Below the pieces are notes generated by a model. That model did not search any database and was not told the DNA's origin. It saw nothing but the letters and a program-made list of their open reading frames with translations. A stretch of DNA of 64,000 bases from Agrobacterium sp. AGB01 (GTDB lineage: Bacteria > Pseudomonadota > Alphaproteobacteria > Rhizobiales > Rhizobiaceae): NCBI RefSeq assembly GCF_014851585.1, contig NZ_JACVAB010000001.1:1054001-1118000 (forward strand). Reading direction: 5' to 3'. Below are positions 1-64,000 of the stretch, piece by piece (the stretch's first letter is position 1; every line of letters begins with the position of its first letter). The position numbers and the translations under genes were made by a program.

Positions 1-1
1 T

Positions 2-1825
2 GCCAATGCCTTTGTAAAGGCAGAAGCCGCACATGGTTCGGAAGCCGTCTGGCCGTATTTTTATGCCGGCACCATGGGGCAAGTGCAGCGCGACAGCATT
101 GAGCGCCTGCGTCATGCCAAACGGTATTCCGGATTTTTCGGCACAATCTGCACCAATACCGCCTGGACCGGTTATGTGATGGGCACAGGCGCATTGCGTG
201 GGCCGGACCCTCGCGAGATGGCCAAGGCCGATGTTGTTGTGATCTGGGGCACCAATGCGGTTGCCACGCAGATCAATGTCATGACCCATGCGGTGAAGGC
301 ACGCAAGGAACGTGGTGCCAAGATCGTCGTCGTCGATATCTACGACAACCCAACCATGAAACAGGCCGATCTGGGACTGGTGCTGAAACCCGGCACCGAT
401 GCGGCGCTTGCCTGTGCTGTCATGCATATTGCATTTCGTGACGGGTATGCCGACCGTGCCTATATGGCCAAATTTGCCGATGATCCCGCCGGGCTCGAAG
501 CCCACCTGCAAAGCAAAACACCACAATGGGCCTCGCAAATCACTGGTCTGTCCGTCGAGGAGATCGAGGCCTTTGCGCGGCTGGTCGGCACGACCAAAAA
601 GAGCTTCTTCCGTCTCGGTTACGGTTTTTCCCGCCAGCGCAATGGCGCAGTTGCAATGCACGCGGCGCTGTCCATCGCAACTGTGCTCGGCTCCTGGCAA
701 TATGAAGGCGGTGGTGCATTTCACAACAATGGCGAAATCTTCCGCCTCGACAAATCCGAATTGATGGGCACGGCCTATGCTGATCCGGATATTCGCCAGC
801 TTGACCAGTCGCAGATTGGCCGTGTGCTGACCGGCGATGCCGCAGCGCTTCGCAATGGTGGGCCTGTGACGGCAATGCTGATCCAGAACACCAATCCGAT
901 CAATGTCACGCCGGAACAGCGGTTGGTGAAGCAGGGCTTCCTGCGGGACGACCTGTTTGTTGCGGTGCATGAGCAGTTCATGACGGAAACGGCAGAGGTC
1001 GCCGACATCGTGCTGCCCGCTACGATGTTCCTGGAACATGACGATATTTACCGCGCTGGCGGTCAGAACCACATCACCCTCGGGCCCAAGCTGGTGGAGC
1101 CGCCTGAAACGGTGCGCGCCAACCTGTTTGTCATCGAGGAACTGGCCAAGCGCCTTGGCGTCAGCCATATGCCGGGTTTTGGCCTGACGGCACGTGAACA
1201 TGTCGACCGCATTCTGTCGGCCAGTGGCTGGCCGGGTTTTGACGCGCTGTTGGAAGACAAGTGGATTGATGCCCAGCCACCCTTTGAGGTCGCACATTAT
1301 CTGCATGGCTTCGGCCATGCGGATGGAAAATTCCGTTTCAGCCCTGATTGGCGAAACGGTCCGTCACCGGACAAGCCACCAGAGAATGTTGGCCTGATGG
1401 GGCCTGTGGACCAGTTGCCACTGTTTCCCGACCAGGTCGATGTGATCGAGACGGCCGATGCCGAACACCCGTTCCGGCTTGCCACCTCGCCAGCGCGTAA
1501 CTTCCTCAACTCGACCTTCAGCGAAACCAAGACATCGCTGCAAAAGGAAGGTCGTCCGGAAGTGATGATCTGTCCTGAGGATGCCGAGACCTTTGCTATT
1601 GCTGACGGCGATGTGGTGCGAATTGGCAATACACGCGGCGAAGTTCGGCTTCACGCCAAGATCGTCGCCGGTGCACGCGTGGGCGTGCTGATCGCTGAAG
1701 GGCTGTGGCCAAACAAGGCACACCTCGACGGCGAGGGCATCAATGTGCTGACCGGTGCGGATTCGCCGGCCCCCTATGGCGGCGCGGCATTCCACGACAA
1801 CAAGGTCTGGCTTCGCAAGGAGTAA
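2..1825 (+). CDS. Molybdopterin oxidoreductase family protein (5' end outside window)
   Basis: The reading frame is open from the first complete codon at position 2, so the gene starts upstream and only about the last 607 residues are present. The visible part has the large-subunit layout of the DMSO reductase / formate dehydrogenase superfamily. There is a cofactor-binding segment with VVIWGTNAV, a loop with QNTNPINVTP, and the conserved EVADIVLPATMFLEHDD stretch. A C-terminal molydopterin dinucleotide-binding domain begins near FRLATSPARNFLNSTF. It should bind bis-MGD molybdenum cofactor. The N-terminal region that would show an Fe-S cluster or Tat signal is missing, so the substrate cannot be named. 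No partner subunit gene lies downstream; the next gene is an unrelated Nudix hydrolase. Confidence 0.85.
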   Translation, partial: ANAFVKAEAAHGSEAVWPYFYAGTMGQVQRDSIERLRHAKRYSGFFGTICTNTAWTGYVMGTGALRGPDPREMAKADVVVIWGTNAVATQINVMTHAVKARKERGAKIVVVDIYDNPTMKQADLGLVLKPGTDAALACAVMHIAFRDGYADRAYMAKFADDPAGLEAHLQSKTPQWASQITGLSVEEIEAFARLVGTTKKSFFRLGYGFSRQRNGAVAMHAALSIATVLGSWQYEGGGAFHNNGEIFRLDKSELMGTAYADPDIRQLDQSQIGRVLTGDAAALRNGGPVTAMLIQNTNPINVTPEQRLVKQGFLRDDLFVAVHEQFMTETAEVADIVLPATMFLEHDDIYRAGGQNHITLGPKLVEPPETVRANLFVIEELAKRLGVSHMPGFGLTAREHVDRILSASGWPGFDALLEDKWIDAQPPFEVAHYLHGFGHADGKFRFSPDWRNGPSPDKPPENVGLMGPVDQLPLFPDQVDVIETADAEHPFRLATSPARNFLNSTFSETKTSLQKEGRPEVMICPEDAETFAIADGDVVRIGNTRGEVRLHAKIVAGARVGVLIAEGLWPNKAHLDGEGINVLTGADSPAPYGGAAFHDNKVWLRKE

Positions 1826-1950
1826 GGCTCAGCTTGTCTTGCGGACGCCATGAAGATGGTAAAAAACGGTGTTAGGCCTCGAGTTTCGTGGCGCGACAAG
1901 ACATGCTGATTGTCTTGTGTCGTGACGTGACAGCGGAATTGGAAATGGAG

Positions 1951-2574
1951 ATGAGTGTGGATAATCAGGTGAATAGCGGTACTCTGGCAGCCAATGATGA
2001 TGGCCGGATTACGCTGGTTGAAAAACAAACCGTCTGGAAACGCTTCGTGCATATGCAAACATTGGTGTTTGACCAGAAAATGCCTGATGGCCGCGTCATC
2101 CGCATTGACCGAGAAGTGCATGATCATGGCAGTGCTGCCGCCATTCTTCTGTATGATGCGGCACGCAACATGGTGGTGTTTGTGCGCCAATTCCGTCCGG
2201 CGGTGTTCATGAACGGTGAACCGGCCTTCCTGCTGGAAGTGCCAGCAGGCCTGCTGGATGACGACAATGCCGAAGATGCCATTCGCCGCGAGGCAATGGA
2301 GGAAAGCGGTTATGCTGTCGAGAGCGTCAAATATCTGTTCGACATGTATGCCAGCCCCGGCACGCTGACGGAAAAGGTCAGCCTGTTTTTCGGCAGGATC
2401 GATCTGGATATCAAGGCAGGTGAGGGCGGTGGGCTCGACAGCGAAGGCGAAGACTTGGAAGTCATCGCCCTGTCGCTCGACGATGCCTTTGCGATGATCT
2501 CCACGGGCGAAATCACCGACGCGAAGACAATCATCCTGCTGCAATGGGCAATGTTGAACCGGCAGACGCTGTAA
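1951..2574 (+). CDS. nudK: Nudix hydrolase, NudK-like (GDP-mannose / ADP-sugar pyrophosphatase)
   Basis: A 207-residue protein with a Nudix box spanning AGLLDDDNAEDAIRREAMEE, the one-residue-shortened form seen in E. coli NudK, followed by SGY and the downstream SPGTLTEKV segment that resembles NudK SPGGVTE. The family hydrolyses the pyrophosphate bond of GDP-mannose and related nucleotide sugars with Mg2+. ATG 1951 is preferred over an upstream in-frame ATG at 1888. It has GGAA at 1941-1944 as a ribosome site and gives a length close to NudK (191 residues), while the extra 21 upstream residues match nothing. The gene converges on purN with 34 bp between the stop codons. Substrate assignment is by similarity only. 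Confidence 0.8.
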   Translation: MSVDNQVNSGTLAANDDGRITLVEKQTVWKRFVHMQTLVFDQKMPDGRVIRIDREVHDHGSAAAILLYDAARNMVVFVRQFRPAVFMNGEPAFLLEVPAGLLDDDNAEDAIRREAMEESGYAVESVKYLFDMYASPGTLTEKVSLFFGRIDLDIKAGEGGGLDSEGEDLEVIALSLDDAFAMISTGEITDAKTIILLQWAMLNRQTL

Positions 2575-2608
2575 AGGCTAATAGCTCAAACCTCGGTGGC
2601 TCGAGGCT

Positions 2609-3277
2609 TTAAGCGGAAATGATAAAGGAGGTGGCGTCCGTGGCGCCGCTTTCGCAGATTGCCCTGCCGCCTTCCATACGCACCTTGCCTTCGGCGAGAC
2701 GCTTCAGCGCCAGCGGATAAAGCTGGTGTTCCACGGTCAAAACGCGCGCCGCGAGGCTTTCGGCATTGTCATCCGCCAGAACGGGCACCGCAGCCTGGCC
2801 GATCACCGGACCTTCATCCATACCCTCTGTCACAAAATGCACGGTGCAGCCGGTAATCTTTGCGCCGGATGCGATTGCACGATCATGTGTGTGCAGGCCG
2901 GGGAAAAGCGGCAGCAGCGATGGATGGATATTGATGATGCGGCCTTCATAGGGCGCGATAAAGTCACCCGAAATCAGGCGCATGTAGCCGGCAAGGCAGA
3001 TGATATCAGGATTGATGTCAGCCAGCGCAGTCAAAATGGCGCTCTCATGTTCTGCCTTGCTGGCAAAGGATTTGCGCTCGAAGGCAAGGGTGGCAATGCC
3101 AAGTGCCCCGGCTTTTTCCAGACCGCCAGCCGAAGCCTTGTCAGAGATGACGCAGGCAATCTCCGCTGGAAAGGATGGATCCTCGCATGCCTTAACCAGC
3201 GCCAGCATATTGGAACCGCCGCCGGAAATAAAAACCACAACCCGTTTTTTGCGGGCAGGCGAGGACTGGTTACTCAT
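2609..3277 (-). CDS. purN: Phosphoribosylglycinamide formyltransferase (GAR transformylase 1)
   Basis: PurN transfers a formyl group from 10-formyl-THF to glycinamide ribonucleotide, the third step of purine synthesis, in the cytoplasm. The 222-residue product has the N-terminal phosphate-binding FISGGGSN (17-24), the catalytic asparagine and histidine in [12 protein letters not shown] (Asn116, His118) and Asp154 in EGMDEGP, all at family positions. Its ATG overlaps the purM stop codon as ATGA, so the two are translationally coupled with purM upstream. Length is normal for bacterial PurN. Confidence 0.97.
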
Positions 3278-4347
3278 AGACCAAGCGTACCCTTGTAAAC
3301 CGTGCCATGGTCACCCTCGTTACGGGCAATCATACGGCCAAGCGGGAATACGGTTTCGCCTTCCGCGGTCAGCGCGTCTGTCACCTTCTGGGCGTTTTCA
3401 GCCGAGACGACAACGATCATGCCAACGCCGCAGTTGAAGGTGCGCAGCATTTCATTGGCTGCAACGCCGCCGGTCTTGGCAAGCCATGAGAAGACCGGGG
3501 GTACCTTGATCGAACCGAGGTCGATTTCTGCGGCGAGGTGCTTTGGCAGAACGCGCGGAATGTTCTCCGGAAAGCCACCGCCGGTGATGTGTGCCAGTGC
3601 CTTCAATGCGCCGGTTTCGCGGATCGCCTTGAGAAGTGGCTTCACATAGATGCGTGTCGGGGTCAGCAGGGCTTCACCCAGCTTCTTGTCTTCCGCGAAT
3701 GGTGCGGGTGCACTCCACTCAAGGCCAGACAGCGACACGATCTTGCGTACCAGCGAAAAACCGTTGGAGTGAACGCCCGAGGAAGAGAGGCCCAGAATAA
3801 CGTCGCCTTCGGCAATGTCGCCGGCTGGCAGCAGCTGGCCACGTTCGGCAGCGCCAACTGCAAAACCGGCCAGATCGTAATCACCATCGGAATACATGCC
3901 AGGCATTTCAGCGGTTTCACCACCGATCAGCGCGCAGCCGGATTCGCGGCACCCGGCCGCAATGCCGGATACGATGGCAGCGCCCTGATCCGGGTCCAGC
4001 TTGCCTGTTGCGAAGTAGTCGAGGAAGAACAGTGGCTCGGCGCCCTGTACGACAAGATCGTTGACGCACATGGCAACCAGGTCGATACCAACCGTGTCAT
4101 GATAATCTGCGTCGATAGCAATCTTCAGTTTGGTGCCGACGCCGTCATTGGCCGCAACCAGAACCGGATCCTTGAAGCCTGCGGCCTTGAGATCGAAGAG
4201 ACCGCCGAAGCCGCCAATTTCACCATCAGCGCCGGGGCGGCGCGTCGAGCGAACAGCAGGCTTGATTTTCTCGACCATCAGGTTTCCGGCGTCGATATCC
4301 ACGCCTGCATCGCTGTAGGTAAGACCGTTCTTGCCGGACTGGCTCAT
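3274..4347 (-). CDS. purM: Phosphoribosylformylglycinamidine cyclo-ligase (AIR synthetase)
   Basis: PurM closes the imidazole ring of aminoimidazole ribonucleotide, using ATP, in purine synthesis. The 357-residue product shows the family hallmarks GVDIDAGN near the N terminus, the glycine-rich [33 protein letters not shown] and the later [13 protein letters not shown]. The start at 4347 was chosen because GGAG lies about 10 bases upstream and the protein then begins [15 protein letters not shown] as in relatives. A longer frame opening at 4389 has no such support. It is first gene of a purM-purN pair. Confidence 0.97.
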
Positions 4348-4499
4348 GGCTGTTGTCTCCGCTATCGCCTTTTGGCGTGCCCTTCGCATGAGCGGGGGTG
4401 TTATGCAAGAGTAACCAGGGCCTCTACCCGCTTTTTCACGGGTTTGACCACGTTTTCCTCACTTCTGCCTGTTCGCTGTGGCCTTAAACCCGATCAAGT

Positions 4500-4529
4500 C
4501 TTGACCGTTCCGGTAGGTGCATCCTATCT
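4500..4529 (+). promoter_or_regulatory. Candidate sigma-70-type promoter for the AI-2E family gene
   Basis: CTTGAC at 4500-4505 and CTATCT at 4524-4529 are separated by 18 bp. This fits the rhizobial housekeeping pattern of CTTGAC plus a CTATAT-like -10. It ends 42 bp before the ATG at 4572, in the spacer divergent from purM. Sequence match only. Confidence 0.5.
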
Positions 4530-4571
4530 CCTGATGAAATGCAAAGGCGATTGCGCCACAAGGAACCGACG

Positions 4572-5720
4572 ATGCAACCTCATATCAGTGGCACAAATTT
4601 GCGACGCCAGGTGTTTTTCTGGATCGGCGCGCTTGCGATCTTTGTGATCTTTTTGACGGTGTTCAGTTCCATCCTTCTGCCATTCGTTGCAGGCATGGCG
4701 CTAGCCTATTTTCTTGATCCGGTTGCCGACTGGCTGGAGCGTCGCGGTTTGAGCCGTATGATGGCGACAGTGGTCATTCTGATTACTTTCGTGTTGTTGT
4801 TTGCTCTGTCGTTGATCATCATCATTCCGGTGGTTGTCGCGCAGGCCTCTGATTTCATCACCCGTATTCCCGGCTATATCTCGTCTCTGCAGCAGCTTGT
4901 CGCTGGCACCGGTTCGACAATCCTGCCGGATTGGGTGGCCGCACAGGTCGAATCCATCCGTGAAAACTTCTCCAAGCTGCTGGCAGAGGGCGCCGGTTTT
5001 ATTGGCACGCTGCTGACGCAGATCTGGAACTCTGGCAAATCTCTGTTGGATGTCGTGTCGCTGCTGGTGGTGACACCTGTTGTTGCCTTCTATCTGCTGC
5101 TGGACTGGGATCGCATGATCAAGAAGGTCGACAGCTGGATACCACGCGACCATGTGCAGACCGTGCGCCAGATCGCCAGCGACATGGACACCACCATTGC
5201 CGGTTTCGTGCGTGGGCAGGGCTCCATGTGCCTTATCCTGGCCATCTATTATGCCGTAGGCCTTTCTCTGGCTGGCCTGAATTTCGGCCTGCTGATCGGT
5301 TTTGCAACGGGCATGCTCAGCTTCATTCCTTATGTTGGTGCGACGCTGTGCCTGCTGATTGCCGGCGGCGTGGCCCTGGTACAGTTCGGTGCGGATTACG
5401 TGTCGATTGCCATTGTTCTCGGCGTGTATTTCACTGGCCAGTTCATGGAAGGCAATGTTCTCCAGCCTAAACTGGTGGGTGGCAGCGTGGGCCTTCATCC
5501 GGTATGGTTGATGTTCGCACTTTTTGCTTTCGGTGCGATGTTTGGTTTCGTCGGTTTGCTGATTGCGGTGCCGGCGGCAGCGGCGGTGGGCGTACTCGTG
5601 CGGTTTGCCCTGTCGCGATATCTCGAAAGCGATTTATACCACGGACGTGCGCAGGCTTTGCCTTGGGAGGGGCAAAAGGATGAAGCAGCCGTCAAGACGA
5701 TCACACAGAGCCAGAAATGA
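4572..5720 (+). CDS. AI-2E family transporter (PerM/YdiK-like membrane protein)
   Basis: A 382-residue polytopic inner-membrane protein. An N-terminal pair of hydrophobic segments around FFWIGALAIFVIFLTVF and SILLPFVAGMALAYF is followed by LDPVADWLERRGLSR. That arrangement is typical of the UPF0118 / AI-2E exporter family. Late segments contain GLLIGFATGMLSFIPYVG and the family motif region GNVLQPKLVGGSVGLHPVW. Some relatives export autoinducer-2 and others are Na+/H+ antiporters, so the transported species is unknown. ATG 4572 has AAGGA about 10 bases upstream and is preferred over an in-frame ATG at 4539. The 3' end overlaps hdaA as ATGA, indicating co-transcription and coupled translation. 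Confidence 0.88.
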   Translation: MQPHISGTNLRRQVFFWIGALAIFVIFLTVFSSILLPFVAGMALAYFLDPVADWLERRGLSRMMATVVILITFVLLFALSLIIIIPVVVAQASDFITRIPGYISSLQQLVAGTGSTILPDWVAAQVESIRENFSKLLAEGAGFIGTLLTQIWNSGKSLLDVVSLLVVTPVVAFYLLLDWDRMIKKVDSWIPRDHVQTVRQIASDMDTTIAGFVRGQGSMCLILAIYYAVGLSLAGLNFGLLIGFATGMLSFIPYVGATLCLLIAGGVALVQFGADYVSIAIVLGVYFTGQFMEGNVLQPKLVGGSVGLHPVWLMFALFAFGAMFGFVGLLIAVPAAAAVGVLVRFALSRYLESDLYHGRAQALPWEGQKDEAAVKTITQSQK

Positions 5721-6430
5721 ACGACCCACAAAATCCTGACCGGGCCCGGCCAAAAGCCGAGCAGCTTCCACTCGTCTTTTCTCATGTCACGGCGTCCAGC
5801 CGGGATGACTTGCTGGTGTCTGCGCCCTTGAATGCTGCCGTATCAATTGTCGATGCATGGCCGAACTGGCCGTCGCCGGTGGTGATTCTGGCCGGCCCTA
5901 TCGGTTCTGGAAAATCGCACCTTGCCAATATCTGGCGGGAAAAGAGCGGTGCGACCGACATTCATCCCATTGCAGGCAGCCAAGCCGCCCGCAAGGCCGA
6001 AACCGGTCCGGTAATTTTTGAAGATGCTGATCGCAACGGTTTTGATGACACGGAACTGTTCCATGTCATCAACAGTGTCCGAGAAAACGGCACGTCACTG
6101 TTGATCAGCACGCGGCTTTGGCCATCTGCCTGGCCGGTTACGCTGCCAGATCTGCGTTCGCGCCTCAAGGCGGCGACCGTGGTGGAAATCGGTGAGCCGG
6201 ACGAGGACCTTCTCGCACAAGTCTTGATGAAGCTTTTTGCTGATCGTCAGCTTTACATGGATGACAAAATCATCAGCTATATCGTGGCGCGAATGGAACG
6301 TTCACTGGATGCGGCGCAGACGGTGGTGGAGAAACTGGACAGGCTGGCGCTTGCCCGTGGTATCCGCATCACTCGAGCCCTGGCCGCAGAGGTTTTGAAC
6401 GAACCAGGCAATGACATGGATGATGATTGA
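5717..6430 (+). CDS. hdaA: DnaA-related regulator of replication initiation, HdaA
   Basis: A 237-residue AAA+ protein related to DnaA domain III but lacking its DNA-binding domain. Near the N terminus QLPLVF (16-21) matches the sliding-clamp-binding motif of Hda proteins. A Walker A motif GPIGSGKSH lies near 59-67, and a Walker B-like FEDAD follows in VIFEDADRN. Hda with the beta clamp stimulates ATP hydrolysis by DnaA after initiation and so prevents re-initiation. The gene overlaps the preceding membrane-protein gene by 4 bp and precedes ppk, an order I recall from other alphaproteobacteria. The symbol is by similarity, and the clamp motif is the main evidence beyond the AAA+ fold. Confidence 0.88.
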   Translation: MNDPQNPDRARPKAEQLPLVFSHVTASSRDDLLVSAPLNAAVSIVDAWPNWPSPVVILAGPIGSGKSHLANIWREKSGATDIHPIAGSQAARKAETGPVIFEDADRNGFDDTELFHVINSVRENGTSLLISTRLWPSAWPVTLPDLRSRLKAATVVEIGEPDEDLLAQVLMKLFADRQLYMDDKIISYIVARMERSLDAAQTVVEKLDRLALARGIRITRALAAEVLNEPGNDMDDD

Positions 6431-6462
6431 CTGTCACAGTTCCGTCGTCAAACTGTTATAAT
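6431..6462 (+). promoter_or_regulatory. Candidate PhoB box and -10 element of ppk
   Basis: CTGTCAC at 6431, CCGTCGT at 6442 and CTGTTAT at 6453 are three Pho-type 7-bp half-sites with exact 11-bp phasing. A perfect TATAAT lies at 6457-6462, eight bases after the first two half-sites. This is the geometry of PhoB-activated promoters, where the Pho box replaces the -35. It ends 32 bp before the ppk ATG. No conventional -35 is seen. Confidence 0.6.
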
Positions 6463-6494
6463 GGCAGATCAATGTTTTACGGGTGGAGTTGTTG

Positions 6495-8696
6495 ATGGAT
6501 TCGGCAATACAGGACAGTCACGAACAGGGCATCACAGAAGCTCCTCAGCGTAGCCCTTTGTGGGACAGCCCTGAGCGGTTTATCAACCGCGAATTTTCCT
6601 GGTTGCAGTTCAACCGCCGCGTTCTCGAGGAAACGCTGAACGTCGCGCATCCGCTGCTGGAGCGTTTGCGTTTTCTCTCGATTTCCGCCGCCAATCTCGA
6701 TGAATTTTTCATGGTGCGCGTCGCCGGCCTTGAGGCACAGGTGCGCCAGTCGATCACTGTCAGGACGCCGGATGGAAAGACACCAGCTGAACAGCTCGAA
6801 GACATCCTGAAAGAAATCGACAACCTGCAGATGGAACAGCAGGCGTCGCTTGCTGTTCTGCAGCAGTATCTTGCCAAGGAAGACATCTACATTGTGCGCC
6901 CTGCCGCACTGGCTGATGAGGATCGCCTGTGGCTTGAGACAGAGTTCGAGGAAAGAATCTTTGCGGTTCTGACACCGCTGTGTATCGACCCTGCGCACCC
7001 GTTCCCGTTCATTCCGAACCTTGGTTTCTCTATGGTTCTGCAGCTGGAAAGCCTGCATGGTCGCGAACCGATGACCGGCCTTCTGCGCCTGCCGCCAGCA
7101 CTCGACCGCTTCATTCGCCTGCCGGATGAGGGCAACACCATTCGCTACATCACGTTGGAAGATGTGGTTGGGCTGTTCATCAACAGGCTTTACCCCGGTT
7201 ATGCCGTCAAGGGTTTTGGTACCTTCCGCCTGATCCGTGACAGCGATCTTGAAGTTGAAGAAGAAGCGGAAGATCTGGTTCGCTACTTCGAAAGCGCTCT
7301 GAAGCGACGCCGTCGCGGTTCGGTTATCCGTATCGAGACCGACAGTGAAATGCCGCAATATCTGCGCCAGTTCGTGGTTCACGAACTCGGCGTGCCGGAA
7401 AATCGCGTCGCTGTTCTGCCCGGCCTTCTGGCGTTGAATACGATTTCCGAAATCGTCAAGGCACCGCGCGATGAGCTGAAGTTCGAGGCTTACAATGCCC
7501 GCTTCCCGGAGCGTGTGCGTGAACATGCCGGTGATTGCCTGGCCGCGATCCGCGAAAAGGACATGGTTGTTCACCACCCATACGAATCCTTCGACGTCGT
7601 GGCGCAGTTCCTGCTGCAGGCTGCCCGCGACCCGGATGTTCTGGCTATCAAGCAGACGCTGTACCGTACCTCCAACGACAGCCCGATCGTTCGTGCTCTG
7701 ATCGATGCTGCCGAAGCCGGCAAATCGGTGACGGCGCTTGTCGAATTGAAGGCACGCTTCGATGAAGAGGCGAACATCCGTTGGGCCCGCGACCTTGAGC
7801 GCGCTGGCGTTCAGGTGGTGTTTGGCTTTATCGAACTGAAAACCCACGCCAAGATGTCGATGGTCGTTCGCCGTGAAGACGGCAAGCTGCGCACCTATTG
7901 CCACCTTGGAACGGGCAACTACCATCCGATTACCGCAAAGATTTACACCGATCTTTCCTTCTTCACCTGTAACCCGAAGATTGCCCACGACATGGCGAAT
8001 ATCTTCAACTTCATCACGGGGTATGGTGAGCCGGAAGAGGGCATGAAGCTGGCGGTTTCGCCCTACACGCTGCGCCCACGCATCATCAAGCACATCAATG
8101 ATGAAATCCAGCACGCAAAGAATGGCGCGCCGGCCGCCATCTGGATGAAGATGAATTCGCTCGTTGACCCTGAAATCATCGATGCACTTTACCGTGCAAG
8201 TGAAGCAGGCGTTGAAGTTGACCTGGTGATCCGTGGCATCTGCTGCTTGCGTCCGCAGGTTGCCGGCCTTTCGGAAAACATCCGCGTCAAATCGATCGTT
8301 GGACGCTTCCTGGAACACAGCCGCATTTTCTGCTTCGGCAATGGATATGGCCTGCCTTCGGAAAAGTCGCTGGTTTATATCGGCTCCGCCGATATGATGC
8401 CGCGCAATCTTGACAGACGCGTTGAAACGCTGGTGCCGTTGGTTAACCCAACAGTGCATGAGCAAGTTCTTTCACAGATCATGCTGGGTAACCTGATTGA
8501 CAACCAGCAAAGCTACGAGATACTTGCCGACGGAACGTCCAGGCGCATTGAGGTGCGCAAGGGCGAGGAACCGTTCAACGCGCAGCACTACTTCATGACC
8601 AATCCCAGCCTTTCCGGACGTGGTGAAGCCTTGAAATCCAGTGCGCCAAAACTGATTGCGGGTCTTATCTCGGCTCGCAAGAAACAGGCTGAATGA
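6495..8696 (+). CDS. ppk: Polyphosphate kinase 1
   Basis: Ppk1 reversibly polymerises the gamma phosphate of ATP into polyphosphate. The 733-residue product has the N-terminal domain signature [18 protein letters not shown] and the [16 protein letters not shown] segment. The two phospholipase-D-like halves carry the autophosphorylated histidine region [15 protein letters not shown] and the conserved [12 protein letters not shown] 6495 follows a GGTGGAG ribosome site, and an in-frame GTG 12 bases upstream lies inside that site and is unlikely. The ppx gene overlaps its 3' end by 4 bp, making a two-gene operon for making and degrading polyphosphate. The upstream Pho-type box suggests induction by phosphate limitation. 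Confidence 0.97.
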
Positions 8697-10213
8697 CAAG
8701 ATCAGAAGCACAGGGGCGGCTTACCGGCATCGCCCCCGTTTCCGTCATCGATATTGGTTCGAACTCTGTTCGTCTCGTCGTTTATGAAGGTTTGTCCCGT
8801 GCACCGGCAGTACTTTTTAACGAAAAAGTACTGTGCGGTCTGGGTAAGGGGCTGGCGCTTACCGGTCGTATGGACGACGAAGGGGTAAGCCGCGCGCTTG
8901 CATCACTACGTCGTTTCCGTGCACTGTCAGAACAGGCTCAGGCCCACAAACTCTATGTGCTTGCAACCGCTGCCGCGCGTGAAGCCAGCAACGGACCTGA
9001 TTTTATCCGTGAAGCCGAAGAGATTCTGGGCTGCGAAATCGAAGTCCTCTCCGGCGAAAAAGAAGCGCTCTATTCGGCATACGGCATCATCAGCGGTTTT
9101 TATGACCCCGATGGCATTGCCGGTGACCTTGGCGGCGGTTCGCTTGAACTGATCGATATCAAGGGCAAATCCTGCGGGCAGGGCATTACCTTGCCGCTCG
9201 GTGGTATCAGGTTGTCCGAGACATCTGGAAGCTCGCTTGAAAAGGCCGCGACCTTTGCCAAGAAACAGATCAAGACCGCCAAGCTGCTCGCCAAGGGCGA
9301 GGGCCGTACCTTCTACGCGGTTGGCGGGACATGGCGCAGCATTGCCAAGCTGCATATGGAAATTCGTCAGTACCCGCTGCACATGATGCAGGGTTACGAA
9401 GTGCCGTTGCAGGAAATGCTGGCATTTCTCGATGACGTCATTACAGCCAAGGATTCGAAGGATCCCGCATGGCAGGCGGTCTCAAAAAGCCGCCGTTCGC
9501 TTTTGCCCTACGGTGCCATCGCCATGCGTGAAGTGCTGGAAGCGATGAAACCTTCCAAAGTGGTGTTTTCTGCTCAGGGCGTGCGCGAAGGTTATCTCTA
9601 TTCGCTGCTCAGCGAAGAGGATCAGGATACCGATCCGCTGCTGGTCTCTGCCGATGAACTTGCCATTCTGCGTGCACGTTCGCCCGAACATGCCCGCGAG
9701 CTGGAAGACTGGAGCGGTCGGACTATACCGGTCTTCGGCATTGAGGAAACGGTGGAAGAAAGCCGCTACCGCCGTGCCGCCTGCCTTCTGGCCGATATCA
9801 GCTGGCGCGCACATCCGGATTATCGCGGTTTGCAGGCCGTCAACATCATCGCGCACTCCTCGTTTGTTGGCATCAGCCATCCCGGCCGCGCCTATATCGC
9901 GCTTGCCAACTACTATCGCTTTGAAGGGCTCAATGATGACGGCACGACCAAGCCGTTGACGGCGATTGCCGGTGATCGCATGGCGGAGTTGGCCAAGCTG
10001 CTGGGCGGCATGTTGCGTGTCGTCTACCTGTTTTCCGCCTCCATGCCCGGTGTGATTGATCACCTGCGCTTCCGGCCATCGGACAATCCTGATCTCGATC
10101 TGGAATTTGTCGTTCCGCATGACTATTGCGATTTCGCGGGTGAGCGGCTGGATGGCCGCCTGCAGCAACTGGCGAAATTGACAGGCAAACGTCTAGCCTT
10201 CGTTTTCGAATAA
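8693..10213 (+). CDS. ppx: Exopolyphosphatase, Ppx/GppA family
   Basis: A 506-residue ASKHA-fold phosphatase. The phosphate-1 loop [16 protein letters not shown] lies near the N terminus, with [10 protein letters not shown] as phosphate-2 and [10 protein letters not shown] later. A helical C-terminal half of HD type carries the [15 protein letters not shown] region. The family releases orthophosphate from polyphosphate and can hydrolyse pppGpp. The ATG overlaps the ppk stop, so expression is coupled to the kinase. A strong hairpin terminator follows within 4 bases of the stop codon. Whether it also acts on pppGpp cannot be told from sequence. Confidence 0.95.
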
Positions 10214-10216
10214 AAT

Positions 10217-10250
10217 CAGAAGCGCTGCCGATATCCCGGCAGCGCTTCTG
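10217..10250. terminator. Bidirectional terminator between ppx and the phytase-like gene
   Basis: A perfect 14-bp stem, CAGAAGCGCTGCCG paired with CGGCAGCGCTTCTG around a 6-base loop, followed by TTTGTCTT on the plus strand and AAAA (T-run on minus) before it. It separates convergent genes. Confidence 0.85.
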
Positions 10251-10260
10251 TTTGTCTTAG

Positions 10261-11622
10261 TTACTTGGCGTCCAGCAGGTCTTTGACCTCAATCAGAACG
10301 AATTCATTGTCGTCTGCCTTGTCGAGTGCACGACCGGCCGAGAAGGGCAGGTTGTTGTCATTGCCAACAATGATGTGTGTCGCGTCAACGCGGTCAACAT
10401 TCTCAATGGTAACGAACGGCATGTCATAGAAACCTTCGCCGCCACCCTGACGCTTCTTGTTGTCCGGATCGGAAATATTCAGCAGGTCGATGTAACCGAT
10501 CTTGCGGGCAGCCTTGCCAACATTGGCATCGTTGAACTCGATTTTGTAGATGCGCTTGACCTTCGACGGAACGGCAAAGCAGTTGGTCTCAGGCTTCTTC
10601 GGGTCGGCGCAGGCCTTGTCGGCAGTACCGGCACCATTGTCACGTTCGATGACCAAAGCGGTGGTTTCGTCCAGCATGTTGAAGTCGCCGATCGCTTCGC
10701 CACCTTCGGCCAGCGGGTAAAGCCATGTGCGGCCTGTCCAGGACTTCGAGGCAACATCCAGCTCAATGATACGAAGGCCGGTTGCGCCGTCTTCGGTTTT
10801 TTCCAACTGGCCATCAGCGGTGTAGAGTGGGCCTTCCAGCATGCCGTACAGCTTGGAACCGTCCTTGGACATGGCCATGCCTTCATAACCACCTGAACGC
10901 TTCAGGTTGAAAGCAGGCATTTTCTGTGTCGGGTTGCCCGGCAGGGTCAGGGTAGGATGATCAGGCGACTTCACGTCGATCTCGCCAGCCTTGGTGGCGA
11001 TGACGTCGGTCAGCTTGCCGTCGCGGGTGAACTTCAGGATATAAGGTCCGAATTCTTCACCAATCCAGAAACCGTCTGCAACAGGCTGGATGGACTCAAC
11101 GTCAAAATCAGCGCCGGTCAGGTAACGCTTGTCGGAACCTTCCATGACGATTGGGAAGGGAGCCTTTTTGTCCGGGTCGGTCAGGAACGCGGTTTCAAGC
11201 GCATTCACCTTGCCTGCATCCCAATCGAAGGAAAGATGGTGCAACATCAGCATGGAATCGCTGGAGTTGATCTTCGAACCGAAACCATTGTCGGAAAGGC
11301 TCCAGAAGGTGCCATCTTCCATAGCCTTGATGCCCGAAAAACCCTGCATGGCCTGACCGTTGAACGGCATGGAAAGGCCGGTTGGCCGAACACCGTCCAT
11401 GCCTGGAACCGTGCCAAGACCTTCAGCGCGCTTGCGATCTGCTGTCGTGAACTTGGCAGATGTCTTGAGGTGTTCAGGCGCATCTGTTGGTGCTGGAATA
11501 ATGGTGTTGGCAGGCAGAATGGCATGCGAAACGAGCTTGGCAGGGAATTCTTTTTCGGCGGCAATTGCCGAGAAGCCGGAGATCGCAAAAATAGCAACAG
11601 AAGCAAGAAGTGTTTTGGTCAT
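10261..11622 (-). CDS. Exported esterase-like phytase family protein
   Basis: A 453-residue protein with a Sec signal peptide, MTKTLLASVAIFAISGFSAIAA, cleaved before EKEF. The mature part matches the 'esterase-like activity of phytase' beta-propeller family by several features. These include GLSMPFNGQAMQGFSGIKAM, the DNGFGSKINSSDS segment, GGYEGMAMSKDG and a C-terminal GNDNNLPFS. Members are periplasmic or outer-membrane associated and are thought to release phosphate from organic esters, though few are characterised. ATG 11622 follows ACAGGTG and is preferred over an in-frame GTG at 11631. An array of 11-bp-spaced PhoB-type half-sites lies 52-106 bp upstream, which fits a phosphate-scavenging role beside ppk-ppx. 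Confidence 0.85.
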   Translation of the reverse strand: MTKTLLASVAIFAISGFSAIAAEKEFPAKLVSHAILPANTIIPAPTDAPEHLKTSAKFTTADRKRAEGLGTVPGMDGVRPTGLSMPFNGQAMQGFSGIKAMEDGTFWSLSDNGFGSKINSSDSMLMLHHLSFDWDAGKVNALETAFLTDPDKKAPFPIVMEGSDKRYLTGADFDVESIQPVADGFWIGEEFGPYILKFTRDGKLTDVIATKAGEIDVKSPDHPTLTLPGNPTQKMPAFNLKRSGGYEGMAMSKDGSKLYGMLEGPLYTADGQLEKTEDGATGLRIIELDVASKSWTGRTWLYPLAEGGEAIGDFNMLDETTALVIERDNGAGTADKACADPKKPETNCFAVPSKVKRIYKIEFNDANVGKAARKIGYIDLLNISDPDNKKRQGGGEGFYDMPFVTIENVDRVDATHIIVGNDNNLPFSAGRALDKADDNEFVLIEVKDLLDAK

Positions 11623-11673
11623 TAAAATCACCTGTCGGTTGGCACAAAAACAATGCTGTGTCGGGTACGCAGA

Positions 11674-11728
11674 GTTTGTGAAACTGAGGTGATGGGTGAT
11701 TGAAGCTTTGGTGAAAGTTTTATGATGG
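11674..11728 (-). promoter_or_regulatory. Candidate PhoB half-site array upstream of phytase-like gene
   Basis: Read on the minus strand from 11728, five consecutive 11-mers begin CCATCAT, CTTTCAC, GCTTCAA, CCATCAC and GTTTCAC. Each carries TCA at the same place, giving a strict 11-bp period over 55 bp. The first 18 bp match the classic Pho box CTGTCATAAAACTGTCAC at 15 positions. The array ends 52 bp before the start codon. No convincing -10 hexamer was picked out. Confidence 0.7.
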
Positions 11729-11787
11729 CAACGTTATCATCGCCAAATCAGGCGCTTCTCGTAAGCTGCTGGTTCTTTTAATAAAAT

Positions 11788-12801
11788 TTATGACTTTACC
11801 AGCGAGCAGACACCCAGTGTCTGGCCGCGACCCTTCACGGCATGTTCGCCCAGATACTCGCTTTTGATCCCCTTTGGCAGCAAAAGGCGGTGAATGAGAT
11901 CGGACGAGATCAGGATCGGATGGCCAAGCATCTTGCTGAGGGATTCAAGTCGGGCGGTGGTATTCACCGTGTCTCCGAAATAGGTGATCTTGTGATGGTC
12001 GACACCGATTTCAGCCGTGATGACAGGACCGCCATGCAGGGCAAAGCGCAACTTTGGCATGACGCCGAAGGTCTTCATCCAGAAGTCCTGCCGTTTTTCG
12101 ATAGCGACCAGAATGTCGAAGACACATTTGATGCAGGCTGACTTCTTGATGGCATCCTGAAAGGGCCATGTGATGATGGCGGCGTCGCCGATGTAATCAT
12201 CAATTGCCCCGTTATGCCGACGCACGGGTGCGGCATAGGTGGCGAAGATTTCGCGCAGGAATTCCTGCGCTTTCATATCGCCATGGGTTTCGGCAAATGT
12301 CGTGGAGCCAACAAGATCGATAAAGATGAAAACGCGCTCTTCACGCACGGGACGGCGATAACGGCCCAGCAGCAGATCTGTAAAAATGTCGCGGCCGAGC
12401 AGTTCTCGCACCCGCATCACGAATACGATGATGCTGCAAACGATGCCTGTGAAAATCAACGTCTGCGGTTCGGCATGAACCGCGCGTTGCCAGTCGACTT
12501 TCAAAATGCCGGTTGCCCAAAGCAATGTTCCTCCCACGGCAAATCCGCAGAAAACCAGAACCGCGTACACGATCAGGCCTATTGCTATGTATGCTGGCGT
12601 TGGCAGGAAACTGATGCGGTGCGAAAGCCGGGGCAGGATGTAGCCGCGCTCAAAGGCAAGAATAGGCGCACAGGCAAACAGTGCATAGGTCGCGCCAATC
12701 AACGGCCCACCACCATATTCCAGAAAGGCATATGCGACGCCGCTGCCGGCAACTGCCAAAAACAGCAGCAGGTAGTCCAGCATTAAAAGGAGCTTTCGCA
12801 T
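11788..12801 (-). CDS. Membrane-bound adenylate/guanylate cyclase (class III)
   Basis: A 337-residue protein. Four hydrophobic segments lie near 6-27, 35-51, 70-95 and 112-129, followed by a cytoplasmic class III cyclase domain. FIDLVGST carries the first metal-binding aspartate (Asp162) and DDYIGDAAI the second (Asp206). The catalytic asparagine and arginine are present in FGDTVNTTARLE. All residues needed for catalysis are visible, so it is probably active, making cAMP or cGMP in response to an unknown membrane signal. Relatives with this layout are numerous in rhizobia. The gene stands alone on the minus strand, upstream of no obvious partner. An in-frame ATG at 12783 is an alternative start that would trim only the first six residues. 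Confidence 0.9.
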   Translation of the reverse strand: MRKLLLMLDYLLLFLAVAGSGVAYAFLEYGGGPLIGATYALFACAPILAFERGYILPRLSHRISFLPTPAYIAIGLIVYAVLVFCGFAVGGTLLWATGILKVDWQRAVHAEPQTLIFTGIVCSIIVFVMRVRELLGRDIFTDLLLGRYRRPVREERVFIFIDLVGSTTFAETHGDMKAQEFLREIFATYAAPVRRHNGAIDDYIGDAAIITWPFQDAIKKSACIKCVFDILVAIEKRQDFWMKTFGVMPKLRFALHGGPVITAEIGVDHHKITYFGDTVNTTARLESLSKMLGHPILISSDLIHRLLLPKGIKSEYLGEHAVKGRGQTLGVCSLVKS

Positions 12802-13033
12802 ATGGTTCCGATACTTTCGATGAAATGCCGCCGCCGTCGAGGTCGGCGCGTTGGCTGCCTAGACTGCAACCGAGACTTTAATGTGGAAATCGATTTGCCA
12901 AAAGTGACGATTTGGAAAGGTGTTTCAAACGCTTTTTCACTGTTGCCGGATTGCACGTTTGGCTGGCCATCTTGGCCGGTCGGGCAATGACGACAGGACG
13001 TTCAACCCGTTTATTGGAAAACGGCTCGCGCGG

Positions 13034-13066
13034 TTAAATCCGGTCTCCCCAGAGGCCGGATTTTAA
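13034..13066 (-). terminator. Terminator of rnd
   Basis: The pair AAATCCGG (13036-13043) and CCGGATTT (13056-13063) flanks a loop rich in C on the plus strand, and further A/T pairs extend the stem. It lies just past the rnd stop on the minus strand. The T-run is short. Confidence 0.55.
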
Positions 13067-13092
13067 CAGGGCGACGAGGAGACTGGTTTATA

Positions 13093-14247
13093 TTATTCGG
13101 TCGGCAGTTCGACCGCCTCAACCTTCTTGCCGGCAAAACGCAAGGCAACACCACCGTTGATGAGCTTCAACGCAACATCACCGAACAGTTCCTTGCGCCA
13201 GCCGGACAGAGCGGCAACCTGGGCCTTTTCACCTTCGGAAGCAATCCTGTCGAGGTCATCGCTGTTGGCGATGATCTTGGCTGCAACACCGTGCTTGTCT
13301 GCCGTCAGTTTCAACAGAACCTTGAGAAGTTCAACGGCGGCACCTGAGCCTTCCGGAGAGTGGCTGTGACGTGGCGCTTGTGGCATCTCGGTCTTCGGCA
13401 GGGCAAGAGCGGCGTTAACGGTTTCGATGATGGCATTGCCCGACGACGAGCGCTCCCAACCCTTTGGAATGGTGCGCAGGCGCGACAATGCCTCGCTATC
13501 CTTGGGCTGTTGCTGGGCAATCTCGAAAATCGCATCGTCTTTCAGAACGCGCGAGCGCGGCACATTGCGGCTGCGCGCTTCACGTTCACGCCATGCGGCC
13601 ACGAATTTGAGAATGGCAAGTTCGGTTGGCTTGCGCAGGCGCGACTTCAGACGCAACCATGCATCGTCAGGATGCAACTCATAGGTGTCGCGCGACTCGA
13701 GGATGTTCATTTCCTCGGTCAGCCACAGCGAGCGGCCTTCGCGCTCAAGCTTGGCCTTCAGCGCCAAATAGACGTCGCGCAGATGGGTCACGTCCGCCAG
13801 CGCATAGTCCAGCTGCTTTTCGGACAGCGGACGACGGCTCCAGTCGGTAAAGCGCGACGACTTGTCGATTTGAACGGATTTGATCTTCTGGACAAGCTGG
13901 TCGTAGGAGATCGAGTCGCCGAAACCGCACACCATCGCGGCAACCTGCGTGTCGAAGATCGGGTGTGGAATAAGTCCGCCGAGGTGGTGGATGATTTCGA
14001 TGTCCTGGCGGGCGGCATGGAAAACCTTCACCACATCAGGGTTTGCCATCAGTTCGAACAGCGGCGAAAGGTCGATGTCTTTTGCCATCGGGTCGACCAG
14101 CACTTCCAGTGTTGGGCTCGCCATTTGAACAAGACACAATTCAGGCCAGAATGTCGTCTCTCGCAGAAATTCCGTATCGATTGTGATGAAGTCCGATTTT
14201 GCAAGTTCCTTGCAGGCGTCGGCAAGTGCTGCTGTCGTTTCGATCAT
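13093..14247 (-). CDS. rnd: Ribonuclease D
   Basis: A 384-residue 3'-5' exoribonuclease of the DEDD family that trims tRNA and other stable RNA precursors. Exo I is FITIDTEFLRE (Asp24, Glu26). Exo II is in VKVFHAARQDIEI and Exo III in YALADVTHLRDVY. An HRDC domain follows, with RNVPRSRVLKDDAI near its end. Length is usual for RNase D. The gene is transcribed away from the cyclase gene with its own terminator and has no obvious operon partner. Confidence 0.95.
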   Translation of the reverse strand: MIETTAALADACKELAKSDFITIDTEFLRETTFWPELCLVQMASPTLEVLVDPMAKDIDLSPLFELMANPDVVKVFHAARQDIEIIHHLGGLIPHPIFDTQVAAMVCGFGDSISYDQLVQKIKSVQIDKSSRFTDWSRRPLSEKQLDYALADVTHLRDVYLALKAKLEREGRSLWLTEEMNILESRDTYELHPDDAWLRLKSRLRKPTELAILKFVAAWREREARSRNVPRSRVLKDDAIFEIAQQQPKDSEALSRLRTIPKGWERSSSGNAIIETVNAALALPKTEMPQAPRHSHSPEGSGAAVELLKVLLKLTADKHGVAAKIIANSDDLDRIASEGEKAQVAALSGWRKELFGDVALKLINGGVALRFAGKKVEAVELPTE

Positions 14248-14354
14248 GTTCTTCTGGCCAGTACTGTAACGTATTGCGTCTTACTTTCCCTTTGAGCACC
14301 GTATGTCAATACAAACTCGCCATTTCCCAGCCTTTGAGGGGCTGTTTCCAGCAC

Positions 14355-15611
14355 TCAGACGGCATCCTTGTCGTTTTTGTCACGACTTTTCGGTGGTTGC
14401 GCCGCCAGTTTGCTGAAATAGGCCGAGGTTCGCAAAAGCGCCCGAAAACGCCAGTTGCGCTCTTCAACAGGCACGCCTGGACGCATCTGAAGGCGGTAGA
14501 TGGTATAGATAATGAATACGATCTGCACCGCGGCCGTATAGATAAATAGCGCCTTAGGCCCGTAGATATCAATCAGCACCGAGGCAAGCAGTGGCCCGAT
14601 GGTGGCGCCCAAGGACCAGAAGAACAACAGCCCGGATGCCACCATGGCATGTTCGCCTTCCTTGGCGTGGTCATTGCCGTGCGCCGAACTCAACGAATAG
14701 AGCGGCAGGGCAAAGGCACCAAAAACGAAGACGCCGATAATATTGGTCCATTCGTCCGTTCCACCAAAAAACACTAAGAACAGGCCGGTGATGACAGACC
14801 CAGCCGTGGTGGCAAGAATGACGATGCGGCGGTCATAACGGTCGGAATAGGCACCCAGCGGATATTGCAGCACCACGCCGCCAATAATGCCGGCACTCAT
14901 GAAGGTGGCGATGGCGGTGACAGACATGCCGATCTGTTCGGCATAGATCGGACCGATATTTCGAAATGCTGCCATGCTGAGACCGACGGCCACGCAACCA
15001 ACCACCGCCAAAGGCGAGATGCGCCACACGGCGGCCGGATTGAACTTCATGGCATTGGGCGGGGCAGGGTTGGACTTGTCGGCCAGTGAAATCGGCACAA
15101 GCGACAATGTCAGTGCCATGCCGATCAGTGAAAATACCGTCGGCCCTTCAACCCCGGCCATCGGAATAATGTACTGCGCCAGCGTGACGGAGCCGAGGTC
15201 GACCAACCTGTAAATGGACAGGGCCCGGGCGCGGTTGGAATTGGTGACCTGTGCGTTGATCCAGCTCTCAATGATGGCAAACAGACCGGCAACCGCAATG
15301 CCGATGAGAAAACGCATGGCAAGCCAGAACAGCGGATGCGTGACCAATGCCATGGAAATGGAGGCGGCCGATGAAATCGCTGCAAGGGCCGCGAAGGCCC
15401 TGATATGGCCAATTTTTCGCAACAGGCTGGTGACGTAAATGCAGCCGATTGCAAAACCTAAACTGTAACCGGCGCTGATCAGGCCGATGGTGCTGGGTGA
15501 AAAGCCCTCGGAGAGACCGCGCAGCGCAATAAATGTGCCTTGCAGACCATTGCCACCGATCAGAATGCCGGCAGTTGCGAGAAGGGGAATCAGCGGGCGG
15601 ATCTGGCTCAT
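14355..15611 (-). CDS. MFS transporter, YcaD-like
   Basis: A 418-residue integral membrane protein with about 12 hydrophobic segments. The motif-A-like YSDRYDRR lies between helices 8 and 9, and AIESWINAQVTNSNRARALSIY follows helix 4-5. This combination is typical of YcaD-family major facilitator proteins, whose substrates are unknown. The C terminus is a charged cytoplasmic tail. It is divergent from aspS with a 191-bp spacer. No clear Shine-Dalgarno is visible before ATG 15611, but the protein starts at the expected place for the family. Confidence 0.88.
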   Translation of the reverse strand: MSQIRPLIPLLATAGILIGGNGLQGTFIALRGLSEGFSPSTIGLISAGYSLGFAIGCIYVTSLLRKIGHIRAFAALAAISSAASISMALVTHPLFWLAMRFLIGIAVAGLFAIIESWINAQVTNSNRARALSIYRLVDLGSVTLAQYIIPMAGVEGPTVFSLIGMALTLSLVPISLADKSNPAPPNAMKFNPAAVWRISPLAVVGCVAVGLSMAAFRNIGPIYAEQIGMSVTAIATFMSAGIIGGVVLQYPLGAYSDRYDRRIVILATTAGSVITGLFLVFFGGTDEWTNIIGVFVFGAFALPLYSLSSAHGNDHAKEGEHAMVASGLLFFWSLGATIGPLLASVLIDIYGPKALFIYTAAVQIVFIIYTIYRLQMRPGVPVEERNWRFRALLRTSAYFSKLAAQPPKSRDKNDKDAV

Positions 15612-15802
15612 GGGGACGAATCATCGCAGGAGAATGAAAAAAGCGTCTAACGTTCCACAGTCTTAGTGGCATGTCGGCTTGAAGGACAGACGAGAACACG
15701 ACATTCTTGTGCTTTGCCTTGACAAATCGGGCGAGCCATGCGCTTTTCCGGCAAAATTTGATCGTGCGGCAACAAGGCCGCAGCATGTTTCAGGATAACA
15801 AA

Positions 15803-17593
15803 ATGCATCGTTACCGCAGCCACACCTGTGCCGCTCTTCGCAAGTCCGACGTCGGCGCGACTGTCCGCCTTTCCGGTTGGGTTCATCGCGTGCGAGATCA
15901 TGGCGGCGTCTTGTTCATTGACCTTCGCGACCATTACGGCATTACGCAGGTTGTTGCCGATCCAGACAGCCCGGCGTTCAAAGCCGCTGAAACCGTGCGT
16001 GGCGAATGGGTCATCCGCATCGATGGTCTGGTCAAGGCCCGCTCGGAAGACACCGTCAACAAGGGCATGGCAACCGGCGAGATCGAACTTTACGCGCAGG
16101 AAATCGAAGTTCTCGGCGTTGCCAAGGAACTGCCGCTGCCGGTGTTCGGTGAGCCTGAATATCCGGAAGACGTGCGCCTGAAGTACCGCTTCATCGATCT
16201 TCGTCGTGAAACACTGCACAAGAGCATCGTCAAGCGCACGCAGATCATCTCCTCCATGCGCAATGGCATGGCTGAGGCTGGTTTTGCCGAATACACCACA
16301 CCAATTCTGACGGCATCTTCACCGGAGGGTGCACGCGACTTCCTCGTGCCAAGCCGTATCCATGAAGGCAAGTTCTTCGCGCTGCCGCAGGCACCGCAAC
16401 AGTACAAGCAGCTTCTGATGGTTGCCGGTTTCGACCGCTACTTCCAGATCGCGCCTTGCTTCCGTGATGAAGATCCACGCGCCGACCGTCTGCCGGGCGA
16501 GTTCTACCAGCTCGACGTGGAAATGAGCTTCGTGACCCAGGAAGATGTCTGGGAAACCATGGAGCCGATGATGACGTCGGTGTTTGAACAGTTTGCCGAA
16601 GGCAAGCCAGTTACCAAGCAGTGGCCACGCATTCCTTACGACGAAGCGATCCGTAAATACGGCTCCGACAAGCCGGATCTGCGTAACCCGATCGTCATGG
16701 AAGCCGTTACCGAGCATTTCGATGGCTCCGGCTTCAAGGTCTTTGCAAACATGATCGCCTCGAACCCGAAGGTTCAGGTATGGGCCATTCCGGCAAAGAC
16801 CGGCGGTTCCAGAGCATTCTGCGACCGTATGAACGCTTGGGCACAGTCACAGGGTCAGCCAGGTCTCGGTTACATCTTCTGGAAGGAAGAAGACGGTAAG
16901 GTTGGTGGTTCCGGTCCGCTCGCCAAGAACATTGGTGAAGAACGCACCGAAGCGCTGCGCGTACAGCTCGGCCTTGAAGCTGGTGATGCCTGCTTCTTCG
17001 TCGCAGGTGATCCGGCCAAGTTCTACAAGTTCGCTGGTGAAGCACGTACCCGTGCTGCTGAAGAACTGAACCTGATCGACCGCGACCGCTTTGAAATGTG
17101 CTGGATCGTTGACTTCCCGTTCTTCGAATACAACGAAGAAGAAAAGAAGATTGACTTTGCGCACAACCCGTTCTCCATGCCACAGGGTGGTCTGGACGCG
17201 CTGGAAGGCCAGGACCCGCTGTCCATCAAGGCTTATCAGTACGACGCAGTCTGCAACGGCTTCGAAATCGCCTCCGGCTCCATCCGTAACCAGTCGCCTG
17301 AACTGATGGTCAAGGCGTTTGAAAAGGTTGGCCTGAGCCAGGCAGACGTTGAAGACCGCTTCGGTGGCCTTTACCGCGCGTTCCAGTACGGTGCACCTCC
17401 GCACGGCGGTTGCGCATTCGGTATCGACCGCGTTGTCATGCTGCTCGTCGGTGCCAAGAACCTGCGTGAAATCACGCTGTTCCCGATGAACCAGCAGGCA
17501 CAGGATCTGTTGATGAACGCACCGGCTCCTGCAACGCCAACACAGTTGCGCGAATTGGCACTGCGTGTTGTTCCAACACAGAAAAAAGACTGA
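15803..17593 (+). CDS. aspS: Aspartyl-tRNA synthetase
   Basis: A 596-residue class II aminoacyl-tRNA synthetase. An N-terminal OB-fold anticodon-binding domain ([18 protein letters not shown]) is followed by motif 2, [19 protein letters not shown]. The bacterial-type GAD insertion comes next, then motif 3, [16 protein letters not shown] 15803 has AGGA nine bases upstream and gives [13 protein letters not shown], the usual N terminus; longer frames to 15707 lack a site. Whether it is discriminating or also charges tRNA-Asn cannot be decided here. A strong terminator follows the gene. Confidence 0.97.
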
Positions 17594-17643
17594 TTATGTC
17601 TAAGATGTGCGGACCGTCACCCGGTTCGCACCGATCATTTGCA

Positions 17644-17668
17644 ACGGCAGCCCTCGGGCTGCCGTTTT
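17644..17668 (+). terminator. Rho-independent terminator of aspS
   Basis: ACGGCAGCC pairs with GGCTGCCGT around CTCG, followed by TTTTCC, 50 bp after the aspS stop codon. Confidence 0.85.
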
Positions 17669-17843
17669 CCGTTTCAGCCTGGTTCGAGTCCGAATAGCCA
17701 CTAAAGTACTATGATGGGTTGATCGCTTAAAATTCGATTCAACTGCCTTTTGTGCGTCGCAAAAAATTCACGAGATTGTCACGCTGATTTCGGCATTTCT
17801 TGAGCTTTGCGGGGGATTCCGTAGACCAACGAAAGGGTCCCCT

Positions 17844-19961
17844 ATGCCAGCTTTTTTTCCTGTTGCCTTGCGCATATCGCACCGTATTTCTCTTTTGGTC
17901 CTCGTGGCGCTGCTTGGGTGGGCGGTTGTGGTCGGCACGTTTCTGTTCCAGCGTCACCTTGAGGCCGGTTACAAAAAATCAGCAGAGCGGGTGGAGGAGC
18001 GGCAGATTGTCGTTTCCAAGATCGTTTCGGACCTGCATGTCGCACAGCTCGAGGAAAAGGATTTTCTGCTGGCAAAACACATGGCCGCTATCGAGCGTTT
18101 TGATGGCGTGGTGAAGGACACCGGCTCGCGGATCGAGACATTACGCGCTGACAACGATACCGGCGCGACCTCGAAGCTGGAAAGCCTGACCAATGCGCTT
18201 GGTATCTATTCCACCGCAGTTGCAAGTCTGGTTGCCAAAAACAAGGAGCTGGGGCTGGTTTCATCTGATGGTCTTGAAGGCGCAATGCGCCGCGCCGTCC
18301 ACAATATCGAAAACCTTGTGTCAGGACTGGAAAACTCCAACATCCGCGCCAGCATGTTGATGATGCGGCGTCACGAAAAGGATTTTATCCTGCGCCAAGA
18401 CCCTGTCTATGTAGCGAAGCACCGTGACGAGGTCGAAACCTTCAAGGCAGAAGTGAAGAAGGAGTTCCGCCCCGGTGCCGAACGTCAACGCATCATGGAT
18501 GCGCTGGATATCTACACGGCATCTTTCCGCTTTTACGCCGAAGCGACGATCGTGGAGCAGGGGCTTCGCAAGGACGTCGATAACGCTTACGTCGCCATGC
18601 AGCCTTTCGTCAGCGATGTCATGGCCTATTACACGGCCGAGAAAGCCCGCAATGCCAGCGACAATGCTGCTGCAGAACAATGGACCATCCGCATGGTGAC
18701 GGGGCTGATTGCGCTGACCGTGTTCAGCCTGCTGGTCAGCGTCTATTTTATCGGACGGTCGATCAGCCGCCCTGTCGCTGCCATGACCGATGCGATGCGC
18801 AATCTGGCCGATGGTCAAACCTCTCTGGCCGTGCCGGGGCTAAGCCGCCGCGATGAATTCGGCGCCATGGCCAAGGCACTGGAGGTTTTCCGTCTGGCGG
18901 CGATCAGCAAACAGAAGCTGGAAGAAGAAGCGGCCCATGCACGCGCCCGTTCAGAGGCAGAACGCAAGCGCCTGCAGGAAGAGGCTGAAAGCCATGCACA
19001 GGCACGGCTGATGGAGGCGACGCAAGGGCTGGCATCGGCGCTGCAGCGTCTTGCCAAGGGTGATCTGTCCTTCCAGTTGACCGTTCCATTCTCGCAGGAT
19101 TTCGAGGCGCTGCGTCACGATCTCAATCAGACCCTGGCACAGTTGAATGGTGCCATGGGCGGCATTGCAGAAGCCGGTTATGCGATTGACGGCGGTGCCC
19201 GTGAAATCAGCCAGAGCACCGACGATCTGGCGCGTCGGACAGAACAGCAGGCAGCCTCGCTGGAACAGACTGCCGCCGCACTGGATGAGTTGACTGCCAA
19301 TGTGCGCCTGTCTGCACAGCGTGCCGCACAGGCGCAGAACATTGCCACACAGGCCGGCAGTGAAGCCGAACAGACTAACCGCCTTCTCGAAGATACAATT
19401 AAGGCGGTTTCCCGCATCGAACGGTCCTCCGAGCAGATTGGCAGCATTATCTCTGTCATCGACGAGATTGCCTTCCAGACCAACCTTCTGGCGCTTAATG
19501 CCGGTATTGAGGCGGCGCGTGCCGGCGAGGCAGGACGCGGTTTTGCTGTCGTGGCGCAGGAAGTGCGTGAACTGGCGCAACGCTCCGCCAAGGCGGCCGG
19601 TGAGATCAAGGCGCTCATCAACAACTCCGGCAGCGAGGTGCGCGAAGGCGGGCGTTTCGTGCGCGAAACCGGCGAAGCCCTGTCACGTATCGGCGGCTCG
19701 ATTGTCGATATCCGTGAACATGTCAATGCCATTGCTGCAGCATCGCGCGAGCAGGCGATCGGTCTTGGTGAAATCAACAGCGCCATCAACCATCTTGATC
19801 AGGCAACGCAGAGCAACGCCGCCATGGTGGAAGAAAACAATGCAGCCGGTTCGGTTCTGTCACGTGAAGCTGGCCGCCTGAATGAACTGCTGCAAATGTT
19901 CCAGTTGCAAGAACAGACACCACATCAGCATGAGCATCCGTTATCTCGTCGCGTCGCCTGA
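17844..19961 (+). CDS. Methyl-accepting chemotaxis protein
   Basis: A 705-residue chemoreceptor. The first transmembrane segment is near 15-33 and a periplasmic helical sensor spans about 34-280. The second membrane segment, near 281-301, leads into a HAMP domain (SRPVAAMTDAMRNLADG) and a long cytoplasmic signalling coiled coil. The hairpin tip is at about 542-592, including FQTNLLALNAGIEAARAGE. The sensor contains MMRRHEKDFILRQDP, reminiscent of helical bimodular (HBM) sensors that bind organic acids; this is an inference. No C-terminal CheR/CheB tethering pentapeptide is visible; the tail ends HEHPLSRRVA. The gene is alone, away from any che operon, with GAAAGGG before the ATG and a terminator behind it. 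Confidence 0.93.
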   Translation: MPAFFPVALRISHRISLLVLVALLGWAVVVGTFLFQRHLEAGYKKSAERVEERQIVVSKIVSDLHVAQLEEKDFLLAKHMAAIERFDGVVKDTGSRIETLRADNDTGATSKLESLTNALGIYSTAVASLVAKNKELGLVSSDGLEGAMRRAVHNIENLVSGLENSNIRASMLMMRRHEKDFILRQDPVYVAKHRDEVETFKAEVKKEFRPGAERQRIMDALDIYTASFRFYAEATIVEQGLRKDVDNAYVAMQPFVSDVMAYYTAEKARNASDNAAAEQWTIRMVTGLIALTVFSLLVSVYFIGRSISRPVAAMTDAMRNLADGQTSLAVPGLSRRDEFGAMAKALEVFRLAAISKQKLEEEAAHARARSEAERKRLQEEAESHAQARLMEATQGLASALQRLAKGDLSFQLTVPFSQDFEALRHDLNQTLAQLNGAMGGIAEAGYAIDGGAREISQSTDDLARRTEQQAASLEQTAAALDELTANVRLSAQRAAQAQNIATQAGSEAEQTNRLLEDTIKAVSRIERSSEQIGSIISVIDEIAFQTNLLALNAGIEAARAGEAGRGFAVVAQEVRELAQRSAKAAGEIKALINNSGSEVREGGRFVRETGEALSRIGGSIVDIREHVNAIAAASREQAIGLGEINSAINHLDQATQSNAAMVEENNAAGSVLSREAGRLNELLQMFQLQEQTPHQHEHPLSRRVA

Positions 19962-19991
19962 TGACGCTTGGATCGGCATAAGTTTAGTTCT

Positions 19992-20023
19992 AAAAAAAAG
20001 CCCCGGCAAAACCGGGGCTTTTT
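19992..20023. terminator. Bidirectional terminator between chemoreceptor gene and minus-strand gene
   Basis: AAAGCCCCGG and CCGGGGCTTT form a strong stem around CAAAA, with A-run before and T-run after, so it can act in both directions. Confidence 0.9.
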
Positions 20024-20110
20024 GATGCTTGTCTTCAGAGGGACTTGCCGCTTCTGGAGGCGAGGGCACGTTGGCAAGATTGAACCGCGCAACGTGCCGA
20101 GCAGGCAAAC

Positions 20111-21298
20111 TTAGTCGTTTGCAGAAACCGTCACGCCAAGAACGGTTGGCAGCGTGTTTGGCGCACCCATGGCCGCACCGATGATCATCGGGAACGGAAC
20201 CGGGTTCTCTGGAGCCGCAGAAATCGTGAATTTTTTTGGGTCATCTACATAGGCGTTGACTGCGGCTGATACTGCGTTCTGCAGCTCAGGCAGGTTCAAC
20301 TGTGCCATCATCAACGGCGCCATGCCCTTGATGGTCTGGGCAAGCTGGTCGCTTGTCATGCCCTGCTTTTCGGCCGCAAAATCAAGTGCACGCTTGCTGA
20401 TGCTGTCGTCGGTGAAGCTGATTTCAGCGTTGACGAAGCTAAGCTGCTGGGCAAGGCCGAGCATCGCAAGGCCAGCGGCCTGATCTGCCTGTTCCTTGTT
20501 CGGGTTTTCAGCTTGCGCCTTGACGGTTTCCTGCATCGACTTGATGAAATCGAGTGTGTAGCCGGAGAAGCCAAACGCAAGGCTCAGGCTGCCGATATCA
20601 TCCAGTTCCAAGGTGTAGTCGCTGATATCGACTTTGCCGGACGCAACTTCCCAGGTGCCTTCCATGCTCATCTGGCCGGCAAGAGACTTGATGGCGAGCT
20701 TGTCCAGCGCTTCCTTGCTGGCAGGGTCCTTGACGTCGCTCAGGTCGGCCTGGAAGCCGGTTGCACTCATGTCAAAGCTGATTTCGTTCTTGTCTTCGCT
20801 GATGTTCATGGTTGCGGTCGTCTCTTCGAGAGTGACCACGTCCTTGCCGTCAACCTTGACCTTGACTTCACCGCTGTGGGCTTCGTCATAGAACAACAGG
20901 CCATCAATCGAGCCGGCGTTGGCCGCAGCAGGAATGGTGATGCCCTTCATGTACATGTCGGTGACGGTAATCGTCGTTTGTTTTTCGGTGAAGTTGATGT
21001 CGTCGAATTTTGCGGTGCCGACGTGGTACCCGCCATTGTTCTCTTCAACATCTTCGAACGTGATGTCGCCCAGCGGGAACTTCTGCTCTCCAACAGTTGT
21101 CGCGCTGAACGCGGCGCCCTTGAAAACAACCGTCGAGCCGTTTGTTTCGACTGCATCGGCGGTGAGGCCAGCACCCTGCGTCTTATAGGACTCGTTGATC
21201 TTCTTCAGAAGGTCGTTACCGTCGAGCGCGAAAGCCGTACCGGAAAATGCCAGAACCGTTGAACTGGCAAGCAAAAGCGCCCGGAAATTGGTCTTCAT
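20111..21298 (-). CDS. Exported protein of unknown function (395 residues)
   Basis: I do not recognise a named family. The first 24 residues, MKTNFRALLLASSTVLAFSG followed by TAFA, form a clear Sec signal peptide cleaved before LDGNDLL. The rest has no membrane segment. It is acidic, rich in alternating short hydrophobic and polar stretches such as TVVFKGAAFS and DNISF-like repeats, which suggests an extended beta-sheet protein of the periplasm or envelope. A helical stretch, SMQETVKAQAENPNKEQADQ, lies in the second half. ATG 21298 was chosen because it opens the signal peptide and has AAGGGAAG upstream; the longer frame to 21421 begins in a region with no coding character. The gene is monocistronic and converges on the chemoreceptor gene. 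Confidence 0.8.
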   Translation of the reverse strand: MKTNFRALLLASSTVLAFSGTAFALDGNDLLKKINESYKTQGAGLTADAVETNGSTVVFKGAAFSATTVGEQKFPLGDITFEDVEENNGGYHVGTAKFDDINFTEKQTTITVTDMYMKGITIPAAANAGSIDGLLFYDEAHSGEVKVKVDGKDVVTLEETTATMNISEDKNEISFDMSATGFQADLSDVKDPASKEALDKLAIKSLAGQMSMEGTWEVASGKVDISDYTLELDDIGSLSLAFGFSGYTLDFIKSMQETVKAQAENPNKEQADQAAGLAMLGLAQQLSFVNAEISFTDDSISKRALDFAAEKQGMTSDQLAQTIKGMAPLMMAQLNLPELQNAVSAAVNAYVDDPKKFTISAAPENPVPFPMIIGAAMGAPNTLPTVLGVTVSAND

Positions 21299-21579
21299 GG
21301 TTGTTTCTTCCCTTTTGTGGTCTGCTTTGAATCTAACGTTCGTCGCATTTATAGGTGCTTGCGGAATGCTGTCCACTCCCCAAACTCTTGGCGGACGGAG
21401 GGCAGCAATGTCATTTCTCAATCAGCCTTAATGAATTGTTCAGATTTGGGCATCGCGCTTCAACGATTTTAACGCGGACTGTGTTCCATGTGCCGAATAT
21501 CGATTGTTCTTCCCGTCATCCACAGGCGAAAGCCCCTGGATTCCTTGCTGGGAATCAGCATTTCGGCTAGTCAAGCAGC

Positions 21580-23838
<2,259 letters not shown>

Positions 23839-23857
23839 GTCGGAATTGAAAAACAAC

Positions 23858-23896
23858 AAAAGCGGCGAAACAGACATCTGTTTCGCCGCTTTTTTA
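23858..23896. terminator. Bidirectional terminator between parC and bpt
   Basis: AAAGCGGCGAAACAGA pairs with TCTGTTTCGCCGCTTT around a very short loop, flanked by A and T runs; it serves both convergent genes. Confidence 0.9.
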
Positions 23897-23931
23897 TATC
23901 CGGACTTTGCCTTTAAAAACTGACGGCGGCC

Positions 23932-24708
23932 TTAAGGCTTTTCCGCACCTTCGTCCTGCTTGTGATCATAAATCTCCCAGCCGCGCGGCGTCAGATGTTC
24001 CTGCGGTTGGTAGCGCGTCTTGTAGCCCATTTTCTGGGAGCCATTGACCCAGTAACCGAGATAGACATGCGGCAGGCCAAGGTTGCGGGTGCGGGCAATA
24101 TGATCAAGGATCATGAAGGTACCGAGCGACCGGCGCTCCATCTCGGGATTAAAGAACGAATAGACCATGGACAGGCCGTCACTCATCACGTCGCTCAGCG
24201 CCACGGCCAGCAATTCACCACGCTTGGTGCTGTCAATGCCGGAACCGGGAACCCGCACGCGATATTCAATGACGCGGGTATTCACATGGGTGTCTTCCAC
24301 CATGACTGCATAATCCAGCGCCGACATGTCGGACATGCCGCCATCATGGTGGCGGCTGTCGAGGTAACGGCGAAACAGCGCAAACTGTTCGGTTGACGGT
24401 TCCGTCGTGTGGATGCTGGAGACAATATCGCTGTTGGTTGATAGAACCCGGCGCATCGAACGCGTCGGGGTAAAATGTTCGGCCAGAATGCGAACGGACA
24501 CGCAGGCGCGGCAGGTTTCACAGGCCGGGCGATAGGCAATGTTTTGCGAACGGCGAAAACCACCCTGGGTCAACAGGTCATTCATTTCAGCAGCACGAGG
24601 CCCGACAAGGTGTGTGAACACTTTGCGTTCAAGTTCGCCGGAAAGATAGGGACAAGTGGCCGGTGCCGTCAGGTAGAACTGCGGGGAAGGCGTTGTCTGG
24701 GTATTCAT
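23932..24708 (-). CDS. bpt: Aspartate/glutamate leucyltransferase (Bpt)
   Basis: A 258-residue protein of the bacterial ATE-like family, which adds leucine from Leu-tRNA to N-terminal Asp or Glu and so marks proteins for ClpS/ClpAP degradation. The N-terminal [16 protein letters not shown], the cysteine cluster in [16 protein letters not shown] and the C-terminal [15 protein letters not shown] are the conserved blocks. ATG 24708 follows AAGGTTCG. The gene ends just before the shared terminator with parC. Confidence 0.93.
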
Positions 24709-24833
24709 CGAACCTTGGTTGCTCCCTTCGCCTGTCGCATATTGTGACAGAATGGCAAAAACCGGAAAAACGTCAACTGGCCGATTGTACTACCGCGTCA
24801 TTTACTACTGAACTGTTTGCAACCGAACCTCGA

Positions 24834-25292
24834 TTATGAGGTACGGATCGCAACAGTGCCAAGCAAAAGGTCATGGATCAGGCGTGAGCGATCGGTAAAC
24901 AGGCCCACCAGAAGAATAAGTGGCGTCAGTACCGAGTTCAGCACCCAGAACAGAACGATGTGCGCAGTCGCAATCAGGAAGTCTATTTTACGGCCATCGG
25001 TGCGCGCCATGGCAATGCCCATGGCTTTCATGCCCGGAGACGCCTGCGATGAACCGCCAAGTGTCACGCCGAAATAGAGCAGTGCGACAATAATATAGAG
25101 GGCAGGGTAGAGGAACCACGCTAAGCCGAGTGTGATAACGCCAAGGAAAAACACCAGAACCGCTGCTGGCACCCACAACACGGCAATCAGCAGGTAGTCG
25201 ATGCAGAACGCAAAAACACGACGGCTCAACACGCCGCTATAAGCGCGCCAGTCCTGCGGCACTGCATAGGTGTTGTTTGGTTCAATACTCAT
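24834..25292 (-). CDS. RDD family membrane protein
   Basis: A 152-residue protein. The N-terminal RRVFAFCIDYLLIAVLW carries the Arg and Asp of the RDD signature. Further membrane segments lie near 40-75 and 105-130, with a C-terminal DRSRLIHDLLLGT, the family's closing motif. RDD proteins are small polytopic proteins, some shown to be Na+/H+ antiporters, most unknown. It sits between bpt and hemB, all on the minus strand, with spacers of about 70-125 bp, so co-transcription with hemB is possible but not shown. Confidence 0.88.
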   Translation of the reverse strand: MSIEPNNTYAVPQDWRAYSGVLSRRVFAFCIDYLLIAVLWVPAAVLVFFLGVITLGLAWFLYPALYIIVALLYFGVTLGGSSQASPGMKAMGIAMARTDGRKIDFLIATAHIVLFWVLNSVLTPLILLVGLFTDRSRLIHDLLLGTVAIRTS

Positions 25293-25364
25293 CGCGTTTC
25301 TCCTGTTTGCTTTTGATATGGTGAGAAACGCGCGAGTTTCAATCTGTTTCCCTGGCGTTTCGCG

Positions 25365-26381
25365 TCATTTCCCTTTGGCGAGCGCGCGAGCGACTTCAAC
25401 GGCGAAGTAGGTCAGGATGCCATCGCAGCCAGCGCGTTTGAAACACAGAAGCGTTTCCATCATCACCCGGTCGCCATCGATCCAACCCTGCATGGCGGCA
25501 GCCTTGATCTGGGTGTATTCGCCAGATACCTGATACGCGAAAGTCGGCAAACCGAATGCCTCCTTCAGACGCCAGCAAATATCGAGATAGGGCAGACCCG
25601 GCTTGACCATCAGCATATCGGCGCCTTCCTCGACATCGAGGGCTGCGTCACGCACCGCTTCTGTGCCGTTGGCCGGGTTGATGTAATAGCTGTTCTTGTC
25701 GCCCTTCAGCAGACCGCCGGTGCTGATCGCTTCGCGGTAGGGGCCGTAAAAGCCCGAGGAGAATTTGGTGGCATAGGACATGATGCCAACATTCTGGTGA
25801 CCGGCGGCATCAAGGCCGCGCCTGATAGCACCAATACGTCCGTCCATCATTTCCGATGGGGCAATAATGTCGGAGCCGGCATCGGCCTGCAGAATGGCCG
25901 CCTTGACGACATGGTCGACGGTCTCGTCATTGACAATATCATTACCGCGCAAAATGCCGTCATGGCCGTGGCTGGTGAACGGATCAAGCGCCACGTCAGT
26001 AATCATGCCAATATTTGGCACGGCTTTCTTGACGGCGGCAGTTGCCAGATTGATGAGGTTATTGGCCTCAAGAACCTGGGAGCCCGTTTCGTCACGCAGG
26101 TTCATTTCTATATTCGGAAAGGTGGCAATTGCCGGAATGCCGAGATCGGCCGCTTCACGTGCAGCCTCGACAAGACGGTCCACACTCATGCGGTTGACAC
26201 CGGGCATGGCAGGGATCGGATCGGTAATGCCGGTGCCCGGCACCACAAAAACCGGCCAGATGAGGTCATCAACGGTCAGTCTCGATTCCTGAACCAGGCG
26301 GCGTGTCCAATCTGCCTTGCGATTGCGCCGCATGCGGCGGTGTCCTGTTACATCATCAACGAGGTGTGTCTTGTCATTCAT
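25365..26381 (-). CDS. hemB: Delta-aminolevulinic acid dehydratase (porphobilinogen synthase)
   Basis: HemB condenses two 5-aminolevulinate molecules to porphobilinogen in heme synthesis. The 338-residue product has the two active-site lysines, in SYATKFSS and MVKPGLPYLD. The segment DVALDPFTSHGHDG lacks the zinc-binding cysteines of the Zn-dependent enzymes, so this is the Mg2+-type enzyme usual in rhizobia. The start ATG is preceded by AGGAAGGA, and directly before that lies a perfect 9-bp hairpin that could influence expression. Confidence 0.97.
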   Translation of the reverse strand: MNDKTHLVDDVTGHRRMRRNRKADWTRRLVQESRLTVDDLIWPVFVVPGTGITDPIPAMPGVNRMSVDRLVEAAREAADLGIPAIATFPNIEMNLRDETGSQVLEANNLINLATAAVKKAVPNIGMITDVALDPFTSHGHDGILRGNDIVNDETVDHVVKAAILQADAGSDIIAPSEMMDGRIGAIRRGLDAAGHQNVGIMSYATKFSSGFYGPYREAISTGGLLKGDKNSYYINPANGTEAVRDAALDVEEGADMLMVKPGLPYLDICWRLKEAFGLPTFAYQVSGEYTQIKAAAMQGWIDGDRVMMETLLCFKRAGCDGILTYFAVEVARALAKGK

Positions 26382-26398
26382 AATAATCGTCCTTCCTG

Positions 26399-26420
26399 CC
26401 TGCCATCAGCGGATGGCAGG
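26399..26420 (-). promoter_or_regulatory. Perfect inverted repeat in the hemB leader
   Basis: CCTGCCATC (26399-26407) and GATGGCAGG (26412-26420) form a perfect 9-bp stem with a 4-base loop, directly upstream of the hemB ribosome site. There is no T-run, so it is more likely an operator or leader hairpin than a terminator. Confidence 0.5.
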
Positions 26421-26572
26421 TATGATGAGAGCCTCATTAACATGCTTGCCCAGACTTGACGAATGTACGCTTCGCCGCACCCTCGAAAAATATGCGATAA
26501 AATTCTTGGATAGGACCAGTGACCGGAAACAAGCCGCTGGTCGCTTGCAACGGTTCGACGTATCGTCCCGCC

Positions 26573-27010
26573 ATGGAACATGATTCTTCGCCCGTGCTGA
26601 AAAGATCGCTGACGGAAATCCTTTTCGTGGGTTTCCTGCGGCTGGTCGCCATCTCCTGTTTCTGGTTCGGTTTGCAATATTGGGCGATGTTGACTGGCTA
26701 TTCGCTGGGTGGGCGCGGGCGCTTTGATATGCTCAACCTGCCATGGCGTGTTGCCGGCAGTGGTCTGGCCGTACTGTTCCCTGTTGCCGCACTTGGATTA
26801 TGGGTCGGTGCATCCTGGGGTGCCGTCATCTGGGTTATCGGCGCCGGTGCGCAGGTTGCCATGTATCGGATTTGGCCAGATATCTTCGGACACAACACAA
26901 TTGTCCCAATTATGCACGGGCTTGTTGCGGCCGTTTATGCCCTGTTTCGGGCCTCTTTCTGGTTCGATAACCGCCAGAACGAGGATCGGGTAAGGTCTGA
27001 TTTACCATAA
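26573..27010 (+). CDS. DUF6163-type small membrane protein
   Basis: A 145-residue protein with about four hydrophobic segments, around ILFVGFLRLVAISCFWFGLQ, AGSGLAVLFPVAALGLWVG, AVIWVIGAGAQVAMYRIW and the C-terminal HGLVAAVYALFRASFWF. I recognise it as the small membrane protein often found next to ldtR in Rhizobiales, annotated DUF6163; no function is known. ATG 26573 (MEHDSSPVLK) is favoured over an in-frame ATG at 26519, although neither has a strong ribosome site. It is divergent from hemB and 231 bp ahead of ldtR. Confidence 0.75.
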   Translation: MEHDSSPVLKRSLTEILFVGFLRLVAISCFWFGLQYWAMLTGYSLGGRGRFDMLNLPWRVAGSGLAVLFPVAALGLWVGASWGAVIWVIGAGAQVAMYRIWPDIFGHNTIVPIMHGLVAAVYALFRASFWFDNRQNEDRVRSDLP

Positions 27011-27241
27011 TAATAAAGCTTTCAAGGCCGAAATCGTTCAAATTTTAATGTTTAGAGCATTGATTTAATTGATATATTTTTGGACGCCCTGCTATTGGTC
27101 AAAAGTCCCTCCACAAGGGGAAATATGCGGTAAGGATTTGTTAAGCCTGCATTTTAAGTAGAATTTTATGCGCATTCGATAGGTTCTCACTCAAGGCGGA
27201 ACACAAAACAAAAACCGCCAAACAAAAACAGTGAGGCAGTC

Positions 27242-27754
27242 ATGATCAATAGCAAAGTAAAGCCACAGGCAGCAGTTTCGGACGTACAGGAAGAATCAAT
27301 CCGTTCGCTCTACATGGAATCGCTGCACCTCGTAGAACGTCTTCACCGTCGTCTTCTTGATGTTATCAAGGACGAGTTCGACCGTCAGGGTCGTGATGAC
27401 GTCAATGCCGTTCAGGCACTTCTGCTCTTCAACATCGGCAACTCTGAACTGACCGCCGGTGAACTGCGTTCGCGTGGTTACTACCTCGGTTCGAACGTCT
27501 CCTACAACGTCAAGAAGCTGGTTGACCTTGGCTTCATCAACCACCAGCGCTCGCGCATCGACCGTCGTTCGGTTCGCATCAGCCTGACGGACAAGGGCCA
27601 GCAGATCGCTGAAACCGTTGCCCGCCTCTACGAGCGCCACATCGGTTCGATTGAAAAGGTCGGCGGCATCGGCACCGGCGAGTTCTCTGAAATGAACCGT
27701 CTGCTGCAGCGTCTGGACCGTTTCTGGAACGACTCGATCGCTTACCGCCTGTAA
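27242..27754 (+). CDS. ldtR: MarR-family regulator LdtR
   Basis: A 170-residue winged-helix regulator with a central MarR domain: LTAGELRSRGYYLGSNVSYNVKK as recognition region over several segments, then the wing RSRIDRRSVRISLTDKG. It resembles LdtR of Liberibacter, Sinorhizobium and relatives, which controls an L,D-transpeptidase gene, stress tolerance and its own expression. That gene is the next one here, supporting the call. GTGAGGCAGTC precedes the ATG. A terminator follows, so the transpeptidase gene has its own promoter. Confidence 0.88.
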   Translation: MINSKVKPQAAVSDVQEESIRSLYMESLHLVERLHRRLLDVIKDEFDRQGRDDVNAVQALLLFNIGNSELTAGELRSRGYYLGSNVSYNVKKLVDLGFINHQRSRIDRRSVRISLTDKGQQIAETVARLYERHIGSIEKVGGIGTGEFSEMNRLLQRLDRFWNDSIAYRL

Positions 27755-28080
27755 TCGGCCTTAAAAATTCTGCACTCAAAACCGGATGCGGCTGACGTCG
27801 CGTCCGGTTTTGTCGTTACTGGCGTGTTGCCTCAATGCCTCGTCACAATTTTTGCTTGTCACACAGCTTCGTGAGCAAAGGGTTGGTGACACGAATTGGC
27901 CATATTGATATGAGACCGCAAATTCACACTAAACCGGTGGTTTGTCTGGCGTTGCGGCCCTTTTGGTCCAGCGATTTCGGTGAGCGTATTTGCCGACCGG
28001 TTCACGCTGTGAGCGTGTTTGTTAAACATATGGCTTTAGGCATTGTTCATAGTGCCTCTAGAATGGCTGGTAGGGTAAAT
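27755..28080. other. Spacer between ldtR and the transpeptidase gene (326 bp)
   Basis: Contains the ldtR terminator at 27778-27813, then about 265 bp without a credible gene. A short perfect hairpin, CACGCT-GTG-AGCGTG, lies at 28003-28017 with TTTG behind it. The spacer must hold the transpeptidase promoter and is the expected place for LdtR binding, but I cannot point to a certain operator. Confidence 0.5.
27778..27813 (+). terminator. Terminator of ldtR
   Basis: AAAACCGGA pairs with TCCGGTTTT, with CGCG/CGCG-like pairing inside, ending in TTTTG 57 bp after the stop codon. Confidence 0.75.
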
Positions 28081-29412
28081 ATGACAAAGAAGATCGGAAC
28101 TGAAGTTCTCTCCCGCCGTACGCTGCTGCGTTCGGCTGTTTCTGTCGGGGCGGCGGCTCTAGCTGCACCAGCTCTGGCGCAGACCGCAATCGATGATCTG
28201 ATCGGTGCACCGCGTCGCGGCAATTGGGATGATCAGTTCGACGCACAGGCATCGCGTGCGTCAGTTGGTGTTGTGTCCAACAGCCCGGTCCTTGGCCTTG
28301 ATGCGCCGATGAATATCCAGCAGGCCATTCTTGTCCATCAGAACATCGTTTCCAACGGGGGCTGGCCGCAGGTCAATGCGGGCCAACAGCGCCTTCAGCT
28401 TGGCGTTACCGACGGCGCGGTGCAGGATCTGCGTCGCCGTCTGGTGATCTCTGGCGACCTTGACCAGTCTGCCGGCATGTCCAGCTCTTTCGACAGCTAT
28501 GTTGACGGTTCGGTGAAGCGTTTTCAGGCCCGTCATGGTCTGCCTGCCGATGGTGTGATCGGCGAATTTACGCTGAAGGCGATGAACGTACCCGCCCAGA
28601 CGCGTCTTTCGCAGCTGCAGACCAACCTTGTGCGCATTCAATCCAGATCGGGTGATCTTGGCCAGCGTTACGTGATGGTCAACATTCCGGCTGCCTATAT
28701 TGAAGCGGTTGAAAATGATCGCGTTGTTCTGCGCAACACGGCTGTCGTGGGTCGTGCAAGCCGCCCAACGCACGTCATCAACTCCAAGATCTATGAGGTT
28801 ATCCTCAACCCTTACTGGACCTCGCCACGCTCCATCATCGAAAAGGACATCGTTCCTTTGATGCAGAAGGATCCGACCTATCTTGAGCGGAACAATATCC
28901 GCCTCATCGATGGCAAGGGCCAAGAGGTTTCGCCGACGACAGTTGACTGGTTTGCGCCAAAGGCACCGAACCTGATGTTCCGTCAGGACCCGGGCAAGAA
29001 CAACGCAATGTCCTCGACGAAGATCAACTTCCATAACCCGAACAATGAATATATGCACGACACGCCGCAGCAGGGGCTTTTCAACAAGCTGATGCGCTTC
29101 GAATCGTCAGGCTGTGTTCGCGTTCAGAACGTTCGCGATCTGACGAGCTGGATGCTGCGTGACACGCCCGGCTGGTCGCGTCAGGAAATCGAGCGGGTTA
29201 TTTCCACCCGCCAGAACACGCCGATCAAGCTGGCGCAGGAACTGCCGGTTTATTTCGTTTACATCACAGCCTGGTCCGCAAAGGACGGCGTTGTGCAGTT
29301 CCGTGATGATATCTACGGCAATGATGGCAATGCGGAACTGGCGCTGAACACCACCAGCGGCATGGAACAGCCATCCGGCTCGATCGATGACGATCTCGTG
29401 CCGCGTAACTGA
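28081..29412 (+). CDS. ldtP: L,D-transpeptidase (LdtP-like), Tat-exported
   Basis: A 443-residue protein. The N terminus SRRTLLRSAVSVGAAALAAP with ALAQ after it is a twin-arginine signal peptide. A peptidoglycan-binding helix bundle spans about 115-175 (VKRFQARHGLPADGVIGEFTL). A YkuD catalytic domain follows, with the active-site cysteine Cys345 in FESSGCVRVQNVRDL. Such enzymes make 3-3 cross-links in peptidoglycan or attach outer-membrane proteins to it; in Rhizobiales they are important for the cell wall at the growing pole. ATG 28081 is chosen because it opens the signal peptide and follows GGTAGGG; the frame is open much further upstream to 27835. Regulation by the neighbouring LdtR is inferred from Liberibacter. 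Confidence 0.9.
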   Translation: MTKKIGTEVLSRRTLLRSAVSVGAAALAAPALAQTAIDDLIGAPRRGNWDDQFDAQASRASVGVVSNSPVLGLDAPMNIQQAILVHQNIVSNGGWPQVNAGQQRLQLGVTDGAVQDLRRRLVISGDLDQSAGMSSSFDSYVDGSVKRFQARHGLPADGVIGEFTLKAMNVPAQTRLSQLQTNLVRIQSRSGDLGQRYVMVNIPAAYIEAVENDRVVLRNTAVVGRASRPTHVINSKIYEVILNPYWTSPRSIIEKDIVPLMQKDPTYLERNNIRLIDGKGQEVSPTTVDWFAPKAPNLMFRQDPGKNNAMSSTKINFHNPNNEYMHDTPQQGLFNKLMRFESSGCVRVQNVRDLTSWMLRDTPGWSRQEIERVISTRQNTPIKLAQELPVYFVYITAWSAKDGVVQFRDDIYGNDGNAELALNTTSGMEQPSGSIDDDLVPRN

Positions 29413-29434
29413 TCGGTACTGAAAGACTTAATTG

Positions 29435-29467
29435 AAAGCCGCGTTCTTGATGGACGCGGCTTTTTTG
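29435..29467 (+). terminator. Terminator of the L,D-transpeptidase gene
   Basis: AAGCCGCGT and ACGCGGCTT form a stem around TCTTGATGG, followed by TTTTTTG. Confidence 0.85.
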
Positions 29468-29601
29468 TTTGTCGAAGAATGTCTCCTCAAAACAGCCGAC
29501 GATTTTGTATGAAAGACGCACCATGCAACAAAGATTTGAAGCGCAATGCATGAGGGTGACTAAGCGCGGCGTATTTTAATGGCAGTACGTGACGATTTTT
29601 T

Positions 29602-29623
29602 CGTCAAACGTCGCAGTTTGACG
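29602..29623 (+). promoter_or_regulatory. Inverted repeat in the glyA leader
   Basis: CGTCAAAC and GTTTGACG form a perfect 8-bp stem around a 6-base loop (GTCGCA), 82 bp before the glyA start codon. No T-run follows. It may be an operator or a leader structure. The remaining 29468-29704 holds no gene and no recognised riboswitch. Confidence 0.4.
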
Positions 29624-29704
29624 GGCAAATCTCGTTGCCTGTATTGCTCTTGAAAGGGCAGGGCGTTAAGACGCCATCGCATTACTGTTTCAGGAGCTTC
29701 CATC

Positions 29705-30994
29705 ATGTCGAACACAGATGCCTTCTTCTCTCGCCCACTAGCCGAAGTCGATCCGGATATTTTCGGTGCGATCGAGAAGGAGCTTGGTCGCCAACGTCAC
29801 GAAATCGAATTGATCGCCTCGGAAAACATTGTTTCCCGCGCTGTACTTGAAGCGCAGGGCTCGATCATGACCAACAAATATGCCGAGGGATATCCGGGCA
29901 AGCGCTATTATGGTGGCTGCCAGTTCGTGGATATCGCTGAAGACCTGGCCATCGAGCGTGCCAAGAAGCTGTTCGGCGTCAACTTCGCCAACGTTCAGCC
30001 AAACTCCGGTTCGCAGATGAACCAGGCCGTGTTCCTGGCGCTCTTGCAGCCGGGCGATACCTTCATGGGTCTTGACCTGAACTCGGGAGGTCACTTGACC
30101 CACGGTTCGCCTGTCAACATGTCCGGCAAGTGGTTCAACGTTGTGTCCTACGGTGTTCGCGAAGGCGACAACCTGCTGGATATGGACGAAGTTGAGCGCA
30201 AGGCCAAGGAAACCAAGCCGAAGCTCATTCTGGCTGGCGGCACGGCTTACTCCCGCATCTGGGACTGGAAGCGTTTCCGCGAGATTGCTGACGAAGTTGG
30301 CGCTTACCTCATGGTCGACATGGCGCACATTGCCGGTCTCGTTGCCGGTGGTCAGCACCCATCGCCATTCCCGCATTGCCACGTTGCCACCACCACCACG
30401 CACAAGTCGCTGCGCGGCCCACGTGGCGGCATGATCCTCACCAATGACGAGGATCTGGCCAAGAAGTTCAACTCGGCTGTATTCCCTGGTCTCCAGGGCG
30501 GCCCGCTGATGCACGTCATCGCCGCCAAGGCGGTTGCCTTCGGTGAAGCCCTGCAGCCTGAGTTCAAGGATTATGCAGCGCAGGTCGTCAAGAACGCCAA
30601 GGCTCTGTCCGAAACGCTGATCGAAGGCGGTCTGGATGTTGTTTCCGGCGGTACCGACAACCACCTGATGCTGGTTGACCTTCGCAAGAAGAACGCCACC
30701 GGCAAGCGTGCAGAGGCTGCTCTCGGCCGCGCTTACATCACCTGCAACAAGAACGGCATTCCATTCGACCCTGAAAAGCCTTTCGTCACGTCCGGCGTGC
30801 GCCTTGGCACACCAGCCGGCACGACGCGCGGTTTCAAGGAAGCGGAATTCCGTGAAATCGGCAAGCTGATCGTTGAGACGCTGGATGGCCTGAAGGTCGC
30901 CAACTCCGACGAAGGCAATGCTGCCGTCGAAGCTGCAGTTCGTGAAAAGGTCGTCGCACTGACCGGCCGTTTCCCGATGTACCCGTATATGTAA
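29705..30994 (+). CDS. glyA: Serine hydroxymethyltransferase
   Basis: A 429-residue PLP enzyme that interconverts serine and glycine and charges tetrahydrofolate with one-carbon units. The PLP lysine is Lys234 in [27 protein letters not shown] and the [16 protein letters not shown] segment near the N terminus are family signatures. CAGGAG precedes the ATG. It heads a tightly spaced run glyA-nrdR-ribD-ribE, with 13 bp to nrdR, linking glycine/folate metabolism with nucleotide reduction control and flavin synthesis. Confidence 0.98.
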
Positions 30995-31007
30995 GGAAGA
31001 ATAGCTG

Positions 31008-31487
31008 ATGCGTTGCCCTTTTTGCGGTTCGGAAGACACGCAGGTCAAGGACTCTCGACCCGCGGAGGATAATACCTCCATCCGCCGGCGGCGCATCTGC
31101 CCTGATTGCGGCGGTCGCTTTACCACCTATGAACGCGTGCAGTTGCGCGAGTTGATGGTGCTGAAAAAGAGCGGCCGCAAGCTGCCGTTCGACCGGGACA
31201 AGCTGGTGCGATCTTTCGAGATCGCGCTGCGCAAGCGCCCGGTTGATCGTGACCGGATTGAACGCGCCGTTTCCGGCATCGTTCGCAGGCTGGAAAGTTC
31301 TGGCGAGACGGAAATTCCGTCGGAAGAAATTGGCCTGCAGGTTCTCGAGGCTTTGAAAAGCCTCGATGACGTGGCTTTCGTGCGTTACGCATCGGTCTAT
31401 CGTGATTTCTCCCATGCGGAGGACTTCGAGAACGTTATTGCCGAGATCAACGCCAAGATTGCCCGTGATACGGATGCGGGGGCCTAA
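31008..31487 (+). CDS. nrdR: Transcriptional repressor NrdR
   Basis: A 159-residue regulator of ribonucleotide reductase genes. A zinc ribbon uses Cys3, Cys6, Cys31 and Cys34 ([10 protein letters not shown] and ICPDCGGRF). An ATP-cone domain follows, starting near [19 protein letters not shown], and senses the ATP/dATP ratio. Position between glyA and ribD is a common arrangement in proteobacteria. It is separated from ribD by only two bases. Confidence 0.97.
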
Positions 31488-31489
31488 GC

Positions 31490-32587
31490 GTGACCAGCCC
31501 TGCCGATGATGAAAAATTCATGGCGCGGGCAATTGAGGTTGCGCGCCGCCATCTCGGTCTAACCGATACAAATCCCTCCGTTGGCTGTGTTATCGTCAAG
31601 GACGGCAACATCGTTGCCGAAGCATCGACATCGGTGAGTGGTCGCCCGCATGCCGAGCGCAACGCGCTGGCGCTGGCCGGCGAAGCTGCCCTCGGCGCAA
31701 CTGCCTATGTGACGCTGGAACCCTGTTCACATTACGGAAAGACACCGCCTTGCGCTAATGCATTGGTTGAAGCTGGTGTGGCACGCGTGGTGGTGGCGGT
31801 AAATGATCCCGATGAACGTGTGTCGGGCCGTGGGTACCAGATCCTGCGTGATGCTGGCATTCAGGTGGAAACCGGATTGCTGCGCAAAGAGGCGCAGCGC
31901 GGGCTTGCCGGATACCTCATCCGCAAAACGAAGAACCGCCCGCAGGTGATTCTGAAACTTGCCGTTTCCTCGGATGGCAAGATAGGCAGGGAAGGTGAGG
32001 GACAGATTGCCATCACCGGACCAGAGGCACGTCAGGCCGTGCAGACCCTGCGCGCTGAATGTGACGCCATCCTTGTCGGTATTGGCACCGTTCTGGCCGA
32101 TGACCCTGAACTGACTGTGCGTATTCCAGGCATGGAACACCGTTCTCCTATTCGCATCGTGCTGGACCGCAATTTGCAAATCCCAACGTCGTCGAAGCTG
32201 GTTCGCACGGCACGTGACGTGCCCGTCATTGTGGTGACCAGCAACCAGACCGCACGGGCAGATGAAGCCTGGCATCTGATGCAGGGCGGGCTTTTGGCCG
32301 GTGTCGGCGTTGAACTTCTCGATGCTGTTGGCCTCGCCAGCCTTTTGCACTCGCTGGGTGAGCGCGGCATGTCCAACCTTCTGGTGGAAGGCGGTGCGGC
32401 TGTTGCCCGCTCATTCCTGGAAGCTGGACTAGTCGATCGTATCCTGCTGTTTGAAGGGCCTGACGCGATCGGTGCCGGTGGGGTTGAATCACCGCTTGCG
32501 CGCAACGATATGCCCAAGGAATTTACGTTCGTCGGTGAGACGGCCTTTGGGGCCGACCGCTGCTTTGAATATGAAAGGCCGCTTTGA
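31490..32587 (+). CDS. ribD: Bifunctional riboflavin biosynthesis deaminase/reductase
   Basis: A 365-residue enzyme for two consecutive steps of riboflavin synthesis. The N-terminal deaminase has the zinc site HAE (54-56) with Cys79 and Cys88 in EPCSHYGKTPPC. The C-terminal NADPH-dependent reductase begins near residue 150 (RPQVILKLAVSSDGKIG). The start is GTG at 31490, two bases after nrdR, giving the full deaminase domain; an ATG ten codons later is possible. The TGA stop overlaps the ribE ATG. Confidence 0.96.
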   Translation: MTSPADDEKFMARAIEVARRHLGLTDTNPSVGCVIVKDGNIVAEASTSVSGRPHAERNALALAGEAALGATAYVTLEPCSHYGKTPPCANALVEAGVARVVVAVNDPDERVSGRGYQILRDAGIQVETGLLRKEAQRGLAGYLIRKTKNRPQVILKLAVSSDGKIGREGEGQIAITGPEARQAVQTLRAECDAILVGIGTVLADDPELTVRIPGMEHRSPIRIVLDRNLQIPTSSKLVRTARDVPVIVVTSNQTARADEAWHLMQGGLLAGVGVELLDAVGLASLLHSLGERGMSNLLVEGGAAVARSFLEAGLVDRILLFEGPDAIGAGGVESPLARNDMPKEFTFVGETAFGADRCFEYERPL

Positions 32588-33207
32588 TGTTTACCGGAAT
32601 TGTCACCGATGTTGGAACTGTTGCTCAACTCTCGGAACTGCCGGAAGGTGTGCGTCTGCGGGTCTCGACCAATTACGACCCCAAGACAATCGACATGGGT
32701 GCATCGATCTCCCACGGCGGCATCTGCCTGACCGTGACCAAACTGCCGGATGAAGGCAGCAATGAACGCTGGTATGAGGTGGAAGCCTGGGAAGAAGCCC
32801 TGCGCCTGACCACCATTTCAAGCTGGCAGAAGGGCGCGAAGGTCAATCTGGAGCGCGCCTTGAAGATCGGTGATGAGCTCGGCGGCCACATCGTGTCCGG
32901 CCATGTCGATGGCAAGGCTGAAATCCTGTCGGTTGAGTCGGAAGGCGAAGCAGTTCGCATTCGCCTACGTGCGCCCGAAAACCTCGCACGTTTTGTTGCG
33001 CCAAAGGGCTCCGTGGCGCTGGATGGAACCTCGCTCACCGTCAACGCCGTTGAAGGTACCGATTTCGACGTTCTGCTCATCCGTCACACGCTGGCCGTCA
33101 CCACATGGGGTGAACGCAAGGCTGGTGACTTCGTGAATTTCGAAGTCGACACCATGGCCCGTTATGCCGCTAGGCTGGCTGAGTTCCCGGCCGCGACAGC
33201 ACAATAA
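32587..33207 (+). CDS. ribE: Riboflavin synthase subunit alpha
   Basis: A 206-residue protein made of two similar lumazine-binding barrels, each opening with a MFTGIV-like or NLERAL-like segment; GGHIVSGHVDGKA marks the second. It dismutates 6,7-dimethyl-8-ribityllumazine to riboflavin. The ATG overlaps the ribD stop as TGATG. The last 38 bp overlap the 3' end of a minus-strand acetyltransferase gene, an unusually close convergent arrangement. Confidence 0.95.
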   Translation: MFTGIVTDVGTVAQLSELPEGVRLRVSTNYDPKTIDMGASISHGGICLTVTKLPDEGSNERWYEVEAWEEALRLTTISSWQKGAKVNLERALKIGDELGGHIVSGHVDGKAEILSVESEGEAVRIRLRAPENLARFVAPKGSVALDGTSLTVNAVEGTDFDVLLIRHTLAVTTWGERKAGDFVNFEVDTMARYAARLAEFPAATAQ

Positions 33208-33703
33208 CCTCTCCGTGGTATTCACTCCGGGCAAACTCCTGAAAGCCCAGCTTTGCCGCCAGTTTTAGGGAAGGCTGGTTTTCAGGATTGATGATCGCCG
33301 TCATGGTCATGGCGGGAAAGCTCTGCTCGCCCCAGGCGATCAAAGCTTGCAGTGCTTCAAGCGCATAGCCCTTGCCATGTTGGTCGGGCGACAACAGCCA
33401 GCCTGTTTCCAACGTGCCTTCAATGGAAGGTTTCATATCGCGCTTGGCTTCATGGAAACCGGCTTCACCAATAACCCTGCCACTCTGCTTTTCTTCAATG
33501 ATCAGAAAACCGAAGCGGAAATGGTGCCAGTGACCAGCCGCACGCAGCAGCCGTGCCCACGTCTGTTCCGGCGTCGAGGGTGAGCCGCCAATATAACGCA
33601 CCACATCTTCATTTCCCCAAAGTGCAGCATAGGTCTCGAAATCCTCAAGCCGGTGCGCGCGCAAAGTCAGGCGTGGTGTTTCCAGTGTCGGGATAGGGAT
33701 CAT
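33170..33703 (-). CDS. GNAT family N-acetyltransferase, RimJ/RimL-like
   Basis: A 177-residue acetyltransferase. It opens with TPRLTLRAHRLEDFETYAALWG, the typical start of the RimJ-like GNAT_3 group. It carries the acetyl-CoA loop region LSPDQHGKGYALEALQALIAWG and ends with NQPSLKLAAKLGFQEFARSEY. The substrate is unknown. ATG 33703 gives the standard N terminus; a frame extending to 33799 is less likely. The gene lies antisense between ribE and the rest of the riboflavin genes, overlapping ribE by 38 bp at their 3' ends. Confidence 0.88.
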   Translation of the reverse strand: MIPIPTLETPRLTLRAHRLEDFETYAALWGNEDVVRYIGGSPSTPEQTWARLLRAAGHWHHFRFGFLIIEEKQSGRVIGEAGFHEAKRDMKPSIEGTLETGWLLSPDQHGKGYALEALQALIAWGEQSFPAMTMTAIINPENQPSLKLAAKLGFQEFARSEYHGEVIVLSRPGTQPA

Positions 33704-33862
33704 GGTGTCTGCGTCTGCAATTTTGGTTTCATGGGACGTGCTCTTTAGAACCAGTTCTATAAGCGCTGACAAAATAAAAACACTTGCCCCTTTTGCCAAA
33801 CGGGTATTTTTGTTTCGGCTACAAAATGAATTCTACTGCCCCTACGGTCGAAAGGAAAAATC

Positions 33863-34494
33863 ATGCCGTCTTATGAACTGCTGATCACCTTTTTCATAAC
33901 GACTGTTGTGTTTGCCTATATTCCGGGGCCCGCCATGCTTTATGCGGCGGCTCAAACCATGGCGCGGGGACGTGCCTCTGGCCTGATGTCGGTTCTCGGT
34001 ATTCATGTCGGTTGTTATGTGCACATCATCGCCGCCGCTGCCGGCATGTCCGTGCTGTTTCAAGCTGTTCCCTGGCTTTATATGGTCGTCAAACTTTGCG
34101 GCGCTGCCTATCTGATCTGGCTTGGTTTTTCGATGCTGCGCACCAAGGTTGCTGGTGGCGAGGTCAATCTGGCGATTGCGCCGAAATCAGCCAAGCGCGC
34201 CTTTTTCGACAGCATTATCGTGGATGTGCTGAACCCGAAGACGGCTCTGTTCTTCCTGGCGTTTCTGCCACAGTTCGTGGATCCTGCGGCTGCCTTTCCT
34301 GTATGGCTACAGTTCCTGATCCTCGGCTTTCTGGTCAATGTCATTTTTTCGTCTGCCGATCTGGTCTGCGTGCTTTTGGCGGGTGCAATGTGGGCAGGTT
34401 GCAGCGTTCTGGTTCCATGCAGCGGCTTGCTCAACGTGCCGCCGGCACGGTGCTGATGGGACTTGGTGTGCATCTGGCCTTGCAAAGAAGCTGA
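33863..34494 (+). pseudogene. LysE-family amino-acid exporter gene, frameshifted near its 3' end
   Basis: The first 176 codons encode a normal LysE/RhtB exporter. It has the family motif FAYIPGPAMLYAAAQTMARG near the N terminus and about five membrane segments. From about 34390 the frame runs into LVPCSGLLNVPPARC and stops at 34456. The next frame carries the expected end, VGRLQRSGSMQRLAQRAAGT followed by VLMGLGVHLALQRS, stopping at 34494. Restoring one base between 34389 and 34390 (reading AT? GTG) would join LAGA to I-V-G-R-L-Q-R as in relatives, so a single-base deletion is the simplest explanation. The start ATG has AAAGGAAAAATC upstream. It may be a real recent mutation or a sequencing error; the altered protein lacks the last membrane helix. 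Confidence 0.85.
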
Positions 34495-34647
34495 TTTGAA
34501 TTTGCATTTTTGCAGATAAGATAAGGCACCGCTCCAGCGGCTACTTGCAATTACACATACGAAAATGCTTGCTAAACCACGCAAGCCATGGTTTGACCGC
34601 GCAAAAAGCCGGAATGTTTTCGGCAAAACCTTTTCAGGAAACCTCCC

Positions 34648-35094
34648 ATGTCCAACCCACACCTTCTGATCGTCGAAGCCCGTTTTTACGACGATATGGC
34701 CGATGCGCTTCTCGAAGGCGCGAAGTTCGCACTCGATGAAGCCGGTGCGACCTACGATATCATCACCGTTCCAGGCGCACTCGAAATCCCCGCGGCAATT
34801 GCCATGGCGCTGGATGGTGCAGACAATGACGGCACTGAATATGACGGGTTCGTTGCCCTTGGTATGGTGATCCGTGGTGAAACCTACCACTTCGATATCG
34901 TTTCCAACGAATCTTCGCGCGCGCTGATGGATCTTGCTGTCAGTGAATCGCTGCCAATCGGCAACGGCATCATGACCGTCGAGAACGAAGAGCAGGCTTG
35001 GGCACGCGTGCGTCGCTCGGACAAGGACAAGGGCGGTTTTGCTGCCCGTGCAGCCCTGACCATGATCGAACTTAAAAAGAAACTGGGTGGCTGA
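34648..35094 (+). CDS. ribH: 6,7-dimethyl-8-ribityllumazine synthase
   Basis: A 148-residue lumazine synthase that condenses the RibD product with 3,4-dihydroxy-2-butanone phosphate. [31 protein letters not shown] and [15 protein letters not shown] (catalytic His81) are the active-site segments. AGGAAACCTCCC precedes the ATG. The nusB gene starts three bases after its stop, as in many bacteria. Confidence 0.96.
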
Positions 35095-35097
35095 GGC

Positions 35098-35598
35098 ATG
35101 TCGAATACTGAAAACAGCTCCGAGCCACGTCAGCCATCCAGCAAGCCTGTGAACCAGCGTGGCGCTGCGCGCCTTGCTGCCGTTCAGGCGCTGTACCAGA
35201 TGGATGTCGGTGGCACAGGCGTGATGGAAGTTGTTGCCGAATATGAGGCACATCGTCTTGGTCAGGAAGTTGACGGCGACACCTATCTCAAGGCTGACCC
35301 ATCGTGGTTCCGCTCTATCGTATCGGGCGTTGTGCGTGATCAGACCAAGATCGACCCGCTGGTTCGCTCTGCGCTGCAGGAAGACTGGCCGCTGTCGCGC
35401 CTCGACGCAACTGTCCGCGCCATTTTGCGTGCAGGCACGTTCGAAGTGCTGGAGCGCAAGGATGTTCCAACGGCGGTTATCGTTACCGAATATGTCGAGA
35501 TCGCCCGCGCGTTCTTCGAGCATGATGAGCCAAAGCTGGTGAATGCGGTATTAGACCGCATCGCCAAACAGGTACGCGGCGAGACAAAGCGTAGCTGA
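35098..35598 (+). CDS. nusB: Transcription antitermination factor NusB
   Basis: A 166-residue all-helical RNA-binding protein that with NusE (S10) binds boxA of rRNA leaders. It shows [19 protein letters not shown] near the N terminus and the conserved C-terminal [17 protein letters not shown] and [19 protein letters not shown] 20-residue polar N-terminal extension is usual in Rhizobiales. Coupled to ribH; the MFS gene follows 24 bp later. Confidence 0.96.
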
Positions 35599-35621
35599 TG
35601 ATGTGAATTGGGGTGAAAGAC

Positions 35622-36854
35622 ATGAGTGGCGCAGTTGTTCCGGGGCTTGAAAATCAACTCAGCCAGGCAAAGCGCAATGTCTTTCTCCTCACTCTGGCGC
35701 AAGCCATTCTTGCGTCCGCACCGCCGATTGTCTTTTCGGTTGGTGCATTGGCAGGCTACCAGTTGCTGGGTGCCGACAAATCTCTGGCAACGGCACCACT
35801 GACCGGCTTTAACGTCGGCGTCGCATTTGGTGCCATTGCCGTGGCCATGGCCTCGCGTTTCCTTGGTCGCAAAGCCAGCTTCATGCTTGGTGCCTTGCTC
35901 TGCTCGATCGGTGGCGGTATCGCCGCGCTTGGGCTTTTCCGCATTGATTTCTGGCTGTTTGTCACCGGTTTCCTGCTGATTGGTCTGGCTGGCGGCTTTA
36001 CCCAGAAAATCCGTTTTGCTGCGGCAGATGCATCGCCATCCTTCTACAAGCCGCGCGCCATTTCCTGGATTCTTGCCGGCGGTATCATCTCGGCAGTGCT
36101 TGGGCCGCAAATTGCCATCTTCACCAAGGACATGTTCTTCCCAGTGCTGTTTGCCGGTGCTTTCATCGCCATCATCCCGCTTGGGCTTGTGGCGGTGGCG
36201 ATCTTTGCATTCCTTGATCTGCCGGAAGTCAATACGAAGCAGGCGACGGATGAGCCGGCCCGTCCTCTGATGGACATCGTGGCGACGCCACGTTTTGCAA
36301 CCGGCATGATCTGCGGCATCGGCTCCTACGCGTTGATGACATTTATGATGACCGGTGCACCGCTCGCCATGGTGATCGGCTGCGGTTTTCCCTCGGAAAT
36401 GGCGACGCTAGGCATCCAGTGGCATGTGCTGGCAATGTTTGCGCCGAGCTTCTTTACCGGCATTCTGATTGCCCGCTACGGTGCAGAAACAATTGTCGCT
36501 GCCGGTCTGGTCATCCTGATGGCCTGCGGTGTAGTTGCCCATATGGGCATCGAACTGTGGAATTTCTGGGGTGCGCTCATTCTGCTTGGCGTCGGCTGGA
36601 ACTTCGGATTTATCGGCGCGACAGCCATCGTCACCTCCAGTTACCGCCCGCATGAAGCGGACAAGGTGCAGGGTTTCCACGATATCATCCTGTTCAGCAC
36701 CGTTGCACTGGCATCCTTTGCCTCCGGTCAGGTGTTTACCGCCTGGGGCTGGAATGTCATGAACCTGATGATCTGGCCGATAGCAGGCCTCTGCCTCATT
36801 ATGGTTTTGTTTCTCATAGTGAAAAACCGTAAAACCGTAGCCGCCCAAGGCTAA
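35622..36854 (+). CDS. MFS transporter of unknown substrate
   Basis: A 410-residue protein with about 12 hydrophobic segments. The motif-A-like region ASRFLGRKASFMLGALLCS lies after helix 2, and a central cytoplasmic loop carries EVNTKQATDEPARP. It does not match a well-known drug or sugar subfamily by eye. ATG 35622 has GGGGTG about 10 bases upstream; a GTG at 35613 lies within that site. Spacing of 23 bp from nusB suggests it is the last gene of the ribH-nusB transcription unit. Confidence 0.85.
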   Translation: MSGAVVPGLENQLSQAKRNVFLLTLAQAILASAPPIVFSVGALAGYQLLGADKSLATAPLTGFNVGVAFGAIAVAMASRFLGRKASFMLGALLCSIGGGIAALGLFRIDFWLFVTGFLLIGLAGGFTQKIRFAAADASPSFYKPRAISWILAGGIISAVLGPQIAIFTKDMFFPVLFAGAFIAIIPLGLVAVAIFAFLDLPEVNTKQATDEPARPLMDIVATPRFATGMICGIGSYALMTFMMTGAPLAMVIGCGFPSEMATLGIQWHVLAMFAPSFFTGILIARYGAETIVAAGLVILMACGVVAHMGIELWNFWGALILLGVGWNFGFIGATAIVTSSYRPHEADKVQGFHDIILFSTVALASFASGQVFTAWGWNVMNLMIWPIAGLCLIMVLFLIVKNRKTVAAQG

Positions 36855-37047
36855 ACAATAACCCTCACTGTGCTTCATTTTAGCAGAATCGACCTAACGT
36901 AAGGTATGGGGCTTGACGCGAAGCCATCCGGCAACGCAATCTTGACGAAGACGGCTTTTGTCCTTGGGAGGGGGCGAGGAAGCCAATGGGAAATCGCCTG
37001 TAAAGCGATTATACCCCGCTCATCGGTCGAGCGGGCAAGGGACTGTA

Positions 37048-37151
37048 CTGCATAACTCCTTAAATCGTACCCGATTTAAGGCAAAGATTATGCAGCAATT
37101 TAAAATGTTAAAGCGTCCTTTGTGCGTTTTATAAAACGCATAGCGCTTTAA
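37048..37151. repeat. Double-palindrome intergenic element (RIME-like)
   Basis: Two adjoining palindromes in about 104 bp. The first has an outer stem CTGCATAA (37048-37055)/TTATGCAG (37088-37095) and inner stem CCTTAAATCG/CGATTTAAGG. The second has outer TTAAAGCG/CGCTTTAA and a perfect 18-bp core TGCGTTTTATAAAACGCA (37123-37140). The size and two-palindrome design resemble the Rhizobium intergenic mosaic element described in rhizobial genomes. Family assignment is from memory. Confidence 0.7.
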
Positions 37152-37308
37152 GACAGATCTTTTGTTCTTCGCAGAAGGGCCAGCAGGTCTGTTGCCATAC
37201 ATGAAACGCAATTCCTTTCGGAAAACCGTTCAGAACTTTTCCGGGAATCGCTCGAAGCCACGTTGAAACGGGTCATGCCCGCCAGGCGTGTTTTCTCTTG
37301 GTTTTGTC

Positions 37309-37353
37309 GCATGTCTTGTTCCCAAAACCCTTTGCCACTTTCGGGAGACATGC
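37309..37353. repeat. Palindromic intergenic repeat before hppA
   Basis: GCATGTCT (37309-37316) and AGACATGC (37346-37353) close a hairpin with inner TTCCC/GGGA pairing and an A/C-rich loop. Very similar sequences are scattered between genes in many Rhizobiales genomes. It ends 20 bp before the hppA start codon, so it lies in the leader or promoter. Confidence 0.65.
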
Positions 37354-37373
37354 TCTAGGGGAGGTAAGTGTGA

Positions 37374-39512
37374 ATGACTGTAATTCCCGTTGTAATAGCA
37401 TGCGGACTGCTTTCTATCATTTATGCGATCTGGGCCACCAGAAGCGTTCTCGCTGCCGATCAGGGCACGGAGCGCATGCGCGAAATTGCCGGTTACATTA
37501 GAGAGGGTGCCCAGGCCTATTTGGCACGGCAGTACCTGACGATCTTCATCGTCGGCCTTATCGTGGCGGTTCTCACATGGCTGCTTCTGTCCACCGCGGC
37601 GGCCATTGGTTTTATCATTGGTGCCGTTCTTTCAGGCGTTGCAGGCTTCATCGGCATGCATGTATCGGTTCGCGCCAATGTGCGCACCGCACAGGCTGCC
37701 TCGCATAGCCTTTCTGCCGGTTTGGATATTGCTTTCAAATCCGGTGCAATAACGGGAATGCTGGTTGCTGGCCTCGCACTGCTGGGTGTGTCGCTCTATT
37801 ATTTCATTCTCACTGCGGGCCTTGGCCATGAAAGTGGCTCGCGTGAGGTCATCGATGCGCTGGTCGCGCTCGGTTTCGGCGCTTCGCTGATTTCGATCTT
37901 CGCACGTCTCGGCGGTGGTATCTTCACCAAGGGCGCAGACGTTGGCGGCGACCTCGTCGGTAAAGTGGAAGCGGGTATCCCGGAAGATGATCCCCGCAAT
38001 CCGGCAACCATTGCCGATAACGTCGGTGACAATGTCGGGGACTGCGCCGGCATGGCGGCCGACCTGTTTGAAACCTATGCTGTATCCGTCGTGGCAACCA
38101 TGGTGCTCGCCGCGATTTTCTTCGCCGGGACGCCCGTCCTGTCTGACGTCATGGTCTATCCTCTGGCGATTTGTGCGGTATGTATCGTAACCTCGATTGC
38201 CGGTACCTTTTTCGTCAAACTTGGCTCAAACAACTCCATTATGGGTGCGCTCTATAAGGGCCTGATTGCAACGGGTGTCCTGTCAATCGGCGGCCTTGCC
38301 CTTGCCACCTCCATGACCATCGGCTGGGGCTCCATTGGCACCGTTGCAGGTATGGATATCACCGGTACCAACCTGTTTATCTGCGGGTTGATTGGTCTCG
38401 TCGTCACCGCGTTGATCGTGGTGATTACCGAATATTATACCGGTACCAACAAGCGCCCGGTCAACTCCATTGCCCAGGCCTCGGTAACCGGCCACGGCAC
38501 CAACGTTATCCAGGGTCTGGCTGTTTCGCTCGAATCAACTGCGCTGCCAGCCATCGTCATCGTTGGCGGCATTATCGGTACCTACCAGTTCGCTGGTCTT
38601 TTCGGCACGGGCATTGCGGTAACCGCCATGCTTGGCCTTGCCGGCATGATTGTCGCGTTGGATGCATTTGGTCCCGTTACCGACAATGCCGGTGGCATTG
38701 CCGAAATGGCGGGCCTTGACCCAGAGGTCAGAAAAGCCACCGACGCGCTGGATGCAGTAGGCAACACCACCAAGGCCGTGACCAAGGGGTACGCGATCGG
38801 TTCCGCCGGTCTCGGCGCTCTGGTGTTGTTTGCCGCCTATTCGAACGATCTGGCCTATTTCGCAAGCAATGGTGACAAGTACCCTTACTTCGCCGATGTC
38901 GGTGAGATTTCCTTCAGCCTTGCTAACCCCTATGTCGTGGCAGGCCTGCTCTTCGGTGGTCTCATTCCATATCTGTTCGGCGGTATCGCCATGACGGCGG
39001 TTGGCCGCGCAGCTGGTGCAATTGTGGAAGAGGTCCGTCGCCAGTTCCGCGAAAAGCCCGGTATCATGGCAGGCACCGAAAAGCCCGATTACGGCAGGGC
39101 GGTCGATCTGCTGACCAAGGCCGCAATTCGTGAAATGATCGTTCCGTCGCTTCTGCCTGTGCTGGCACCAGTGGTGGTCTATTTCGGCGTGCTGCTGCTG
39201 TCCGGTTCCAAGGCATCAGCATTCGCGGCCCTGGGTGCCTCGCTGCTGGGAGTGATCATCAACGGTCTGTTCGTGGCCATTTCCATGACGTCGGGTGGCG
39301 GTGCATGGGACAATGCCAAGAAGAGCTTTGAAGATGGTTTCGTCGATAAGGATGGCCAACGCCATATGAAGGGCTCCGATGCGCACAAGGCATCTGTGAC
39401 CGGCGATACGGTAGGCGATCCCTACAAGGATACGGCCGGCCCGGCAGTCAACCCGGCCATTAAGATCACCAACATCGTTGCGCTGTTGCTCTTGGCCGTT
39501 CTCGCAGCCTGA
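37374..39512 (+). CDS. hppA: K+-independent proton-pumping pyrophosphatase
   Basis: A 712-residue membrane protein with about 16 hydrophobic segments that couples pyrophosphate hydrolysis to proton export, often in acidocalcisomes or the inner membrane. The substrate-binding region reads [20 protein letters not shown], then [19 protein letters not shown]. The residue that decides potassium dependence is lysine (Lys467 in [11 protein letters not shown]), the signature of the K+-independent class; K+-dependent enzymes have alanine there. In a genome with a ppk-ppx operon this adds a second form of phosphoanhydride energy handling. Terminated by a strong bidirectional hairpin. Confidence 0.97.
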
Positions 39513-39531
39513 TACGCTAAGTGCCAAAACC

Positions 39532-39563
39532 AAAAAGCCCGCGGACATCTCCGCGGGCTTTTT
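39532..39563. terminator. Bidirectional terminator between hppA and bamE
   Basis: AAAAAGCCCGCGGA and TCCGCGGGCTTTTT form a near-perfect stem with CATC at the tip, with A and T runs on both sides. Confidence 0.9.
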
Positions 39564-39584
39564 CTTTGGATGGTTCGAAAACTC

Positions 39585-40121
39585 TTAGAAGCCGAGTGGA
39601 TCGCTGCCGCCACCAAGCAGGTTGCGGGCTGCGTTCGCGCCGCTGGCGCCACCGGTAAGAAGCTGCTGCAAGAAGGTGAGGTCGCGGCCACCGGTCGGTG
39701 TCGTACGCGAGATCGTGTCGAATACCTTGCCATCCTGCATGGTGTAGTTGGCCTTTTTGTCGACCACGCCATCCTTGCTGAAATAGATCGCCAGAATGTT
39801 CTGCTCCACCAGCTTCGGCTTCATGAAGGCGGCTTTGCGCTCACGCTTCTGGGAAATGTAATAAAACACTTCGTTGTCGAAGGTCGCAGTTGTCGAAGGG
39901 GTGCCCATGGTCAGCAAGACCTGTTCACGGCTGGAACCAACCGGAATCAGCTGCAACGATTGCTCATCGACCACGTAACCATTGTGGAAAATGTCCGTTG
40001 TGCTGGAGCAAGCCGAAAGCAGGCTGGACGCGATGACGATGGCAATAGCAGTTTTGCCGAGAAATTTGACCCTCTTGGTGGATTCCTGGTTGCTCAACGA
40101 TGTTTCCCCGACTGCAATCAT
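39585..40121 (-). CDS. bamE: Outer membrane assembly lipoprotein BamE (SmpA/OmlA)
   Basis: A 178-residue lipoprotein of the BAM complex, which inserts beta-barrel proteins into the outer membrane. A hydrophobic stretch ends in the lipobox SLLSAC, whose cysteine would be lipidated. The SmpA/OmlA domain includes LIPVGSSREQVLLTMGTPST and YYISQKRERKAAF. The start at 40121 has GGAAGG nine bases upstream, giving a rather long N-region before the signal; a TTG further in is an alternative. The C terminus carries a Gly/Ala-rich tail, GGASGANAARNLLGGG, typical of rhizobial members. Confidence 0.9.
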   Translation of the reverse strand: MIAVGETSLSNQESTKRVKFLGKTAIAIVIASSLLSACSSTTDIFHNGYVVDEQSLQLIPVGSSREQVLLTMGTPSTTATFDNEVFYYISQKRERKAAFMKPKLVEQNILAIYFSKDGVVDKKANYTMQDGKVFDTISRTTPTGGRDLTFLQQLLTGGASGANAARNLLGGGSDPLGF

Positions 40122-40390
40122 AAGGCACCTTCCGGCATAGCATGCTGCACAGCTTCTGTGCACACGATTATGTCTTTCCGGGGACAACCGCCCACGGATG
40201 TAGCGATATTTACATACTATTACGGGAACTCATTCCGGGAAACATATGCTGACATGTGTTTCACACCGAGACTGAACGTGACCGCAACGGCATTGCAATT
40301 CGCGACTGCTTCGGTAAACCAGCTTTCATAATCATGCAACAAGGGCAACGGGATCAAGGCGATTTACTTCGCTCATATCCGGGAAAATTC

Positions 40391-40942
40391 ATGATCTTCC
40401 GACTGTTCAAAAAGAAAAACAGCAACCAAGCCATTGTCGACCGGCAATATGCGGCCTTGACCTCCGCCGCACGCCAGCCAGGTTTTTATCTGCATATGGG
40501 CGTGCCGGACACCGTCATGGGCCGTTTCGAGATGTTGTCGGCGGTCATGATCCTTTATTTCCGTCGCACCCGCACGTCGGACACCAGCGGCCAGGAAATC
40601 GCCCAGGAAATTGTCGATGCGTTTTTTCAGGATCTGGATCATTCTATCCGGGAACTGGGCATTGGCGATCAGGGCGTGCCAAAACGCATGAAGAAGCTTG
40701 CCGGCATGTTTTACGGACGTCTGGAATCCTATGCAGCGGCTCTCGATGGGGATGATGCGCAGGCACTTGCGGCGGCCCTCAAGCGCAATATATATCCGCA
40801 GGCAGATGCCGACACTCCTGACATGGAGATGCTTGCACAGTGGATGATTATGGCTTCGGCATCGCTTGTCGATCAGTCCGAAGAAATTGTGGCGACCGGC
40901 ACTGTTACCCTGCCGTCTCCTGCCGAATTGAGGTTCTCATGA
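40391..40942 (+). CDS. Ubiquinol-cytochrome c chaperone family protein (CBP3-like)
   Basis: A 183-residue protein matching the bacterial homologues of mitochondrial CBP3, which help assemble the cytochrome bc1 complex. Recognisable parts are the start MIFRLFKKKN, YLHMGVPDTVMGRFEML, and the DAFFQDLDHSIRELGIGDQG region followed by VPKRMKKLAGMFYGRLESY. ATG 40391 follows GGGAAAATTC and starts the conserved region; the frame is open far upstream. Its stop overlaps the yceD start as ATGA. Confidence 0.9.
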   Translation: MIFRLFKKKNSNQAIVDRQYAALTSAARQPGFYLHMGVPDTVMGRFEMLSAVMILYFRRTRTSDTSGQEIAQEIVDAFFQDLDHSIRELGIGDQGVPKRMKKLAGMFYGRLESYAAALDGDDAQALAAALKRNIYPQADADTPDMEMLAQWMIMASASLVDQSEEIVATGTVTLPSPAELRFS

Positions 40943-41502
40943 GCGACTACAGACCTGACAACGACGACGCGCCATTTTCCTACCCGGTCAAGGTTGGCCA
41001 TATTTCTGCCAATCCGGTCAGGATTGCTCTGGAGGCGGACAAGGATGAGCTGAAGGCGCTTGCCAAGTCGTGGAACGTATTGTCTGTGGCGGCGCTGAAG
41101 GCCGAATTGCAGGTTTCTCGCTGGAAGAAGGACGGAATAAAAATATTCGGTTCTGTTCAGGCGACCATCACACAGGCTTGCATTGTTACGCTGGAGCCGA
41201 TCACCAGCCGCATTGATGAACAGGTCGAGCAGATCTTCGTTCCCGAAGGTTCCAAACTGGCCCGGATCATCACCAATGACGAAGGTGAAATGGTTCTGGA
41301 CCCGGATGGACCTGACATTCCCGAGCAATTTACCGGTGATACGGTGGATGCAGGCGAGGTCGTGGCCGAGTTTGTTGCGCTTGCAATCGATCCCTATCCC
41401 CGCAAGGAGGGTGCAGAGTTTGCCGGTTTCGGTGAGAAGGAAACGCAGGAAGAGCGCAAACCTTCGCCATTTGCCGTGTTGAAAGACTGGAAAAAGGACT
41501 AG
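40939..41502 (+). CDS. yceD: YceD family (DUF177) protein
   Basis: A 187-residue member of DUF177, a family involved in 23S rRNA accumulation and ribosome assembly in plants and bacteria. FGSVQATITQACIVTLEPI carries the single conserved cysteine and the hallmark C-V/I-T-LEP segment. DPYPRKEGAEF lies near the C terminus. In many bacteria it sits directly before rpmF and plsX; here rpmF is absent and plsX follows after 99 bp. It overlaps the upstream chaperone gene by 4 bp. Confidence 0.88.
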   Translation: MSDYRPDNDDAPFSYPVKVGHISANPVRIALEADKDELKALAKSWNVLSVAALKAELQVSRWKKDGIKIFGSVQATITQACIVTLEPITSRIDEQVEQIFVPEGSKLARIITNDEGEMVLDPDGPDIPEQFTGDTVDAGEVVAEFVALAIDPYPRKEGAEFAGFGEKETQEERKPSPFAVLKDWKKD

Positions 41503-41567
41503 GTGAGCCGCCACGTGAAAGAAATTGGTTGTAACGGAAGGCGGAAACGGTATTTTCCCCGGCAATC

Positions 41568-41582
41568 CCGCCGCAGCGGCGG
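41568..41582 (+). promoter_or_regulatory. Small G+C-rich hairpin in the plsX leader
   Basis: CCGCCG-CAG-CGGCGG is a perfect 6-bp stem directly before the plsX ribosome site (AGAAGGA). It could modulate translation, or it could be chance. Confidence 0.25.
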
Positions 41583-41601
41583 CCAGAAGGATCAGTGACG
41601 A

Positions 41602-42663
41602 GTGATCAGAATTTCAATTGACGTCATGGGTGGTGATTTCGGCCCTGATGTTGCCATTCCAGGTGCCGCAAAAGCACTGGAGCGGCACAATGACGTGACA
41701 TTCATATTGTATGGCCAGAAGGAACGGTGCGAACCGATTTTGGCGCAATATCCCAAACTGCGCGAGCGGTCTGTTTTCCATCATTGCGAAGTTTCCGTCG
41801 CTATGGATGAGAAGCCAAGTCAGGCCTTGCGGCGCGGACGTTACGTCTCCAGCATGTGGCAGTCCATTGAAGCGGTGAAGGCAGGCGAGGCGGATGTTGT
41901 CGTTTCTGCCGGCAATACCGGTGCACTGATGGCCATGGCGAAATTCTGCCTGCGGACCATGGCGCGTATTGAGCGGCCTGCGATTGCTGGCATCTGGCCA
42001 ACCCTGAAAGGCGAAAGCATCGTTCTGGACGTTGGTGCGACGATTGGTGCGGATTCGCAGCAGTTGCTCGATTTTGCCCTGATGGGCGGCGCCATGGCGC
42101 GCGCGCTGTTTGATATTGACCGTCCGACCGTTGGTCTTCTCAATGTTGGCGTTGAAGAGGTCAAAGGTCAGGACGAGGTACGCGAAGCAGGACGCCTTAT
42201 TCGCGAAGCAGACCTCGGTACGATCGATTATCGTGGTTTCGTTGAAGGCAATGACATCGGCAAGGGTACCGTCGACGTGGTGGTGACCGAAGGTTTCACC
42301 GGCAATATTGCTCTGAAAACCGCTGAGGGAACCGCACGACAGATTTCGACATTGTTGAAGGAAGCGATTTCGCGCAGCTTCATCGCCAAGATTGGCTATG
42401 TGTTGGCAAAGAGCGCTTTTGATGTGCTGCGTGAGAAGATGGATCCGCGCAAGGTCAATGGCGGCGTGTTTCTTGGCCTGAACGGCATTGTCATTAAAAG
42501 CCACGGGAGTACCGACGCTCTCGGTTTCGCGTCTGCTATCGATGTCGGTTATGACATGGTTCATAACGGACTGAATGCGAAGATAGAAAACGATCTCAAG
42601 ATTTACCACGCGAGACGCTTGCCGCCACCTGGCCCCGAAGCGACCGTGGATGATGAGGAATAA
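41602..42663 (+). CDS. plsX: Phosphate acyltransferase PlsX
   Basis: A 353-residue enzyme that converts acyl-ACP and phosphate to acyl phosphate for phospholipid synthesis. The N terminus [35 protein letters not shown] and [14 protein letters not shown] are family signatures. Start codon is GTG at 41602, which puts [12 protein letters not shown] at the proper place. Forms a unit with fabH, which begins 5 bases after its stop. Confidence 0.96.
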
Positions 42664-42667
42664 TAAG

Positions 42668-43639
42668 ATGATCCGTTCAATCGTTCGCGGTTTCGGGGCG
42701 GCACTTCCAAAACGTGTCATGACCAACCAGGAAATCGAAGGCGTTGTCGAAACCACCGATGAGTGGATCGTGCAGCGCACCGGTATCCGCCAGCGCTACA
42801 TTGCAGGCGAGGGTGAAACCACCGCATCGCTAGGTGAAGCAGCTGCCCGTGCAGCACTTGCCAATGCCGGCATTGAAGCCGACCAGATCGACATGATCAT
42901 CGTGGCGACCTCTACGCCCGACAACACGTTTCCGGCCACCGCCGTCAACATCCAGAACCGCCTGGGCATATCAGGCGGTTTTGCCTTTGACGTGCAGGCT
43001 GTCTGTTCCGGCTTCGTGTATGCGATGACCACGGCGGATGCCTATATCCGCGGCGGCATGGCAAAGCGCGTTCTGGTGATCGGCGCGGAAACCTTCTCGC
43101 GTATTCTCGACTGGAAAGACCGCACCACCTGCGTTCTGTTCGGCGATGGCGCCGGTGCCGTTGTGCTGGAAGCAGGCGAGGGCGAGGGTAAAACCTCCGA
43201 TCGCGGCATTCTTGCGTCGCAGCTTCGCTCCGACGGCACACACAAGGACAAGCTCTATGTGGATGGCGGCCCGTCTTCGACAGGCACAGTCGGCCATCTG
43301 CGCATGGAAGGCCGTGAAGTCTTTAAGCACGCCGTTGGCATGATTACTGACGTTATCGAGGCTGCATTCGATGCCACTGGCACGACGGCTGACGATCTCG
43401 ACTGGCTGGTGCCACACCAGGCCAACAAGCGCATTATCGACGGATCCGCCAAGAAGTTGGGTATTCCGCTGGAGAAGGTGGTCATCACCGTCGACCAGCA
43501 CGGCAACACCTCTGCGGCGTCCATTCCGCTGGCACTTGCCGTTGCTGCCGGTGACGGTCGCATCAAGAAGGGCGACCTCGTCATGCTCGAAGCCATGGGT
43601 GGCGGTTTCACCTGGGGCGCGGTATTGCTGCGCTGGTAA
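42668..43639 (+). CDS. fabH: Beta-ketoacyl-ACP synthase III
   Basis: A 323-residue thiolase-fold enzyme that starts fatty acid synthesis from acetyl-CoA and malonyl-ACP. The Cys-His-Asn triad is Cys113 ([10 protein letters not shown]), His250 ([10 protein letters not shown]) and Asn280 (QHGNTSAAS). ATG 42668 has GAGGA upstream. It follows plsX closely, and a moderate hairpin ends the unit before ihfA. Confidence 0.97.
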
Positions 43640-43644
43640 GATGC

Positions 43645-43680
43645 TTGCAAGGCGTTGTATTTTCTTCGCCTTGCAATTAT
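43645..43680 (+). terminator. Probable terminator after fabH
   Basis: TTGCAAGGCG (43645-43654) and CGCCTTGCAA (43667-43676) are a perfect 10-bp stem with a 12-base loop, 5 bp after the stop. Only TTAT follows, so termination may be weak. Confidence 0.5.
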
Positions 43681-43728
43681 ACCCTTAGACGTCGTTTCGA
43701 AGAGATAAAACAGATTCAAAAACAACCG

Positions 43729-43758
43729 CTTGACCGGTCGTCTTTAGAGAAATAATCT
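43729..43758 (+). promoter_or_regulatory. Candidate ihfA promoter
   Basis: CTTGAC at 43729-43734 and the A/T-rich AATAATCT at 43751-43758 have 16-18 bp between them, about 45 bp before the start codon. Confidence 0.4.
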
Positions 43759-43802
43759 CTGGCGGCTTCATTGAGACCATATAAATTTTTGTGCGGGGAA
43801 AA

Positions 43803-44141
43803 ATGGCCGGGAAGACAGTTACGCGTGCAGATCTTGCAGAGTCGGTTTTTCGAAAGGTCGGGTTATCCCGTACGGAATCCGCAGAGCTGGTCGAAACGGT
43901 TATCGATGAAATTTGTAATGCGATCACCCGCGGGGAAGTCGTAAAACTTTCGTCCTTCGCCACGTTCCAGATCCGCGAAAAGAACGAACGTATCGGTCGC
44001 AATCCAAAGACCGGTGAAGAAGTTCCGATCTCTCCCCGTCGCGTGATGACTTTCAAGGCGTCCAACGTTTTGAAGCAGCGCATTCTCAAGGCACATGCCT
44101 CCAGAAAAGCAAAACAGAAGCCGCAAAATCCCGGTAACTGA
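43803..44141 (+). CDS. ihfA: Integration host factor subunit alpha
   Basis: A 112-residue HU/IHF-family DNA-bending protein. It begins [20 protein letters not shown] and carries the arm signature [20 protein letters not shown] with the intercalating proline, then [16 protein letters not shown]. IhfA pairs with IhfB to bend DNA at promoters and replication sites. ATG 43803 lies just after CGGGGAA; a GTG at 43791 is possible but poorer. The order fabH-ihfA-merR is common in alphaproteobacteria. Confidence 0.95.
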
Positions 44142-44160
44142 ACATTTTTGTGACGACATA

Positions 44161-44185
44161 AATGGGAGCTTGGCTCCCATTGCGC
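44161..44185 (+). terminator. Possible terminator after ihfA
   Basis: AATGGGAGC and GCTCCCATT form a perfect 9-bp stem with a 3-base loop, 20 bp after the stop; the T-run after it is poor. Confidence 0.5.
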
Positions 44186-44392
44186 GTTCTTATTGTGAAA
44201 ACGCATGAATTATGCGCTTCAAGCCATTGAAATAAGTACGACTCACATCATAATCCCACACATGTTTTCAACATGCTGCTCTATTGCTGATTCTGTTGTC
44301 GGCAATCTGTGAGCGTGGCTCAGGCATTCGCCATTCTGTTGAGCGTTGTGAGCCCTGTATATGCCGTTTGGGCGGTTTGGATGGAGTGAAGT

Positions 44393-44935
44393 TTGGACAA
44401 GAGCCCTGACGCCTTTAGGACCATTAGTGAGGTGGCTGACGACCTTGATCTGCCGCAGCACGTTTTGCGTTTCTGGGAGACACGGTTTCCACAAATCAAG
44501 CCAATGAAACGCGGCGGTGGCCGCCGTTATTATCGGCCTGATGATGTGGACCTGCTCAAGGGCATCCGCCATCTGCTGTATGATCATGGCTACACCATCA
44601 AGGGTGTGCAGAAGCTTCTGAAAGCCAACGGCAACCGTTTTGTTGCTGCCATCGCTTCCGGCGATATGGCGACGATGGAAGCTATCATGGCGGCAAGCGG
44701 CGAGAAGGAAACGGCCGAACCGCGCGTTGCACATCCTGACGATGATGAAGTTGTCGGCCGTCCCAAGGCAAAGCCAAGTGGCCGTTTTTTTGGCTTTGGC
44801 GGTGGTTCGTCCAACAGCGATACGCCGGAAATCTCCATCGGTAAGTCCAGCATCACCAAGGATGACCAGGCGCTGCTGCAAGAGGCGCTTTTTGACCTGT
44901 TGGAATGCAAGCGCCTGCTGGATCAGGTTCGCTGA
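44393..44935 (+). CDS. MerR family transcriptional regulator
   Basis: A 180-residue regulator with an N-terminal MerR winged helix: [20 protein letters not shown], then [19 protein letters not shown] and a short coiled coil [14 protein letters not shown]. The C-terminal 100 residues are low-complexity and polar, with no metal-binding cysteines, so the ligand is unknown. The likely start is TTG at 44393 with GGAG 10 bases before it, as no ATG lies upstream of the HTH. It follows ihfA in the usual alphaproteobacterial order. Confidence 0.88.
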
Positions 44936-45069
44936 CACCAGTTTTCATTCTGTTCTCAACAGAAAAAAGCATCTGAAATCAACAACTCGGTTGGCATAAT
45001 GCCATTTGCCAACCTTTTGGAAACCCCTTTTGCCAGACAATACGAATCGGACAAAAAGGGGTGTTTCGC

Positions 45070-45795
45070 GTGAGCAGCACAAAAAGCAGAACCCGCCGTA
45101 AACCGGCAAAAAAGCAATCCGGACAGAGCCTGTGGCCTTTGCTTGGCGTATGCGCGCTCGTTGTGGGCGGTATCCAAGTTTACGAACATCGTGACAATCT
45201 TCTGCCGTCGTCAACACGCACGACAAAGGCCACCAGCAACCAGACAGCCGCTGCGCCGAAAAAAGACGTGTCATCTTTCAAGACGGCGGCTATTCCGCCA
45301 AAGCCGGTGAGACCGGAAAGCTTAGGTACCAAGGTACAGAAGCAGGCCGCCAATGATGGACCAGTGCCACCGCGCGCCGTTCCCATGCCGGTTGCCCTTA
45401 ACGCGACCGTGCCGGCATCTAGGCCAACCGAGGTCAAGTCTGAAGACAGCAAGGACATCCAGAAATCCGCAAAGGCATCCTTCGCATTTTGTGGCATGTC
45501 AGGTCTCAACAACTGTGTGGCCAGCGGCGATACATTCTGGTTGAAGGGCACCAAGGTGCGAATCGCTGGTATCGTTGTGCCGCAGACTGACAATGCCCGC
45601 TGCCTGAATGAACGCCAGAAGGGTTTTGCTGCCAAGGTAAGGTTGCGCGATATGCTGAACCACGGCGCCTTCGATGTTGCCCCTGGGGCAGCAGATGGCA
45701 AGGTTATCAGCCGTTCCGGCGCCTCCTTCGGAGAGCAGCTGATCCGGGAAGGGCTGGCACTACCGGCCAATACAAAAAATCAGTCATGGTGCTGA
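45070..45795 (+). CDS. Membrane-anchored protein with degenerate thermonuclease (SNase)-like domain
   Basis: A 241-residue protein. A very basic N terminus (KSRTRRKPAKK) is followed by one membrane segment, LWPLLGVCALVVGGIQVY, near 20-38. A long Pro/Ala/Lys-rich linker leads to a C-terminal domain from about 140 resembling staphylococcal nuclease: KVRIAGIVVPQTDNARC, then RQKGFAAKVRLRDMLNHG and GEQLIREGLALP. The usual D-R-Y-G-R catalytic segment is replaced by DGKVISRSG, so activity is doubtful. The start GTG 45070 has AGGGG eight bases upstream; GTG 45061 is alternative. It probably sits in the inner membrane with the domain outside. Confidence 0.7.
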   Translation: MSSTKSRTRRKPAKKQSGQSLWPLLGVCALVVGGIQVYEHRDNLLPSSTRTTKATSNQTAAAPKKDVSSFKTAAIPPKPVRPESLGTKVQKQAANDGPVPPRAVPMPVALNATVPASRPTEVKSEDSKDIQKSAKASFAFCGMSGLNNCVASGDTFWLKGTKVRIAGIVVPQTDNARCLNERQKGFAAKVRLRDMLNHGAFDVAPGAADGKVISRSGASFGEQLIREGLALPANTKNQSWC

Positions 45796-45844
45796 TAAGC
45801 AGGAGTTGACCAGAATGCGTGTGGCTGTGTAGATGAAGCCGCAA

Positions 45845-45929
45845 GCAGACGTGGCGAAATCGGTATACGCAGCAGACTTAAAATCTGCCGACCTCGGTCT
45901 TGCGGGTTCAAGTCCCGCCGTCTGCACCA
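45845..45929 (+). tRNA. tRNA-Leu (UAA)
   Basis: An 85-base tRNA with a long variable arm. GCAGACG at the 5' end pairs with CGTCTGC, the anticodon stem GCAGA/TCTGC encloses CTTAAAA with anticodon TAA at 45879-45881, the T arm is GCGGGTTCAAGTCCCGC, and CCA is encoded. The long class-II variable arm and UAA anticodon make it tRNA-Leu. Confidence 0.97.
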
Positions 45930-46007
45930 ATGACCGCCAGATGCCGGTCGCAACTTCCCAGTTTATTTTAATATTCGCTCAAAGCCGTCGTTTGGCGAAT
46001 GTCCCTG

Positions 46008-47465
46008 TCAGTTCTTCCAGAAAATCGGCATCATGATCACCAGCACTGTCAGGATTTCCAGACGGCCCATCAGCATCATGGCTGACAGCACGTAAAGGGC
46101 AGGGTCGGTGATGGTTGAGAAGTTGCCAACCGGTCCGATGATCGGGCCGATACCGGGGCCGACATTGGCGAGTGATGTGGCAACGGCAGAGGTTGCCGTC
46201 AGGAAGTCATAGCCCATGGCGCTGAGCGCCAGGCTGCCACTGATCCACAAGGCAATGAAGCAGCTGAGGAACAGGAACACGGTGCGAATGGTTTCAGGGT
46301 CAACCACCTGATCGCCATATCGCACCGAATAGACCGCATTGGGGTAGATCAGCTTTTTCAGGCCGGTCTTGGCAACGTTAAAGATGATGACGAATCGATA
46401 GGCCTTGATGCCACCAGCCGTCGAGCCGGAGCAGCCACCCATGAAGGTGGCAAAGAATGCCACAACCACCACAAACGGTCCCCACAGCGTGTAGTCGTCG
46501 CTGGCGAAACCGCCCGTGGAGAGGATCGAGGTTACGTTGAAGAAGGAGTGGCTGAGCGCCGAATCCAGCGGAACACCGTTGCGCAGGTGGTGATAAACGC
46601 CAACCGCGATGGAAATGACCGTGAGGTAACCGAGAAATACCGCAATCTGCGGATCGCGCACAATGTTCAGGCGTCGTTTGACGGCCAGCAAAATCATGAT
46701 CGAGAAGGGCAGGCTGCCGAGAACCAGAAAGATGGTGGCGATCCACAACAGCGCGATACTGTCGAAATAGGCAAAGGACGCATCATGTGTCGAGAAGCCG
46801 CCTGTTGCCACTGTCGACATGGCGTGGTTTAGCGCATCGAAATGGCTCATGCCGGCCATGTCATAGGCAATCGTGCAGGTCAGCGTCATCAGCATATAGA
46901 TGCCGACAAACGCCCGCGTAAAATGCGCGAGGCGCGCAAAGGGCCGATCATTGCCCGTATCCGATGATTCCATACGAAAGAAGGTCATGCCGCCGACCCG
47001 CAACAGCGGCAGGATGAACAGCCCCAGCGCCACGATACCGATACCACCGAGCCAGCAGAGCAGCGAACGCCACATCAAAATGCCCTGTGGTGCTGTGTCC
47101 AGACCGGAAATGACGGTGGAGCCGGTGGTGGTGATGGCAGAAACGGATTCAAAAACCGCCTGAGCAAAGGTCAGGTCCAGTTCGGAGAGATAAAAAGGGA
47201 TCGCACCGACCAGGGAGAAAACCAACCACAACACGTTAACCAGCAGAAAGCCGAAACGTTTGTTGAATTGTGGTGTCTGTCCACGGGTTGCCAGCGCGCA
47301 GGCGAGGAAGAAGCCGCCGCACATGAAGCCGGACAGGGCAAACACCGACCAGTCGTTATTTTTATAATAGAGATCCGCCATGGCAGGAATGAACATGGCA
47401 GTGGCCATGTAAAGCCCGAAAATGGACGCGACATACATCACCGAGCGCAGCAGATTTGTATTCAA
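46008..47465 (-). CDS. trkH: TrkH family potassium uptake protein
   Basis: A 485-residue membrane protein of the TrkH/KtrB superfamily, the channel subunit for K+ uptake, built from four M1-P-M2 repeats. P-loop selectivity filters are visible in AITTTGSTVI, STVATGGFSTHD, SILSTGGFASDD and SLANVGPG. TTG 47465 is the likely start: GAGG lies nine bases upstream and the protein then begins MNTNLLRSVMYVAS as I recall from relatives. A longer frame to 47579 overlaps the divergent ilvA gene and is improbable. No trkA is adjacent, which is usual. Confidence 0.92.
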   Translation of the reverse strand: MNTNLLRSVMYVASIFGLYMATAMFIPAMADLYYKNNDWSVFALSGFMCGGFFLACALATRGQTPQFNKRFGFLLVNVLWLVFSLVGAIPFYLSELDLTFAQAVFESVSAITTTGSTVISGLDTAPQGILMWRSLLCWLGGIGIVALGLFILPLLRVGGMTFFRMESSDTGNDRPFARLAHFTRAFVGIYMLMTLTCTIAYDMAGMSHFDALNHAMSTVATGGFSTHDASFAYFDSIALLWIATIFLVLGSLPFSIMILLAVKRRLNIVRDPQIAVFLGYLTVISIAVGVYHHLRNGVPLDSALSHSFFNVTSILSTGGFASDDYTLWGPFVVVVAFFATFMGGCSGSTAGGIKAYRFVIIFNVAKTGLKKLIYPNAVYSVRYGDQVVDPETIRTVFLFLSCFIALWISGSLALSAMGYDFLTATSAVATSLANVGPGIGPIIGPVGNFSTITDPALYVLSAMMLMGRLEILTVLVIMMPIFWKN

Positions 47466-47540
47466 ATAAGTCGCCTCGGTTGGTTGTTTTGCAAAGAGTC
47501 TTTGTCTCTGACGTTCGCATATGGCATAGCGGGTGCCATC

Positions 47541-48821
47541 GTGAATTTCAATGGAACGATAATCGTGGATAAGAAGCATGTCGAGGAAGCACGGCAGGCG
47601 GTAAGGGCACTATTTCCTGAAACGCCGCTGCAACTGAATGAATATCTCAGCAATCGCTACGGCGCCCGAATTTGGCTGAAGCGTGAAGACCTGACGCCTG
47701 TTCGCTCCTACAAGATTAGAGGCGCGTTCAACTTTCTGCGCAAGGCCATGCAGAATGATGACGCGGGGAACAACAAGATATTCGTTTGCGCTTCCGCGGG
47801 TAACCACGCGCAAGGCTTTGCTTTTGCTTGCCGCCATTTCGGCGTTCAGGGCGTGGTGTTCATGCCGGTTACAACACCGCAACAGAAAATCGACAAGACC
47901 CGCGCCTTTGGTGGCGAGTTCATCACCATCCGTCTGATCGGCGATATCTTTGACCAGTGTTATGCGGCCGCCCGTGAGCATGTCGAAGTTATCGGTGGCT
48001 GCATGGTGCCGCCCTTTGACCATGAAGACATCATCGAAGGGCAGGCGACTGTTGCTGATGAAATCCTTCAGCAGTTGCCTGAGGGCACAGTGCCGGATTT
48101 GGTTGTGCTGCCGGTTGGCGGCGGCGGCCTTGCTGCCGGCATCACCGGTTATTTCGCCGACCTGATTCCGCAGAGCGGCTTCCTGTTTACCGAGCCGGAA
48201 GGTGCGCCAAGCCTCAAGAAAAGCCTTGAGGCCGGCCAGCCGATTACGCTCAACAAGGTCGACAACTTTGTGGATGGTGCAGCCGTTGCCCGTATCGGCG
48301 ACCTCAACTTCGAAGCATTGAAGCATTTTCCATCCGAACAGGTTCACCTGATGCCGGAAAACGCCATCTGCGTCACCATTTCCGAAATGTTGAACGTCGA
48401 AGGTGTGGTTCTCGAACCAGCCGGCGCGCTCTCCATTACGGCGCTGGAAACGCTGGGTCGTGAAAAGCTGGAAGGCAAGACAGTGGTTGCTGTCGTGTCC
48501 GGTGGCAACTTTGACTTCGAGCGCCTGCCTGACGTTAAGGAACGCGCCATGCGCTATCGTGGTGTGAAGAAGTATTTCATTCTTCGCCTGCCACAGCGCC
48601 CGGGTGCCCTGCGCGACTTCCTGGATTTGCTGGGACCGGACGACGACGTTGCCCGTTTCGAATACCTCAAGAAGTCGGCGCGTAACTTCGGTTCGATCCT
48701 GATTGGTATCGAAACCAGTTCGCGCGAAAACTTCACTGGCCTGCTAGAGCGCTTTGAGAAAGCGGGCCTAGGCTATGAGGATATTACTGAAAACGATATA
48801 CTCGCGAACCTGATTATCTGA
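47541..48821 (+). CDS. ilvA: Threonine dehydratase (threonine ammonia-lyase) with ACT domain
   Basis: A 426-residue PLP enzyme that deaminates threonine to 2-oxobutanoate, the first step towards isoleucine. The PLP lysine is Lys58 in PVRSYKIRGAFN, and the glycine loop is VVLPVGGGGLAAGI. A C-terminal ACT-like regulatory domain starts near KKYFILRLPQRPGALRDFL and is the short single-domain form. The start is probably GTG 47541, with GGGTG upstream; there is no in-frame ATG close by. It is divergent from trkH, with only 75 bp between start codons, so both promoters must overlap there. Confidence 0.92.
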   Translation: MNFNGTIIVDKKHVEEARQAVRALFPETPLQLNEYLSNRYGARIWLKREDLTPVRSYKIRGAFNFLRKAMQNDDAGNNKIFVCASAGNHAQGFAFACRHFGVQGVVFMPVTTPQQKIDKTRAFGGEFITIRLIGDIFDQCYAAAREHVEVIGGCMVPPFDHEDIIEGQATVADEILQQLPEGTVPDLVVLPVGGGGLAAGITGYFADLIPQSGFLFTEPEGAPSLKKSLEAGQPITLNKVDNFVDGAAVARIGDLNFEALKHFPSEQVHLMPENAICVTISEMLNVEGVVLEPAGALSITALETLGREKLEGKTVVAVVSGGNFDFERLPDVKERAMRYRGVKKYFILRLPQRPGALRDFLDLLGPDDDVARFEYLKKSARNFGSILIGIETSSRENFTGLLERFEKAGLGYEDITENDILANLII

Positions 48822-48885
48822 CGAAACATCTGTGCAGGCGACGAAGTCTCGCCGTCTGCACAATTGCTGCGAAAGTGAAAGACAT

Positions 48886-49194
48886 ATGGCTGGCTTCTTC
48901 TCGAAACTCTTTTCGGCGTTTGGTTCGGGCAATTCGGATGCTGCAGCACCCGCTGCATCTGCTGCTGAACCGGAAATCTATGGCGACTTCGCCATCTACC
49001 CGACTCCGTTGAAGGAAGGCGCACAGTTTCGCCTTGCAGGCCGTATCGAGAAAACCGTCAATGGTGAAGTTTTGAGCCACAAATTCGTGCGCGCCGATGT
49101 TTTCACATCGCTTGATGATGCCAACGAATTTACCATTCGCAAGGCCAAGGTAATTATCGACCAGAGCGGTGCCACGCTGTTTTCAAACAACTAG
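48886..49194 (+). CDS. HlyU family protein
   Basis: A 102-residue protein of the alphaproteobacterial HlyU family, small proteins annotated as transcriptional regulators on similarity to Vibrio HlyU. It has a hydrophobic, Ser/Ala-rich start (MAGFFSKLFSAFGSG), an A-rich linker and a conserved core FAIYPTPLKEGAQFRLAGRI through HKFVRADVFTSLDDANEF. No helix-turn-helix is obvious, so the regulator label should be used with care. It follows ilvA after 64 bp containing a hairpin with the TGTGCAG / CTGCACA stem. Confidence 0.8.
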   Translation: MAGFFSKLFSAFGSGNSDAAAPAASAAEPEIYGDFAIYPTPLKEGAQFRLAGRIEKTVNGEVLSHKFVRADVFTSLDDANEFTIRKAKVIIDQSGATLFSNN

Positions 49195-49319
49195 GCGTCT
49201 CAAAGCGTAAATGCCCTCAAATTCCATCTTAATAATCCGTTTGCCATCCTGCGTTAGGCTGCGCGGGCGCGATGTTTGCGTAACACGAACTGGCTGAACA
49301 GTTCTCAGGATGGCTGGCG

Positions 49320-50585
49320 ATGGAATTCATTAATCTGGCGCTTTTCCTCGTCGAGGCCGTTTTTTATTTTTCCGTCATGACTTGCTTCCTGCATTTTCGC
49401 AACAAGCTGGGGCTTGGGGTGTTTTTGACAGCGCTTGGCGTCATGCACTTCATGGAAACCTATCTGGCAGCGGTGTTTTACATCCAGCTGCCGTTTGGCG
49501 TGGCATCTCCAGGGTCCTCCATCCTGTTTGCCGGCAAGCTGATGATGATCCTCATGCTGTACATGAAGGAAGATGCAGCCATTGTCCGTCAGCCGATCTA
49601 TGGCCTGTTTCTCGGTAACCTGCTGACCGTTGCCATCGCCCAGCTCGTAAAATTCCATCATGTTTCCACACTGACACCGGGTCAGCCGATCAACACCGGT
49701 TTTCTCGATGAAATGGGCATCCTGATGGTGTGGGGAACAGCATTCCTCTACCTCGATTCCATTGGCATCATTCTGCTGTACGAAAAGCTTGGTACCTTTC
49801 TACGCCGTCGCATCGTGTTGCGCTTTGCTATCTGTGGTGCCGTTATCCTGACCTTCGATCAGGCCGGTTTTTACGCAGGTTTATACTATCTCTATGATGC
49901 ACCTGCTCAGGTGTTCTTTGACGGATGGCAGGCCAAGCTGCTGGCAGTCGGCCTCTATACGATGATGTTTGCCGTCTATCAGAATGTCACGACCACAAGG
50001 GCCTTTTCCAGCAACAACCGCAATGTCGGCGACGTGTTCAACGACCTGACCTTTCGCGAACGGTATGAAGATCTTCTATCGCGGTCCGGCGTGGATGTGC
50101 TGACAGGTGTGCCCGACCGGGCCCGAATGGAAGCGGAAATTCCAAAGGCGCTGGATGCCAGCCTTCGCGACGATACCCCTGCCAGCCTGTTGATCATCGA
50201 TATCGACCGGTTCAAATCGATCAATGACAGCTTTGGTCACCTGAAAGGCGACGAGGTGTTGAAGGCCGTCGCCGCCGTTTTGTCACGCAAGACGGAGGCA
50301 TTCGGCCGGCTGTACCGGTTTGGCGGGGAGGAGTTCGTTATCTTTCTGCCATCGACCAATCACGACAAAGCCATGGCCTTTGCCCGTTCCGTCCAAAGCA
50401 GTTTTTATGAAGGGGTCAGGCGCCCCGATGGCACGTTGCTGACACTCAGTATTGGTGTTGCAACCTCGCAGGAAGATGGCTTGAGTTTCAACACGCTGCT
50501 CGCCCAGGCGGATGTACGTCTCTATGAGGCAAAAAATAACGGCCGCGATCAGGTTCGCGGCCGTTATGAAGTCTTTCAGGACTGA
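49320..50585 (+). CDS. Diguanylate cyclase with membrane sensor region
   Basis: A 421-residue protein. Residues 1 to about 220 form seven or eight hydrophobic segments (for example VEAVFYFSVMTCFLHF, LFAGKLMMILMLYMK, RFAICGAVILTF), an unnamed integral sensor. A GGDEF domain occupies 255-421, with the active site GGEEF at 335-339, preceded by LIIDIDRFKSINDSFGH. It should make cyclic di-GMP from GTP. The RxxD inhibitory site expected five residues ahead of GGEEF is not present (GRLYRF is there instead), so product inhibition may be weak. The gene stands alone. Confidence 0.92.
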   Translation: MEFINLALFLVEAVFYFSVMTCFLHFRNKLGLGVFLTALGVMHFMETYLAAVFYIQLPFGVASPGSSILFAGKLMMILMLYMKEDAAIVRQPIYGLFLGNLLTVAIAQLVKFHHVSTLTPGQPINTGFLDEMGILMVWGTAFLYLDSIGIILLYEKLGTFLRRRIVLRFAICGAVILTFDQAGFYAGLYYLYDAPAQVFFDGWQAKLLAVGLYTMMFAVYQNVTTTRAFSSNNRNVGDVFNDLTFRERYEDLLSRSGVDVLTGVPDRARMEAEIPKALDASLRDDTPASLLIIDIDRFKSINDSFGHLKGDEVLKAVAAVLSRKTEAFGRLYRFGGEEFVIFLPSTNHDKAMAFARSVQSSFYEGVRRPDGTLLTLSIGVATSQEDGLSFNTLLAQADVRLYEAKNNGRDQVRGRYEVFQD

Positions 50586-50655
50586 ATATCTTTCAAAAAG
50601 AAAGATTTGGAGCGCTCTGCTGAATCAATCAGGCAAGCAAGCGCTCACAAAATTA

Positions 50656-51270
50656 TCAGGCAGCCTTTGCCAACTCTTCAACCTTTGCCTGAGCAGAGGA
50701 GAGTGCCTTTTCAACGGCTTCAGGGCCGAAAGCCAGGCCTTCAACGTAAACAACTTCCACGTCGGTCATGCCCATGAAGCCGAGAACAGTCTTCAAGTAA
50801 GGAACAGCGTGGTTCATGGAAACGGCTGGGCCTTCGGAGTAAACGCCTGCAGCAGCGAGAACGACATAGACCTTCTTGCCAGTTGCCAGGCCCACAGGGC
50901 CGCTTTCTGTGTAACGGAAGGTCTGGCCAGCACGTGCAACGTTGTCGATCCAGGACTTCAGGCCGGAATAGATGTTGAAGTTGATGAGGCCGGTACCGAT
51001 AACGACGGTGTCAGCAGCCAACAGTTCTGCAACCAGCTTGTCGGAGAAATCGGCAGCAACAGCCTCTTCTTGCGAACGGGCTTCGGCAGGCTTGCGGATA
51101 GCGCTGGTGGTAACGGTGTCGAGGTGCGGGATTGGCTCGGCAGCCAGGTCGCGGCGCACGATGTTGCTGCCGGACTGAGCCTTCAGCTTTTCAGCCAGGT
51201 CTGTCGCAACCTTGTTGGAAACGGAATCTTCGCCACGTGGGCTCGATGTGATCAGCAGAATATTAGACAT
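50656..51270 (-). CDS. azoR: FMN-dependent NADH-azoreductase
   Basis: A 204-residue flavodoxin-fold quinone/azo reductase. LLITSSPRGEDSVSNKVATDL near the N terminus binds FMN phosphate. GTGLINFNIYSGLKSWID and VYVVLAAAGVYSEGP are the other flavin and active-site segments. It probably protects against quinones by two-electron reduction. ATG 51270 follows AAGGAAATGAC. It is divergent from a LysR-type gene, the classic arrangement of a reductase and its regulator. Confidence 0.93.
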   Translation of the reverse strand: MSNILLITSSPRGEDSVSNKVATDLAEKLKAQSGSNIVRRDLAAEPIPHLDTVTTSAIRKPAEARSQEEAVAADFSDKLVAELLAADTVVIGTGLINFNIYSGLKSWIDNVARAGQTFRYTESGPVGLATGKKVYVVLAAAGVYSEGPAVSMNHAVPYLKTVLGFMGMTDVEVVYVEGLAFGPEAVEKALSSAQAKVEELAKAA

Positions 51271-51368
51271 GTCATTTCCTTCGAATAAGCCTTGGGAGGT
51301 CAGAGCGGGCAGGGAGAACCGTTCTGTTTGAGCCATATATTGTTGAATGGAGCCATCGAAAAAACTGT

Positions 51369-51390
51369 GATAATATAGAACTGAATTATC
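51369..51390 (+). promoter_or_regulatory. Candidate LysR-type operator
   Basis: GATAAT (51369-51374) and ATTATC (51385-51390) are a perfect dyad separated by 10 bp, within the T-N11-A pattern of LysR-type sites, 18-39 bp before the regulator gene and in the azoR/lysR spacer. A second weaker site may lie nearer azoR. Confidence 0.4.
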
Positions 51391-51407
51391 GATGAAATGG
51401 ATAAGAC

Positions 51408-52376
51408 ATGGACGCCAATCCAACACTCGACCAATTGCAGGTGTTTTTGACGGTGGCAGAAACCGGAAGCTTTTCAGCAGCTTCGCGTGCCTTGAACCGC
51501 GCCCAATCGGTTATCAGCTACACCATTGCCAATCTTGAAGCGCAACTGGAGGTCAACCTGTTCGAACGCAACGGTGTTCGTCAGCCAAAACTGACAGATG
51601 CGGGCAAGGCGATGATCGAGGACGCCCGGCGTATCGTATCCGACCTTCAGGTCATGCGGGCCCGCGCCAAAGGCTTGCGTCAGGGCTTGGAGGCCGAAGT
51701 TTCGGTTGCCATCAGCACCATGGTACCGAATCGTGCTGTTGTCGAAGTCCTGCGCGAGTTCCGGGATGAATACCCTTCCGTTTCGCTGCGGCTCAATGTC
51801 GGCGAACTGGGAATGGTCACCGACATGGTGGCTAGCGGGCAGGCGACGATCGGCCTTGGCGGCGCGGCCATCAAACCGCAGGACGATATCTTCTCGGAAA
51901 AGGTCGGCCATTCCTTCATGTTGCCGGTGGCAGCGCCGAACCACCCGCTTGTGTTGCTGGGCCGTCCACTGACCTTGGCGGATGTACGCGACGAGGTGCA
52001 GTTGGTGGTCACTGATGCGTCGGGCCTGACGGGTAGCCGCCAGTTCAATGTGCTGTCCTACAAGATATGGCGTGTCAGCGACATTGCCACCAAACACAAC
52101 CTCATTCTTGGTGGTCTGGGCTGGGGTGGCTTGCCGGCCTCCGTTTTGCAGGATGATCTGGCCGCCGGTCGTTTGGTCCACCTGCAGCTTGAAGCCTATG
52201 AACAGGGCGAGTACCCGCTTTATGCCATGCGCAAGGTCTCGACCCCTCTGGGTCCTGCCTCAAGCTGGATGGTGGAAGCGTTCCGCCAGCGGCTTGGCAT
52301 GTGCCTCAACCATCAGGATTTCACCAAGATGATCAGCCGCACAAAACCGACAGTAAGGGTGGTGGCTGCCGAATAG
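51408..52376 (+). CDS. LysR family transcriptional regulator
   Basis: A 322-residue LysR-type regulator. The winged helix at about 7-65 reads LDQLQVFLTVAETGSFSAAS over the recognition region, then VISYTIANLEAQLEVNLFER. A periplasmic-binding-like effector domain follows from about 95. Because it is divergent from azoR it probably controls that gene in response to an electrophile or quinone. It is slightly longer than usual at the C terminus. A bidirectional terminator follows. Confidence 0.92.
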   Translation: MDANPTLDQLQVFLTVAETGSFSAASRALNRAQSVISYTIANLEAQLEVNLFERNGVRQPKLTDAGKAMIEDARRIVSDLQVMRARAKGLRQGLEAEVSVAISTMVPNRAVVEVLREFRDEYPSVSLRLNVGELGMVTDMVASGQATIGLGGAAIKPQDDIFSEKVGHSFMLPVAAPNHPLVLLGRPLTLADVRDEVQLVVTDASGLTGSRQFNVLSYKIWRVSDIATKHNLILGGLGWGGLPASVLQDDLAAGRLVHLQLEAYEQGEYPLYAMRKVSTPLGPASSWMVEAFRQRLGMCLNHQDFTKMISRTKPTVRVVAAE

Positions 52377-52421
52377 GCGCTACCCCTAGGGCAAGGCGTT
52401 TCCTCGGGAAACCGCGCAAAT

Positions 52422-52460
52422 AAAAAAAGGCAGAGCAACATCAATTGCTCTGCCTTTTTT
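52422..52460. terminator. Bidirectional terminator between LysR gene and cpdB
   Basis: AAAGGCAGAGCAA and TTGCTCTGCCTTT form a perfect stem around CATCAA, with A-run and T-run flanks. Confidence 0.9.
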
Positions 52461-52480
52461 GTTTTATGCATACGCCTTAA

Positions 52481-54472
52481 TCAGAGGATCAGGCGGAACT
52501 TCGCAAAACCTTCGGCGCCGTCTCCGGCTTCCTCGATCTTTGCGCCTTTCACGTGGTCGGCATACTGACGGCCCCTAGGGCCGGTTTCGAACGTTGCGGT
52601 GGTGTTGGCAACAGGCGCAAACGACCAGTTTGCATCAGCCTCAGGGTTGATTGTTCCCTGGTCAACGATGTAACGCACGATCACATCGCGGTTGGTATCC
52701 GGTGCCTCGAAGATGATCTTGTCAGTGGCGATGTCAGGGAACTTGCCGCCACCGCTGGCGCGGTAGTTGTTGGTCGCAACCACGAATTTCTGCTCGGGAT
52801 CGATTGGCTTTCCGTTGAACTGCAGGTTGACGATACGATTGCTTTCAGGCGTTACCGTCTTGCCATCCTTGTCGTATTTCGCGGGTTTCGAGACATCGAT
52901 CTGATAGGTCACGCCGTCAATAACGTCGTAATTATAGGACGGGAATTCCGGGTTGAGCAGCGGAGCGTCCTTGGAGCCCACTTCAACCGTGTTGAACATG
53001 CCCGCAGACATTTCCAGCCAGTTCTTGACCTGCGCACCGGTAATCAGGACGGCCTGCACCGTATTAGGATAGAGGTAGAGATCGGCCACATTTTTGATGG
53101 CGATATCGCCCGCTGCGACATCCGTATAATATTCTGCACCACCACGACCACCAGCCTTGAACGGCGCGGCTGCGGAAAGAACCGGATAATCCTTGTATTC
53201 CGTCTCTTTCAGCATGTCTTTGATGTACCAGGTCTGCGCATTGGAAACGATCTGCACAGATGGATCATCCGCAACCAGTGCGAAATAGGAGTAGAGCGGA
53301 GCAGAGGTCTTGCCAACCGGACGGCGCACATAATCAAGTGTCGCTTCATGGTCGGCCTTTACGGCATCCAGAACCGCCTGTTTGCTTTCGACATCCGCAA
53401 CGATCTTGCGCTTGTCATCGCGATGGTAGATCGGGCGTGCTTCCGTTGTGAAGTCGACGATCTTCCACGCCTTGCCGTCTTTTTCGAGCAGCAGGTCGAT
53501 AAGGCCCAAATGTGAACCCCAGAAGCCGCCCATGACGGTTGGCTTGCCCATCAGCGTTCCCTTGACGGGATCAACGCCTTCAATACCGTCCCAGGTCTTG
53601 GGGCCGGGGAATACCAGATGCTGGTGACCGGTGAAGATGGCATCAATGCCTTCAACGCCAGCCAGATAGAGCGACGCATTTTCCATGCGCTCGGTCTGGC
53701 CCTTACCGTCAATGCCGGAGTGCGACAGCGCGATGATGATGTCGGCGCCTTCTTCCTTCATGGCAGGAACCCAGGCCTTGGCAGCTTCCACAATGTCGCG
53801 GGTCTGCGCCTTGCCTTCAAGGTTCTTGGCATCCCACTGCATGATCTGCGGTGGAACGAAACCGATAATGCCAATCTTGATCGGGCTTTCCTTGCCAGCG
53901 CCGTCCTTGATCTTTTTTTCAAGAATGACATAGGGCTTGAAGAACAGATCATCCTGCTTCGGATCGCTGGCCAGCTGACCTTTGGTCACGTTGGCGCAGA
54001 CATAAGGGAAGTTCGCACCCGCCAGTGTGTTGGACATATAGTCCAGGCCATAGTTGAACTCATGATTGCCCAGCGTGCCACAATCGTAACCCAGAACATT
54101 CATGGCGTTGATGACAGGGTGCTTGTCGCCCGCCTTCATACCACGCTCATAGGCGATAAAGTCGCCAAGCGGGTTACCCTGCAGAAAGTCACCATTGTCG
54201 ACCAGCATGGAGTTGCCAGCTTCGGCACGGATCGAATCCATGATCGTGGCCGTACGTGCAAGGCCCATCGTGTCATTCGGCTTGTCGGCATAATAGTCAT
54301 ACGGGAACACATGCACGTGAATATCCGTGGTTTCCATTATGCGCAGATGAGCCTGATTGCCCTGCGCACGCGCTGCAAACGGGTGCAGCATGACGAGCGC
54401 GGAGGAGGCAGCTATACCTCCCAGTAGCGACCTCCGTGTGATGGGATGAAGCGCGAACAGCGACGAAGACAT
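52481..54472 (-). CDS. cpdB: Periplasmic 2',3'-cyclic-nucleotide 2'-phosphodiesterase/3'-nucleotidase
   Basis: A 663-residue two-domain enzyme. The Tat signal peptide is in TRRSLLGGIAASSALVMLHP with ARAQ cleavage. The N-terminal calcineurin-like domain has metal-site motifs METTDIHVHVFPYDYY, NGDFLQGNPLG and GNHEFNYG. The C-terminal 5'-nucleotidase domain binds the nucleoside. It degrades extracellular cyclic nucleotides and 3'-nucleotides, releasing phosphate and nucleosides for uptake. A strong AAGGAG precedes ATG 54472. I looked for a PhoB box upstream and did not find a convincing one. Confidence 0.93.
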   Translation of the reverse strand: MSSSLFALHPITRRSLLGGIAASSALVMLHPFAARAQGNQAHLRIMETTDIHVHVFPYDYYADKPNDTMGLARTATIMDSIRAEAGNSMLVDNGDFLQGNPLGDFIAYERGMKAGDKHPVINAMNVLGYDCGTLGNHEFNYGLDYMSNTLAGANFPYVCANVTKGQLASDPKQDDLFFKPYVILEKKIKDGAGKESPIKIGIIGFVPPQIMQWDAKNLEGKAQTRDIVEAAKAWVPAMKEEGADIIIALSHSGIDGKGQTERMENASLYLAGVEGIDAIFTGHQHLVFPGPKTWDGIEGVDPVKGTLMGKPTVMGGFWGSHLGLIDLLLEKDGKAWKIVDFTTEARPIYHRDDKRKIVADVESKQAVLDAVKADHEATLDYVRRPVGKTSAPLYSYFALVADDPSVQIVSNAQTWYIKDMLKETEYKDYPVLSAAAPFKAGGRGGAEYYTDVAAGDIAIKNVADLYLYPNTVQAVLITGAQVKNWLEMSAGMFNTVEVGSKDAPLLNPEFPSYNYDVIDGVTYQIDVSKPAKYDKDGKTVTPESNRIVNLQFNGKPIDPEQKFVVATNNYRASGGGKFPDIATDKIIFEAPDTNRDVIVRYIVDQGTINPEADANWSFAPVANTTATFETGPRGRQYADHVKGAKIEEAGDGAEGFAKFRLIL

Positions 54473-54601
54473 GGGAACTCCTTGATATGATCTTGGGCTG
54501 ACCTGAAACCAGCCTAAGGCCATTCTCAGATGAGTGCATCAGGAAAATGACGAAACGTCTTTTTCCCGAAATTTTTAAATGTGCATAATGTCTTTGTGCA
54601 T

Positions 54602-54937
54602 TTAGCGGGCGAGGGTCGGCTTGACCTCCTGATGGAAGAACCGGAAATAAGAGGAAACCTGTGCCAGCGTGTTGGTGGACATTTTCAATTGAACACCCAG
54701 CCGGTTCATGTGATGCCACTGTACTTCACCCTCGATGAAACCCAGATCGTCACTCTGGATTTTCACCCGGCTGCCTTTGGATGCCGTAAATGGCCCCTGC
54801 AATTCAATGGCGATACCCGTTGCCGACAGGTCGACGACGCGTCCGGCAACGGATTGGTTGAAATAATGCACCGTGGCATAGATGCGGGTTTGCTCGCGCT
54901 TTGCACTGCGCGTCTGCATCGTCATATTACCTGTCAT
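54602..54937 (-). CDS. PilZ domain protein
   Basis: A 111-residue protein that is almost entirely a PilZ domain, the cyclic di-GMP receptor fold. The two binding motifs are REQTR (14-18, RxxxR) and DLSATG (36-41, DxSxxG). A diguanylate cyclase gene lies 4 kb away, but there is no evidence that they act together. Its output partner is unknown. It stands alone on the minus strand with a short intergenic region. Confidence 0.9.
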   Translation of the reverse strand: MTGNMTMQTRSAKREQTRIYATVHYFNQSVAGRVVDLSATGIAIELQGPFTASKGSRVKIQSDDLGFIEGEVQWHHMNRLGVQLKMSTNTLAQVSSYFRFFHQEVKPTLAR

Positions 54938-55021
54938 AGTGTCTACCCGACCCAGTTTAAGCTACGGGTATCATTGCAGATAATTCTTACATGCCATTTA
55001 GAACGATGCGTAAAATTAAAC

Positions 55022-55489
55022 CTAACCGCGATCTATTCGGCACTGGTAACAATTGTTGCGGGCCGAACGGACATGCACATAGGCAATCTCCAGCCGTTCA
55101 AACAGGCTGGCGGCACGTTGTGATATCTCCGCTGTCGGTGTCACTGCACCGGTGCCGTACACGATGCGGTCGTCGTGGCCATAACCGCGCACGATATAAT
55201 CAGCACTTTCAAGCATCGGCGGCAAAACCTCGCTTGCCGCATAGCGAGGGCATGACCGCTCGTGGATAAAGATTGGCCCGGTCTCGGCATAGGGTTGCAG
55301 GTCGTTAAACGGCCGGTAGGCGAGGAGGAGCATCGCTTCTCCGTCAGCAATTTCACCAAGGCAATGGCGGCAGGGCATGCCGCCTGGTGAGACCGAGCGT
55401 TCGGCGGGTTTGCCATAGGCATCATTGTGCCCGGCCCGAAATGCATCTGCCTCTTCAGTCGGCATGGCGGTAAACAGAATGGTGTTCAT
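55022..55489 (-). CDS. DUF1203 protein
   Basis: A 155-residue cytoplasmic protein of the DUF1203 family, recognisable by the CRHCLGEIADGEAMLLLAYRP segment and the later GPIFIHERSCPRY. The cysteines and histidine in those segments are conserved in the family but no activity is known. It shows no signal or membrane region. The gene is divergent from the metallopeptidase gene. Confidence 0.8.
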   Translation of the reverse strand: MNTILFTAMPTEEADAFRAGHNDAYGKPAERSVSPGGMPCRHCLGEIADGEAMLLLAYRPFNDLQPYAETGPIFIHERSCPRYAASEVLPPMLESADYIVRGYGHDDRIVYGTGAVTPTAEISQRAASLFERLEIAYVHVRSARNNCYQCRIDRG

Positions 55490-55646
55490 GTCAGTGGCTC
55501 CAAATGCGTTGCTGCTTTGTCGCTATGCGCCGCAAAGCATCGTCCGCCCACCCGATTCTTGTGTGTGACCGGGAAAAGCCCATTGTCAGACTCATGTGCT
55601 TTGATGCTCTATTTGCGAAACTTTCATGCACGGCCCGGAGCGCCTT

Positions 55647-56546
55647 ATGCCGCACAGTATTTTTGCGTTTTTTATTTCTGCGTTGGTGGCTGTATTTCCC
55701 GCATGGAACGTTTCGGCACAGGATAGTCCCGACTTCGAAAAGCTGACGGATCAGCAGATCGAGGAAATGGTACAGTTCGTTGTCGGCAACGGTATCTTTA
55801 TTCTGTACCACGAAGCCGGCCACATGCTGGTTTCTGAGTTTGACCTGCCTGTGCTGGGTCGAGAGGAAGACGCGGTTGATAACCTGTCATCCATCCTGAT
55901 GCTGGAGGCTGACGATGACCTGCTCGATCAGGCCATTATCGATGCAGCCGATGGCTGGTTCCTGTCGAGCGAAGCGGCAGCGGACGCAGAAGAGGAACAA
56001 GCCTTCTGGGGCGCCCACGGGTTGGACGAACAGCGTGGCTGGGCCATTGCCTGCTCGATGGCTGGCCACGACTACAAGAATTTCAAGGAATTTATTGATT
56101 CTCTGGAGTTTCCTGAGGACCGCCGCGAGGAGTGCATCTCGGAATATCCGCAGAAAGTGCGCAGTTGGAATACGCTTCTGAAGCCGCATGAGGCGACTGC
56201 CAATGCCAGCACGAAGTTCGAAGTCACCTATGAGCCGATCACAGACCCAAGCCTTGAGTTGTTTCAAACGATCGTCAAGGAATCGAAACTGCTGGAATTG
56301 ATCGGTACCTCCTTTTCCGGCCTCTATAATATCAAGGACGGTATCAAGTTGACCGCAAAACAATGCGGTCAGGCGAATGCCTTCTGGTCGCCAAAAGACC
56401 GCGAGATCACCTTTTGTTATGAGTTCGCCAAGTTTCACGGCGAACTGGTCGCCAATTACTTCTTGAACAATGCCGCTGACGAAACCCAGCCGCAAAGTGA
56501 AACCGACAGCGATGACGCGACTGTTGTTGGTCTCACCAGACAATAA
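55647..56546 (+). CDS. Exported DUF4344-type putative metallopeptidase
   Basis: A 299-residue protein with a Sec signal peptide, MPHSIFAFFISALVAVFPAW ending NVSAQ. The metal-binding motif is HEAGH (55-59) in ILYHEAGHMLVSEF, an HEXXH zinc motif, and the mature part resembles DUF4344, a family proposed to be metallopeptidases. It has several cysteines (CSMAGHDY, ECISEYP, KQCGQAN, FCYEF) that could form disulfides in the periplasm. ATG 55647 follows GGAG eight bases upstream. Activity and substrate are unknown. Confidence 0.8.
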   Translation: MPHSIFAFFISALVAVFPAWNVSAQDSPDFEKLTDQQIEEMVQFVVGNGIFILYHEAGHMLVSEFDLPVLGREEDAVDNLSSILMLEADDDLLDQAIIDAADGWFLSSEAAADAEEEQAFWGAHGLDEQRGWAIACSMAGHDYKNFKEFIDSLEFPEDRREECISEYPQKVRSWNTLLKPHEATANASTKFEVTYEPITDPSLELFQTIVKESKLLELIGTSFSGLYNIKDGIKLTAKQCGQANAFWSPKDREITFCYEFAKFHGELVANYFLNNAADETQPQSETDSDDATVVGLTRQ

Positions 56547-56603
56547 AACAATGCGTCACGCATATGAGGCGTGCCCATATGCGTGACGTTAATCCTGATG
56601 GGA

Positions 56604-57155
56604 TTAGCGCAGGAATTCGTCGATACGACGCAGCGTAACGCGACGATTGCGCCATTCTTCAAACTGCGTGTTAACAAGCAGATAGCTTTCGCCGTAACCC
56701 ACTGTTTCCAGTGCCCTTGGCGGTACACGGAATTCCTGCACCAGCAGCCACTTGAGTGATTCTGCGCGACGTTCCGACAGGACCTGGTTGGAGGCCTCAG
56801 AACCAACTGCGTCTGTGTGACCCTCGATCAGGAAACGTGCACCGCGACGGCGGCGAAGGATCTGTTCCAGGGCAACGCCGATCTCGCGTACTTTACGATA
56901 TTCTGAACGGGGAATTTCAGCCGAACCGAAGGCAAAATTGATGGACTGAATGTCGATGGAAGGGGCGCTGCGGCGCAGTTCCGGCCGGCGTTTGAATTCC
57001 TGGATGGTCACGCGCTCTTCCGGACGCATGCGGCGCGACGGTGCTGCCTCAAGACGGCGCATGATGGTACCGGAAGATGGAGTTTCCTGCGCACTGGTAA
57101 CTGCGGGAACAAACGCTGTGGCAGCAAGTGCAGTCAGGAAAGATCGACGGTTCAT
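56604..57155 (-). CDS. OmpA family protein with Tat-like leader
   Basis: A 183-residue protein. The leader MNRRSFLTALAATAFVPAVT followed by SAQ has adjacent arginines and could use Tat or Sec. After a short linker there is a C-terminal OmpA domain (about 68-183) with the peptidoglycan-binding residues in IEGHTDAVGSEASNQVLSER. There is no lipobox and no beta-barrel, so it is a soluble periplasmic peptidoglycan-binding protein. Related to many small rhizobial OmpA-domain proteins. Confidence 0.88.
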   Translation of the reverse strand: MNRRSFLTALAATAFVPAVTSAQETPSSGTIMRRLEAAPSRRMRPEERVTIQEFKRRPELRRSAPSIDIQSINFAFGSAEIPRSEYRKVREIGVALEQILRRRRGARFLIEGHTDAVGSEASNQVLSERRAESLKWLLVQEFRVPPRALETVGYGESYLLVNTQFEEWRNRRVTLRRIDEFLR

Positions 57156-57219
57156 GGCTGGTTTCCTTTAACTCGTTATTGTCGCGGGCAAACTGCCACG
57201 CACAACCTGAAGGAAACCT

Positions 57220-57242
57220 GAACCGGCGGTTGCCGCCGGTTC
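57220..57242 (-). terminator. Hairpin downstream of the sulfurtransferase fusion gene
   Basis: GAACCGGCGG and CCGCCGGTTC form a perfect 10-bp stem with a 3-base loop, about 35 bp after the minus-strand stop; the minus-strand tail AGGTTTCC has a weak T-run. Confidence 0.6.
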
Positions 57243-57275
57243 AAACTGATTAATGGTGCAATCCGCCGTCAGTAA

Positions 57276-58697
57276 TCAGTTGTGAATGGCGATATTGAGC
57301 AGTTCCGCCTCGCTCAGTGGCTGAACCCAGGCCTGATAGGTGCCGACAGGCGAGAAGCCCATCATCTGGTAAAGCTGCAGCGCACGCGGGTGGTCGAGTG
57401 TGTTGGTGGTAACAGTGACTTTTTTCGGATTGTCCTGCCAGGCGGCGTAGAGTGCCTGCAACAGGAACCATTTGCCGATACCAGCGCCAATCGCTTCTTC
57501 GAACAGGCCGAAATAGGAAAGCTGGGTCACGTCATCATCGCGCTTGTACAGTTCGAAGAAGCCGGCAGGCGAACCGTTCATATACAGCACGCAGACGCTG
57601 TTTTTCGGGTCGCTCAAAATAGCGCCAAGTTCCGCGTCGCTCATGCGCATGCGTTTTTGCCAGTGCCAGCGTTTGCCGACCCGCCAGTATAGATAGCGGT
57701 AAAAATGCAGCGGAATGTTCGGGGCACGCATGATCGCGGTCTGGATGTTGACCGGAACCGCAATGCTGATCTTTGGCGCAGCCGTCATTTCAAGCTGCGT
57801 GACATGGGCTTTCAGCGGATCAGTGTCTCGGGGCGCGATCGGCTCGGCAGGGCCGGTGACCACAGGCGTGTCTTCAAGGCTGCCCCACTGCGACCAGGAG
57901 CCATCGAACAGGCTGTTGGTCTTGTGGCCAAGCGATTCAAGCGCCAACGTGATGACCGCTGCCGTCACGCCGGAACCACAGCTGGTGACAACCGGTTTGG
58001 AAAGATCGATGCCGGCTTCCGTCACCATCTTGCGCAGTGTCGCCAGATCCTTGAAGTGACCGTTTTCAGAAAATGCCGTGGCAGGCAGGCTGCGGGCGCC
58101 AGGCATATGGCCAGAGCGCATGCCAGCACGCGGTTCGGCCTCATCGCCGGTAAAGCGGCCAGCGCCACGCGCGTCGGCAATCTGTTTGCTGCCGGCGTCG
58201 ACAACACTACGCATTTCGTCCAGTGACGTGACACGATTTTTCTGGAAGTGCGGGATAAAGCTGACAACTGGCGGTTCTGGCAGGTCGGTTTCAAGCGGCA
58301 GGTTTTGCGCTTTCCAGCCGTCGAGACCACCATCCAGCACGTAAACGCTTTCGGCACCCATGACGCGCAGCATCCACCATACACGCGGTGCAGAGAAGAA
58401 ACCGGGGCCATCGTAAACGACGATCGTATCGGTTTCCTGGATGCCAAGTTTGCCAACCTGCTCGGCAAAATATTCCGGCGAGGGCAGGGAATGCGGCAGG
58501 CCAGTGGTGTGATCCGCAATCACGTCTTGATCGAAAAACACGGCACCGGGAATATGGCCCTTGGCGTATTCGTCGGCACCATTGCGCTTGTGGGCTGGAA
58601 GATACCAGGATGCGTCGACGACACGGAACTCAGGTGCCCCAAGCTGTTTGTTCACCCAGTCCGCCGAAACGATGAAACGACTTTTTTCGTTGCTCAC
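57276..58697 (-). CDS. sseA: 3-mercaptopyruvate sulfurtransferase fused to GNAT acetyltransferase
   Basis: A 473-residue protein made of two parts. Residues 1-282 are two rhodanese domains; the second has the catalytic Cys240 in VVTSCGSGVTAAV, the loop of mercaptopyruvate sulfurtransferases rather than thiosulfate ones. A 15-residue linker, GPAEPIAPRDTDPLK, leads to residues 297-473, which read as a GNAT acetyltransferase starting HVTQLEMTAAPK and ending LDHPRALQLYQMMGFSPVGT. In the relatives I recall, these two are separate proteins, so a fusion is unusual. There is no stop or good ribosome site before the internal Met304, so it appears genuine if the sequence is correct. It starts a minus-strand set whose upstream neighbours are alaX and cysK. 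Confidence 0.85.
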   Translation of the reverse strand: MSNEKSRFIVSADWVNKQLGAPEFRVVDASWYLPAHKRNGADEYAKGHIPGAVFFDQDVIADHTTGLPHSLPSPEYFAEQVGKLGIQETDTIVVYDGPGFFSAPRVWWMLRVMGAESVYVLDGGLDGWKAQNLPLETDLPEPPVVSFIPHFQKNRVTSLDEMRSVVDAGSKQIADARGAGRFTGDEAEPRAGMRSGHMPGARSLPATAFSENGHFKDLATLRKMVTEAGIDLSKPVVTSCGSGVTAAVITLALESLGHKTNSLFDGSWSQWGSLEDTPVVTGPAEPIAPRDTDPLKAHVTQLEMTAAPKISIAVPVNIQTAIMRAPNIPLHFYRYLYWRVGKRWHWQKRMRMSDAELGAILSDPKNSVCVLYMNGSPAGFFELYKRDDDVTQLSYFGLFEEAIGAGIGKWFLLQALYAAWQDNPKKVTVTTNTLDHPRALQLYQMMGFSPVGTYQAWVQPLSEAELLNIAIHN

Positions 58698-58716
58698 GAT
58701 CTAGTCTCCCTGCTGC

Positions 58717-59454
58717 TCAGGCTGCGGAATCGGCCGCACCGAAACGGATGCGAAAACGCCGGTTTTCTTTGCCCTTCTTTTCAATCTTTGCGATGTGTAT
58801 CTCACCGACTTCATGTGTCTTTGAGACATGTGTTCCACCGCAGGGCTGGCTGTCAATTGCCGAGTTCTCACCTATGCACACAAGACTGACACGACCAAGG
58901 CCAACAGGTGGGCGCACGTTCTTGGATTTGACGATGCCGGGATTGGCCAGCAATTCCTCATCGGTGATCCACTGCAGGAAAACGGGATGGTCGGCATTGA
59001 CCAGTTCCATCAGCTTGGCCGATACCTCGTCCTTGTCGATGGTTTCCGACATGTCGAAGTCGACACGCGATTCGTCCTCGCCAACGGCGGCACCAGTAAT
59101 CGGCCATTGGCAGACAACGGACAGAAGATGACAGGCGGTATGCATCCGCATCAGCTTGTAGCGGCGCTCCCAGTCCACATGCAGCACGACCTTTTCACCG
59201 GGCGCCAGATTTGCCTGTCCTTCAAGCGGAACGTGGATAATAATGCTCTTGTCCTGACCGTGTCTGGTTTGCCCAAGCTGAATTCTGGAGCCGTCAGCAC
59301 GCTCCAGAAAACCGGTGTCGCCAGGTTGCCCGCCAGAGGTAGCGTAAAAGCAGGTCTGGTCCAGCTCAATGCCCCCGTCTTCGTGAATGTCTGTTACCGT
59401 TGCCTCGCAGGTGGAAAGGTAAAAATCATCACGAAAGAGGGCATTCACTGGCAT
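58717..59454 (-). CDS. alaX: Alanyl-tRNA editing protein AlaX
   Basis: A 245-residue free-standing editing domain related to the C-terminal part of AlaRS, which removes serine or glycine from mischarged tRNA-Ala. The zinc site is H105-T-A-C-H109 in MHTACHLL with Cys205 and His209 in QPCGGTHV. The N-terminal CFYATSGGQPGDTG is the conserved glycine motif. It lies 12 bp after cysK and 20 bp before the sulfurtransferase gene, so the three are almost surely one transcript. Confidence 0.92.
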   Translation of the reverse strand: MPVNALFRDDFYLSTCEATVTDIHEDGGIELDQTCFYATSGGQPGDTGFLERADGSRIQLGQTRHGQDKSIIIHVPLEGQANLAPGEKVVLHVDWERRYKLMRMHTACHLLSVVCQWPITGAAVGEDESRVDFDMSETIDKDEVSAKLMELVNADHPVFLQWITDEELLANPGIVKSKNVRPPVGLGRVSLVCIGENSAIDSQPCGGTHVSKTHEVGEIHIAKIEKKGKENRRFRIRFGAADSAA

Positions 59455-59466
59455 AGTCTAGGCACC

Positions 59467-60504
59467 TTATGTGGTTTCATACGGGACAGATATATCGCTT
59501 TTCCCTGTGAGCCAGGCCGGAACAGGAAGCCCCTTGGACCGCAGGAATGCGGGATTGTAGAGCTTCGACTGGTAACGGTTGCCGTAGTCGCACAGAATGG
59601 TGACGATTGTATGCCCCGGACCGAGGTCTCGGGCAAGGCGAATTGCACCAGCAATGTTAATGCCGGTTGAACCGCCAAGGCACAGGCCTTCCTTGGTGAC
59701 GAGATCAAACAGCACCGGCAGGGCTTCCGCATCCGAAATGCGGTAGGCGAAGTCAGGTGTGAAATCCTGCAGGTTGGCGGTGATGCGGCCCTGACCGATG
59801 CCTTCGGTAATGGAGTTGCCTTCGGATTTCAGGGTGCCGTTTTTGTAATATTCATAAAGTGCCGCACCATCGGGGTCGGCAATGCCGATCTTGATGTCAG
59901 GGTTGAAATCACGAAGGCCATCGGCAACGCCAGCCAGCGTGCCGCCGGAGCCAACAGCGCAGATAAAGCCATCAACCTTACCATCCGTCTGGTCCCAGAT
60001 TTCAGGGGCGGTGGTTTCGATATGGGCCTGACGGTTGGCAATGTTGTCGAACTGGTTTGCCCACACGGCGCCGTTCGGATCGGTTTCAGCAAGCTGCTTG
60101 GCCAGACGTCCGGACACCTTCACATAATTGTTCGGGTTGGAGTAGGGGGCAGCTGGCACTTCCACCAGTTCAGCACCCAGCAGCTTCAGCGCGTCCTTCT
60201 TTTCCTGGCTCTGTGTTTCAGGAATGACGATAACGGTGCGGTATCCAAGCGCTCTGGCAACCAGTGTCAGGCCAATGCCGGTATTGCCAGCCGTGCCCTC
60301 AACAATCGTACCGCCGGGGCGCAGCAGGCCGCGTTTTTCAGCATCGCGAATAATGTACAGCGCCGCGCGGTCCTTGACGGACTGACCGGGGTTGAGAAAC
60401 TCCGCCTTGCCAAGAATTTCGCACCCTGTTGCCTCGGATGCGGCATTCAGACGAATGAGTGGAGTGTTTCCAATGGCAGTCAAAACAGAGGTATGTATCG
60501 TCAT
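59467..60504 (-). CDS. cysK: Cysteine synthase A
   Basis: A 345-residue PLP enzyme that makes cysteine from O-acetylserine and sulfide. The PLP lysine is Lys44 in NPGQSVKDRAALY, the substrate loop is EGTAGNTGIGL, and the C-terminal glycine loop is CAVGSGGTLAGV. GAAGG precedes ATG 60504. It leads the cysK-alaX-sseA set, which connects cysteine making and thiol sulfur transfer. Confidence 0.94.
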   Translation of the reverse strand: MTIHTSVLTAIGNTPLIRLNAASEATGCEILGKAEFLNPGQSVKDRAALYIIRDAEKRGLLRPGGTIVEGTAGNTGIGLTLVARALGYRTVIVIPETQSQEKKDALKLLGAELVEVPAAPYSNPNNYVKVSGRLAKQLAETDPNGAVWANQFDNIANRQAHIETTAPEIWDQTDGKVDGFICAVGSGGTLAGVADGLRDFNPDIKIGIADPDGAALYEYYKNGTLKSEGNSITEGIGQGRITANLQDFTPDFAYRISDAEALPVLFDLVTKEGLCLGGSTGINIAGAIRLARDLGPGHTIVTILCDYGNRYQSKLYNPAFLRSKGLPVPAWLTGKSDISVPYETT

Positions 60505-60668
60505 GGGTCGACCTTCTTTCGGACGCGTATGATTACCGTTGCTTTGAGCGGATTGACCCCTGTTGTGGCAAGAAATTCTGTTTCTGTGAATGCCTCAAAC
60601 GGGCAAAATTCATCTTATAGGCGAGGTTTTCATCCAGTCGGCTCCATCAGCGGTAGGCGGATCGACGC

Positions 60669-62378
60669 TTAGCGGAACAGTGAGAGCACGCTCTCGCTAT
60701 TGGAGTTGGAGATGGAGAGAGCCTGCACGGCAAGCTGCTGCTGTGTCTGCTGCGCTTTCAGGCGTGTCGAAGCTTCATTCATGTCGGCATCGACCAGACG
60801 GCCAATACCGCTGTCGATGGAATCGCCAAGTTTTGAGGCAAAATCCAGCTGCAGATCGATGCGCGTCTGAATTGATCCGAGAAGCGAGGCCGCACTGACC
60901 ACCTTTTTCGTCATGCCTTCGATCACTCTTATATAGCGGTCGAGATCGACAGACGGCGCAGTGATGTCCATGTCGACGAGGTTCACATCCGGCGGGTTGC
61001 CGATATTGTCCCAGACACCGGAAATCTTGATGGAAGAGCGATACCCCATGTCCGGATACATGCTCTGGTCAATGTCGAGCGTGATACGCGAGCCGCTTGA
61101 GGTGACACTGGATATGCCCTTGCCGGTCAGCACATGCTGAAGCACGGTCGCCATATCGGTCGCATTGTTCACTTCGCCTGTCGTGATGCCCAGTGCCGTA
61201 TCGACATCATCCTTGGTCACCTTGATCATCTGCGGTGTTCCACGGTTCAGCGACAGGTCGAAATAGAATTCGACATCGGTTTTCATGCGAAAGCTGTCGC
61301 CGAAATTGAAACCGAAATCCGTGTATCCACCATCGGCAACACCGGTGGGGGCATTCAGACCGAATGCGTAACCACCCGCCAACGTCGACGTGACATTGCT
61401 CATTCTGACCGAAGAGCCGGGCAGACCTGCCATTTCTCCAGAAAAGAAACCGTAGGTTTGCATAACGCCACCGATATTATGAGCCTGTCCGAAGCCACTG
61501 CCGCGGCTCGGATCGGAGGGGGGAGGTGAGCTCCATGTCGCTCTTGAAACAACCACCATCCAGTCACGGACCGTGCCGATGTAACCATTGGCGCCAGCGC
61601 CCAATGCGTCATCGACGGTGCTTCTGTCGATTGTCAGCGTATAGGTCGTTCCGGCTCCAAGCGCGCTGCCATCTGCCGTGTAATCGAATGTTATGACGTC
61701 TCCGGCGCCAAAGGTGGCGCTGTGCGGAAAGTTGAAATATTGCCAGCCGGACATTTCATAGCTTTCCCAGTCCACATTGCGCAGACCACCAATATCGCCA
61801 ATGGCGCGTGAGTCGACTTGCAGCAAGCCGTCACCGGTCGTGTTGAACAAGGTGAGTTTGGACACGTCGACATCGGTTGTCTTGACGCTGACGCCGCCAT
61901 TGTTGTTTCGGACAAAGGACGACACAACCGTGTCCATTGACTGGGCTCGGTCAAAGATGTCGTCGAAATCTGTATTCAGCCAGTTTTGTCCGCTGAAGCT
62001 CGCCGATTCTGAGACGCTTTTGGCCTGATCGATAAGCTGCGCCAGCTCTTCCTGAACCTTTGTCCGGTCGACGCTGTCTTCTTTTGCCGTGACGAGTTTT
62101 GCCTTGAACTGTTTGAGAATCTCGACGGTCGATTCCAGACCCTCATAGGCCGTATCGACCTTTGCTGCCCCAAGGTTCAACGCATCTGTCACGGCGTCAA
62201 TGGCCATAGTGTCAGAACGCATGGTGGTGGAAATGGACCAGTAAGCCGCATTGTCTGCTGCTGTCTGTACACGAAGGCCGGAACTGACTTGGTTTTGCGA
62301 ACGGTCCAAATTGGAACCGATCGTCCGCAGGGTCTGAAGCGCAGAAGTCGCTCCAGCGTTCGTGAGAATGCTGGTCAT
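60669..62378 (-). CDS. Flagellin with enlarged central domain
   Basis: A 569-residue flagellin. The N-terminal 160 residues are the typical D0/D1 coiled coil: LQTLRTIGSNLDRSQNQVSS, then SGLRVQTAADNAAYWSIS. The C-terminal 100 residues match the other half, ending QQQLAVQALSISNSNSESVL then SLFR. The central 300 residues are a variable, Gly/Asp/Ser/Thr-rich domain, making it longer than the 320-430 residues common in rhizobia. It is alone, with no flagellar, chaperone or motility gene near. The start is preceded by a palindrome and a CtrA-like site. It may make a special filament or be little used; expression cannot be judged from sequence. Confidence 0.9.
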   Translation of the reverse strand: MTSILTNAGATSALQTLRTIGSNLDRSQNQVSSGLRVQTAADNAAYWSISTTMRSDTMAIDAVTDALNLGAAKVDTAYEGLESTVEILKQFKAKLVTAKEDSVDRTKVQEELAQLIDQAKSVSESASFSGQNWLNTDFDDIFDRAQSMDTVVSSFVRNNNGGVSVKTTDVDVSKLTLFNTTGDGLLQVDSRAIGDIGGLRNVDWESYEMSGWQYFNFPHSATFGAGDVITFDYTADGSALGAGTTYTLTIDRSTVDDALGAGANGYIGTVRDWMVVVSRATWSSPPPSDPSRGSGFGQAHNIGGVMQTYGFFSGEMAGLPGSSVRMSNVTSTLAGGYAFGLNAPTGVADGGYTDFGFNFGDSFRMKTDVEFYFDLSLNRGTPQMIKVTKDDVDTALGITTGEVNNATDMATVLQHVLTGKGISSVTSSGSRITLDIDQSMYPDMGYRSSIKISGVWDNIGNPPDVNLVDMDITAPSVDLDRYIRVIEGMTKKVVSAASLLGSIQTRIDLQLDFASKLGDSIDSGIGRLVDADMNEASTRLKAQQTQQQLAVQALSISNSNSESVLSLFR

Positions 62379-62403
62379 AGGTATGCTCTGTTGGGGAATT
62401 CAG

Positions 62404-62420
62404 ACGCTCATCATGAGCGT
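62404..62420 (-). promoter_or_regulatory. Palindrome in the flagellin leader
   Basis: ACGCTCAT-C-ATGAGCGT is a perfect 8-bp inverted repeat with a single central base, 26-42 bp before the flagellin start. It could be an operator. Confidence 0.45.
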
Positions 62421-62452
62421 GAGAGTGTAGCCCACATAGAGCCCCAGTTATG

Positions 62453-62468
62453 GTTAATAGATGGTTTA
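62453..62468 (-). promoter_or_regulatory. CtrA-like site upstream of flagellin
   Basis: On the minus strand TAAA-N7-TTAAC differs in one base from the CtrA consensus TTAA-N7-TTAAC and lies 75-90 bp before the gene. Confidence 0.3.
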
Positions 62469-62695
62469 TTACAATTGTCAAAAATAACGATTTGCCAATT
62501 TTTCACTATGGAAAAACAAGGCATTATCGACTGTACGGGGAGTCGCGGGCAGAACGCTGCACTGGCATCTAAAAAATGAAAACAGCAGGAACCAATCAGC
62601 ACTGACATCGTTATGTCATCAAGCTACGCTAATGGTAGTACCAGTTGACGTCTTTGACCGCGGATGTACCGGCACTGACAGGATCAACGGACGAG

Positions 62696-62726
62696 AAGGT
62701 CGGCACTCCGTGTCCGGCCTTTTTTG
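62696..62726 (+). terminator. Orphan terminator, possible end of a small RNA
   Basis: AAGGTCGG and CCGGCCTT form an 8-bp stem (one G-T pair) around CACTCCGTGT, followed by TTTTTT-rich sequence. No plus-strand gene ends before it. It may end a small RNA from 62480-62726. Confidence 0.5.
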
Positions 62727-62849
62727 TTGGCTTTGCAAGTATGCTTATTTTCGCCAAGAATCTGGCAGGGCAAGCCCAACCGGGAATATTGGCTGGAGGT
62801 GGCATCAGGCGGAGATCTCCGCCTGCAATCGCTATACGGCTATACTGGC

Positions 62850-63113
62850 TTAGTGAACAGACGGCTCTTCTTCGCCATCCAGGAAGCTGCGAATGCCATC
62901 CTTCTCACAGGTCGCCAAAAACTCTTCCCAGGCGTCCTTGTCGGTCGCAAACGGCTCGTCCCAGGTCGTGACGTCGTCCTGCTCGCTGATGACCTCGAGT
63001 GTCCAGTCACCCTGGGTTCCTTCAGGGCGAAAGATATCGACCAGCACGGTGATGCCGTCGTCTTCAAACTCACCGGCAAACTCGGAGTGTTCCATTTTTT
63101 GTTTTTTTGTCAT
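62850..63113 (-). CDS. Small acidic protein of unknown function
   Basis: An 87-residue acidic protein, with many Asp/Glu and four tryptophan or proline-rich turns (FRPEGTQGDWTLEVI, WDEPFATDKDAWEEFL). There is no signal, membrane segment or recognised motif. The even, protein-like composition and a GGAG upstream of the ATG support it as a real gene; an ATG six codons in is an alternative. I have an impression of similar proteins in other Rhizobiaceae, but no name. Confidence 0.65.
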   Translation of the reverse strand: MTKKQKMEHSEFAGEFEDDGITVLVDIFRPEGTQGDWTLEVISEQDDVTTWDEPFATDKDAWEEFLATCEKDGIRSFLDGEEEPSVH

Positions 63114-63368
63114 TCCGTGATTCTCCGCTTCTGATGTGATGAACTTGCCACTTGGGCCGCTTACCGCGTTTTACGCTCTGTCGTTGGTGTTTAGCCAGCC
63201 AGCGACTCAAACGCAAAAAATCGCCTGGCGATAATAACGACAAAGCATGTCAGTTACCGTTGCAGGATTTTCACAAAAGGAAAATAAGTTTTCCAGAGCG
63301 CGGATATGAAAGTGCGGGAGTTTTCAGCGATATTGTGTTCTATAAAGAACAACCATTTAAGAGATAAA

Positions 63369-63443
63369 TGGCTCCCCGGGCCGGATTCGAACCGGCGACC
63401 TGTCGATTAACAGTCGAATGCTCTACCGCTGAGCTACCAGGGA
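63369..63443 (-). tRNA. tRNA-Asn (GUU)
   Basis: A 75-base tRNA on the minus strand. TCCCTGG pairs with CCGGGGA through one G-U pair, the D arm is GCTCAGCGGTAGAGC, the anticodon loop CTGTTAA gives GTT, the T arm GCCGGTTCGAATCCGGC is perfect, and CCA is encoded. Confidence 0.97.
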
Positions 63444-63628
63444 ATGTCCACCGCTTGTCGTGGTGTGAGCGGGGTAATACAAATGCTTTTCCCATTTGCC
63501 AAGTGCTTTTTTCAAAAAAAATGCATTCGTCTTGTTTTATTCACAAAAGGTCCCATTTTGCAGGGGATGTTGAGCGAAAATAATTTTGGATGTTTTGGCC
63601 AAATGAGGCTGAGAGAAGTGATACGTCG

Positions 63629-63943
63629 ATGAAATTTGGAATCGATTCCAAAAATGGCAAACTGAATCTCGGAAAAATCAGCATCTCAATGCCAAGATCC
63701 CGTTATGGGCGCATCACGGCGGGCTCTCTGCTCATCGTCGGCGGTGTGCTGGGGTTTTTGCCAATATTGGGATTCTGGATGTTACCGCTTGGCGTAATTG
63801 TGTTGTCGCATGATTTGCACATAGTGCGCAGAGGCAGGCGCCGCGTCACCATATGGTGGGCGCGGCGTAAAGGTTCACCAGTGCCTGTAAAAGACCTGCA
63901 GCCTATTCAGCAAAAAGACCACCAAGCCCCTGGCCAGCAATAA
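63629..63943 (+). CDS. Small membrane protein of unknown function
   Basis: A 104-residue protein with a basic N-terminal part (SISMPRSRYGRITAG) and one or two close membrane segments, SLLIVGGVLGFLPILGFWML followed by PLGVIVLSHDL. A very basic tail with RRGRRRVTIWWARRK comes next. The pattern resembles small two-helix proteins that anchor to the inner membrane with both ends inside. ATG 63629 is chosen as the start because it begins a lysine/glycine-rich N terminus; an in-frame ATG lies at 63590. Its last 41 bp overlap a gene on the other strand. Confidence 0.7.
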   Translation: MKFGIDSKNGKLNLGKISISMPRSRYGRITAGSLLIVGGVLGFLPILGFWMLPLGVIVLSHDLHIVRRGRRRVTIWWARRKGSPVPVKDLQPIQQKDHQAPGQQ

Positions 63944-64000
63944 ACGCCAGATAAGCGAGAACCGAAAAATAGACGACGGTCAGCACGAGGAAGGCATAAC
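63903..64000 (-). CDS. C-terminal part of a membrane protein (cut by window end)
   Basis: Thirty-one residues and a stop codon on the minus strand, reading YAFLVLTVVYFSVLAYLAF and then IAGQGLGGLFAE. The strongly hydrophobic segment ending in a short polar tail is a plausible last membrane helix. The gene continues beyond the window, so identity is unknown. It converges on the preceding gene with a 41-bp overlap. Confidence 0.5.
   Translation of the reverse strand, partial: YAFLVLTVVYFSVLAYLAFIAGQGLGGLFAE

Follow-up and report, generated by a model that had tools for sequence, protein, structure and literature searches.

The window analyzed here, a 64,000-nucleotide stretch of the genome of Agrobacterium sp. 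AGB01, contains a single reading frame in which a 3-mercaptopyruvate sulfurtransferase (MST, encoded elsewhere by sseA) is followed by a GNAT acetyltransferase. This arrangement raises three questions: whether the join is real, how it arose, and whether the two activities belong to one process. Gene fusions point to working partners, and this one offers a single, easily made protein for finding out what an unnamed acetyltransferase family acts on. The MST and GNAT families are both known, and the fused form is present in many public genomes. Among the titles and abstract openings listed by searches of the open literature, a source that mostly leaves out subscription journals, none describes the fused protein.

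One open frame encodes a complete MST and a complete GNAT domain

We found no internal stop codon in the minus-strand frame at 57276 to 58697. The open run is 474 codons, compared with a mean of 141 and a maximum of 284 for the longest open run when the bases of the region were shuffled 200 times. A likely ribosome-binding site precedes the GTG start (Table 1), and a scan of the linker by eye for an internal start with a ribosome-binding site found none.

The protein contains two Rhodanese stretches (Pfam PF00581, 7.7e-28) and an Acetyltransf_1 stretch (Pfam PF00583, 1.5e-6; 31.6 bits, cutoff 20.7). Its N-terminal half scored 287.8 bits over residues 7 to 281 against NCBIfam NF008557, the 3-mercaptopyruvate sulfurtransferase family, for which the cutoff is 250. 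With both models above their cutoffs and no stop between them, the initial annotation of a complete MST (Cys240) and a complete GNAT domain in one frame holds. MST homology extends to about residue 281 and the conserved part of the GNAT starts at about residue 294, so that the linker spans about 12 residues; the two domains are indeed joined, but by a stretch shorter than the roughly 15 residues first proposed. We call the acetyltransferase domain LEM-GNAT, after its invariant N-terminal Leu-Glu-Met. The fused gene is single-copy in the window genome, which elsewhere encodes another sulfurtransferase (30%) and a GNAT (35%), both of them distant.

Table 1. Features of the fused gene and its neighborhood, in window positions
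Feature	Position	Strand	Basis or remark
Fused CDS, MST-GNAT	57276..58697	(-)	One open frame, 473 aa, GTG start, unbroken in 39/39 genus-group genomes
Likely ribosome-binding site AGGGAGA	58705..58711	(-)	7 nt before GTG, read by eye
MST domain, residues 8-281, two rhodanese domains	57855..58676	(-)	NF008557, PF00581, fold matches 5wqj, 4jgt, 1urh
Codon of Cys240, CGSGVT persulfide loop	57978..57980	(-)	Invariant in 58/58 fused rows
Linker, residues 282-293	57819..57854	(-)	Lowest conservation within the protein
GNAT domain, residues 294-473	57279..57818	(-)	PF00583, model pLDDT 87.6, fold matches
Codon of Tyr443	57369..57371	(-)	Invariant in 58/58 fused rows
alaX-like alanyl-tRNA editing protein	58717..59454	(-)	PF07973; 19 nt upstream of fused gene
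cysK, cysteine synthase A, PRK10717 type	59467..60504	(-)	NF007989, 580 bits, cutoff 387; 12 nt upstream of alaX
DUF1203 protein	55022..55489	(-)	PF06718; two genes (OmpA-like, DUF4344) between it and the fused gene

The fusion is genuine and fixed in a clade of Rhizobiaceae

The other 38 genomes of the window's genus group, in all of which the frame is unbroken, are 75 to 81% identical to the window. A missed stop or frameshift had been suspected at 57840 to 57870, a zone that overlaps the linker, and the 38 genomes are open there too. Because they read through the junction, a read error at this spot can be excluded. Three further genus groups also have genomes that are open across the junction, which refutes a sequencing or assembly error as the source of the join; we regard such an error as having a negligible probability.

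Among the matches listed for 247 genomes of the family, a stop-free fused frame occurs in 10 genomes from four genus groups, and the remaining listed matches that span both halves carry at least one internal stop. We also compared named loci, which are the best 80 of at least 412 GNAT relatives and not an even sample. Of these best 80, 21 carry the fusion; in the 59 split loci the GNAT gene is separate and directly 3' of sseA. Full-length homologues covering both domains, which the initial annotation had proposed looking for, thus exist in unbroken form in all 39 genus genomes and in 21 of these 80 loci. Its view of the two as separate proteins fits the 59 split loci, as well as a Sinorhizobium meliloti record annotated with sseA and a GNAT gene. 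Within the same best 80 of at least 412, the fused records include some titled Agrobacterium, A. vitis, Allorhizobium, Peteryoungia, and Rhizobium rhizophilum, and among the split records are Rhizobium, Neorhizobium, Shinella, and Ensifer.

The matches listed for the order (121 genomes), class (115 genomes), and phylum (200 genomes) samples held no stop-free match across both halves outside the window genome, and none of 40 more distant adjacent loci carries an MST-GNAT fusion. In eight further loci, mostly chosen for long open frames, the MST frame ends 1 to 12 codons past the MST match. Of 292 matching plasmid records, five have a query coverage of at least 80%; among the two of these five that were examined, one has two annotated genes and one, from Shinella, has a stop between the halves. 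A pattern search of viral contigs with the fused protein alone returned no match. The two-domain protein is genuine, and it is fixed in a Rhizobiaceae clade with Agrobacterium, Allorhizobium, and Peteryoungia among its members.

The fused gene in one metagenome-assembled record (L111), titled Arenimonas, is of the Rhizobiaceae type; this record is probably a mis-binned contig.

Active-site residues of both halves are conserved across fused proteins

MSTs carry their catalytic Cys in a CG(S/T)GVT loop and have conserved Arg residues, and GNATs have a motif A for acetyl-CoA of the form Q/R-x-x-G-x-G/A. We examined these positions in an alignment of 58 fused rows, in which some species appear twice. 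Cys240 and its loop, His69, Arg181, Arg190, the G-x-G-x-G turn, and Tyr443, which sits where GNATs usually have their general acid and would take that role, were invariant in all 58. In place of Q/R, the first position of motif A is Ile in 41 rows and Leu in 17, a deviation that weighs against the explanation preferred below.

Mean modal identity in these 58 rows was 0.61 for the linker (residues 283 to 293), compared with 0.86 for the MST half (8 to 279) and 0.85 for the GNAT half (294 to 470). Across nine pairs, dN/dS ranged from 0.02 to 0.10 for MST and from 0 to 0.09 for GNAT, and both halves are, judging from these comparisons, under purifying selection.

Structural predictions give the GNAT half a fold

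A model of the fused protein (mean pLDDT 89.2; pTM 0.67) was confident within the domains and uncertain in the predicted placement of one domain relative to the other. The MST half matched the folds of the solved MSTs 5wqj, 4jgt, and 1urh, the last of these, E. coli SseA, being its best solved relative by sequence. Like these MST/SseA proteins and the NF008557 family, the window protein has two rhodanese domains and a CGSGVT loop; it differs from them by the added C-terminal GNAT domain.

Modeled alone (pLDDT 87.6), the GNAT half matched tandem GNATs best, with VipF at Z 16.9 over 150 residues. MshD followed at 14.7, PaiA at 14.2, and RimI at 13.0, with many others at 12 to 14. VipF and MshD consist of two GNAT domains each, without a sulfurtransferase; they share the fold of the GNAT half, at 11 to 15% identity in those alignments. 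Against NCBIfam, with E values up to 1, the GNAT half gave three families, all far below cutoff, and hence no named family; neither TIGR03448 (MshD) nor NF002959 (PRK03624, YpeA-type) was among the three. We considered assigning a function to the GNAT half from its fold and rejected this, as no single match stands out enough for a substrate name. The matches to the model indicate a fold for this half, not a substrate.

The mycothiol synthase MshD acetylates a cysteine amine, and its presence among the matches bears on a reading in which the two halves share a substrate or hand it over directly. The GNAT half would then acetylate the amine of a cysteine-derived thiol or persulfide that the MST half makes or uses. 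The fusion itself and the conserved gene order described below also favor this reading. However, VipF scores higher than MshD, PaiA ties with it, and RimI is not far below, so the MshD match says little; MshD is, in addition, built from tandem GNAT domains, and the window protein has a single GNAT stretch. We treat an MshD-like role as a weak lead and consider a shared or directly handed-over substrate unlikely.

The gene pair belongs to a wider cysteine-related neighborhood

The fused gene lies downstream of cysK and alaX and upstream of a gene for a DUF1203 protein (Table 1). The AlaX-like protein scored 195 bits against its best NCBIfam model, a_tRNA_ed_AlaXM, below the cutoff of 300, and by this comparison may represent a distinct subfamily. 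Both cysK and alaX are upstream in all 80 named loci (the best 80 of at least 412), and DUF1203 follows on the same strand in 74 of these 80, including 16 of the 21 fused ones. Sinorhizobium meliloti Ak57 pSymB has, as annotated, the same order of cysK, alaX, sseA, GNAT, and DUF1203, but there sseA and the GNAT gene are separate, each with its own start and stop, whereas they are fused in the window.

The class sample (115 genomes) contained 70 matching genomes besides the window and one of its order: 62 with an MST row, 4 with GNAT only, and 4 with weak MST-like matches, which were omitted. Among the 62, the same GNAT family lies at most 600 bases downstream of MST on the same strand in 29 and elsewhere in 7, and none is listed in 26. 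The fusion agrees with this partnership, shown by gene order across a bacterial class, and the pairing of MST with GNAT is, by these arrangements, older than the fusion.

We then assembled 40 close MST-GNAT loci, 27 of the 29 class-level cases plus 13 from the order level; they were selected for MST-GNAT proximity, so only their other genes are informative. Upstream of the pair we found cysK in 35 of the 40 and alaX in 26, with several contigs ending within the stretch. An ABC-transporter permease, which we take to be like amino-acid transporter permeases, lies downstream on the opposite strand, at any distance, in 19 of the 40. As a control, we used genomes in which the GNAT gene is not beside MST (20 of 33 such genomes), where cysK is near MST in 13 of 20 and alaX in 9 of 20; five further loci without GNAT also retain cysK. 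Since cysK and alaX occur near MST without the GNAT gene, this core does not need it. In terms of gene order, cysK-alaX-sseA looks like the core and GNAT like a frequent last gene.

The steady company of alaX suggests another reading, in which the GNAT half acetylates proteins or a tRNA-linked target, thereby regulating or protecting translation together with AlaX, and its chemistry is unrelated to that of MST. The presence of RimI and other protein acetyltransferases among the fold matches is consistent with it, as is alaX itself, upstream throughout the named loci and in 26 of the 40 more distant ones. In the other 14 distant loci, however, some of them cut by contig ends, no alaX was found upstream, and we consider a role in translation improbable.

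The fusion most probably arose once

We built quick trees from 67 rows, comprising 54 of the 80 named loci (26 near-copies omitted), 12 others, and the window. Neither the GNAT tree (p-AU 0.743) nor the MST tree (p-AU 0.161) rejected a single origin of the fusion. The MST tree places three split rows inside the fused group, so the fusion may have been reversed there, or a second event may have occurred.

In the split named loci (among the best 80 of at least 412), the GNAT gene begins close to where sseA stops, with the two genes in the same frame in 6 of 59 and in different frames in 53 of 59; plain stop loss would thus be insufficient to join the genes in those 53. In-frame split relatives have a stop and a new start at the junction, as in G143 and in a Shinella record, and in such cases loss of one stop would join sseA and the GNAT gene. 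Most probably, the fusion would have arisen once, by loss of the boundary (a stop codon plus a new start) between adjacent, co-directed sseA and GNAT genes.

The two trees conflict for loci L067-L079 and for L089, L104, and L126. A Neorhizobium group has its GNAT near the fused clade and its MST placed differently (p-AU 3.3e-4), and the reverse pattern holds for three records titled Rhizobiales bacterium (p-AU 4.3e-5); both groups were chosen after the trees had been seen, which makes these p-values too small by some amount. This conflict suggests separate exchange of the two halves and so speaks against a tight physical dependence between them outside the fused clade.

These observations also bear on a serious alternative, that the fusion is neutral and the loss of the gene boundary gained nothing beyond the existing co-expression. 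The genes were already adjacent in all 59 split named loci (again among the best 80 of at least 412), the linker is variable, and MST and GNAT have apparently been exchanged separately in other lineages. The uncertain domain placement (pTM 0.67) and the three split rows in the fused MST group, maybe a reversal, point the same way. Yet no split was found in any of the 39 genus genomes, and the neighborhood itself is kept across the class. We give neutral fusion somewhat less than an even chance.

A bifunctional enzyme of a cysteine-handling operon is the best explanation

The explanation we prefer, with fair though not full confidence, is that the window encodes a bifunctional enzyme of a cysteine-handling operon, derived from a single-origin joining of sseA and a GNAT gene. 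By analogy with its family, the N-terminal half would transfer sulfur from 3-mercaptopyruvate to Cys240 as a persulfide and then to a thiol acceptor, and the C-terminal half, likewise judged by family, would transfer acetyl from acetyl-CoA to a primary amine. More tentatively, both halves may serve one cysteine/serine-handling process, and the fusion might mainly fix equal amounts of two enzymes that were already made together.

The initial annotation had suggested that acetyl and sulfur transfer act on the same thiol or in the same pathway. The shared pathway gains from a gene order that extends well beyond the fused clade, with the cysK-alaX-sseA core also occurring without GNAT. For the same thiol, nothing was found in support, and the domain placement in the model is uncertain. 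As for the GNAT substrate, the likeliest single kind would be a small amine from the metabolism of cysteine or serine, a suggestion that is itself rather doubtful. More speculatively, and in our view with only a slim chance of being correct as a whole, LEM-GNAT might act on an aminothiol or related small amine that MST makes or uses, and cysK-alaX-sseA-GNAT-DUF1203 might form a so far undescribed unit by which Alphaproteobacteria deal with surplus cysteine and serine, one that Agrobacterium has condensed to a bifunctional enzyme.

LEM-GNAT is also fused to a second GNAT

A second GNAT intervenes between MST and LEM-GNAT in 11 of the 29 adjacent class-level cases. It is present in 10 of the 40 close loci and fused to LEM-GNAT in 6. 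In L140, L141, L143, L144, L146, and L147, from other Alphaproteobacteria, LEM-GNAT is joined to this second GNAT, not to MST, at the same operon position. The second GNAT of L143 belongs to the PRK03624 family, which we take to be YpeA. This fusion has the same LEM-GNAT family as the window protein, in the same place after MST, but its partner is a GNAT instead of an MST.
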